Shown piece by piece: positions 1-40,109 of a stretch of 40,109 bases of DNA (position 1 is the first letter of the stretch; each line of letters begins with the position of its first letter). This DNA comes from Eubacteriales bacterium (lineage in GTDB: Bacteria; Bacillota; Clostridia; Oscillospirales; Acutalibacteraceae): positions 1 to 40,109 of the forward strand of contig JAQXWS010000025.1 in the NCBI GenBank assembly GCA_029225565.1, given 5' to 3'. The position numbers and the translations under genes were made by a program. The notes beneath the pieces were generated by a model. It did no database searches. It was not told the origin of the DNA and worked only from the letters and a program-made list of their open reading frames with translations.

Positions 1-163
1 GGTACCATCGTACATCTTCCCTCGCAAGAAAACGAAATTCAATCCCATTTCTCGAAGTCTGTCAGCGTGTAGAAATTTATAATTTGACTTTTTCTACACG
101 CAAAGGACACACCGATTTTGGTGTGTCCTTTGTTATGGTAATTTATTATAATATCGTCAAAGA
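1..163. terminator. Two tandem hairpins downstream of ilvC
   Basis: Two perfect inverted repeats stand side by side: a 10-bp stem (66-75 with 91-100, 15-nt loop) and a 12-bp stem (102-113 with 120-131, 6-nt loop). The second lies just past the ilvC stop on the minus strand, and its arms begin with AAA and end with TTT, as in an intrinsic terminator, so it probably ends ilvC transcription. The first may serve a gene that enters from the left. Bases 2-82 and 1-72 are each open in one plus-strand frame without a start, so the tail of an upstream gene is possible but unproven. Confidence 0.5.
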
Positions 164-1258
<1,095 letters not shown>

Positions 1259-1262
1259 TCAC

Positions 1263-1291
1263 ATTATATATTGTCAGTTGTCCTATGTCAA
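1263..1291 (-). promoter_or_regulatory. Sigma-A promoter of ilvC
   Basis: On the minus strand TTGACA (1291-1286) and TATAAT (1268-1263) are separated by exactly 17 bp, a perfect match to the sigma-A consensus. The predicted start is near 1256, giving a leader of about 70 nt before ilvC. Confidence 0.85.
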
Positions 1292-1308
1292 TAGGCAATT
1301 TGCAAATT

Positions 1309-1962
1309 TTACAATTTTTCTATAGCATGGATGATATGGAGCCTCATTGCGGTGCGAGCGCCCTCCGGATTTCTCTTTTTTATAAAATCCATAATCAGCC
1401 TGTCGTCCTGCATATTTGAATTACTGACCTCGTCATCCTTTTGCAGTACCACAACACCCTTTTTTATCGCATTAAAAATAATAGGCATAAACTGCTTTAC
1501 GAACGCATTATGTGTAGCGTTGGCAATACTCTCGTGGAACTTTTGTTCCTCATAGGTTCTGTCCTCACCGCTGATAATCTTGCGCTCAATCGCCTCGCCG
1601 TAATGACAAATAGCGGCAATCTCGTCGTCAGTGGCACGCAGCGCTGCATAATAAGCACAGTCAGGCTCAAACATCAACCGCATCTCGAACAAATCGTCAA
1701 GGCCGGACGCAATCTCGCCAATGTTGTCCATATCTATAGTGGTGTTGGAGGTGACGAAGGTACCCTTGCCTCGTTTAATCTCCAGCACGCCGTTGGTGGT
1801 AAGTATTTTGATAGCCTCTCGCAAGGTGGAACGACTGACGCCCAACTCGCAGGCCAAGTCGTTCTCGTTAGGCAGCTTGTCGCCCACGGCAAAGCGATTG
1901 TCAACCTCGATCATTCTCAATATAGTCTGGGCTATGTTGTCTGCCAGCATAGAACCTGCCAT
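1309..1962 (-). CDS. FadR-subfamily GntR transcriptional regulator
   Basis: DNA-binding regulator of about 217 residues. The N-terminal winged helix (about 1-75) carries the typical GntR core: KLPNENDLACELGVSRSTLR followed by EAIKILTTNGVLEIKRGKG. The C-terminal two thirds is helical (FCD effector domain: DLFEMRLMFEPDCAYYAA, conserved His/Asp pattern, HESIANAT). FCD regulators usually sense small carboxylates. The start at 1962 is chosen because GGGAGGTG lies 6-7 nt upstream; a GTG 33 nt further up has no ribosome site. It sits directly upstream of ilvC on the same strand with possible operators at both promoters, so control of ilvC and autoregulation are plausible but not shown. Confidence 0.88.
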   Translation of the reverse strand: MAGSMLADNIAQTILRMIEVDNRFAVGDKLPNENDLACELGVSRSTLREAIKILTTNGVLEIKRGKGTFVTSNTTIDMDNIGEIASGLDDLFEMRLMFEPDCAYYAALRATDDEIAAICHYGEAIERKIISGEDRTYEEQKFHESIANATHNAFVKQFMPIIFNAIKKGVVVLQKDDEVSNSNMQDDRLIMDFIKKRNPEGARTAMRLHIIHAIEKL

Positions 1963-1985
1963 ATATACACCTCCCTGTTTTTTCA

Positions 1986-2015
1986 ATAATACCACAAGAG
2001 GTATACCAAAGTCAA
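1986..2015 (-). promoter_or_regulatory. Promoter of the GntR regulator
   Basis: Minus-strand TTGACT (2015-2010) and TATTAT (1991-1986) with an 18-bp spacer. TGTCTGACA, a 4-1-4 palindrome, lies immediately upstream (about 2020-2028) and could be an autoregulatory site. Confidence 0.6.
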
Positions 2016-2154
2016 TATGTTGTCAGACATCTTACAATATTTTTTGTATGTATGATGAAGCGAACGCTTTTTTTGCACAATTTGCAACAAAGACTTGTAA
2101 ATTGTGAACAAATGGTATAAAATGAAAATAATCATAAAATGTGGAGGCGGTAAA

Positions 2155-3390
2155 TTGAATAACGCTACCAAAATCAAATACTATATTGAATCCCTGTGCA
2201 TATACAACATCAAGAATGACGAAATAATCGACGGGATATATCGTATGTTATCCAACATCGACAACGACAAGGTACTGCTGATGCAGAGTCAATTGTTCGC
2301 ACTACTGTCCCGACACAAGTCGCTGAGGCACTATGTATCAAAGCTGATACTCACCGACGACAATGTGTTCACTAAGGCAGCCGCTGCCGGTAAATCGGAC
2401 CAACTTGACCCCACAATATTGGAGGCTGTTAAGTCCGACCTGCAAAAGCTGGAGGCAATCGCCAATGTGACCGTCAATGATGTTATCCTGGCAGAGGAGA
2501 ACAAGGATATACAGGAAATACTGGAGACCATGCCCTCATGGAAAACCGATGGCAAAGCGATGCTCCCCCTTACAGAAAATTGGGCAGGACAAATTGATGA
2601 GCTGATTGATTTTCACAAAAACAACGGCTACGGAAAGTATGCGAAGTTCAACGCATTCACCTGGCGTAACCGAGAGCTGGAGCCTATAACCGCCCTTGAC
2701 CCCATAACTCTGGCTGACCTAAAAAATTACGAAACCCAAAGAAAACAGGTACTGGACAACACGATAGCGTTTCTTCGCGGACTGCCTGCAAACAACACCC
2801 TGTTGTACGGTGACAGAGGCACCGGAAAGAGCAGTACCATACACGCAATTCTGAACGAATATCACAATATGGGTCTGCGTATGATAGAGATTTCCAAAAG
2901 CGACATAAATGACTTGACGATGATTAGAGAACGCATCAGCGACAGTCCCATGAAATTCATCATATACATTGATGACTTAAGCTTTGACACTCACGATGAC
3001 AGCTTTGGCGAGCTGAAAGCGGCGCTGGAGGGCTCTCTGTCAGGCAGGCAGAACAATATCCTGATATACGCCACCTCCAATCGCCGTCACTTAATCAAGG
3101 AAAGCTTTTCCGACAGAGAGAATGATGTAAACCGCAGCGACACCATGCAGGAAAACCTGAGTCTGTCAGACAGATTCGGACTCAGCGTTACATTCCTAAA
3201 TCCTGACAAAACCGAGTATCAGGACATTGTGGCAAAGATTGCGGCAGACCGAGGCCTAAGGGTGGATATGGACGCTCTGGTAGAAGAGGCCGATCAGTGG
3301 GCCCGCCGCCGAGGAGGCAGGTCGCCCAGATGCGCAAAGCAGTTTGTGGACTATGTCGAAAGCAGAGAAATTATGGCAAATAACAATTAA
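2155..3390 (+). CDS. AAA+ ATPase, DUF815 family
   Basis: P-loop ATPase of about 411 residues in the DUF815 family, common and uncharacterised in Clostridia. The N-terminal half is helical. The AAA core has Walker A GDRGTGKSS (about 219-227), Walker B IIYIDDLSF (about 269-277), a sensor-like ATSNRR and an arginine-rich C-terminal helix (RRRGGRSPR). Start: a TTG at 2155 with GGAGG 7 nt upstream is better supported than the GTG at 2104, which has no ribosome site. TATAAA at 2116-2121 may be its -10 box. It stands alone between the divergent regulator and the two-component operon, and no substrate can be inferred. Confidence 0.85.
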   Translation: MNNATKIKYYIESLCIYNIKNDEIIDGIYRMLSNIDNDKVLLMQSQLFALLSRHKSLRHYVSKLILTDDNVFTKAAAAGKSDQLDPTILEAVKSDLQKLEAIANVTVNDVILAEENKDIQEILETMPSWKTDGKAMLPLTENWAGQIDELIDFHKNNGYGKYAKFNAFTWRNRELEPITALDPITLADLKNYETQRKQVLDNTIAFLRGLPANNTLLYGDRGTGKSSTIHAILNEYHNMGLRMIEISKSDINDLTMIRERISDSPMKFIIYIDDLSFDTHDDSFGELKAALEGSLSGRQNNILIYATSNRRHLIKESFSDRENDVNRSDTMQENLSLSDRFGLSVTFLNPDKTEYQDIVAKIAADRGLRVDMDALVEEADQWARRRGGRSPRCAKQFVDYVESREIMANNN

Positions 3391-3502
3391 TTGTTTGTTC
3401 AAAAAATTAATGTTTTGTTAACCCGAATGTAAAAATATACTAAAAAATGTGTGGTAATATACACCCATCACAGTGATAATAAAACGAATGAGAGGTAATT
3501 AT

Positions 3503-4201
3503 ATGTCGAACAAGATATTGGTAGTAGATGACGACCTGAATATTTGCGAACTGCTAAAGCTGTACCTTGAGAATGACGGCTATGTTGTATATACTGCAAA
3601 CGACGGGCAGGAGGCAGTAAATATGTTCCAGACAAAAACTCCCGACCTGGTGTTGCTGGACATAATGCTGCCAAAAATGGACGGATGGCAGGTATGCCGC
3701 GAAATCAGAAAGACATCCTCTGCTCCAATCATAATGCTGACAGCCAAAGGCGAGACTTTTGACAAGGTACTGGGCCTGGAGCTGGGTGCCGATGACTATG
3801 TGGTAAAGCCCTTTGACGCAAAGGAGGTTATGGCCAGAGTAAAGGCCGTACTTCGCAGAACAAAGGGAGAGGCTGAGGCTGCAGATTCCCAAAACAAAAT
3901 TGTAATGTACGATAACCTGGAAATCAATATTGCCAACTACGAGATGAAGGTTAACGGCGAGCCTGTGGACACTCCGCCCAAAGAGTTGGAGCTGATATAC
4001 CACTTTGCCTCAAACCCAAACAGAGTATATACCCGTGACCAGCTTCTTGATGAGGTATGGGGATTCGACTACTACGGCGACTCCCGTACCGTCGATGTAC
4101 ATGTCAAGAGATTGCGTGAAAAGCTGGAGGGAGTATCCGACAAATGGAGCCTGAAGACCGTATGGGGAGTGGGCTACAAATTTGAAACTAAGGAAAACTA
4201 A
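3503..4201 (+). CDS. OmpR/PhoB-type response regulator
   Basis: Two-component response regulator of 232 residues. The receiver domain (about 1-118) has the acidic pocket D9-D11, phospho-acceptor D53 in LVLLDIMLP, the conserved Thr/Ala in MLTAKG, and Lys in VVKPFD. A winged-helix output domain (about 135-230) ends in RTVDVHVKRLREKL and VWGVGYKFE, typical of the PhoB/WalR group. Start ATG 3503 follows AGAGGTA. The kinase gene begins 3 nt after its stop, so the two are co-transcribed and very likely a cognate pair. Confidence 0.95.
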   Translation: MSNKILVVDDDLNICELLKLYLENDGYVVYTANDGQEAVNMFQTKTPDLVLLDIMLPKMDGWQVCREIRKTSSAPIIMLTAKGETFDKVLGLELGADDYVVKPFDAKEVMARVKAVLRRTKGEAEAADSQNKIVMYDNLEINIANYEMKVNGEPVDTPPKELELIYHFASNPNRVYTRDQLLDEVWGFDYYGDSRTVDVHVKRLREKLEGVSDKWSLKTVWGVGYKFETKEN

Positions 4202-4204
4202 TTG

Positions 4205-5698
4205 ATGCCAAAGAAGAAAAGCAGAAAGCAAAATATCTTCCTGACCTACTTTGTACTGTTCGGAGCGTTGTTTGCCGTTAGCTTTACAATCCTGGGTGGC
4301 TCCCTGATTATGATGGTAAACGGCTACTCCCTGAACGAAAAGACGAACCTCCTTAAGGAAAACACCGCCACTCTCAGCAGGGCTGTGTCCGAAACGCTGA
4401 TTATCAATGATATGAACAGCAGCTATTCTCCGGAAAAAGAGGTTTTGTCCGAATCGTTGATGATGGTATCCAACTGTATCGACTCAGATATATTTATTTG
4501 CGACCCCACCGGTAATGTGATTATATGCAAGGACCAATCAGGCATCAAGGCATACACAGATATGTGTACCGTATGCTCCCAGCACATGGGATTCAAGGTG
4601 GATGACAAACTGATACAGCGAGTGTACGAGGGTACTGCCATCAGCCAAACGGTAATCAACGGCGAAAAGTACTATGTAGTAGGTACAGTCATTAAATCAT
4701 CATATCCCAACGGCAGCAAGGACAAGATTATTGGCTCTGTATTTGCTCTTACACCTGCCGGCACAAGCTCACTGGTATCCACGGTTTTCAAGATGTTTTT
4801 TGTGGTTACACTTATATGTCTTGTAGGTGCATTCATCGGTATAGGCATACTGACAAAAAGAATGATTACACCGTTACAGCAGATGAGCGCGGCTGCAAAG
4901 CGATTTGCCGTGGGCGACTTTTCCTACAGAGTCAGAATCGACGGTGAGGACGAGCTTGCAGACCTGGGCAACGCCTTTAACGATATGGCTGACGCGCTGG
5001 ATAAGCTGGAGAGCTCACGAAGGTCCTTTGTTGCAAATGTGTCCCACGAATTGAAGACGCCGATGACATCCATAGCAGGATTTATCGACGGCATCCTGGA
5101 CGGAACCATACCAAAGGAAAAAGAAGAGTATTATCTCAAAATTGTCAGCGATGAGGTTAGGAGATTATCCCGACTGGTGGTTGCTATGCTCAATATGAGC
5201 AAGATGGAATCCGGCGATTTTGAAATGAAGCCAAAGAATTACAACATTACAGACCAAATTATCCACATATTACTGACCTTTGAGCAAAAGATAGAAAAGA
5301 AGAATATCGAAATCAGAGGACTGGACGAAGTTGAGCCCTGTTTCATCGACGCCGACACGGATATGATATATCAGGTTGTATATAACCTGTTTGACAACGC
5401 CGTAAAGTTTACAAACGAAAACGGATATATCCAAATATCAATAAAAGAAATGGCTGATTATGTACAAATATCTATCAAGAACAGCGGCGAGGGCATCAAT
5501 TCCAACGAGCTAAGCAGAATATTCGAGCGCTTTTACAAGGTGGATAAGTCTCGCAGTCTGGATGCAAAAGGAGCAGGACTTGGTCTCTATATCGTAAAAA
5601 TGATGATAGAGATGCACGGCGGACGAATCTATGCGCGCTCCGACAGCAAAACAGAGGCAGAGTTCATATTTACGCTGCCGAAAAATATAAAAAAATAA
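4205..5698 (+). CDS. Sensor histidine kinase (HAMP, HisKA, HATPase)
   Basis: Membrane kinase of about 497 residues partnering the preceding regulator. TM1 is at about 12-38 and an extracellular sensor at about 39-193; TM2 (about 194-217), HAMP (about 218-270), HisKA with the phospho-His at about 281 in FVANVSHELKTP, and HATPase_c with N box NLFDNAVKFT and G box GAGLGLYIVK follow. The sensor carries a cluster of five cysteines at about 91-124, including a CxxC, unusual for a generic WalK/PhoR-like kinase and suggesting redox or metal sensing or a disulfide. Start ATG 4205 is favoured (AAGGA 10 nt upstream); a TTG directly before it is possible. The HtrA-type gene downstream is a likely target. 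Confidence 0.94.
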   Translation: MPKKKSRKQNIFLTYFVLFGALFAVSFTILGGSLIMMVNGYSLNEKTNLLKENTATLSRAVSETLIINDMNSSYSPEKEVLSESLMMVSNCIDSDIFICDPTGNVIICKDQSGIKAYTDMCTVCSQHMGFKVDDKLIQRVYEGTAISQTVINGEKYYVVGTVIKSSYPNGSKDKIIGSVFALTPAGTSSLVSTVFKMFFVVTLICLVGAFIGIGILTKRMITPLQQMSAAAKRFAVGDFSYRVRIDGEDELADLGNAFNDMADALDKLESSRRSFVANVSHELKTPMTSIAGFIDGILDGTIPKEKEEYYLKIVSDEVRRLSRLVVAMLNMSKMESGDFEMKPKNYNITDQIIHILLTFEQKIEKKNIEIRGLDEVEPCFIDADTDMIYQVVYNLFDNAVKFTNENGYIQISIKEMADYVQISIKNSGEGINSNELSRIFERFYKVDKSRSLDAKGAGLGLYIVKMMIEMHGGRIYARSDSKTEAEFIFTLPKNIKK

Positions 5699-5869
5699 GC
5701 AATAAATATTTAGTGTGAAGTCACACTAATCCGATTGTATCGGCCTCAAAAATTTGCCTTTGGCATATTTTTGAGATGCTTAATTCCCGTTATGCGCATT
5801 ATCCGGCTACAGTAATGCGTTAGGAATTATTAAAAAATATTTGTAGCCGGAAAGGTTATAGGAATTATT
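5699..5869 (+). promoter_or_regulatory. Structured leader between kinase and HtrA gene
   Basis: 171 bases hold three inverted repeats: TTAGTGTGA/TCACACTAA (5710-5718 with 5721-5729); a 14-bp stem with one mismatch (5745-5758 with 5762-5775, 3-nt loop); and CCGGCTACA/TGTAGCCGG (5803-5811 with 5842-5850) ending just before the HtrA ribosome site. TAGGAATTATTA is present twice (5821-5832 and 5859-5870), the second copy containing the Shine-Dalgarno and first base of the start codon. No T run follows the hairpins, so they look more like operators or translational control elements than terminators. Confidence 0.4.
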
Positions 5870-7324
5870 ATGGACGATTTTAATTACGGAAACAATAATC
5901 AACCCCAAAACGATGATTATACCCCGGCAGAAAATAATACAGCCGAGCCAATGCGGTCTCAGTCTGCTCCCTCTAACCGGGGGTACTACGGCGACAACTC
6001 TGTACCGCCCATGTACAGTCAGCCTGTGCAGGAGCAGTACTACATTCCCCCGCAGCAGTACAATCAACCGGCAACACTATCTGCAGAAGAAAAGCCAAAG
6101 AAAAATAAAAACAAAACTATAGTAGGCATTTTGGTTGTGCTGGCAATCTGCATTGTGGTTGCTATTGCAGGAACAATAGCTGCATATCTTGGAAACAGCG
6201 ACGCAGACACCGGCAATGACAGCAACACCAGCCAATCCCAAAGCAAGGACGGAGACTACAAGGCTAATGTAGAAAGCAGTGGCGAGACGGCAAAAAAGGA
6301 TGCCGACGGCAACCTGACTGCAGCGGGAGTAGCCCAAAACAATATGGACTCCTGCGTAGGTATCACAGTATATGCCGCACAGAGCGCATACGACTATTTT
6401 TACAGCTACGGCTACGGAAGCAACTCCAACGGCGGAGAGGTTAAGGCAGGTACCGGCTCAGGCGTAATAATGAGCGAAAGCAAGGGCAAAACATACATTA
6501 TGACCGCTGCCCATGTTATCTCGGACGGAACAAAATTTACCGTAACCCTCAACAACGACGAGGAATACGATGCCGAAGTTGTAGGTATTGACAGTCAAAC
6601 AGATATTGGCGTTCTGTCCATCCAAAAAACCGGACTAAAGGTTGCCAAATTCGGCAACAGCGATGATATTGAGGTTGGCGAGGGATGCGTAGCCATCGGT
6701 TGTCCCGGCGGCCTTGAGTTCAAAAACAGTGTTACCCAAGGTATCGTATCTGCAGTTGACAGACCTGTGGAGTCATCCATTGGATACGACACAAAATGTA
6801 TCCAGGTTGACGCCGCTATCAATCCCGGTAACTCCGGCGGCGCGCTGTTCAATATGCAGGGTCAGGTAATCGGCATCAATTCGTCCAAGATTGCATCAAC
6901 AGAATATGAGGGCATGGGATTTGCGGTACCCAGCAATACTGCCGTAAACACAGCCAACAGCCTCATAGAGCATGGCTATGTAGCAGGAAGAGCGAAGCTC
7001 GGATTATCATATCTGCCCTTGTCCAGCTTTAACAACGCGTCTGCAATACTGGCAGAATTGGATAAGCAGGGATACAAGGACGCCCAAGGTACAATGGTTG
7101 TACAGGAAATTGACGAAAATTCCAACCTCAAGAACTCCGACCTGCAAAAGTACGATATGATTGTTGCCGTTAACGGAAAGACTATGACATCCACCGATGT
7201 TGTAACCTCCCTGCTCAGTGAGTCCAAGCCCGGCGATACAATCACCCTGACAATTGCCAGAGTTGATGACGACAGAATAAAAACATTCGACATTAAGTGC
7301 AAGCTAATCGAATCTAAGGAATAA
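5870..7324 (+). CDS. HtrA/DegP-type membrane-anchored serine protease
   Basis: Surface quality-control protease of 484 residues. A Gln/Asn/Pro-rich cytoplasmic N-terminus (1-82) precedes one membrane segment (about 83-106) and a Ser/Asp-rich linker. The trypsin-like domain has an intact triad: H215 in TAAHV, D245 in TDIGVL, S322 in NPGNSGG. A C-terminal PDZ domain spans about 380-480. Such proteins degrade misfolded exported proteins and are often controlled by envelope-stress two-component systems, which fits the regulator/kinase pair just upstream. Start ATG 5870 has AGGAA in front. A strong terminator follows at 7359-7385. Confidence 0.95.
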   Translation: MDDFNYGNNNQPQNDDYTPAENNTAEPMRSQSAPSNRGYYGDNSVPPMYSQPVQEQYYIPPQQYNQPATLSAEEKPKKNKNKTIVGILVVLAICIVVAIAGTIAAYLGNSDADTGNDSNTSQSQSKDGDYKANVESSGETAKKDADGNLTAAGVAQNNMDSCVGITVYAAQSAYDYFYSYGYGSNSNGGEVKAGTGSGVIMSESKGKTYIMTAAHVISDGTKFTVTLNNDEEYDAEVVGIDSQTDIGVLSIQKTGLKVAKFGNSDDIEVGEGCVAIGCPGGLEFKNSVTQGIVSAVDRPVESSIGYDTKCIQVDAAINPGNSGGALFNMQGQVIGINSSKIASTEYEGMGFAVPSNTAVNTANSLIEHGYVAGRAKLGLSYLPLSSFNNASAILAELDKQGYKDAQGTMVVQEIDENSNLKNSDLQKYDMIVAVNGKTMTSTDVVTSLLSESKPGDTITLTIARVDDDRIKTFDIKCKLIESKE

Positions 7325-7358
7325 ACACCAACACACTTTATCGCAGTCTGTCAGCAAT

Positions 7359-7385
7359 AAGCCCCAACCGAATCGGTTGGGGCTT
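7359..7385. terminator. Bidirectional terminator between HtrA and oxidoreductase genes
   Basis: A 12-bp perfect GC-rich stem (7359-7370 with 7374-7385) with loop AAT sits between two convergent genes. AT-rich sequence follows on the plus side and can serve both directions. Confidence 0.8.
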
Positions 7386-7415
7386 ATATATTATTTGTTG
7401 TACTATATATCCTAT

Positions 7416-9485
7416 TTACTTAAGGCTAATTGCAGCCTTGTATGCAGTGGAGGTGGCATTTTGGATTCTGCCCACCTTGTACTCATCACCAATCCGGAAC
7501 ACACGCTCAAAGCCTGCGTTAACCTCATCATAAAGTGATGTGTTGCTCCTGGAGCCCAAAGCCAAAACCGTGGCGTCAACATTATGAATTGTCAGGGCGC
7601 CGGTGTCAACATTCTTGGTAACAATCTTGTCATCAAACAATTCGCTAAGCTGCTCCCCGGTAAAAAAGCGTGTCCCACTCTGACGAAGTCTTGGCATAAT
7701 ATCGTCCAAATGCTGCATCCAGGTACCGGGTGCAATCTCCTTTGCCATCTCTACAACAATGGTGCTGCAGCCATGGTCATTAAGATACTCTGCCGTCTCC
7801 AAACCGGTCATACCGGAGCCGATAACCGCCACCTTTTTACCGTCCAGATTCACCTTTCCGGTAAGAACATCGGCAAAGGTAATCATCTCGTCATAATTGT
7901 ACTCGCCGGGGAACTTGGGCTTAACAGGATTTGAGCCCATCGCTAAGAATACTGCATACGGGTCATATTTTTTTATAGTATCTATATCAGCAAGGGTATC
8001 ATACACAAGCTCCACGCCGTTGTCGTTGCAAAGCGCCACCAAATCCTCAATAAGCCATCCTATCTTGGCCTTATGGGGAGGGGCGGATGCCAGCTTAAGC
8101 TGGCCGCCGGGGGTACTGTCCTTTTCCAGAACAGTAACATTAAAGCCGCGCTGAGCAAGAATATATGCGGCAGTAAGACCCGATGCACCGGCACCGACAA
8201 CTACTACCTTGCGTCCGTTACCGTCCACAACAAGCTCCTTGCCCTCATTGCCCACAAAGGGATTTACGGCGCACTCGCCGTGTCCGCCGATATATGCGTT
8301 TGTCTCCATGGACTCAAAGCAGTTAAGGCAACAGATACATCTGCGTATGTGCTCCCCGTTCTGTGCCTTGCGGGTCCAATCAGGGTCTGCAATATGGGGC
8401 CTGCCAAGTGACACAAAGTCCTGAACGCCCTCCTCAATCTGCTGAGCAGCCTGCTCCGGTGAGCGAATAAGATTGGCGGCAATAACAGGAATACTGACAG
8501 CCTCCTTTACTGCCTTGGCCATATATTTGCGCCAGCCGGGCTCAAATGATACGGGCTCCAACCAGTAATTGAATGTATCATATCCTGCGCTGGACACATC
8601 AATGGCGTCAATGCCAAGCTTCTCCAAAGCCTTTGCGTACTTTATACCCTCGTCAAGGCCGTAGCCCTTATCGGGCTGACCCTGCATTGCATAACACTCG
8701 TCAACAGTAAGGCGAACAATCAGCGGAAAGTCCTTGCCGCATTCTCTCCTGATACCGTTGATGATATTGGTGATGAATCTCATACGATTTTCAAAACTGC
8801 CGCCGTACTCGTCGGTACGCCGGTTAGTAACCGGCGACAAAAACTGCTGTAGCAAATATCCGTGGCTGCAGTGAAGCTCTACACCGTCACAGCCAGCTTT
8901 CTTTACCCTAACGGCAGCGTCAATAAAATCTTGTTCCAGTCCCTTGATTTCGCTGTGCTTAAGGGCTCTCACTCTGCCACCGGCAAAATAAGCAGGGTCG
9001 CACTTTGAGGGCGCTACCGAGCAAGGTACAATATTTTTTTCTATCATAGTGGGGCCAACCTTAGGAGTCAGCTTAAACAGCAGTTTGCCGTAGGCTCCCT
9101 TGGTAATCTTTTGCATCATAATGCTGACAGGCACGGTACCCACCATCAGGCCCACATTCTGTCTGCCGGGGTGATGAAGTTGGACAAACAGCTTAGCTCC
9201 GTGCTTATGTATTCTGTCGGCCATCCTCGATACCGACTCAATGGTGGAGTCGTTGCTCATAGACAACTGTCCGAATGCGCTGGCGCCTGTCTTGTCGTTA
9301 ACACGGGTAATCTCGGTAATGATAAGACCAGTACCGCCCTTTGCCCGAGCCTCGTAGTAATCCATCATCTCATCGGTGGCAGTACCGTCGAACTGACCGA
9401 AACCCAAAAGCATTGGTGACATTACAATTCTGTTTTTGATTTCGCAAGAGCCTATTTTCATAGGTGTGAATAGGATATCATTCAT
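7416..9485 (-). CDS. NADH:flavin oxidoreductase / 2-enoate reductase family
   Basis: Multidomain oxidoreductase of 689 residues with the plan of 2-enoate reductase, 2,4-dienoyl-CoA reductase and BaiCD/BaiH. An N-terminal FMN TIM barrel (Old Yellow Enzyme type, about 1-370: PMLLGF, VQLHHPGRQ, VELHCSHGYLLQQFLSP, SLGRPHIADP) is followed by a 4Fe-4S binding segment (Cys 383, 386, 389 and 405, with an extra Cys at 385) and an FAD/NAD(P)-binding unit with VVVVGAGASGLTAAY (about 427-441) and VAVIGSGMTGLETAEY. It reduces activated C=C bonds with NAD(P)H through FAD, Fe-S and FMN. The substrate cannot be told; bile-acid or enoate reduction would be guesses. The start has GGGGGAAACGGG upstream. It is transcribed alone. 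Confidence 0.9.
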   Translation of the reverse strand: MNDILFTPMKIGSCEIKNRIVMSPMLLGFGQFDGTATDEMMDYYEARAKGGTGLIITEITRVNDKTGASAFGQLSMSNDSTIESVSRMADRIHKHGAKLFVQLHHPGRQNVGLMVGTVPVSIMMQKITKGAYGKLLFKLTPKVGPTMIEKNIVPCSVAPSKCDPAYFAGGRVRALKHSEIKGLEQDFIDAAVRVKKAGCDGVELHCSHGYLLQQFLSPVTNRRTDEYGGSFENRMRFITNIINGIRRECGKDFPLIVRLTVDECYAMQGQPDKGYGLDEGIKYAKALEKLGIDAIDVSSAGYDTFNYWLEPVSFEPGWRKYMAKAVKEAVSIPVIAANLIRSPEQAAQQIEEGVQDFVSLGRPHIADPDWTRKAQNGEHIRRCICCLNCFESMETNAYIGGHGECAVNPFVGNEGKELVVDGNGRKVVVVGAGASGLTAAYILAQRGFNVTVLEKDSTPGGQLKLASAPPHKAKIGWLIEDLVALCNDNGVELVYDTLADIDTIKKYDPYAVFLAMGSNPVKPKFPGEYNYDEMITFADVLTGKVNLDGKKVAVIGSGMTGLETAEYLNDHGCSTIVVEMAKEIAPGTWMQHLDDIMPRLRQSGTRFFTGEQLSELFDDKIVTKNVDTGALTIHNVDATVLALGSRSNTSLYDEVNAGFERVFRIGDEYKVGRIQNATSTAYKAAISLK

Positions 9486-9593
9486 CCCGTTTCCCCCGTT
9501 CTGTTCTTTGTTTTATATTATGATATAAGGACAGGTTAAAGCCTTGTCGCATATACAACATATATATTCTAACATATTACACCTATCATTTCA

Positions 9594-9626
9594 ACAAAAA
9601 TAAAACGGATGGAGCAAGCCATCCGT
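9594..9626 (-). terminator. Terminator of the rsmA-MATE operon
   Basis: An 8-bp stem ACGGATGG/CCATCCGT (9605-9612 with 9619-9626) is followed on the minus strand by TTTTATTTTTG, immediately after the MATE gene stop. Confidence 0.85.
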
Positions 9627-9632
9627 AATTGG

Positions 9633-11018
9633 TTATACATTTTGCTTTGGCAGCTTTTTCATTGTGGACAGGAACATAACAACGCTGATAACAATGCACA
9701 CAACATCGGCAACAGGCTGTGCCCATACAAGCCCCTCAAGGCCCACAAATTTGTCCATAATGAACAGCATAGGCAGGTAAATCAGTCCTTGTCTGCCGGC
9801 GGCGAGTATAAAAGACTGCACGCCCTTGCCCATTCCTTGGAAAGCAAAGTTAATAATGAACATAATGCCGAGCACTACGCCGGGCGTCATAAGTGCAGTC
9901 AGCATTTTTACACCGTAATCCACAACATCGGCATTGTCGATGAACATACGGATAACCTGCTGTCGGTACAGCAGATAGAACACGGTAACCAACGCACCGA
10001 TAATAACATTGCACATCATACCGAAGCGTATGCCCTTTTTCATTCTGCCGTATTCCTTAGCGCCGTAGCAATACCCAATCAAAGGCTGAATACCCTGCGC
10101 CAAGCCTATTTGCAGCATTACCACCAACAAATTCGCTTTCATAGCAACGCCCATGGCTGCAATAGCGGACTCTCCGTATTTTACAAGGAACATATTGACA
10201 ACAATGTTGGACAGGGACATCAATACATTATTCATAGCCGCAGGAGTGCCGACGCTGATAACACCCTTGGCAATACCGTTTTTTGCAGAAAATCTCTTGG
10301 GTGTAATGGATAAAATCGACTTGCCTCGGAGAAAGTATATTAAGAAATATAACACGCTGACCACATTGCCCAGCACAGTGGCAATGGCGGCACCGGCAAC
10401 GCCCATACCGAAACCAAAGGGCAAACGCAAAGAGAACAGCTTGTCGCCGGAAGACAGTATAAATACAGGGTCCAAAATGATATTGACAACCTGGCCGATA
10501 ACCATACCTATCATCGAGTCCTTTGCGGCGCCCTCACCGCGGATAAGGTTGCACGCCACAATGCTGGTAACAACAAAGGGCGAACCTATCAGTACCCAAA
10601 ACAGATAATCGCCTGCAAAATCAATGGTGGCTTCCGTTGCGCCCGCCACCAACAACATGGGACGACGGAATATCAACATAACCACGGCAATCACAGCGCC
10701 GATACCCAATCCCGAGTAAATACAAAAGGATGAAATTGTCTTGATTTTGTCCCTTTTGCCCTCGCCCAGGGAACGGCTGATAAACGCACATCCGCCAACG
10801 CCAAACAGATTGCCCAACGCCAAGAAAAACAAAAATAACGGCATCGACACGCTGACTGCGGCAACCTGATTTTTGTCACCGGTTTGTCCCACAAAAAAGG
10901 TGTCAGCCAAATTGTAAACAATATTAATCAGCATACCCAGCATACTGGGCACTGCCAAAGCGCCTACAGCCTTCGGTATAGAATAAGTGCTGAAAATTTT
11001 TATATTATCTTTTGCCAT
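9633..11018 (-). CDS. MATE-family multidrug/cation efflux transporter
   Basis: Integral membrane antiporter of 461 residues with about 12 hydrophobic segments, in the MatE family (DinF/MepA-like branch). The N-terminus (VPSMLGMLINIVYNLADTFFVGQTGD) and its second-half counterpart (PAAMNNVLMSLSNIVVNMFLVKYG) are the two internally repeated MatE signatures; QPLIGYCYGAKEYGRMKKG is also typical. It exports organic cations or drugs using Na+ or H+ gradients. It starts one base after the rsmA stop, without a strong ribosome site, so it is probably translationally coupled to rsmA. Substrate unknown. Confidence 0.93.
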   Translation of the reverse strand: MAKDNIKIFSTYSIPKAVGALAVPSMLGMLINIVYNLADTFFVGQTGDKNQVAAVSVSMPLFLFFLALGNLFGVGGCAFISRSLGEGKRDKIKTISSFCIYSGLGIGAVIAVVMLIFRRPMLLVAGATEATIDFAGDYLFWVLIGSPFVVTSIVACNLIRGEGAAKDSMIGMVIGQVVNIILDPVFILSSGDKLFSLRLPFGFGMGVAGAAIATVLGNVVSVLYFLIYFLRGKSILSITPKRFSAKNGIAKGVISVGTPAAMNNVLMSLSNIVVNMFLVKYGESAIAAMGVAMKANLLVVMLQIGLAQGIQPLIGYCYGAKEYGRMKKGIRFGMMCNVIIGALVTVFYLLYRQQVIRMFIDNADVVDYGVKMLTALMTPGVVLGIMFIINFAFQGMGKGVQSFILAAGRQGLIYLPMLFIMDKFVGLEGLVWAQPVADVVCIVISVVMFLSTMKKLPKQNV

Positions 11019-11019
11019 A

Positions 11020-11880
11020 TTAATTCATCAGTAAATCTGCCAGATTTACAAAATCCTCCATAACCAATTTTTCTGCCCTGATTGTGGGCTCCAAGCCTAA
11101 TTGTACCAATGCGCCGGTAATCCTGTCCTTTGGGATACCGAGAGTGGCATTGATGGAATTGACAAGAGTCTTTCGCCTTTGGGCAAAGGCAGCCTTAACT
11201 AACGAAAAGAACTTTCTTTTATCACCGACGGCATAGTGATTGTCTCGGTGCATAGCAATCTTTATGACGGCGCTGTCCACCTTTGGGGAAGGATAAAAGC
11301 TCTCCCTGGGTACCTGCATAATCATCCGGGCATCTCCGTAATAATTTACCATCACTGTAATGGCGCCGCCCTCCCTGCTGCCTACGGGAGCAGTCAGTCG
11401 CTCTGCCGCCTCCTGCTGTACCATAACCTCAATCTCATCAATGGGAAGGTCGGACTCCAGCAGCATAGTGAGAATGGGCGAAGTGATATAATACGGCAGA
11501 TTTGCACACACCTTTACGCTGTCCATATCTGCAAAATATGTATTCATAATCTCTCTTATGTTAAGCTTCATTGCGTCACCCTTTACCAAAGTAAAGTTGT
11601 GACAGTCGGCAAGAGTCTCGTCCAATACAGGATACAAACGCTCATCAAGCTCTATGGACACCACTCTGCCTGCAACAGCGCACAGTTCTTTGGTAAGCAC
11701 ACCGACACCGGGACCTATCTCCAGCACACCGGTATGCTCATCGGCATCCAAAAACTGAGCCATAGCGGGACACACATCCGGGTCCACAAGAAAATTCTGT
11801 CCCAATGACTTGGAAAAATTGAAGCCTCTTGGCTCCAGCAAGCGGCGTATGCAGTTGTAATCCCACAGGTTGTAGTCCAT
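11020..11880 (-). CDS. rsmA: 16S rRNA dimethyladenosine transferase RsmA (KsgA)
   Basis: Dimethylates two adjacent adenosines in helix 45 of 16S rRNA during 30S maturation, using SAM. About 286 residues, usual for the family. Motif I is GVLEIGPGVGVLTKEL, the catalytic motif IV is NLPYYITSP, and the N-terminal KSLGQNFLVDP is diagnostic. ATG 11880 is preferred because AAGGAG lies 8 nt upstream; the ATG two codons earlier overlaps the ribosome-site spacing. The next gene on the same transcript is the MATE exporter. Confidence 0.96.
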   Translation of the reverse strand: MDYNLWDYNCIRRLLEPRGFNFSKSLGQNFLVDPDVCPAMAQFLDADEHTGVLEIGPGVGVLTKELCAVAGRVVSIELDERLYPVLDETLADCHNFTLVKGDAMKLNIREIMNTYFADMDSVKVCANLPYYITSPILTMLLESDLPIDEIEVMVQQEAAERLTAPVGSREGGAITVMVNYYGDARMIMQVPRESFYPSPKVDSAVIKIAMHRDNHYAVGDKRKFFSLVKAAFAQRRKTLVNSINATLGIPKDRITGALVQLGLEPTIRAEKLVMEDFVNLADLLMN

Positions 11881-11908
11881 AACCATATCTCCTTAATTCC
11901 GTTGTGGT

Positions 11909-11937
11909 ATTTTAACACATCACCCGGTATATATCAA
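11909..11937 (-). promoter_or_regulatory. Promoter of rsmA-MATE operon
   Basis: Minus-strand TTGATA (11937-11932) and TAAAAT (11914-11909) with a 17-bp spacer, about 30 nt upstream of the rsmA start. Confidence 0.6.
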
Positions 11938-11983
11938 TATGTAAAATAGCCAACAATTTTAAACAGAATAATCCACATTTTTG

Positions 11984-12011
11984 TTGACATTTGGACATAT
12001 TGTGCTATAAT
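11984..12011 (+). promoter_or_regulatory. Promoter of the MarR-ABC operon
   Basis: Consensus TTGACA (11984-11989) and TATAAT (12006-12011) with 16-bp spacing. Predicted transcription start is near 12018. Confidence 0.85.
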
Positions 12012-12019
12012 ACCATAAA

Positions 12020-12049
12020 CCGACTAATTATTAGCCGACTAAATATTAT
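12020..12049. promoter_or_regulatory. Candidate MarR operator
   Basis: Two adjacent 15-nt near-identical copies (12020-12034 and 12035-12049) beginning CCGACTAA contain the imperfect palindrome TTAGCCGACTAA (12031-12042), resembling TTAG...CTAA MarR sites. The site overlaps the expected transcription start, a position suited to autorepression. Confidence 0.6.
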
Positions 12050-12064
12050 TTTGGGTGAAAGAAT

Positions 12065-12511
12065 ATGAAAGAAAAATGCATTACTCCCCCTCCGATAAAC
12101 GAGGTTGCTCCCCGCGTATCCCACCTGTCCAGGATGCTGCGCCACAGCCTGAACGAAGCCATTAAGGAAGAAGGCTTGTTCTCCGGACAACACCATATCA
12201 TCCTGGTGCTAAAGGAAAATCAGCCTGCAACAATCAGCGAGATAGCCGACATGCTGGGCGTCAGCAACGCCAGTATATCCGTCAGCATAAAAAGAATGGA
12301 AAAGGCAGGCTTTGTGACAAAAAAGCGCAACAAAAAGGATGCTCGCATAATTGAGCTACAGCTTACCGACAAGGGTAATGCCGTGCCCGAGCATATACGC
12401 AGCAAAATGGCTATAGAAAACGAAAAGTTGACCCGAGGAATGACTCAAGAAGAAATACATCTGCTGTCCAACCTGTTGGACAAGGGTATAAAAAACCTGA
12501 AAGGAGAATAA
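12065..12511 (+). CDS. MarR-family transcriptional regulator
   Basis: Winged-helix repressor of 148 residues. Dimerisation helices flank a central HTH (about 55-95: TISEIADMLGVSNASISVSI) and the beta-wing (FVTKKRNKKDARIIELQLT), ending in a long C-terminal helix. MarR proteins usually repress linked efflux genes and release DNA on binding small aromatic or drug ligands. It is the first gene of an operon with two ABC exporter subunits (3-nt gap to the next), and a likely operator overlaps its promoter. Ligand unknown. Confidence 0.92.
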   Translation: MKEKCITPPPINEVAPRVSHLSRMLRHSLNEAIKEEGLFSGQHHIILVLKENQPATISEIADMLGVSNASISVSIKRMEKAGFVTKKRNKKDARIIELQLTDKGNAVPEHIRSKMAIENEKLTRGMTQEEIHLLSNLLDKGIKNLKGE

Positions 12512-12514
12512 CAA

Positions 12515-14254
12515 ATGCTAAAGAAATTTTCCAAGTATATGAACGGACTGTGGCTACTGAGTGCCGTCAGCGTGTGCGGTATGATAGTTGAGGCTATATG
12601 CGAGCTGGCAATGCCGTCCATAGCTAACCAAGTATATGAACGGGTATCCAACAACACAGGCGACCACAACGAGATGAAAATGTACATCATAAAAATCGGA
12701 CTAATGATGCTGGTAATGGCAATTGTGGGTCTTGCCGGCGGATTGGCTACAATGAAATGCTCCTCCGTTGTCAGCCAAAAATTTTCCTACCGTCTGCGTA
12801 AGGATATGTACAGCAAAATCAGTGATTTTTCCTTCAAAAACATTGACCAATTCTCCACATCGTCCCTTACCACAAGAATGACAAACGATGTCACAATGCT
12901 CCAAAACACATTGATGATGTGTCTGAGAATACTGGTCAGGGCTCCTGCGTTGATGCTGGTATCGGCATTTTTTGCTTTTTCTATCAACGCCAAATTGTCC
13001 CTTGTTCTGGTCATATTGTTGCCAATAGTAGCGGTAATTGTGGCTGTAATACTGAAATACGGATTTCCCCTATTCCAAAAAATGCAAAAGAAGATAGACA
13101 ATGTCAATCGCGTAGTACAGGAAAACCTGATTGGCATAAGAGTGGTAAAGGCCTATGTCAGAGAGGATAGAGAAAAGGACAAATTTCATCTTGCCTCCGA
13201 CGAGCTGGCAGCACAAGGCTCAAAGGCTGCCGGACTGATTATAACGGTACTGCCGCTGATGATGCTGATGCTCAACGCCGTCATTATGGGTATATACTAC
13301 AAAGGCTCTGTGGACGCAGCAGCCGGAAAGATGGCAGTGGGTGAAGTCAGTGTACTGGCGGCATATATCGCACAGGTACTGATGAATATACTGATGGTAG
13401 CCATGCTGCTGCTGCAGCTAACCCGTGCCAAAGCCTGCGGTGAGCGTGTAATAGAGGTATTGGATACCGAAATAGATATAACCAATCCCGCAAATCCCTA
13501 TATCCCTGAGGCACCAAAGGGCAAAATTGAATTCAAAAATGTAGATTTCGGTTATCACGATAACGACCTGGTGCTGGAAAACATAAATTGGACGGCTCCT
13601 GCCGGCAGCATTGTGGGAATTATCGGCTCCACAGGCTGTGGCAAATCCAGTATGGTAAACCTGATACCCCGACTGTACGACACAGTAAACGGTCAGGTGC
13701 TGATTGACGATGTTGATGTCAAGGACTACGACCTGACAGCACTTCGCGACCTTGTGGGTGTTGTGCTGCAAAAGAACTTGCTGTTTTCCGGCAGTATAAA
13801 GGACAACATCCGCTGGGGCAAGGAAGACGCCACCGACGAAGAAATAGTTGCTGCCTGCAAGGCTGCGCAGGCCCACGATTTCATTATGGAACAGCCTGAC
13901 GGATACGACACCGACCTGTCCCAAGGCGGACTGAATCTGTCGGGAGGACAAAAGCAGAGGCTGTGTATCGCCCGCGCCATGATAAAGCAGCCGAAAATCC
14001 TGATATTGGACGACTCCACATCGGCCGTTGATACAGCTACCGAAAGCAAAATACGCGAGAGTTTTTACTCCGACCTAAAGGACACAACAGTACTCATAAT
14101 TGCACAGCGTATATCCTCGGTAAAAAACGCGGATATGATTATCGTACTGGATGAGGGCAAGGTTGTCAGCGTAGGCAATCATGAACAGCTGATGCAGGAA
14201 TGTAATATCTACCAAGAAATATACAAGACCCAACAGAAAGGAGTGATGGAATAA
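12515..14254 (+). CDS. Heterodimeric ABC exporter subunit with degenerate ATPase site (BmrC/TM287-like)
   Basis: Type I ABC exporter half-transporter of 579 residues: six membrane helices (about 1-310) and a nucleotide-binding domain. Walker A is GSTGCGKS (371-378) and the signature LSGGQ (475-479). Walker B ends ILILDD, so Asp500 replaces the catalytic Glu, and the switch His is Gln531 (IIAQRI). That is the known pattern of the non-catalytic partner in heterodimers such as BmrCD and TM287/288. The intact partner follows, overlapping by one base. Likely a drug or lipid exporter under the preceding MarR gene; substrate unknown. Confidence 0.93.
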   Translation: MLKKFSKYMNGLWLLSAVSVCGMIVEAICELAMPSIANQVYERVSNNTGDHNEMKMYIIKIGLMMLVMAIVGLAGGLATMKCSSVVSQKFSYRLRKDMYSKISDFSFKNIDQFSTSSLTTRMTNDVTMLQNTLMMCLRILVRAPALMLVSAFFAFSINAKLSLVLVILLPIVAVIVAVILKYGFPLFQKMQKKIDNVNRVVQENLIGIRVVKAYVREDREKDKFHLASDELAAQGSKAAGLIITVLPLMMLMLNAVIMGIYYKGSVDAAAGKMAVGEVSVLAAYIAQVLMNILMVAMLLLQLTRAKACGERVIEVLDTEIDITNPANPYIPEAPKGKIEFKNVDFGYHDNDLVLENINWTAPAGSIVGIIGSTGCGKSSMVNLIPRLYDTVNGQVLIDDVDVKDYDLTALRDLVGVVLQKNLLFSGSIKDNIRWGKEDATDEEIVAACKAAQAHDFIMEQPDGYDTDLSQGGLNLSGGQKQRLCIARAMIKQPKILILDDSTSAVDTATESKIRESFYSDLKDTTVLIIAQRISSVKNADMIIVLDEGKVVSVGNHEQLMQECNIYQEIYKTQQKGVME

Positions 14255-16092
14255 TGCCACCTGCAAGAAATTTTGCAAAGCCGAAAAACACAAAACAGGT
14301 ACTGAGCCGAATACTGAAATATATCGGCAGAAGCAAATCTCTGCTGTTTGTTGTACTTGTGATGCTAATACTCAGTACGCTATGCACCACAGGCGCGTCA
14401 TATTGGCTAAAGCCGATACTCAATGATGTGGAATCCACAATCAAGGCAAACACATTTGCCACAGAGGGCATAAAGCTGCTGCTTAAGAATTTGGCAATTG
14501 TAGGCTCGTTCTATATAGGGGCTGCTCTGTTCTCTTTTCTGCAATCAAAGATTATGGTAAAAATAGCCTATTCCACCACCAACACCATACGCAAAGATTT
14601 GTTTGACCACATGCAGACATTGCCGCTGCGCTATTTTGACTCAAAAACTCACGGCGAGATTATGAGCCGATTTACCAACGATATTGACAATATCCAAATG
14701 ATGCTGGAGCAAACAATAGTACAGCTGGTATCCGCAGTATTCAGCTTTGTGAGCATTGTGGTTATGATGATTATACTCAAGTGGCAATTATTCCTGGTTG
14801 CACTTGTGTTCCTGGTAATTATGATTGCCAACTCAATTAACATCGCAAAGCACACAAAAAAGTACTACAAGGCACAACAGGAAGCGCTGGGCCAAATGAA
14901 CGGCAACATTGAGGAGGCTATCGAGGGTATGAAGGTGGTCAAGGTATTCAATCACGAAGCAAAGACCGCCGAAGAATTTGATAAGCTGAATGACAAATAC
15001 CGCCGTGTGGCAACCAACGCAAACTACTACAGCGGTATAATGGGTCCGTTCTCAACCGGCATCAATAACGCGTCCTACGCAACGGTTACTCTCACCGGTG
15101 GAATACTGGTACTCACAGGTTCCCTGGATATAGGCACATTCTTTACCTTCCTCAGCTACTCAAAGCAGTTTACACAGCCTATCAACCAAATAATGAACCA
15201 AATGAACAATATTCTGTCTGCCCTTGCCGGCGCCGAGCGTGTGTTCGAGGTAATGGATATGAATAGCGAGGTTGACGATGGTACCGTAGTACTGGAGGAA
15301 GCTGCCACCGCCGACGGCAAGTTCTGGTATTGGGTGGACGGTGATAAGCGTATCCCCGTAAAAGGTAATGTAATATTTGAAAATGTAACATTCTCATATG
15401 TTCCCGAAAAGGTGGTACTGAAAAATATCAGCCTATACGCAAAAACCTCGCAAAAAATTGCATTTGTCGGCTCCACAGGTGCCGGAAAAACTACCATCAC
15501 CAACCTGCTCAACAGATTCTACGACATTCAAGAGGGTACAATCACCTACGATGGCATTGATATAAAGCGTATCAAAAAATCCGACCTGCGCCGTTCGCTG
15601 GCAATGGTGCTGCAGGATACTCATTTGTTTACCGGAACGGTGATGGACAACATACGCTACGGCAGACTGGACGCAACAGACGAGGAGTGTATAGCGGCAG
15701 CTAAGCTATCCTCTGCCCATTCATTTATAAAACACTTGCCCGAGGGATACAACACAATGATAACCTCTGACGGCTCCAATCTGTCACAGGGTCAGCGCCA
15801 GCTGTTGGCTATTGCCCGTGCGGCAGTTGCAGACCCGCCGGTTATGATACTGGATGAGGCCACCTCCTCCATCGACACCCGTACCGAATCACATATAGAA
15901 AAGGGTATGGACTCCCTTATGATAGGCAGAACAGTATTTGTAATAGCTCACAGACTGTCCACCGTCCGTAATTCAAACGCTATTATGGTACTGGAAAACG
16001 GCGAAATTATCGAACGCGGTGACCATGATGCGTTGCTTGATATGAAGGGCAGATACTATCAATTATGCACCGGCAAGGCGCAACTGTCGTAA
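14254..16092 (+). CDS. Heterodimeric ABC exporter catalytic subunit (BmrD/TM288-like)
   Basis: Second half-transporter, 612 residues, with six membrane helices (about 1-325) and an NBD. Walker A GSTGAGKT (406-413), Walker B MILDEA with catalytic Glu535, and switch H566 (VIAHRL) are canonical. Its signature is LSQGQ (510-514) rather than LSGGQ, as in other partners of Asp-Walker-B subunits, so the dimer has one consensus and one degenerate site. An insertion before the NBD (about 340-370: KFWYWVDGDKRIP) is absent from its partner. The overlapping start (TAATG) implies translational coupling and equal stoichiometry. Confidence 0.94.
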   Translation: MPPARNFAKPKNTKQVLSRILKYIGRSKSLLFVVLVMLILSTLCTTGASYWLKPILNDVESTIKANTFATEGIKLLLKNLAIVGSFYIGAALFSFLQSKIMVKIAYSTTNTIRKDLFDHMQTLPLRYFDSKTHGEIMSRFTNDIDNIQMMLEQTIVQLVSAVFSFVSIVVMMIILKWQLFLVALVFLVIMIANSINIAKHTKKYYKAQQEALGQMNGNIEEAIEGMKVVKVFNHEAKTAEEFDKLNDKYRRVATNANYYSGIMGPFSTGINNASYATVTLTGGILVLTGSLDIGTFFTFLSYSKQFTQPINQIMNQMNNILSALAGAERVFEVMDMNSEVDDGTVVLEEAATADGKFWYWVDGDKRIPVKGNVIFENVTFSYVPEKVVLKNISLYAKTSQKIAFVGSTGAGKTTITNLLNRFYDIQEGTITYDGIDIKRIKKSDLRRSLAMVLQDTHLFTGTVMDNIRYGRLDATDEECIAAAKLSSAHSFIKHLPEGYNTMITSDGSNLSQGQRQLLAIARAAVADPPVMILDEATSSIDTRTESHIEKGMDSLMIGRTVFVIAHRLSTVRNSNAIMVLENGEIIERGDHDALLDMKGRYYQLCTGKAQLS

Positions 16093-16163
16093 AAAATATG
16101 CACAATATATAACAAAAGATAAAAATACCCATAGTTTTTTGGCATAAAAGTTAGTAATAACCC

Positions 16164-16192
16164 TTTACAAACAAAATCTTTTGTGTTATAAT
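16164..16192 (+). promoter_or_regulatory. Promoter of the surface-protein gene with internal palindrome
   Basis: TTTACA (16164-16169) and TATAAT (16187-16192) have 17-bp spacing. The spacer contains the perfect palindrome ACAAAATCTTTTGT (16171-16184), a possible repressor site. Confidence 0.7.
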
Positions 16193-16236
16193 GACCGTAA
16201 ATTATAGTGGTTAATAATATTTTTGAGGTGCGTATT

Positions 16237-16761
16237 ATGAAAAAGTTTATTTCAGTTATCATGTCTATGATTATCGCCGCTTCCGTTTGCTCAATGGCAG
16301 TTCTGCCTGTAATGGCAAAGACAGTTGCAAGCCCAAGCGACATTGAACAAGAAATCACCATCAAGGTTCAGGTTAACAACTCCAGCACTACAGAAGTTGT
16401 TTATGACAGAGACGGTGACCAAATCACCTTTACCTACACCGGTGACGGCAACATCACAGGATGGGAATTCCCGGGTATGGTACTTGGCGTTGACTACGAG
16501 ATCGTTGCAGAGTCCGACGACCACAAGAGCGTAACTATCGAGCTTCTCAAGGACGAGGAGGGCAACTACATCTACGACGGTGTTGTAACAGCAAGAGCTC
16601 TTGTTGAGGAGGAGGCTGCTACTACCAAGCCAAGCAAGCCGTCAACCGACAACACAGACAAGGACTCAACATCACCAAAAACAGGTGCTGTATCTGCAGC
16701 CGGTATCGCTGTAGCAGGCGCAGGTGTTGCAATCCTTGCAGCTCTTAAGAAGAGAGACTAA
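16237..16761 (+). CDS. Secreted SPKTG-anchored surface protein
   Basis: Exported protein of 174 residues. A signal peptide (about 1-28, MKKFISVIMSMIIAASVCSM with AKT near the cleavage site) precedes a beta-rich mature domain (about 35-122) with no recognised family, a Lys/Ser/Thr/Pro linker, and a sorting signal: SPKTG (146-150), a hydrophobic segment and a KKRD tail. SPKTG is a class B sortase motif known from Clostridioides difficile, and a sortase B gene lies next door, so covalent attachment to peptidoglycan by that enzyme is the likely fate. ATG 16237 follows GAGGTG. A terminator separates it from the sortase gene. Confidence 0.85.
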   Translation: MKKFISVIMSMIIAASVCSMAVLPVMAKTVASPSDIEQEITIKVQVNNSSTTEVVYDRDGDQITFTYTGDGNITGWEFPGMVLGVDYEIVAESDDHKSVTIELLKDEEGNYIYDGVVTARALVEEEAATTKPSKPSTDNTDKDSTSPKTGAVSAAGIAVAGAGVAILAALKKRD

Positions 16762-16786
16762 TAGAAGTATTAACTCGCTTACCAAT

Positions 16787-16820
16787 GACCTGTAACAACG
16801 ACGGTTACAGGTCATATTTA
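16787..16820 (+). terminator. Terminator after the surface-protein gene
   Basis: A 10-bp perfect stem (16787-16796 with 16804-16813) with a 7-nt loop is followed by ATATTTATTTG. It ends close to the sortase start, so it may attenuate rather than fully stop transcription into srtB. Confidence 0.65.
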
Positions 16821-16839
16821 TTTGCAACAAGGTGATACA

Positions 16840-17637
16840 ATGAACAGCAACCAAGACAAACAGAATACCAACGCAAAAAAAGCCGGCCGCACCCTGCTGA
16901 TAATTATTGCAATACTATTGATTATCTGCGGCTCAATCCAGTTTGGATATTACCTGTACAGCAGATACACCGCCGACATTGATAATCCAAATCCCATCGA
17001 GACCACAGTTCCCGACACAGAGGCTGAAGAAAAGCTGGTCAACAACCCCATCGACTTTGATGAGCTGCAAGCTGCTAATGACGAAATCTACGCTTGGATT
17101 AGAGTCCCGGGGACAAAAATTGACCATCCCATTGTCCAGAGCAAAACCGATGACCGATTCTATCTTAATCACAGTGCTTATACAAAGGAATATTTGGTAT
17201 CCGGCGCTATTTTTACCCAGAGTATGAACAGCACCGGCTTTGACGACAGAGTGACTGTGATTTACGGCCACAACACCGCCAACGAAAAGATGTTTAACAC
17301 TCTGCACAAGTTTGAGAACACAGAGTTTTTTAACAAGCACAAAAAATTCTATATCTACACCCCTGATTCCCGTCTGACATACACCATCGTGTCCGCATTC
17401 AAATATGACAACCGACACATAATGAACAGCTTTGACTTTCAGGATAACCGGGTGTTTGCCGACTTTGTAGAAATGGTAAAGAATCCAACATCTTCTAACA
17501 AAAATGTAAGAAAAGATATTGACAAAACCGTCACAAATTACGATAATATTGTGGTACTGTCAACCTGCATATACAGGCAGGCCAGCAGTAGATTACTGGT
17601 ATGCGGAGTACTGACAAATAATGAAAAAACCAATTGA
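16840..17637 (+). CDS. srtB: Class B sortase
   Basis: Membrane-anchored transpeptidase of 265 residues that cleaves between Thr and Gly of a sorting motif and links the protein to peptidoglycan. One N-terminal membrane segment (about 17-41) and a SrtB-type catalytic domain (about 70-262) are visible. The triad is present: H144 in IYGHNTA, C243 in LSTCIY, R251 in SSRLLVCG. ATG 16840 has AAGGTG 6 nt upstream and is preferred over the ATG at 16822. The gene follows an SPKTG-bearing surface protein and overlaps the LCP gene by 17 nt, so it sits in a wall-assembly cluster. Confidence 0.94.
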   Translation: MNSNQDKQNTNAKKAGRTLLIIIAILLIICGSIQFGYYLYSRYTADIDNPNPIETTVPDTEAEEKLVNNPIDFDELQAANDEIYAWIRVPGTKIDHPIVQSKTDDRFYLNHSAYTKEYLVSGAIFTQSMNSTGFDDRVTVIYGHNTANEKMFNTLHKFENTEFFNKHKKFYIYTPDSRLTYTIVSAFKYDNRHIMNSFDFQDNRVFADFVEMVKNPTSSNKNVRKDIDKTVTNYDNIVVLSTCIYRQASSRLLVCGVLTNNEKTN

Positions 17638-18916
17638 CCCAAATCTTAACAAAAACGGCAGTGACCTATTCCTGGGCGGCAGCCGTGACAGCAAGCCAAA
17701 AAGCTCGCCCATAGAGCCAAAAGTCGGTGACGATATTGAGAGTATATTGATGTCCGGCACAAGCAGTAAGGATAAAAAGACAGATAATTTTGAAATAACT
17801 GCCTACAACCAGGCTGACCAAACCAAGGAATACCATCATCACCATCACCATCATCACCACCACCATCACGGCGGCTCGCACCATCACGGTCACCGTCATA
17901 ACAAAAAGAAAATGCCAAAGGCGACGAAGATACTTCTTATTATCCTGGCGATAATTCTGCTGATTGTAACCATAATAGGTATCACATTTTTGGTTCTGCG
18001 CAGTCAGGGCGAGAAAAATATAAAGCCTACCAACACTAATTCCGAATACGAGGACATAATCGAGTATAAGGGCGAAAAATACAGATACAACCGAGATGTA
18101 ATATCCATAGCCTTTTTCGGTGTTGACCGGGAAAAGATGTACAGCACCAAGGATTCTGAATTCGTAGGTTGCACCGATGCGGATATACTGGTTACCGTAA
18201 ACACCAAAACCGGCGAGTCAAAAGTAATTGCTGTGCCTCGTGACACCATGGTTGATGTGGACCAGTATAACAAGGACGGCGAATTTGTAAAAACAGGCAA
18301 TGTACAGCTGTGTCTGGCATACGCCTACGGCGACGGCAGAGAAAAAAGCTGCAGCAATGCCGTCAACGCTATGAGCCGTATCCTCTACGATGTCCCAATC
18401 GAAAAATATTTTGTACTGAACCTTGAGGGTGTGGCGCCTATCAATGACTCCATCGGAGGCGTAATAGTTGACTCAATATACGATCTGCCGCAATTCGGCA
18501 TATCCAAGGGAAAGACCGTTCGTCTTATGGGTGACGCGGCAAAGGCTTATGTTCGTACCCGTGATATGGATACCATAAACGCATCGCTAAACAGGACTCA
18601 ACGCCAAGTGCAGTATATCAATGCCTTCGCAAAGCAGGTAGTACCTGCAGTTCTTAAGGATTTTGGCGTAGTATCCGATTTGTACAACACAGCTGCCGCC
18701 TATTCCCAAACAAACCTGTCCCTCAGTGACGCCACATATCTTGCATCTCTACTGTTATCCAAGGGTGTGACCTCGTTTGAAACCTACACACTTCAGGGAG
18801 AAATGAAGGAGGCTGCATCCACAGAATACCCTGACGCCGTGTACGCTGAGTTTTATCCGGACGAGGAATTGCTGATGAATACAATACTTGAAGTTTTTTA
18901 CGAAAAAGCAGAATAA
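17621..18916 (+). CDS. LytR-CpsA-Psr (LCP) family wall-polymer ligase with poly-His segment
   Basis: Membrane enzyme of 431 residues that likely transfers undecaprenyl-phosphate-linked glycopolymer to peptidoglycan. The cytoplasmic N-terminus (1-100) holds 12 consecutive His (72-83) followed by a Gly/Ser/His-rich stretch and KKK. One membrane helix spans about 102-126, then the LCP domain (about 155-330) with TDADILVTVN, VPRDT (R207, D208), GGV and RTRDMDTINASLNRTQRQ carrying the conserved Arg/Asp residues. The start overlaps the srtB end, indicating coupling. The His run uses mixed CAT/CAC codons, so it is natural rather than a tag. A strong terminator follows. Confidence 0.92.
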   Translation: MKKPIDPNLNKNGSDLFLGGSRDSKPKSSPIEPKVGDDIESILMSGTSSKDKKTDNFEITAYNQADQTKEYHHHHHHHHHHHHGGSHHHGHRHNKKKMPKATKILLIILAIILLIVTIIGITFLVLRSQGEKNIKPTNTNSEYEDIIEYKGEKYRYNRDVISIAFFGVDREKMYSTKDSEFVGCTDADILVTVNTKTGESKVIAVPRDTMVDVDQYNKDGEFVKTGNVQLCLAYAYGDGREKSCSNAVNAMSRILYDVPIEKYFVLNLEGVAPINDSIGGVIVDSIYDLPQFGISKGKTVRLMGDAAKAYVRTRDMDTINASLNRTQRQVQYINAFAKQVVPAVLKDFGVVSDLYNTAAAYSQTNLSLSDATYLASLLLSKGVTSFETYTLQGEMKEAASTEYPDAVYAEFYPDEELLMNTILEVFYEKAE

Positions 18917-18924
18917 AACTTTTT

Positions 18925-18956
18925 GAGCCTACGACAATAGTCGCAGGCTCTTTTTT
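18925..18956 (+). terminator. Terminator of srtB-LCP
   Basis: The stem GAGCCTACGAC/GTCGCAGGCTC with one mismatch, loop AATA, is followed by six T. Confidence 0.9.
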
Positions 18957-18957
18957 C

Positions 18958-18986
18958 TTGATTTATCGATACAATAATAGTATAAT
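18958..18986 (+). promoter_or_regulatory. Promoter of the rpe operon
   Basis: TTGATT (18958-18963) and TATAAT (18981-18986) with a 17-bp spacer, immediately after the preceding T run. Confidence 0.75.
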
Positions 18987-19021
18987 AATATAGTTATAAG
19001 CATAGTGGAGGATTGTGACCT

Positions 19022-19672
19022 ATGGAAATGAAAATATCACCGTCAATTTTGGCAAGTGACTACGCCAATCTTGAAAAGGAGCTGGATAAGTGCGCGTCGG
19101 CACAGCTGATTCATGTTGATGTTATGGACGGCCACTTTGTACCCAACATATCAATCGGCGCACCGGTTGTCAGCTCTATCAAAAAGGTATGCAATATCCC
19201 ATTTGATGTACATCTTATGATTAGCAACCCGCTGCAATATGTTGAGGATTTTGCCAACGCAGGGGCTGACATAATCTGCTTTCATACCGAATGTGACAGT
19301 CCCATAGACGAAACATTGGACAAAATTATCTCTCTTGGCAAAAAGGCGGCACTGGCAATCAAGCCCGGCACCGATGCAAAGGCGGTTATTCCCTATCTTG
19401 ACAAGCTGGATATGGTACTGGTAATGACTGTAGAGCCCGGATTCGGCGGCCAAAGCTTTATGGAAAGCACCATGCCAAAGATAGAAGCAATTCGTGCAAT
19501 GGCACCGGATATTGATATTGAGGTTGATGGCGGCATAAACCCCGAAACTGTCAAAATTGCAGCCAAGGCCGGTGCAAATGTATTTGTGGCAGGTTCTGCG
19601 GTGTTCAAGAGTGAAAATCCCGAAAGCACCATCAATCTGCTAAAAACCAATGCAGAAAACGCAGCAAAGTGA
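19022..19672 (+). CDS. rpe: Ribulose-phosphate 3-epimerase
   Basis: Interconverts ribulose 5-phosphate and xylulose 5-phosphate in the pentose phosphate pathway. A TIM barrel of 216 residues, standard length. Signatures are ISPSILASDYANLEKEL, HVDVMDGHFVPNISIG with the metal-binding His and catalytic Asp, VHLMISNPLQYVEDF, MTVEPGFGGQSF and the C-terminal Asp in EVDGGINPETV. GGAGG lies upstream of ATG 19022. It heads a four-gene run ending with mgtE, each gap 4-30 nt. Confidence 0.97.
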   Translation: MEMKISPSILASDYANLEKELDKCASAQLIHVDVMDGHFVPNISIGAPVVSSIKKVCNIPFDVHLMISNPLQYVEDFANAGADIICFHTECDSPIDETLDKIISLGKKAALAIKPGTDAKAVIPYLDKLDMVLVMTVEPGFGGQSFMESTMPKIEAIRAMAPDIDIEVDGGINPETVKIAAKAGANVFVAGSAVFKSENPESTINLLKTNAENAAK

Positions 19673-19676
19673 TACT

Positions 19677-20753
19677 ATGAAAAAACAAAAAAGAAGCAAT
19701 AAGAATCGCTTTTACGACAACAAAAGCAGGGACCAAAAATGGACGGAGCAACCGACCGGCAGGCCCATTGACTTTGCGGATAAGTATATATACGGCGAGA
19801 CTGACAGCGTAAGACGCCCGACATACGCCGACAAGGTTATGCAGCAGGAGCGAGTGCAAAGACGAAAAAGGAGAATACTGGGATTCGTACTCAGTATAAT
19901 ATTTATATGTGCCGGATACACCTGTACCGACATATATATGACCCGTCAGGCAGTACCTGCCGAACAGCAGATAAAGGACGAAAACTCCGGAAGCGGCAAT
20001 ATGTCCACCCTAAAGCTGGACCTAATATCCACCAAGGTAGAAAGCATCAGCCTTGATAACTCTACAATGCTGGATGCAGTAATCAAGGACGCCCAGATGG
20101 GAGGATACAACAGTGTAACCTTTGATGCAAAAAGGAGTGACGGTACTATTGGCTATGCCTCACAGCTGGCAAGCGTAGATACCTACGGCGCTATAGGCAA
20201 CAACTCCACCCACACAAAGGAATCCGTCCAAAAGCTGCTGGACAACGGCATACTGCCAATAGCCAGAATCAGCTGCTACAGGGACAATATTGTACCGTCC
20301 CAGAATGACAGTATGGCACTAAAAAAAGGCAGCGGATACTACACCGATGACAAGGACAACACCTACCTAAATCCCAACAGCACCGCCACCTACGAATACC
20401 TGAAAGGCATCGTACAGGAGCTGTACTCTTACGGCATTACCGTATTTGTGCTAAACAACTACAATCTGCCCTCAGACGTCAGTCAGCAATACAATGACGG
20501 ATACAAGGTGATTGCAGACAAGCTCAACGAGGATTTTGACGGCAAAATCAAGGTAATCCAGGAGATACGCGTCACTATCACCGGACGCTCCGCGGAGAAC
20601 GGCAAAATAACCAACACCGCCATAAATAAGGAAATAAAGAAGTTTAAAAAAATCAACGATGACCAAATATACTATATATCCAGCAAGCTGGATAACAGCA
20701 GAATAATGACCCAACTCAACAAAAACAATGTAAAGAATTTTATTGTAGGATAG
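19677..20753 (+). CDS. Membrane-anchored glycoside-hydrolase-like protein (DUF4015-type)
   Basis: About 358 residues. A basic cytoplasmic N-terminus is followed by one membrane helix (about 63-84, ILGFVLSIIFICAGYTCTDI) and an extracellular domain that reads as a divergent TIM barrel like the putative glycosyl hydrolases of the DUF4015 group: repeated VTFDAKRSDGTIGY, LLDNGILPIARISCYRD and YGITVFVLNNYN segments resemble successive beta-alpha units. ATG 19677, 4 nt after the rpe stop, is preferred over an internal ATG in rpe; its ribosome site is weak, suggesting coupling. Enzymatic activity is uncertain. Confidence 0.65.
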   Translation: MKKQKRSNKNRFYDNKSRDQKWTEQPTGRPIDFADKYIYGETDSVRRPTYADKVMQQERVQRRKRRILGFVLSIIFICAGYTCTDIYMTRQAVPAEQQIKDENSGSGNMSTLKLDLISTKVESISLDNSTMLDAVIKDAQMGGYNSVTFDAKRSDGTIGYASQLASVDTYGAIGNNSTHTKESVQKLLDNGILPIARISCYRDNIVPSQNDSMALKKGSGYYTDDKDNTYLNPNSTATYEYLKGIVQELYSYGITVFVLNNYNLPSDVSQQYNDGYKVIADKLNEDFDGKIKVIQEIRVTITGRSAENGKITNTAINKEIKKFKKINDDQIYYISSKLDNSRIMTQLNKNNVKNFIVG

Positions 20754-20757
20754 CATT

Positions 20758-21642
20758 ATGAAAAAGACGAAAACAATCGTAGCAATTATGACGCTGGTAC
20801 TGACAATAACCCTACCGGCAGCTGCAATGGCACAGCCCAAGGCAGTTGCGCAGGATACTACAGCGCCGCAGGAAATCACCGCATCTGTTATGGAGGTTCC
20901 TACTTTGGCGTCAATATCCTTTAAAAACGCTACTATAAATCAGCCTTTTGACAGTTACCGCACGCAGTACACCGTCACTCTGGACAATCCGGAAATGACA
21001 CCCACCCTAAACGAATACAAAATTAACGGCGACGCAAATATTTTTGTCACCTACAACACAGATGATACAAAGCACCAGACAGGAATCATCGCAACCCTTG
21101 AGTACTACGGAGGTACCACCGTATATACCTTTGACTACGCCAATGCAGAGCACTACTCCATCAACAGCGAAAACAGACTGGCTGATGTGGACTGCTATCT
21201 GGGCGAGGTGTACCCTGCTATCAATGACAAAGACACAGACTACAAGCTGTTTATCCCAAGTGATATGGACTCTATCAGGCTGACTGCGGTTACAAAGGAC
21301 ATCAACGCATATTGTGACGCTCCGGATGAGATTGCTCTCAGCAGTGACCAGGAACCCACAATAATGCTGACTGTAACGGCATCGGATTCCGGCACCAGAA
21401 CATACAAATTCAAAGTAAAGCGCCTTAAACAAAATTGTCAGCAGGTGGAGGCCGAGATTAACCAACCGGGCTTCAAATCGCTGGTTGAGGGCAGGCTATA
21501 CTACCAACAGCCAATTTTCTTTATCGCAATCATCAGCGTGATGGCAGGTATCATATTGCTGACACTTATGGTACTGCTTGCCAAAAGGCTGACCGTAAAG
21601 CCCGATGACGAAGAAGAGCCAATATTCTTCCACCGGGAGTAA
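20758..21642 (+). CDS. Secreted, C-terminally membrane-anchored protein of unknown function
   Basis: Not recognised as a characterised family. 294 residues: a clear signal peptide (about 1-26, ending AAAMAQ), a beta-rich ectodomain with a cadherin-like/Ig-like look in its last part (TVTASDSGTRTYKFKVKRL), one C-terminal membrane helix (about 248-274) and a short acidic cytoplasmic tail (DDEEEPIFFHRE). It lies 4 nt downstream of the glycoside-hydrolase-like gene, which also faces outward, so the two may act together at the cell surface. Confidence 0.7.
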   Translation: MKKTKTIVAIMTLVLTITLPAAAMAQPKAVAQDTTAPQEITASVMEVPTLASISFKNATINQPFDSYRTQYTVTLDNPEMTPTLNEYKINGDANIFVTYNTDDTKHQTGIIATLEYYGGTTVYTFDYANAEHYSINSENRLADVDCYLGEVYPAINDKDTDYKLFIPSDMDSIRLTAVTKDINAYCDAPDEIALSSDQEPTIMLTVTASDSGTRTYKFKVKRLKQNCQQVEAEINQPGFKSLVEGRLYYQQPIFFIAIISVMAGIILLTLMVLLAKRLTVKPDDEEEPIFFHRE

Positions 21643-21672
21643 TAACAAAAATCTACGAAAGGTGGTGGCGCA

Positions 21673-23055
21673 ATGGATATGGAAATGGAAGAAATCATCG
21701 AAGAAATCCATAACAGCTATACCAACAAAGACCTTGCAAGAATAAAAGAGTTGCTGGCAGATATTAACCCTGCCGATATTGCAATGATTATTGAGGAATC
21801 CCCCAATAATCAACGCCTTCTGTTTTTTAGACTGTTGCCTAAGGAAGAGGCTGCCGACACATTTGTAGAACTTGACTTTGACACCCAAGAGGCTCTGATT
21901 CACGCATTCACAGATAACGAGCTTAAAGAAGTGCTGGACGAATTGTACCTTGATGACGCTGCAGATATTATTGAAGAAATGCCTGCTACTCTGGTCAAGC
22001 GTATCCTAAAGAACACCGACTCCGAAACAAGGAAGTCCCTTAACGCCCTGCTAAAATATCCGGAGGACTCCGCCGGCTCCATTATGACCCCGGAGTTTGT
22101 TGACCTAAAGAAGGATATGACAGTTGAGGACGCATTCAAACGAATCCGCCGTACAGGCGTTGACAAAGAGACAATCTACACCTGTTATGTCACCGACGAA
22201 TCCCGTCACCTGCTGGGTGTTACCACAGTAAAGGAGCTGCTGCTCCATGACTACGAGGACATTATCGGCGACTTTATGGAGACCAATGTCATCTATATCA
22301 ACACAATGGACGACCAGGAGTTGGCTGCAAAGCAGTTTGACAAGTACAACTTCCTGGCATTGCCCGTATGCGATATGGAGGAGCGTCTGGTGGGTATCAT
22401 CACCATCGACGACGCTATGGACGTCATGCAGGAGGAGAACACCGAGGACATCCAAAAGATGAACGCGATGCTCCCTACCGAAAAAACTTACCTTAAAACC
22501 TCTGTAATCGAAACCTGGAAGAGCCGATTCCCATGGTTGCTTCTGCTGATGGTATCCGCCACATTTACCGGCTCAATTATCAGCGGATTTGAGGACAAGC
22601 TGGCAACGCTGACAATCCTGACGGCATTCATACCAATGCTGATGGATACCGGCGGTAACTCCGGCGGTCAGGCAAGTGTTACCATCATCCGCGCAATGAG
22701 CCTGGGCGAGGTAGAATTTAAAGACTACTTCAAAGTAATATGGAAGGAAATTCGTGTAGGACTGATTTGCGGATTGTCACTGGCAGCTGTCAATTTTGCC
22801 AAGATATGGTTGATTGACCGAACTCTGCTCCACAATGACGAAATAACCCTGCTAATCGACCTGGCAATATGTATTACCCTGGTAATCGAAATTATATTTG
22901 CAAAGATTATCGGCTGTACCCTGCCCATGCTGGCAAAGAAGATTGGATTCGACCCGGCTGTTATGTCGTCTCCATTCATTACAACATTGGTTGATGCAGT
23001 ATCACTCTTGGTATTCTTTGGAATATCTACAGCAATCATTCCGCAATTACACTAA
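21673..23055 (+). CDS. mgtE: Magnesium transporter MgtE
   Basis: Mg2+-gated channel of 460 residues. A cytoplasmic superhelical N domain (about 1-130, including LVKRILKNTD) precedes tandem CBS domains (about 135-255, Mg2+-sensing) and a plug helix; five membrane helices (about 285-455) include the family signature MDTGGNSGGQ. The acidic residues between N and CBS domains fit Mg2+ gating. ATG 21673 follows AAAGGTGG. It ends the rpe operon; no Mg2+ riboswitch is visible in the 30-nt gap upstream. Confidence 0.95.
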   Translation: MDMEMEEIIEEIHNSYTNKDLARIKELLADINPADIAMIIEESPNNQRLLFFRLLPKEEAADTFVELDFDTQEALIHAFTDNELKEVLDELYLDDAADIIEEMPATLVKRILKNTDSETRKSLNALLKYPEDSAGSIMTPEFVDLKKDMTVEDAFKRIRRTGVDKETIYTCYVTDESRHLLGVTTVKELLLHDYEDIIGDFMETNVIYINTMDDQELAAKQFDKYNFLALPVCDMEERLVGIITIDDAMDVMQEENTEDIQKMNAMLPTEKTYLKTSVIETWKSRFPWLLLLMVSATFTGSIISGFEDKLATLTILTAFIPMLMDTGGNSGGQASVTIIRAMSLGEVEFKDYFKVIWKEIRVGLICGLSLAAVNFAKIWLIDRTLLHNDEITLLIDLAICITLVIEIIFAKIIGCTLPMLAKKIGFDPAVMSSPFITTLVDAVSLLVFFGISTAIIPQLH

Positions 23056-23060
23056 AGCAA

Positions 23061-23097
23061 AACCACCATAGCCCTTGGCGGCTACGGTGGTTTTTTT
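23061..23097. terminator. Terminator between mgtE and the ABC permease gene
   Basis: A 13-bp stem with one mismatch (23061-23073 with 23080-23092) is followed by seven T on the plus strand. The minus side also reads into TTTTG, so it may serve both convergent genes. Confidence 0.88.
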
Positions 23098-23100
23098 GCG

Positions 23101-25392
23101 TCAAATTTTTGTATCCTGAGATGAAAGCAAACGGTATGCCATACCCGACTCAAACTGTACAATCAAGATACAGTCTTCATTTTCGTCGTACACTCCGGAA
23201 ATTTTGCCACGGGCCACAAGCGTCTTTAGGTCTGCCATATCGGTTATTTGCTTTGCGGTGTCAATATCCATATATTCCTCATAAGCATTTTCTAAATCCA
23301 CTTTTGAGAAATTGTAATATCTGCTGAGGAAGGGCATCAAATCTATATCCTTAAGGGGTACAATGCAAGCCTTTTTTACATCCTTGGAAAGGTCGTAGTC
23401 CTTGAATTTTTGCATTGCGCCCACTGACTCAAGATAGGCAATAACATTTGTCATATCGCTATATACCGAATACGATACAACATCACCGTTAGGAACCTTG
23501 TCGCCATATTCATCAATATAATAATCCGGCTCAAACACCAAAGAGAACAGCTCCCTATCCTCGCTGTAAATCTTGCTGTATCCAATCTTTTCCAAATCCT
23601 GCAGCAGTGCCTTGCGCAGCTCCTTTGTATTCTCTACAGAAATAGTTTCTGCCATAACTCCGCTGATGCACGCTGTTCCGTTATGAAGAGTATCATAAAT
23701 TGCGCCAACCCTGACATATTCTTCTTTATCACGTTTGCCGTTGATATATGTGGCAATATCGGTGCGATTTTCTGACAGCAAAATCTTGGAAAGTCCGTCC
23801 TTATATTCGTCGCTCTGAGCAATGCCTGCCACTGCCTTTGCGCCGTCGGCGGTAATGCCGGAATACTCACGGATTGTCTTTTTTCCGTTTTTGAAAATAT
23901 ACTCGATTTGTACTGTGGAATCCTGCATTGTGTAATCCCTCGGCTGCAGGTCATCAATAACAGAATAAACCTTTTTGATTCCCTCCTCGGTGGTAAAGGA
24001 GCCCAATGTGTTACTGGTATTACTATATACAAATCCGGAATACATATTGTAATCCTCGTAAGATGGTAAAGAGCCGGCACTGTTCATATAATCCGTATTT
24101 ACTTTTACACAGGCTAATTTGTCTGTAGCGGGTGTATAAACAGAATAACCGAAGCCGCCTGTAGCCATAACCGATGACACAACAACCGTAGCAACCGCAA
24201 ATATAGTTGACGGTATCAGCCATACCTTAATTCTCTTTATGCTATTTGTGAATATCCACATAATAACAGCCACGGTAACAAATGCAACTGCGGCGACAAT
24301 CCCGATACTCAACACCGGCTTTGTAGCCAACGATTCGCCCTTGGTTGCAAAATACAAGGCAGCAATTGCAGCAGTACATAAGCCACCGAATATTGCCAAA
24401 CCAACGGTGGCGCCGTAACTGCGACGAATAATACCGGTGTTCTCTATCTTCCTGTTTTTGTAAACCAAATAAGCGATGCCCAGCAGTACTGCACTGCCGA
24501 TAATCCAGCCTAAAGCGGGGGCAATATACTTGAAAGTCAAATATTGGTAGTCTCCCGCTATAAATAAGTCGTACCTATAGCCTCCGAATTCATCATAGTT
24601 CATAGCGTCATTGGGAGGGGTCACTCGGTTTGTGTCCTGCAAAACATTGTATGGACCCGACAGCATAACCAACGGATTGAAGGCGCTGAACTTTTCCAAT
24701 GCTTCTATAAAATCGTCACCATAGCCACGCAGGAACGCACCGGCAGAAACCGAGCCGTATGCTATAAGCATAGTTGGAGCGCAAACCAAAGCGCCGCCAA
24801 AGAATATTCCGTCCGGAACAGTAACGCCGGCCACCATAGCAATGCTCATAAATGCAAATCCGCTGATAATAAGCGAAAGCGTTACTACAGCATTGAATAA
24901 TCCGTACTCCAAAATATAATTCGGATGACCGAATGTAATAATATTGAATACCACATCAATGGCTGTTGGAATAAGCACCGTGGCAAATATTACAACCATG
25001 GACGCCAATACCCTGTTCCTAAACATAACCTTGCGCGTCAGTCCTACCGAAAGATAAAAATTAGTGCTCTTTTTTGTATTAAGGTACATAAATGCAAAGA
25101 AAGCAATCAGCATACCTAAAAACACAAAGAACATATTGATAATGGCAGTCCAGTCGCAAAAACTGCCTGTCATTACACAATGATAATATTTTTTCAGTTC
25201 TTCAATCTTTGCCGCATTGTTGGCGTCGGTATATGCGTTAATGCAATCCTTCCAGGAGTTAATGGGAGATAGCACAAAGAAATACAAATTATAAAGCAAT
25301 GTGATAATCCCCGGGATAACCAAGGCTTTGAAGCTATGCCTAAAATCATAAAATGCAACACTTCTGCTAACTGAAGATTTTTGTGATGTCAT
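23101..25392 (-). CDS. ABC-2 type permease with large extracellular C-terminal domain
   Basis: Membrane protein of about 763 residues, partner of the ATPase encoded just upstream. The N-terminal half has about six membrane helices plus two or three more (to about residue 440). The last 320 residues are hydrophilic and probably extracellular, as in clostridial permeases of GntR/YtrA-type operons (DUF6449-like). ATG 25392 is chosen because GGAGG lies 9 nt upstream; it overlaps the ATPase end by 26 nt. Substrate unknown; such systems often respond to cell-wall antibiotics. Confidence 0.82.
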   Translation of the reverse strand: MTSQKSSVSRSVAFYDFRHSFKALVIPGIITLLYNLYFFVLSPINSWKDCINAYTDANNAAKIEELKKYYHCVMTGSFCDWTAIINMFFVFLGMLIAFFAFMYLNTKKSTNFYLSVGLTRKVMFRNRVLASMVVIFATVLIPTAIDVVFNIITFGHPNYILEYGLFNAVVTLSLIISGFAFMSIAMVAGVTVPDGIFFGGALVCAPTMLIAYGSVSAGAFLRGYGDDFIEALEKFSAFNPLVMLSGPYNVLQDTNRVTPPNDAMNYDEFGGYRYDLFIAGDYQYLTFKYIAPALGWIIGSAVLLGIAYLVYKNRKIENTGIIRRSYGATVGLAIFGGLCTAAIAALYFATKGESLATKPVLSIGIVAAVAFVTVAVIMWIFTNSIKRIKVWLIPSTIFAVATVVVSSVMATGGFGYSVYTPATDKLACVKVNTDYMNSAGSLPSYEDYNMYSGFVYSNTSNTLGSFTTEEGIKKVYSVIDDLQPRDYTMQDSTVQIEYIFKNGKKTIREYSGITADGAKAVAGIAQSDEYKDGLSKILLSENRTDIATYINGKRDKEEYVRVGAIYDTLHNGTACISGVMAETISVENTKELRKALLQDLEKIGYSKIYSEDRELFSLVFEPDYYIDEYGDKVPNGDVVSYSVYSDMTNVIAYLESVGAMQKFKDYDLSKDVKKACIVPLKDIDLMPFLSRYYNFSKVDLENAYEEYMDIDTAKQITDMADLKTLVARGKISGVYDENEDCILIVQFESGMAYRLLSSQDTKI

Positions 25393-26260
25393 AGTTCTTG
25401 TCCTCCATTTCATTTAAGAATACCTCCTCCAGAGAGAGGTTGATACAGTCAATATGGATTGGATTAAGACTGTAAATAATACTGTCATCAATATCCGAAG
25501 TGACGATAATTGTTGCCATCTTGCCGTCTGCCTGAATCCCCTTGTTGGGTATATTTTGCAGCTGAGCAATCTGCTCCGGCGAGTCGAATATGAGCCTGTA
25601 TTTTTTGTACTTTGAGCTGATGTCATCTACAGATACATCCATAGTCAATCGCTTGCCGTTGATAAGACCGATGTGGTCGCACAGGTCTGTTAACTCCTGC
25701 AGATTGTGACTGCTCATAATCATGGAGCATCCGGTCTCTGCCATATACTCAATAAATATCTTTTTGCACATATTGCGTTTTTGCGGGTCGATACCGTCAA
25801 AAACCTCGTCCAGCAGCATATATTTTGGCATTGTTGACATAGCCAGAACTATCTCAGCCTGTCGCTTCATACCCTTGGAAAAAGATGCAATTGACTTTTT
25901 TGGGTCAAGGCCCATAGCCTCTACCATATTGTCATATACCTTGTCGCTAAAGTTTGGGAAATAGCCCTTATACAGTTTTTTCATTCTGTTTAGGCTGGCT
26001 GTGGGCATAAAATACACATCATCGGGAATGTAAATCATATTTGTCCTGATGTCGCCTGAGTCAAAGGTATCAATACCACCCATCAGCACCTGTCCTTGGG
26101 TTGGCTTTATGATGCCTGCGGCTATCTTAAGCAATGTTGTCTTGCCGGCGCCGTTGTAGCCGACAAGGCCGTATATGGATGACTCCTGCACAGCAAAGCT
26201 AATATCCTGTATTGCTGTGAAGTCGCCGAATTTCTTAGTAATATTGTTTACCTCAATCAT
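25367..26260 (-). CDS. ABC transporter ATPase (YtrB-like)
   Basis: Nucleotide-binding subunit of 297 residues. Walker A GYNGAGKT (34-41), a degenerate signature SFSKGMKRQ, Walker B YMLLDEVFDGID with catalytic Glu, and switch His in MSSHNLQEL are present. The C-terminal 90 residues form an extra regulatory region. The signature and layout match ATPases linked to small YtrA-type GntR regulators. Its start overlaps the GntR stop (ATGA) with GGAGGG upstream. It powers the permease encoded immediately downstream. Confidence 0.93.
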   Translation of the reverse strand: MIEVNNITKKFGDFTAIQDISFAVQESSIYGLVGYNGAGKTTLLKIAAGIIKPTQGQVLMGGIDTFDSGDIRTNMIYIPDDVYFMPTASLNRMKKLYKGYFPNFSDKVYDNMVEAMGLDPKKSIASFSKGMKRQAEIVLAMSTMPKYMLLDEVFDGIDPQKRNMCKKIFIEYMAETGCSMIMSSHNLQELTDLCDHIGLINGKRLTMDVSVDDISSKYKKYRLIFDSPEQIAQLQNIPNKGIQADGKMATIIVTSDIDDSIIYSLNPIHIDCINLSLEEVFLNEMEDKNYDITKIFS

Positions 26261-26628
26261 TGTTGACCCTCCTGATATATTGTGCTAATAAGTCGTTCCA
26301 GCTCGTCCCTGGTAACGCCCTTTGCCTTAGCCGAGAATATGCTCTGCTTAAGGTCATCCAAGGCGTCCTCCTTGATTCGGGTATTACCTATTGCCTGACG
26401 GGAAACGAAGATTCCCCTGCCCTGGGCAGAGTATATTACTCCGTCGTGTTCCAGGTCTGCCATGGCACGCTTGATGGTATTCACATTTACATTTAGCTGG
26501 GTGCTGAGCGCTCTGATTGACGGCAGCTTATCTCCCGGAGCCAGCAATCCCGTATTGACTGCCATGATTATCTGCTCCTTAATCTGCTCATATATCGGCA
26601 CTCGGCTATGATAATCAATAAAAATCAT
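26257..26628 (-). CDS. YtrA-subfamily GntR regulator
   Basis: Short GntR regulator of 123 residues. The winged helix (about 10-75: IYEQIKEQIIMAVNTGLLAP, ALSTQLNVNVNTIKRA, VIYSAQGRGIFV) is followed by only a short helical dimerisation tail, the YtrA pattern. These proteins repress their own ABC operon and are relieved by wall or envelope stress. It is the first gene of the three-gene operon, with GGGAGGAG before the ATG. Confidence 0.92.
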   Translation of the reverse strand: MIFIDYHSRVPIYEQIKEQIIMAVNTGLLAPGDKLPSIRALSTQLNVNVNTIKRAMADLEHDGVIYSAQGRGIFVSRQAIGNTRIKEDALDDLKQSIFSAKAKGVTRDELERLISTIYQEGQQ

Positions 26629-26654
26629 AACAAGCTCCTCCCTATCGGTTGACT

Positions 26655-26681
26655 AACTGTGCTATCTTATATATCACAGTT
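26655..26681. promoter_or_regulatory. Candidate YtrA-type operator
   Basis: A perfect 7-bp inverted repeat AACTGTG/CACAGTT (26655-26661 with 26675-26681) with 13 nt between lies just downstream of the GntR operon -10 box, as expected for autorepression. Confidence 0.55.
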
Positions 26682-26683
26682 GT

Positions 26684-26713
26684 ACTATAGCACATACAAG
26701 CTATGTTTGTCAA
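26684..26713 (-). promoter_or_regulatory. Promoter of the GntR-ABC operon
   Basis: Minus-strand TTGACA (26713-26708) and TATAGT (26689-26684) with an 18-bp spacer. Confidence 0.75.
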
Positions 26714-26721
26714 CAGAAAAA

Positions 26722-26749
26722 ATAAAAAAGGACGAATTTTTTTCGTCCT
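26722..26749 (-). terminator. Terminator of the NlpC/P60 gene
   Basis: An 8-bp stem AGGACGAA/TTCGTCCT (26729-26736 with 26742-26749) is followed on the minus strand by a T-rich run, just past the gene stop. Confidence 0.88.
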
Positions 26750-26767
26750 CTTTATAAGTAAAAAAAA

Positions 26768-28120
26768 TTATGCTAATTTGCCGTCCTTGTACTCATAGAT
26801 ATAACCGTATTTTCCGTCAGAGGTGGTAGCATAGGCGTTGTAATGAGTACCGAATTTGGTTGTGGATTTTATGGTAAGGGTCTTGCCCTTCTTGACAATA
26901 TACTTGTGGGTACCCGAGTAGCACTGTATTGCGGGATACAGCTTTACATCCCTGGTAGCAGTCATGGAAATATTCAACGGAGATACCTTTTTTGACGGAA
27001 CATACCTTTTGGCCGACTCAAAGTGAGTGATATAATTCCCGTCCACAGGACGCACCACCACTCCGTCGGCAGAGCCGGTGGAATGTATCATGGTTTTGTC
27101 GCCGAGATAAATGGCACAGTGATTGAATGGATAGTCGTGCTTTGGCCCTCCCGGAGAATTGAAAAACAGAATATCCCCCGGCAATATCTTGCTCCAATCT
27201 ATGGTGCCCTTGCACAAAGTCTTGGCACGGAACTCGGTGGAATAGCCGTTGTTATATACAATACTTGTATCGTGCAGCTGTTTCAGGTTGGCAGTAAGAC
27301 GATAGCACTTTACATCATTTTGCATAACCTGATTCAGCACGCAGGACACGAAGCCCGAGCAATCAAAGCCTATCTTGCCGTTGCCGTCCTCATCCTTGCC
27401 GGTGGATTCATCGTGAACATACTCCGTCTCCTGGCTGTTGTAATACAGCGCCAAGTCCACCACCTGCTGGCGGTAGCTGGTAGCTGTGTTTTTGACCATA
27501 ATATTCTTTGGCTTTGAGTACAGGCTGTAATATGTATTGCCGCCCACCTTTTTGTAGGACCTGATTTTTACATAATACATCTTACCCTTAGAAAGACTTG
27601 ATATAGTTTTTGCAATAGAGGTGCCGGACACGGTAATCTTTTTTGCATTAGAAAAATTGCTGTATCTGGAGTACTTAATCTGGTATCCTGTGGCAGCGCT
27701 GTTTTTGTAGCTGACCACCCTCATCTGACCCGTGGACGGGGACGACAATGACTTGATACCGGGCCTTATCAGACGATAGATAGTGCGGGTTGCAGTGTTA
27801 GTATATTTTTTTGTGCCTTTGTAGGGATATACCTTGTACACATATTTTCTGCCGTTGGTGACATTGGTATCCGTCCAGGATACTGTGGATACGGACTTGA
27901 TGGTCTTCACCCTGGACCAAGTATTTGATGAACCGGATTTGCGATATATGTAATAACCTGTTTTGTCGGCAGCCTTGCTCCATCTTACCTTGATACCGGA
28001 GCTGTAATTGGACACACGGGTAACGGCTCCGCCTGTTGCCGCACTAACTGTAGAAATACCCGACAGCACACCCACCGTCATAATCAATGACAGCAGTAGC
28101 GATACAATCTTCTTTGTCAT
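26768..28120 (-). CDS. Secreted NlpC/P60 peptidoglycan hydrolase with FN3-like repeats
   Basis: Exported endopeptidase of about 450 residues, likely cleaving stem peptides of peptidoglycan. A signal peptide (about 1-27, ending VSAA) is followed by two fibronectin-III-like segments (about 30-115 and 120-210), the NlpC/P60 domain (about 215-375) with catalytic C254 in GFDCSGFVSC, H334 in NHCAIYLGD and H346 in MIHSTG, and a basic SH3-like C-terminus. ATG 28120 follows AAAGGAGGG; the longer in-frame extension has none. It has its own promoter and terminator. Confidence 0.92.
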   Translation of the reverse strand: MTKKIVSLLLSLIMTVGVLSGISTVSAATGGAVTRVSNYSSGIKVRWSKAADKTGYYIYRKSGSSNTWSRVKTIKSVSTVSWTDTNVTNGRKYVYKVYPYKGTKKYTNTATRTIYRLIRPGIKSLSSPSTGQMRVVSYKNSAATGYQIKYSRYSNFSNAKKITVSGTSIAKTISSLSKGKMYYVKIRSYKKVGGNTYYSLYSKPKNIMVKNTATSYRQQVVDLALYYNSQETEYVHDESTGKDEDGNGKIGFDCSGFVSCVLNQVMQNDVKCYRLTANLKQLHDTSIVYNNGYSTEFRAKTLCKGTIDWSKILPGDILFFNSPGGPKHDYPFNHCAIYLGDKTMIHSTGSADGVVVRPVDGNYITHFESAKRYVPSKKVSPLNISMTATRDVKLYPAIQCYSGTHKYIVKKGKTLTIKSTTKFGTHYNAYATTSDGKYGYIYEYKDGKLA

Positions 28121-28140
28121 AATTCGCCCTCCTTTTTTTA

Positions 28141-28169
28141 ATAATACCATTAATTAACTCTGTAATCAA
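28141..28169 (-). promoter_or_regulatory. Promoter of the NlpC/P60 gene
   Basis: Minus-strand TTGATT (28169-28164) and TATTAT (28146-28141) with a 17-bp spacer, directly after the upstream gene's terminator. Confidence 0.75.
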
Positions 28170-28170
28170 G

Positions 28171-28200
28171 AAAAAAGAACGGCAGGAATCCCCGCCGTTC
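28171..28200 (-). terminator. Terminator of the riboswitch-controlled gene
   Basis: GAACGGC/GCCGTTC (28177-28183 with 28194-28200), extended by two further G-C pairs, is followed on the minus strand by six T. It isolates the alpha/alpha-toroid gene as a single-gene transcript. Confidence 0.88.
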
Positions 28201-28206
28201 GTATTT

Positions 28207-29748
28207 TTACTTTGTCACAACGGACTTGGTACTGCTCCAAGGAGAATATACCCTCACAATTTTGTCGCCGGATTTTATCTTTTTGTAGGCACGCACACGA
28301 ACATAATATCTGGTATTGGACTTCAGCTTTGTATGCTTTGTTGTCAGCTTGTCGGTACCGAGATATGTATGTGTTTTGCCGGTAGAAAAATCTTTTTTGC
28401 TGGAATACTTTATTTGGTAGCCCGAAGCGGCGCTCACCTTTTTGTGACTAACCTTAAAATACTTTTTACCGCCGGTTAGGGTGACGCTGCCGGGAGTTGC
28501 CAGCACTTTTTTGCTGACATAATTATCCTTGTATTTGTATCCGCATTTGGTACAGGTGTGCAAGGTGTATCCCTTTGCAAGATAGGTTGGCGCTACTGCC
28601 TTGCTTGTATAACTGTGCCCTGCTGCCTTTACTGTAGCGGTGTATGAGTTGCTGCACAGGGTACAGGTGTATGTTCTCACGCCTGATTTTGTACAAGTGG
28701 GAGCTGTTGTAATCTTTGACTTGTAGCTATGCTTTGCATAAGCCGGATAGTTGTAACTAACAGCTCTGTCGCAATCCTCACAGTTAAGATACCTTTTGCC
28801 TGCTGCACAGGGATGGGCGGTGGATGAACTCAGTATCAAATTGTGGCTGTAGCCTGTCTTTTTTACTGCGTCGTAGTATGCCTCAAAGCCCAACAGAGCG
28901 TCCTTTGTGGCATAAGCGTCGTCGCTGCCGTAATTAGTTATCACACCGGTGCTGCTCTCAAATCCGTTGACCAAATTGCTGTACATATATGACGCCAAAT
29001 CCATAGCGCCTATTGCCGAGTATGCCATCAGCACCATGGCTGTGGAGTCTGGACTGGTGGTGTTGTAGGTATGGCTGTAGAATGCACCGTCATCATTGGT
29101 ATGCTTGGCAATAACTGTTCTTGCGTCCCTGATAACATCGGCGTAGCGCTCCTTATATTTTGCAACGGACGCAATCAGCACGGCAGTATTATCACAGGAA
29201 AAACCGTAATAATTCATTCCCTGACCCATAACATAATAATCTTTGATAAACCTGTCGCACAGACTGACAGCAAAGTCCTCATCGGCAGCCTCAATAGCAA
29301 CTCTGTAATAGTAGGGATTGTATATTTCGTTAGGGCTCATAGACTCAAACTGCTCCACAAGATTTACTCCCGAAAAGCTTGTTGGGTCATAGTCCAGGAT
29401 TCTAAGGATGGATATTACCGCCCCATACTGTCCCAAGTCAGCGGTACCGTAAGCGGTGAGCAATCTGCCGTTTTTCTTAATATTCTCTTGCACGCCGGCA
29501 ACAAATCCGTCAACATAGGCGCTCATATCATATCCCGACTTAAGGTAGGTCAAAAAATCCACCGCCTTGTCCACAGTCAGCCCATCAGTTTCTAAATCCA
29601 GCAGAAATTTTGCGCCACCTTGCATACGACGGCTGATAGCCTGTTCCAACAGCTTGGAATCACACTGACTTGCCATAGCAGATGTGGGCATCCCAAAGCT
29701 GCCGATAATCAGCACGAGGCTCATAATAATTGATAATACTTTTTTCAT
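28207..29748 (-). CDS. Secreted alpha/alpha-toroid protein with FN3 domain, riboswitch-controlled
   Basis: Exported protein of about 513 residues. A signal peptide (about 1-26, ending SAMA) is followed by a helical region (about 30-310) with prenyltransferase/squalene-cyclase-like toroid repeats (NDDGAFYSHTYNTTSPDSTA, AVLIASVAKY), three Cys-rich Gly/Tyr segments (CEDC, CTLC, CTKC pairs; about 320-405) and a C-terminal FN3-like domain (about 410-505). The toroid fold is shared with transcobalamin and intrinsic factor. Because a cobalamin riboswitch precedes the gene, binding or capture of corrinoids outside the cell is a reasonable inference, not proof. ATG 29748 is preferred over ATG 29757, which is too close to AAAGG. 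Confidence 0.75.
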   Translation of the reverse strand: MKKVLSIIMSLVLIIGSFGMPTSAMASQCDSKLLEQAISRRMQGGAKFLLDLETDGLTVDKAVDFLTYLKSGYDMSAYVDGFVAGVQENIKKNGRLLTAYGTADLGQYGAVISILRILDYDPTSFSGVNLVEQFESMSPNEIYNPYYYRVAIEAADEDFAVSLCDRFIKDYYVMGQGMNYYGFSCDNTAVLIASVAKYKERYADVIRDARTVIAKHTNDDGAFYSHTYNTTSPDSTAMVLMAYSAIGAMDLASYMYSNLVNGFESSTGVITNYGSDDAYATKDALLGFEAYYDAVKKTGYSHNLILSSSTAHPCAAGKRYLNCEDCDRAVSYNYPAYAKHSYKSKITTAPTCTKSGVRTYTCTLCSNSYTATVKAAGHSYTSKAVAPTYLAKGYTLHTCTKCGYKYKDNYVSKKVLATPGSVTLTGGKKYFKVSHKKVSAASGYQIKYSSKKDFSTGKTHTYLGTDKLTTKHTKLKSNTRYYVRVRAYKKIKSGDKIVRVYSPWSSTKSVVTK

Positions 29749-29781
29749 ACTTCTCATAACCTTTCGATATTATTTGAAAAT

Positions 29782-29806
29782 AAAAAACACCCTGCAACGC
29801 AGAGTG
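29782..29806 (-). terminator. Riboswitch expression-platform terminator
   Basis: On the minus strand CACTCTGC/GCAGGGTG (one U-G pair) with loop GTT is followed by six T, located between the aptamer and the start codon. A smaller hairpin with a T run (AGGC/GCCT, about 29821-29832) lies just before it. Cobalamin binding would favour termination. Confidence 0.75.
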
Positions 29807-29873
29807 GGTACAACAAAAAAGAGGCAAAAGCCTTTAATTCCCTGCTTTCCCACTTGCCCAAAAGCGAAATCCA

Positions 29874-30010
29874 CACATAGCTCGTCTCCCGACTTATGAT
29901 ATAGCATTGCCTGTGAACGCTCCTTCTCGTTGCCGATGGATTGCGCCCCCTTCGTCAAATACGGTAATGGCGGTTGCTCAGGATTCTCACCTGATTCCGT
30001 TAGCTATGCA
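29874..30010 (-). ncRNA. Cobalamin riboswitch aptamer
   Basis: On the minus strand the P1 helix forms between TGCATAGCT (30010-30002) and AGCTATGTG (29882-29874). Inside are the conserved GGTGAGAATCC core (near 29992-29981), CCGCC followed by a diverged B12-box region (near 29975-29960), and AAGTCGGGAGACGAGC (near 29896-29881), the equivalent of the family's AGCCAGGAGACC element. Length of about 137 nt fits the class. It lies between a consensus promoter and a terminator ahead of the toroid-protein gene, so it probably turns that gene off when cobalamin is plentiful. Confidence 0.87.
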
Positions 30011-30029
30011 TTATTTTATTTTCTATCGG

Positions 30030-30058
30030 ATTATAGCACGACTCTGCATTAATTACAA
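30030..30058 (-). promoter_or_regulatory. Promoter of the cobalamin-riboswitch transcript
   Basis: Minus-strand TTGTAA (30058-30053) and TATAAT (30035-30030) with a 17-bp spacer. Start predicted near 30023, a few bases before the aptamer P1 helix. It is back to back with the ilvE promoter. Confidence 0.8.
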
Positions 30059-30080
30059 GAATTATTTTTTTCACCGCCTA

Positions 30081-30108
30081 TTGAAAAATGAAAATATCGT
30101 GATATAAT
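30081..30108 (+). promoter_or_regulatory. Promoter of ilvE
   Basis: TTGAAA (30081-30086) and TATAAT (30103-30108) with a 16-bp spacer. Confidence 0.8.
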
Positions 30109-30140
30109 GTTTTTAATGAACAAATATAGGAGATGATTAT

Positions 30141-31166
30141 ATGCAAAAAAAGGATATTGACTGGTCAAGCCTCGGTTTTGGTTACATCAAGACCGACAAG
30201 CGTTTTGTTGCTACATACAAGGATGGCAAGTGGGACGACGGCCAGCTTATCGACGACGACAAAATAGAGATGAGCGAGTGCGCCTGCGTACTGCAGTATG
30301 CACAGACCTGCTTTGAGGGCCTTAAGGCATACACCACCAAGGACGGCAAGATTGTTTGCTTCCGCCCCGACCTCAATGCCAGCCGTATTGCCGATTCATG
30401 CCGCGGACTGGAGATTCCGCCTTTTCCGGAGGACAAGTTTATTCAGGCTGTTAAGGCAGTAGTTGAGGCCAATGCACAGTGGGTACCGCCCTTTGGCAGC
30501 GGCGCTACTCTGTATATCAGACCGTTTGTTTTCGGTATCAATCCGGTTATCGGTGTAAAGCCGGCTGACGAATATCAGTTCAGAATGTTCTGCACACCGG
30601 TTGGTCCTTACTTTAAGGGCGGCGCAAAGCCGATTACCATCCGCGTGTCCGATGTTGACCGTGCGGCGCCAAGAGGCACAGGTAATATCAAGGCAGGACT
30701 TAACTACGCCATGTCACTGCACAATATCGTTGACGCTCACAACCAGGGCTATGACGAGAATATGTACCTTGACCCTGCCACCAGAACAAAGGTAGAGGAG
30801 ACAGGTGGCGCAAACTTCCTGTTTGTTACCAAGGACGGCAAGGTTGTAACACCGAAGTCAGACTCCATTCTTCCGTCAATCACTCGTCGCTCGCTGATGA
30901 TTGTTGCCGAGAAGTATCTTGGCCTTGAGGTTGAGCAAAGAGAGGTCTATGTTGACGAGTTAAAGGACTTTGCAGAGTGTGGCCTTTGCGGTACCGCTGC
31001 GGTTATCTCCCCTGTTGGCAAAATTGTTAACCACGGTGAGGAAATTTGCTTCCCATCCGGCATGGAGGAAATGGGTCCTGTCACCAAAAAGCTGTACGAC
31101 ACGCTTACCGGCATCCAAATGGGCGAAATCGAAGCTCCCGAGGGCTGGATTTGCGAAATCTGTTAA
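30141..31166 (+). CDS. ilvE: Branched-chain amino acid aminotransferase
   Basis: PLP enzyme of 341 residues catalysing the last step of leucine, isoleucine and valine synthesis (and the first of their breakdown). Fold-type IV, BCAT group II length. Visible are YAQTCFEGLKAY, FRPDLNASRI, the PLP-lysine segment GNIKAGLNYA (K184), EETGGANFLFV and the C-terminal CGTAAVISPVG. AGGAGATG precedes ATG 30141. It complements ilvC at the other end of the window but has its own promoter and terminator. Confidence 0.97.
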   Translation: MQKKDIDWSSLGFGYIKTDKRFVATYKDGKWDDGQLIDDDKIEMSECACVLQYAQTCFEGLKAYTTKDGKIVCFRPDLNASRIADSCRGLEIPPFPEDKFIQAVKAVVEANAQWVPPFGSGATLYIRPFVFGINPVIGVKPADEYQFRMFCTPVGPYFKGGAKPITIRVSDVDRAAPRGTGNIKAGLNYAMSLHNIVDAHNQGYDENMYLDPATRTKVEETGGANFLFVTKDGKVVTPKSDSILPSITRRSLMIVAEKYLGLEVEQREVYVDELKDFAECGLCGTAAVISPVGKIVNHGEEICFPSGMEEMGPVTKKLYDTLTGIQMGEIEAPEGWICEIC

Positions 31167-31175
31167 TAAAAATTC

Positions 31176-31208
31176 AAGCGTTGGAGTTCTGTTCTCCAAC
31201 GCTTTTTT
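31176..31208 (+). terminator. Terminator of ilvE
   Basis: An 11-bp perfect stem AAGCGTTGGAG/CTCCAACGCTT (31176-31186 with 31194-31204) runs into a T tract. It lies between ilvE and the convergent spore-protein gene. Confidence 0.92.
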
Positions 31209-31228
31209 ATTTATGACTTTTTGGCTGA

Positions 31229-31414
31229 CTATCTCATAGACTCTTCGTAAGCCTTGATCATCTTTTTAACCATCTGGCCACCGACTGAACCGGCCTCCTT
31301 AGAAGTAAGATGGCCGTTGTAGCCCTGGTTAAGGTTAACACCAACCTCGTTAGCAGCCTCCATCTTAAAACGATTAAGAGCCTCCTGAGCCTCCGGTACT
31401 ACGCTCTTTGACAT
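31229..31414 (-). CDS. Alpha/beta-type small acid-soluble spore protein
   Basis: Spore DNA-binding protein of 61 residues that coats and protects DNA in dormant spores. ALNRFKMEAANEVGVNL contains the region of the germination-protease site, and SKEAGSVGGQMVKKMIKAYE is the conserved C-terminal DNA-binding motif. ATG 31414 is supported by AGAGGTG; the longer open frame upstream is not. Its presence implies a spore-forming organism. Expression late in the forespore under sigma-G is expected from the family; a clear sigma-G promoter was not identified. Confidence 0.95.
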   Translation of the reverse strand: MSKSVVPEAQEALNRFKMEAANEVGVNLNQGYNGHLTSKEAGSVGGQMVKKMIKAYEESMR

Positions 31415-31439
31415 TTTGATACACCTCTTTTGCTTTAGA

Positions 31440-31481
31440 TTGCAAGGGCAATGATTGCTCAGCCGTAATACGCCCTTGCAA
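31440..31481. repeat. Inverted repeat in the leader of the spore-protein gene
   Basis: TTGCAAGGGC/GCCCTTGCAA (31440-31449 with 31472-31481), a 10-bp perfect stem with a 22-nt loop, lies about 25 nt upstream of the ATG. No T run follows, so it is not a terminator. It may stabilise the mRNA or be a binding site. Confidence 0.5.
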
Positions 31482-31656
31482 ATCATCTCACTTGCAAAAA
31501 TAGTTTGTGCATCATAACAAAAAATACAAATGAAAAAATTTGGTAACAACAACATATCTTTATACTGCTTATTAAACCGTTCGACATCCGCTACAGACAA
31601 ACCAAAATCAATAATTATAGTAAATTTTTATTCAAAACCACATATACTATTATCAC

Positions 31657-31685
31657 TTGACATTATCACGGAATACCGTTATAAT
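31657..31685 (+). promoter_or_regulatory. Promoter of the XRE-nucleotidyltransferase pair, with operator-like palindrome
   Basis: TTGACA (31657-31662) and TATAAT (31680-31685) with 17-bp spacing. The spacer contains ACGGAATACCGT (31668-31679), a 4-4-4 palindrome placed where an XRE autorepressor would block RNA polymerase. Confidence 0.8.
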
Positions 31686-31705
31686 TTAATAAAGGTGGTG
31701 ATAGC

Positions 31706-32275
31706 GTGAATGTTAATTATTTAGTTGCCGAAAAGCAAATTTCTAAATACAATTTATCAAAATCAACAGGCATACCGTACTCTACTATAAGCGATATTTG
31801 CAATGGGAAAACTACGCTTGAAAATTGCAACGCTAAAACCGTTTATGAGCTGTCAAAATTTTTTGATGTTTCAATGGAAGATTTGCTTTATAAAGACAAT
31901 GATGTTCGTTATGATTTCGAGGCTTTTAAGAGTAATATTCGACATCAGCTTAAAGAATTGGGCTTCAAAAAATTCATTGTGTTTGTTTTGAAAGCTGATA
32001 AAGTTACCGATTATATGAACAAAAAATGGTACCCTGAAGCATTGTATCTATTGGCAATGCTTGATTATGTCAGCAGGATAAATAATATTCCTATTTGCAA
32101 AAAATACAATTCATATCGTTCTGCAAAGCTTAGTGAAGTTATTTACCCGGCAAGCGTTGTAGCTGAGGCAAAGGTTATGAATGATGAGAGAATTTTGAAG
32201 GATTCTATTACTAATTCTATACCTGAATTCATACGTTTTAATATTGTTGAAGGCGAGGTGTTTGATGTTGCATAA
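31706..32275 (+). CDS. XRE-family regulator (candidate antitoxin)
   Basis: 189 residues. An N-terminal Cro/C1-type HTH (about 1-60: ISKYNLSKSTGIPYSTISDI, DVSMEDLLY) is followed by a region of about 120 residues not recognised. It starts at GTG 31706 with AAAGGTGG upstream. Its 3' end overlaps the nucleotidyltransferase gene by 11 nt. HTH proteins in this arrangement often serve as antitoxin and autorepressor. Codon use is AT-rich compared with the genes to the left, a sign of transfer. Confidence 0.82.
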   Translation: MNVNYLVAEKQISKYNLSKSTGIPYSTISDICNGKTTLENCNAKTVYELSKFFDVSMEDLLYKDNDVRYDFEAFKSNIRHQLKELGFKKFIVFVLKADKVTDYMNKKWYPEALYLLAMLDYVSRINNIPICKKYNSYRSAKLSEVIYPASVVAEAKVMNDERILKDSITNSIPEFIRFNIVEGEVFDVA

Positions 32276-32963
32276 TGATATTCAAAAAAATATGGTTGAC
32301 ATATATCTCAAAGAACTTGCAAAGGAATTCAAGCGCCTAACGGGCAGAAAAACTTCGGCTGAAATTATAATTGTAGGCGGCGGTTCGGTTCTTCTTAATT
32401 ATGATTTCAGAATGAACAGTGTTGACATTGATGCTTTTAATACCTATGACAGCGCAATTAAAGATGCTGCTAAAATTGTTGCGGATAAATTTGATTTGTC
32501 ACAGCAATGGCTTAACGATGATTTTAAGAAAACGGCATCATATTCACCGAAACTCAGGCAGTATTCAGGATATTACAAAACTTTCGGTAATGTGCTGGAG
32601 ATTAGAACTGTTAGAAGAGAATATTTAATTGCAATGAAAATGGTATCGGGTAGGAAATATAAAAATGATCTGTCCGACATTCTCGGAATTTTATATTATC
32701 ATTATAAAAATGATGATGAGATAACATATTCGGAAATTGCGCGGGCTGTAATAAATTTGTATGGCGATTTTAGCAGAATTAAAGATGAGATTGTTAGGTT
32801 TGTAAAATCCGCTATTGATAACAAAACTTTTGTAGATGGTTATAATTTGCAAAAGAAAAATGAGCAAAACATAAAGGCTAATTTAATTCAATTTGAAGAA
32901 AAGTACGAGAATGTTTTAAATGAAGATAATATAGATGATATTATAAATAAATTGAGCGAATAA
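32265..32963 (+). CDS. MNT-fold nucleotidyltransferase (DUF6036/AbiEii-like, candidate toxin)
   Basis: 232 residues. The N-terminal nucleotidyltransferase core shows IIVGGGSVLLNYDFR (GGGS 38-41) and the metal-binding pair VDIDAF (D54, D56), then a helical part with LIAMKMVSGRKYKNDLSDI typical of this group. ATG 32265 is chosen because GAGGTG lies 5 nt upstream and creates overlap with the XRE gene; the TTG at 32244 lacks a ribosome site. Related NTase genes act as toxins in abortive-infection and toxin/antitoxin pairs. The position beside CRISPR-Cas fits a defence role, but activity is inferred only. Confidence 0.75.
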   Translation: MLHNDIQKNMVDIYLKELAKEFKRLTGRKTSAEIIIVGGGSVLLNYDFRMNSVDIDAFNTYDSAIKDAAKIVADKFDLSQQWLNDDFKKTASYSPKLRQYSGYYKTFGNVLEIRTVRREYLIAMKMVSGRKYKNDLSDILGILYYHYKNDDEITYSEIARAVINLYGDFSRIKDEIVRFVKSAIDNKTFVDGYNLQKKNEQNIKANLIQFEEKYENVLNEDNIDDIINKLSE

Positions 32964-32968
32964 AAAAT

Positions 32969-33001
32969 GAGCCGAGAGGGGGACACCTCTTGGCTCTTTT
33001 T
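32969..33001 (+). terminator. Terminator of the XRE-nucleotidyltransferase pair
   Basis: GAGCCGAGAGG/CCTCTTGGCTC (one G-U pair) with loop GGGACA is followed by five T. A near-copy in inverted orientation stands at 37665-37689 on the far side of the CRISPR locus. Confidence 0.9.
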
Positions 33002-33062
33002 GTGGTTGTGCAATTTTTTCATTATTTCTAAAGATTTGAATCTTATCATTGTAGTAATAATA

Positions 33063-33541
33063 ATCTATAACAGTAGAAATTATTAGGGATTATTAATCAT
33101 CCGGTAGAGGTATTCACATCTTAGTATCTACAACAGTAGAAATTATTAGGAATTATTAATCTCAGAACTTTATGTTAGTTCAGCTAAATCTACAACAGTA
33201 GAAATTATTAGGGATTATTAATCCTTAAAAAGGCACTTGGCTTCAGTTATGAAATCTACAACAGTAGAAATTATTAGGGATTATTAATCAAAAGCAAGAA
33301 GAAAACTACAAGATATATCTACAACAGTAGAAATTATTGGGAATTATTAATCGCAAAATGTTCGGATTGCCCTGCTTTATCTACAACAGTAGAAATTATT
33401 AGGGATTATTAATCAAGTAGCGTATAAAAAGTACACTTATTAATCTACAACAGTAGAAATTATTAGGGATTATTAATCCCTCAGGCAGCATTTCCATAAT
33501 CGCTTTATCTACAACAGTAGAAATTATTAGTGATTATTATC
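33063..33541 (-). CRISPR. Type V-A CRISPR array, 8 repeats and 7 spacers
   Basis: Repeats start at 33063, 33126, 33188, 33254, 33317, 33379, 33443 and 33507; each is 36 bp (the last 35). Spacers are 26-30 bp. On the minus strand every repeat ends with the Cas12a handle AATTTCTACTGTTGTAGAT, so transcription runs from high to low coordinates, in the same direction as cas12a. Handles of the seven repeats that precede a spacer are identical. Only the distal repeat (33063) has a handle change, which breaks a stem pair. Repeats at 33126, 33317 and 33507 differ only in the 5' part that is trimmed off. Spacer targets cannot be named from here. No second array was seen. Confidence 0.97.
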
Positions 33542-33767
33542 AATTGATTGCTCATCTTGTTTGATACTATAATCTTAGCTATACCCTGCAACACACTCTT
33601 TTCGGTTGAGTATGTTGCAGAGTCTGAATGTTTATGGGCATCTGTTCCATTTAATTGAAACGAATCCTGAACCATAATGTTTTCTTCTGTTTCAAGTTAA
33701 TGAAAAAATATTGAAACAGGGCAGAATATAAAATCATTCAATTGAGATATAGCTAAAGGCTGTTCGC
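33542..33767 (-). promoter_or_regulatory. Region between cas12a and the array (putative leader)
   Basis: 226 bases without a gene. They contain CTGCAACACACTC/GAGTATGTTGCAG (33586-33598 with 33608-33620, one mismatch), CTGTTTCAA/TTGAAACAG (33687-33695 with 33711-33719, perfect) and an outer pair TTAGCTATA/TATAGCTAA (33575-33583 with 33744-33752). None has a downstream T run on the minus strand. TATAGT near 33566-33571 on the minus strand might be a -10 box, but no good -35 fits. The position suits an array leader or promoter; its function is not shown. Confidence 0.4.
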
Positions 33768-36344
33768 TCATCGCTGTGTATATTCAAGCCATTCGGCATT
33801 AGTTATACTAAGTTTTGCGCTATTAAGCATATCGTCTGGGGTGTCTTTTAATACATTTATTGCCCAAAGTGCTTTTCTTGCAATGTTATATGCACCGTTG
33901 GCATCGGCATCGCAAGGCAAAGAGGCATTTGTACCTTTATAATTACGACTGTCATAGAACTCGCCGTTTTCATTTGCAACAGGTGAGATGAGGTAGTCGT
34001 CTTCAGGTAATGTGCTTCCGGTAATACTGTTTCTCATTTGAAGTGTTAATGAAAGAAGTTTTATCAATCGCTTGTAAAAATCAGCATTAGAAATACTTAA
34101 AATAGAATCCTTAAGATTGCCTGTATAATCAATGCCGAATTCGTTAAACAATGACTTGAATTCATCGGTAAGAACAATTTGCTTATTGTCCCACATATTA
34201 TTCTTTTCTTTGTTTCGGAAGGTTAAAATCCTGCTTGAATTAGTGCAAACAGTCCAAGATTTTTTGAAATCTGAATTGCATCTCGGGAATTTGCTGTAAT
34301 CAATATAGAACTCAAACATATCGGTATTTGCATTATATTTGATGTCATCAATTGTTTCAAAAAGATTTTTCGCCTCCGGAACACTTGTATACCTTGGCTT
34401 CAAAAGATTAACAAAACCTGTTGCCGGGTCTATTTTACTTGTATCCCACGCAGGAACATAAAAGATGATACCGTTTTGCTTAGCCTTATTTACGCCGTCA
34501 AATTTATTCGTAAGCTGATATGCTCTTAAAAGGCCGCCGTTTTCTGTTGGGTCTGCCTTTTTATCAATGAGCAAATTGAGTTTTGAAATAAGCATATTTT
34601 CAAATTTTTGATAAACTTGCTTTTCAACAGGGAATCTGCCACGCTTAAAGCCAAAATTCAAATCCTCCATGGCGATAACAGCGTCATATTTGACGACTAA
34701 TTCACAAATTTTGTGAACAACCTGACTGATATACCCTTCTTTGAGTTCCTTTATATTTTCAACAGAGGTCCAATTCTTTCTTGCTTTATCTCTTTCTTTT
34801 TCTTTTGTGTCCAAAAGCTTTTGATAATCAACTCTGTGTCCGTTATCACTGATTATTTCATTAAGCGACATTTGCTCAACAATTTTGCCGTTTGAGTTGA
34901 TAACGCTTATATAAATCAGGTTTCTCTCTCCTCGGTCAATGCCGACGACATAATTATCATCTTTGTATTTAACCGCCTTGCGAACATCATTATTCAAAAA
35001 TTCCTGACCGTGTGCCTTAAAGTTGATTGTAATAGGCACATGAAGTGAAAATTGCCTTTTGGTAAATCTTTTATCTTTAATGATGTCATACTCAAAAGTG
35101 CTTTCTTTTTTCTCATTATCAGGGTTTTTATTTTTTATCGGTTGATTGGCATAGTGAGTTACTTTCTCTTTATCACCGATACTTGCTTCACGGTAGAACA
35201 TCTCTGCCTCACCGTTGAGTTTATAAACTACATTTGATAAGTTTCTCTCGTCAAAAAGCATTTTGAAATATAAAGTGTGCAAATTAGGAGTTCCTTTGCT
35301 GTACTTTGAAAAGTCTTTATTGTAGATTTGGAAAAGATAGATATATCCGTTTTCTACAAGCCCATCAATATAGTTTTTAGATATTTTATTAAATCTTACA
35401 GAATAACCCTGATCCGAAATTTCTCGATAAAATTCACTAATATCGTTATAGCTTTCTGTAGGAGAAAACTTAAATCCAAATTGTGACCAATCATCATGTT
35501 TTTCAATAGATTCTTTGAAATAATCTATAAACTCATGACATTCGGCTTTGTTAAATGTTGCTCCTTTTTTGAAGCTTTCTCTTTTGCGAATGTCAAGTAT
35601 TCTGTCTGACGGTTGGAATGTATCAATGTTTTTAGTGGCAAAGAAAACCTTTGGTAACATTTTATTGGGACCCGGTAAAAGCTTATATTCCATTTTTTCG
35701 TAATAATCCTCGTCATCAGAGATTATTTCAGGTGCATCAACAAAAGCCTTACTGTGAGATTTGCCCATAACGGCAAGATAGTAAAAACCATCTTTATGTA
35801 AAAGAACAGTTCTGTAATCGCTTTCTTTGTTTTTATCCCATCCGCCAAGAAGTTGAGGATTGTCAAAATTCAATTTAATTTTATCTTTGGAATAAGGCTT
35901 TTGGGTAATGTAGTTTCTAACTTTATCGTAAAGCCTGTCGATATCTGCTATTGAGTCATAATGCGAAGTGAATTTGCCGTAAAAAATCTCATCCTTGTTT
36001 TCTTCCTTACCGGTACCGTTTAACGGCTTAATAAGCTTTTGAAATTCCTTTATTGCGTCAAGCAGGTTTTTAACTAACTCTGTTGCTTTTTCATTTTTAT
36101 AAAGTCTTTTATTGTAGCTTTTTTCATAATCGGAATTTAGCAATTCCTGTGCCTGCAAATAAGCTTCTTTTATTTTGCTGTTACATTCATTGATTGAGGA
36201 AATATACCAATCGGTTATTTCGTTGCCGTTTTCGTTACCAAGGTCTTGAAGCTCATAAAGAGAAAAACTTTTTATTGCTTTATATATCTTGTCTTGCTTT
36301 TCAATATATTTATCAATTTTTGTTTTGCTTGTTACGGGATGCAA
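33768..36344 (-). CDS. cas12a: Cas12a C-terminal fragment (REC2, WED, RuvC, Nuc)
   Basis: Open frame of 858 residues, continued upstream to about 36440 without a start. The listed first codon is a TTG with no convincing ribosome site, so independent translation is doubtful. It carries RuvC-I VVGIDRGERN, bridge-helix region, RuvC-II VIAMEDLNFGF, Nuc QMRNSITG and RuvC-III DANGAYNIAR, i.e. all nuclease residues. Confidence 0.8.
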   Translation of the reverse strand: MHPVTSKTKIDKYIEKQDKIYKAIKSFSLYELQDLGNENGNEITDWYISSINECNSKIKEAYLQAQELLNSDYEKSYNKRLYKNEKATELVKNLLDAIKEFQKLIKPLNGTGKEENKDEIFYGKFTSHYDSIADIDRLYDKVRNYITQKPYSKDKIKLNFDNPQLLGGWDKNKESDYRTVLLHKDGFYYLAVMGKSHSKAFVDAPEIISDDEDYYEKMEYKLLPGPNKMLPKVFFATKNIDTFQPSDRILDIRKRESFKKGATFNKAECHEFIDYFKESIEKHDDWSQFGFKFSPTESYNDISEFYREISDQGYSVRFNKISKNYIDGLVENGYIYLFQIYNKDFSKYSKGTPNLHTLYFKMLFDERNLSNVVYKLNGEAEMFYREASIGDKEKVTHYANQPIKNKNPDNEKKESTFEYDIIKDKRFTKRQFSLHVPITINFKAHGQEFLNNDVRKAVKYKDDNYVVGIDRGERNLIYISVINSNGKIVEQMSLNEIISDNGHRVDYQKLLDTKEKERDKARKNWTSVENIKELKEGYISQVVHKICELVVKYDAVIAMEDLNFGFKRGRFPVEKQVYQKFENMLISKLNLLIDKKADPTENGGLLRAYQLTNKFDGVNKAKQNGIIFYVPAWDTSKIDPATGFVNLLKPRYTSVPEAKNLFETIDDIKYNANTDMFEFYIDYSKFPRCNSDFKKSWTVCTNSSRILTFRNKEKNNMWDNKQIVLTDEFKSLFNEFGIDYTGNLKDSILSISNADFYKRLIKLLSLTLQMRNSITGSTLPEDDYLISPVANENGEFYDSRNYKGTNASLPCDADANGAYNIARKALWAINVLKDTPDDMLNSAKLSITNAEWLEYTQR

Positions 36345-36433
36345 TGCCTCGTATTTCTCGTTCCAAGCTGAGCGTAATACATTCCAAGAGTTAAATGCAC
36401 CGTTTGAAATATCAGTAATGGCTACACCTGATT

Positions 36434-37450
36434 TTACAAATATTCATTAGCATTATAAGTGTTTAATGATTGCAAAAGCTCTGTTAGCAAATCAATATCA
36501 CCAATGTGGTTGTTATAATAATCACCAATAGCATACAACACTTCATTGTCTGAATTGAATTTTTCGGGTATGAACGATACGCTGTCCTTTTCGCTCAAAA
36601 TTTGTTTATATAAAGGCTTCATCAATGGCAATCTTTTTGATTTTTCATTTTTTGCAACCTGCTGGTTATAAAGATTTATGCATTCATTAAGACCTTGGAT
36701 TTTTGTTCCGTCAGAGCAAGTATATCCGCCAATCATAGAATTATAAATTTCAATACCCGATTGAGCTAAAACAAATTCAAAATAATCAACAGAAAAAATA
36801 TCTTCAATATTTCTGCCGAATATATTATATAAATCTGTGTTTAGCTTTGTTATAGTTTCATCAGAAAGATTATCAAATACTTTTTGAAAACTTTTTACAT
36901 TATCTAAAAAGCGTGGCAGGTTGTCATTTATACAACGATAGGCTATTGCGGTTGATTTTTCATCACTTGAATACATATTTTCTCTATTAGTATTAAAGCC
37001 TTTGAAATACGTTGTAAAGCTTCTAAAGCACTCAACTGTTTCTATCTCGTTTTTATCCGTTAAAACAGACGGTAAATCTTCACATATAAGTTCTTTTCCG
37101 AACAGCCTTTTATAGCGTGCATTTGATTTGAGCTGCTTTGATATTTGCTTTCGCATATTATTTTCTAATGATTCCATAGCATTTATATCGGAATCATCCT
37201 TGTTGCTTTTCCAATATAAATTTGCATATTCATTAACTTTTTCAATTCTTGCTTTGCTCAACACGGATTCAATATATTCTTTATGAAAGCGATCAATATA
37301 GCCTTTGACCTTTTCATAATTCTCAGCTCTTTGTTTATCCTTTTCAAGCAAAAAATTTTTATTAAAATTATTTTCTGTTTCCCCAACGGGAATTAAAGAG
37401 AATCTTAAAGTTTTGGATAATGAATAACGATTTATAAACTGTTCTTTCAT
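36434..37450 (-). CDS. cas12a: Cas12a N-terminal fragment (REC1 part)
   Basis: Open frame of 338 residues beginning with the family start YSLSKTLRFSLIPVGETENN (WED-I) and covering most of the REC1 lobe, including NRENMYSSDEKSTAIAYRCI. It ends at a TAA created by the frameshift, after NANEYL. Alone it has no catalytic residues. Confidence 0.85.
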   Translation of the reverse strand: MKEQFINRYSLSKTLRFSLIPVGETENNFNKNFLLEKDKQRAENYEKVKGYIDRFHKEYIESVLSKARIEKVNEYANLYWKSNKDDSDINAMESLENNMRKQISKQLKSNARYKRLFGKELICEDLPSVLTDKNEIETVECFRSFTTYFKGFNTNRENMYSSDEKSTAIAYRCINDNLPRFLDNVKSFQKVFDNLSDETITKLNTDLYNIFGRNIEDIFSVDYFEFVLAQSGIEIYNSMIGGYTCSDGTKIQGLNECINLYNQQVAKNEKSKRLPLMKPLYKQILSEKDSVSFIPEKFNSDNEVLYAIGDYYNNHIGDIDLLTELLQSLNTYNANEYL

Positions 37451-37475
37451 CTTTTTTCTCCTTACTTTTTATTTT

Positions 37476-37504
37476 ATAATACCATTCTCTTGCTTTTTGG
37501 TCAA
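37476..37504 (-). promoter_or_regulatory. Promoter of cas12a
   Basis: Minus-strand TTGACC (37504-37499) and TATTAT (37481-37476) with a 17-bp spacer, just upstream of the AAGGAG ribosome site. The remaining bases to about 37655 are AT-rich with no feature seen. Confidence 0.75.
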
Positions 37505-37656
37505 TCAAATTTGGTTATTAGACTTTATGGTCCGCTTTTTGGTACACCTTTGTTTCGGCGTTGGATGTTGAACGGTTTTGATTTCTCTATTTGTTTATAA
37601 AAATTATGTCTTGATTTTTTATCTTTTAAGTTCGATTTTTTGTATTTGTGAAAAAG

Positions 37657-37696
37657 AAAAAACGAGCCAAGAGGGACATCCTCTCGGCTTGGTTTT
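37657..37696. terminator. Terminator after the ferredoxin-like gene, inverted copy of 32969-33001
   Basis: The stem lies at 37665-37674 with 37680-37689. Read on the minus strand it is AGCCGAGAGG...CCTCTTGGCT followed by TTTTTTCTTTTT, matching the plus-strand terminator at 32969-33001 in nearly all stem positions. On the plus strand it also runs into TTTTTT, so it may work both ways. Confidence 0.85.
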
Positions 37697-37727
37697 TTGG
37701 TGTGAATAATTACATTAATTTATCAAA

Positions 37728-38417
37728 CTACGATAATATTTTTCCGTCGGTTGAGATTGTTACTACCTGCCAAGGAATGAATTTTCCGCTGGTTTGAAGT
37801 GCTGTTTTAACTGCGTGTTCAATACCTCCGCAGCAAGGCACCTCCATTCTTACAACGGTTACGCTCTTGATATTATTATTCGCAATAATTGCAGTTAATT
37901 TGTCTGCATAATCAACATCATCAAGCTTTGGGCAACCTATAAGAGTGACCTTGTTTTTGATGAAATCGTTGTGGAAATTGCCGTAGGCATAAGCCGAACA
38001 ATCAGCGGCAACAAGGAGATTCGCGCCGTCAAAATAAGGAGCATTAACAGGCGCAAGCTTAATCTGCACAGGCCATTGAGAAAGCTGACTTGATACCGAA
38101 ACATCGGTATTATCCGCTTTCTTTTCGTGATTTATACTCATTGAGCGTGAGCCCGGACAGCCTGAATGTGCGTGTTGCTTTGCTCCTTGACTTGCCTTAA
38201 CCGCCGCCTCGTCATAAGCGGGAGCCTCTCGCATTTCGAACGAAATTGCATCAACAGGACAAGCCGGCAGACAGTCACCCAAGCCGTCGCAATAGTCCTC
38301 TCTTGTGAGAACGGCTTTGCCGTCTATCATATCTATTGCACCCTCGTGGCAGGCAGATGCACAGGCACCGCAACCGTTACATTTTTCTTTATCTATCTTA
38401 ATGATTTTTCTAATCAT
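37728..38417 (-). CDS. Two-cluster ferredoxin-like iron-sulfur protein
   Basis: 229 residues. The N-terminal bacterial ferredoxin domain has cluster site I CNGCGACASACHEG (four Cys) and site II CDGLGDCLPACP, in which the second Cys is Leu, so the second cluster may have three ligands (3Fe-4S or labile). The C-terminal 120 residues form an unrecognised domain with VAADCSAYAYG, LIGCPKLDD and VPCCGGIEHAV, whose cysteines could bind another cofactor. It resembles standalone 4Fe-4S proteins common in Clostridia. AAAGGAAG precedes the ATG. Electron partner unknown; no link with the CRISPR locus is evident. Confidence 0.88.
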   Translation of the reverse strand: MIRKIIKIDKEKCNGCGACASACHEGAIDMIDGKAVLTREDYCDGLGDCLPACPVDAISFEMREAPAYDEAAVKASQGAKQHAHSGCPGSRSMSINHEKKADNTDVSVSSQLSQWPVQIKLAPVNAPYFDGANLLVAADCSAYAYGNFHNDFIKNKVTLIGCPKLDDVDYADKLTAIIANNNIKSVTVVRMEVPCCGGIEHAVKTALQTSGKFIPWQVVTISTDGKILS

Positions 38418-38569
38418 TCTTATCTTCCTTTCGTAATTGAGTGACCTAATTGTACTATAAATCGCACTAAATTTCTACATTTTTTCGACAAAAAACACGA
38501 GGTATGTTATGGAAAGAAAGTAACATAAAATTAGTATTTATTAACTTTGGCATATCGGCTGTTCTTTAG

Positions 38570-38585
38570 GTCCGTTTTTACGGAC
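38570..38585. repeat. Small perfect hairpin upstream of the hypothetical genes
   Basis: GTCCGT/ACGGAC (6 bp) with loop TTTT in the divergent gap between the ferredoxin-like gene and the next gene. It could be an operator or a weak terminator. Confidence 0.3.
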
Positions 38586-38690
38586 AGTAAAACCAATGGC
38601 ATTTACAAAAACACAAATATATGATAGTCTTTATATGATGAATATCTGTCGAAAAACAGGAAACAAAATTTGGCTGTGAGGATGATGAGT

Positions 38691-39317
38691 ATGAACGCCG
38701 TAAACAAATATGTATTTAAAATCATTGTTAATTCTCGTCTTTTCGATGCATACGAGGCAGTTGTTGATACTCTCGAAATATACGGTATCGTTATTTCAAA
38801 AGGTCACAGAGAAAGAACAATTGTGGGAAAATGGACTCCTATACTACATAATGAATTCGGTGCCAAAATTAATGTTTGGACAGGTGTGTTTAGGTTATGG
38901 GAGGACGGCTCAACAACTGTTGTAAGATTAATTTTAAGCGGTAACGGCGACGAAGCTTCGGCAAAAATAATGGCTAAGTTCTTTTACAAAAAACTGAAAA
39001 AATTAATTCCGGTTCAAAATATGTATTTAGACAGAAAAAGTAATGTATCCAATAGTCTCACAAAAGAATTATTTACTGCTTTGCAAAGTGCGTACGGGAA
39101 GCCTAAACGAAGCTTTGGACAACAATTATGTGATGCTATTGATATTGCAGATGCGTTGATACCTGAAAAAAGGGAAAATAAAAATAAATTTCGCGAGGAC
39201 CCTTGGGCAAATGATGATGACTTAACACTATATCCCGATGAAGACCACGAGGGCCACGACCACGAGCCGGACGGCTATTGCATCGAAGCGGATGAGTATA
39301 TTCAAGATATGATGTAA
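38691..39317 (+). CDS. Hypothetical protein with acidic His/Asp-rich tail
   Basis: Not recognised. About 208 residues, soluble, no signal peptide. Residues 1-110 look like a compact alpha/beta domain (repeated strand-like TIVGKWTPIL, NVWTGVFRLW, TTVVRLILSG) and the middle is helical and basic. The last 50 residues are strongly acidic with an HEGHDHEPDG run that could bind metal. ATG 38691 is chosen because GAGG lies 9 nt upstream; in-frame TTG and ATG codons occur 6-21 nt earlier. It sits 11 nt ahead of the EF-hand/membrane gene, so the two probably form an operon. Confidence 0.7.
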   Translation: MNAVNKYVFKIIVNSRLFDAYEAVVDTLEIYGIVISKGHRERTIVGKWTPILHNEFGAKINVWTGVFRLWEDGSTTVVRLILSGNGDEASAKIMAKFFYKKLKKLIPVQNMYLDRKSNVSNSLTKELFTALQSAYGKPKRSFGQQLCDAIDIADALIPEKRENKNKFREDPWANDDDLTLYPDEDHEGHDHEPDGYCIEADEYIQDMM

Positions 39318-39328
39318 GGAGATTAATT

Positions 39329-39937
39329 ATGAAAAATGACAGCTGGATGTTTCCAACCGAAACACCTATGGACAGTATGTTTGACAGTAATCACGATGGA
39401 AAATTAACCGGATTTGAAACAACTATGCGTGATGCAGTTTTAATGGATTCATATAATCATTTTAATGAAGATGATTGTAGTTCATTTAACGACTCGGATT
39501 CTATACTTTCAGATTTTGATGATGACGATATAAATAATTATGAATTTAGAGGAAGCTATGCTGCTCCGTATACTCAAATGCCTAAAAATGAAATACCGGA
39601 AGGAAAGTTTATTACAACTGCGTTTACGGATAATAGCAAAAAGGATTATTCAAATCCTCCGAGTGACAGCACGATTTTATGGTCATGCATTGGAGCAATT
39701 GCTATTATCATCGGCGCATTTGCAATTATTCTCAGGCAGGAAACGCGTAACGATTTATTAAATGCTATTGTGATGTTCTTTTCCGTTGCATTAAGCGTTG
39801 GCTTGCTGAAAATCACAGGCGTTATCGCACCTAACAAAAAGAATGTTGAAAGTGATGATGAGATTGATGGTTCGGATTCTTATTGTAATGCGGTAAATGA
39901 TTGCTTTAACTATGAGAGTGATGATAGGAATGAGTAG
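39329..39937 (+). CDS. Hypothetical membrane protein with EF-hand loop
   Basis: Not recognised as a family. 202 residues. A canonical EF-hand calcium loop DSNHDGKLTGFE lies at 19-30 (D, N, D, G, L and E at the expected places), followed by a very acidic, Ser/Asp-rich segment (about 38-75), two membrane helices (about 115-135 and 142-165) and an acidic C-terminal tail. No signal peptide. ATG 39329 follows AAGGAG. Together with the upstream acidic-tailed protein it may form a small envelope-associated, cation-binding module; this is inference. Confidence 0.72.
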   Translation: MKNDSWMFPTETPMDSMFDSNHDGKLTGFETTMRDAVLMDSYNHFNEDDCSSFNDSDSILSDFDDDDINNYEFRGSYAAPYTQMPKNEIPEGKFITTAFTDNSKKDYSNPPSDSTILWSCIGAIAIIIGAFAIILRQETRNDLLNAIVMFFSVALSVGLLKITGVIAPNKKNVESDDEIDGSDSYCNAVNDCFNYESDDRNE

Positions 39938-40041
39938 ATAAAAAGCATGAGGAAATGGGATGTATCTGCTTTGAAAATCACGAAATGGGCATTTATTTCA
40001 TCGAAGACCCCGACGGCTATTGGCTTGAAATTTTACCGTAA
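39938..40041 (+). pseudogene. C-terminal remnant of a glyoxalase I/VOC-family gene
   Basis: A frame of about 33 codons after a stop reads KKHEEMGCICFENHEMG then IYFIEDPDGYWLEILP and a stop. FIEDPDGYWLEI is the conserved C-terminal metal-binding segment of lactoylglutathione lyase-type proteins, which are normally about 125 residues. No start or upstream part exists here; the preceding gene ends at the point where the fragment begins, so the rest was lost by deletion or insertion. Confidence 0.8.
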
Positions 40042-40067
40042 TTCTTGATATATATTCTCAAATAATT

Positions 40068-40106
40068 AACTCCCTTGTAGCACAACATACCACAAGGGAG
40101 TTTTAA
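40068..40106. terminator. Terminator at the window end
   Basis: An 11-bp perfect stem AACTCCCTTGT/ACAAGGGAGTT (40068-40078 with 40092-40102) is followed by TTAATAT. It lies just after the VOC remnant and was probably that gene's terminator. Confidence 0.75.
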
Positions 40107-40109
40107 TAT

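Follow-up and report, generated by a model that had tools for sequence, protein, structure and literature searches.

Background

Surface proteins of Gram-positive bacteria in which an alpha/alpha toroid is fused to an SLBB beta-grasp domain were described by Burroughs et al. 2007 (PMC1796856) and predicted to scavenge vitamin B12. Because such fused proteins were predicted at that time, the kind of system treated here is already known and only the variant is new; a preliminary description of this locus, according to which no described protein has this domain set, went too far. The likeness extends to the Gram-positive host, export or surface location, the toroid, a beta-grasp partner and the predicted scavenging of B12. 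Operons with a second SLBB protein are a further feature in common, and the operons of PMC1796856 often hold CbiO/CbiQ-like genes. There, both domains lie in one chain, whereas the present toroid is a protein without the beta-grasp domain, and DUF4430 has its own gene, either next to that of the toroid or unlinked. The main text of PMC1796856 does not mention riboswitch control, and the searched part of the transcobalamin, SLBB and DUF4430 literature yielded no cobalamin riboswitch tied to a toroid or DUF4430 protein.

The animal carriers transcobalamin, intrinsic factor and haptocorrin also have an alpha/alpha toroid, and DUF4430 (PF14478) is the family of their C-terminal beta half (PMC4350170, PMC1796856). 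These carriers are single chains with the toroid first; here the halves are split and the fold scores are low. B12 is likewise captured at the surface of gut bacteria by BtuG and BtuH of Bacteroides (PMC6143338, PMC8941943), the genes of which lie in cobamide transport loci with riboswitches (PMC8941943). BtuG1 is named for its N-terminal beta-propeller and BtuH is a novel class (PMC8941943), descriptions that set them apart from the toroid.

Listed targets of the cobalamin riboswitch (RF00174) are B12 synthesis, B12 and cobalt transport, and isozymes of B12 enzymes (PMC3766115). The riboswitch reported here shares with its class a score above the gathering score, the P1 helix and a terminator, whereas its target, a toroid protein, falls outside the listed classes. 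The capture of cobamides by gut Firmicutes is a poorly understood field.

The locus and its riboswitch

The window, i.e. the whole stretch of 40,109 nucleotides that was analysed, carries on its minus strand a promoter-like site, a cobalamin riboswitch, a terminator and one gene for an exported protein of 516 amino acids, in that order. The features are the following.

30030..30058, minus strand: promoter-like site TTGTAA-17-TATAAT with TG before the -10 element, 10/12 consensus bases
29862..30061, minus strand: cobalamin riboswitch, extent of the Rfam match (RF00174, 45.9 bits, E 1.6e-8)
30002..30011, minus strand: 5' strand of the P1 helix, ten standard pairs with 29873-29882, -10.6 kcal/mol
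29873..29882, minus strand: 3' strand of the P1 helix, pairing with 30011-30002
29849..29859, minus strand: 5' strand of a possible antiterminator, partner 29799-29808, -11.5 kcal/mol
29788..29806, minus strand: intrinsic terminator, 8-bp stem and six U, -10.1 kcal/mol
28207..29757, minus strand: gene of the exported protein, 516 aa, from ORF translation
29671..29757, minus strand: signal peptide-like stretch, about 29 aa, read by eye
28846..29673, minus strand: alpha/alpha toroid domain, from the structural model, fold matches and profile searches
28522..28821, minus strand: Cys-pair segments, from the translation, limits by eye
28276..28458, minus strand: FN3-like domain (Pfam stretch), E 0.00099, below cut-off

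The aptamer proposed in the preliminary description was recovered by the covariance model at 45.9 bits against a gathering score of 31.5, and RF00174 is the only Rfam family above its cut-off in the window. No second RF00174 match was found in the source genome, an assembly of 1.76 Mb in 85 contigs that is 91% complete. The Rfam alignment sets P1 too far upstream; the pairing of 30011-30002 with 29882-29873, which bears out the P1 helix described earlier, is the better placement, and the paired aptamer probably starts near 30011. With P1 at this position the promoter-like site at 30058-30030 falls just ahead of the aptamer, so that the two placements agree. A promoter scan of the region gave 3 sites against a shuffle mean of 1.9, which is not above chance; the proposed promoter is thus kept as a consensus match just upstream of P1 only.

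The proposed terminator was confirmed at 29806-29788, where an 8-bp hairpin is followed by U6 (1 found in the scan against a shuffle mean of 0.4); upstream of it sits a weaker hairpin, AGGC/GCCU, also with a run of U. The partner strand of the candidate antiterminator, 29799-29808, overlaps the 5' arm of the terminator. A simple search of the relatives found a partner of at least 7 pairs in 19 of the 42 leaders with a terminator, with no consistent one among them. The antiterminator was therefore dropped as a conserved element, and the one at 29849-29859 stays a guess. The cobalamin riboswitch class turns expression off (e.g. PMC11477304), and by analogy the switch of the window would be of the OFF type.

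As first described, the gene at 28207-29757 (minus strand) encodes a 516-aa protein with a start that by eye resembles a signal peptide, and the Cys-pair segments can be seen in its translation.

Directly downstream of the toroid gene lies a gene for an exported NlpC/P60 protein with FN3-like repeats, 26768-28150 (minus strand). The window also holds a CRISPR array of 8 repeats (33058-33542), adjoining a Cas12a region at 33768-37450 in which Cas12a is split over two ORFs, the REC1 part at 36434-37450 and the remainder at 33768-36344.

Coupling across the genus

Among 80 genomes of the genus, the toroid was found in 70 and RF00174 in at least 72, the latter count being a lower bound because of stricter search filters. 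The toroid lies 94-1699 bp behind a same-strand cobalamin riboswitch in 62 of the 70 toroid genomes. Co-location by chance was rejected, since one riboswitch and one toroid per genome of about 2 Mb coincide in 62/70, though the genomes are related.

Neighbourhoods were examined for 71 of the 76 riboswitches found, five being outside the count. A toroid and/or DUF4430 gene with its frame start within 1.5 kb follows 67 of the 71: 61 are followed by the toroid, 6 by DUF4430 without a toroid match, and 4 by neither. The six frames with DUF4430 and no toroid match are large and exported, with 1255-2230 aa inside the stretches examined (L132, L133, L134, L135, L137, L138); for one of them, from G008, the full frame of 2615 aa has DUF4430 together with a toroid match at E 9.5e-8.

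Some genomes depart from this arrangement. G075 (L109), which is 98% complete, has a toroid and a head-to-head DUF4430 gene and no RF00174 match; its only B12-binding match is weak, and it has two strong FecCD matches. The riboswitch and DUF4430 of G033 share a contig, with the toroid on another. A second riboswitch is present in each of G071 and G028, ahead of a protein of 747 or 803 aa (L139:6935-9175, L140:3973-6381) with Ig-like and carboxypeptidase-regulatory-like domains; the domain search gave no toroid or DUF4430 match in either protein. Neither toroid nor DUF4430 follows the riboswitch of G074.

The type of switch was compared in 62 leader rows, each extending at most 260 nt past the Rfam match, with G052 counted twice. 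Terminator-like hairpins are present in 42. In fourteen further rows the gene starts no more than 25 nt after the Rfam match ends, and a terminator is absent; all 12 of these short leaders that were compared in sequence (L100, L101, L106, L113, L115, L116, L118, L120, L121, L123, L124, L126) have instead GGTGAGGT in common at the ribosome-binding position, which suggests translation control. No terminator was found in the remaining six rows. Taken together, the rows with terminators and the short rows with GGTGAGGT suggest termination in some members of the genus and control of translation in others.

The putative DUF4430 partner

No PF14478 match was found in the 516-aa protein of the window at E up to 1. 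The protein is not a whole transcobalamin, as the beta-grasp half is absent from the chain. One DUF4430 protein is encoded in the source genome (G000:C11:39106-39327, 62.8 bits), with a lipobox-like FFGC, on contig C11 and hence away from the toroid gene; the 9.5-kb stretch around it contains no riboswitch match at E up to 1.

DUF4430 occurs in 73 of the 80 genomes and in 68 of the 70 with a toroid. In 25 genomes its gene comes first in the riboswitch operon or precedes the toroid gene on the same strand (e.g. L078, E 3e-16, and L070, E 1.1e-17); relative to the toroid gene it is head-to-head in 16 and unlinked in 27, a class that includes the source genome and in which contig ends may conceal some links; none was found in 2. 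A clear lipobox was seen by eye in 15 of the 25 same-strand proteins and a likely one in three more (G028, G029, G078). Fifteen of the 16 head-to-head proteins have a hydrophobic start without a lipobox match, and that of G015 has one doubtful match.

Seven toroids match that of the window protein best, namely those of G050, G077, G007, G039, G002, G060 and G052. All except G052 have a fused N-terminal domain ahead of the toroid, which the window protein also lacks. The model of L064 shows this domain with a beta-grasp order of strands and helix, with a hairpin after the helix. Comparison with the DUF4430 profile was weak (probability 64%, E 6.4e-5), the profile match to the G001 chain was very weak (E 0.0081, 9.7 bits), and the DUF4430 alignment, searched against PDB, had no relevant match. 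Since structure matches of the fused model were mostly driven by the toroid, the beta-grasp reading of the N-terminal domain rests on the strand-helix order and the weak profile matches.

Judged from these sequence comparisons, the protein of the window most likely represents one half, the toroid, of a split, two-protein, transcobalamin-like system for corrinoid capture. The bacterial transcobalamin suggested at first is thus retained in its link between corrinoids and the transcobalamin fold (62/70, 68/70, 67/71), but not as one chain, the DUF4430 half being encoded elsewhere. A toroid that binds corrinoid by itself, as a one-domain scavenger released or loosely held through the FN3 and Cys segments, would agree with the missing DUF4430 in the window protein and with the 26 of 71 riboswitches that lead to a toroid gene with no same-strand DUF4430 behind it. 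We regard this as unlikely, as DUF4430 accompanies the toroid in 68/70 genomes and the ligand of animal transcobalamin is sandwiched between both domains (PMC1796856).

The toroid protein and its wider relatives

The first 285 mature residues were predicted to fold as an alpha/alpha toroid with a pLDDT of 95.7. The Pfam search of the toroid gave no family above cut-off, and, whether the query was the whole protein or its toroid, sequence searches of Pfam, NCBIfam and PDB returned nothing usable for the toroid. The toroid of the earlier description therefore stands on the model and the fold matches, but not on Pfam. Foldseek placed rat transcobalamin at rank 4 for the toroid model, with low scores for transcobalamin-type folds. 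The top matches of VIA-align were sugar epimerases and GH105 and GH88 enzymes, and transcobalamin was absent among the 50 matches listed. As epimerases, GH105/GH88 enzymes and terpene cyclases match equally well or better, the fold alone is not specific to transcobalamin, and the structural comparison proposed earlier supports a toroid without singling out the carrier. In profile searches the sequence is similar to toroids within DUF4430-bearing chains. A weak second match to the toroid profile lies in the source genome at G000:C19:5836-6117 (minus strand, E 1.4e-4, 281-aa frame).

The FN3-like domain is weak in the window protein (19.7 bits against a cut-off of 25) but passes it in L064, a relative with the toroid (29.2 bits), so that the earlier assignment holds for the relative and is below threshold for the window protein itself. 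CxxC pairs are present in FN3-tailed relatives as well.

A sample of 394 genomes from the order gave toroid profile matches in 92, among them the source genome and two congeners. ORFs were extracted at 20 of the best loci, and 10 were scanned for domains. Five of the ten (L196, L198, L202, L208, L211) hold DUF4430 above cut-off, and L202 has the toroid followed by DUF4430, as in animals. L199 has a weak DUF4430 match; L200, L203 and L205 have weak prenyltransferase-toroid matches, and L197 has no domain match. A cobalamin riboswitch is present in the short flanks of 3 of the 20 loci (L197, L203, L210). Named records with a toroid match (41 loci) are metagenome assemblies labelled Eubacterium, Clostridia, Ruminococcaceae and similar, several of them from rumen or reticulum samples.

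The C-terminal ends were classified for 64 uncut toroid ORFs, a count that leaves out the window protein and the ORF of G042, which is a fragment. An LPxTG-like end was found in 30, choline-binding-like repeats in 7, and neither pattern in 27. The window protein has no LPxTG-like end and no choline-binding-like repeats.

The best VIA-align matches, together with FN3 or choline-binding repeats in some tails, would also fit a surface enzyme, acting for example on glycans, which is under B12 control for indirect reasons. Such matches are, however, expected from many alpha6/alpha6 barrels, and the presence of DUF4430 in the same chain in sequence relatives as well as the riboswitch link in 62/70 toroid genomes make an enzyme quite improbable.

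Vitamin B12 physiology

CbiC, a step of corrin-ring synthesis and the sole synthesis gene in the search, had no match in any of the 80 genomes (0/80). A B12-binding domain was found in all 80, above cut-off in 79 and at E 3.9e-24 or better in 78; that of the source genome is part of MetH, with a DIHDIGK motif. Judged by these genes, the source bacterium uses B12 but seems unable to make it.

The FecCD/BtuC permease, by which uptake of the BtuCDF type was judged, gave 0 matches in the 91% complete source genome. Across the genus FecCD has a match in 23/80 genomes, above cut-off in 10/80. Because no such permease was found, an ECF-type importer is favoured, and the putative B12 importer is probably an ECF-type transporter. 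Four matches to ECF S-components were found in the source genome, 3 of them above cut-off. The best one sits behind an FMN riboswitch and is therefore probably a riboflavin transporter; no B12-specific importer emerged from these matches.

That the ligand is corrinoid-like rather than cobalamin (cobinamide or another tetrapyrrole), or is passed to other cells, is highly doubtful: DUF4430 is divergent and may bind other ligands according to a reviewer in PMC1796856, and the pair persists in G075, where no B12-binding enzyme gave a clear match, but a cobalamin riboswitch implies sensing of the cobamide pool and 78/80 genomes have strong matches to the B12-binding domain.

Proposed mechanism

The preferred reading is a riboswitch-controlled clamp of toroid and DUF4430 that captures corrinoid and hands it to an importer for use by MetH, and we hold this to be reasonably probable. 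When corrinoid is short, the riboswitch would let transcription pass the terminator and the exported toroid protein would be made. Together with the DUF4430 beta-grasp protein closing over the ligand, it would catch extracellular cobalamin or a related corrinoid. In animal transcobalamin and intrinsic factor such a clamp is formed by two domains of one chain; here each of them would be encoded as a protein of its own. We infer that both halves assemble around the ligand and that the DUF4430 half, a predicted membrane lipoprotein, hands it to the importer, which is probably of the ECF type. The imported corrinoid would then serve the methionine synthase MetH.

A more specific version is put forward tentatively, its chances being somewhat below even. 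The clamp would be a two-part surface device, with the toroid held at the wall in many relatives and DUF4430 at the membrane, feeding an ECF importer. B12 would switch the toroid half alone in this lineage, and among the relatives the two halves would be found fused in one chain, as operon or head-to-head neighbours, or unlinked.

Significance

The genus has CbiC in 0/80 genomes, FecCD above cut-off in 10/80 and the B12-binding domain in 80/80, and its cobalamin riboswitches sit almost solely on toroid and DUF4430 genes (67/71). This regulatory coupling is independent evidence on the ligand class for the bacterial transcobalamins predicted in 2007, and a set of small toroid and DUF4430 proteins is now at hand for expression and testing. 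The finding also bears on the proposal in PMC1796856 that animal B12 carriers were taken from such bacteria. If the more specific version is true, the range from one chain to neighbouring and then unlinked genes would illustrate a way in which bacterial parts could have given rise to the B12 carriers of animals.
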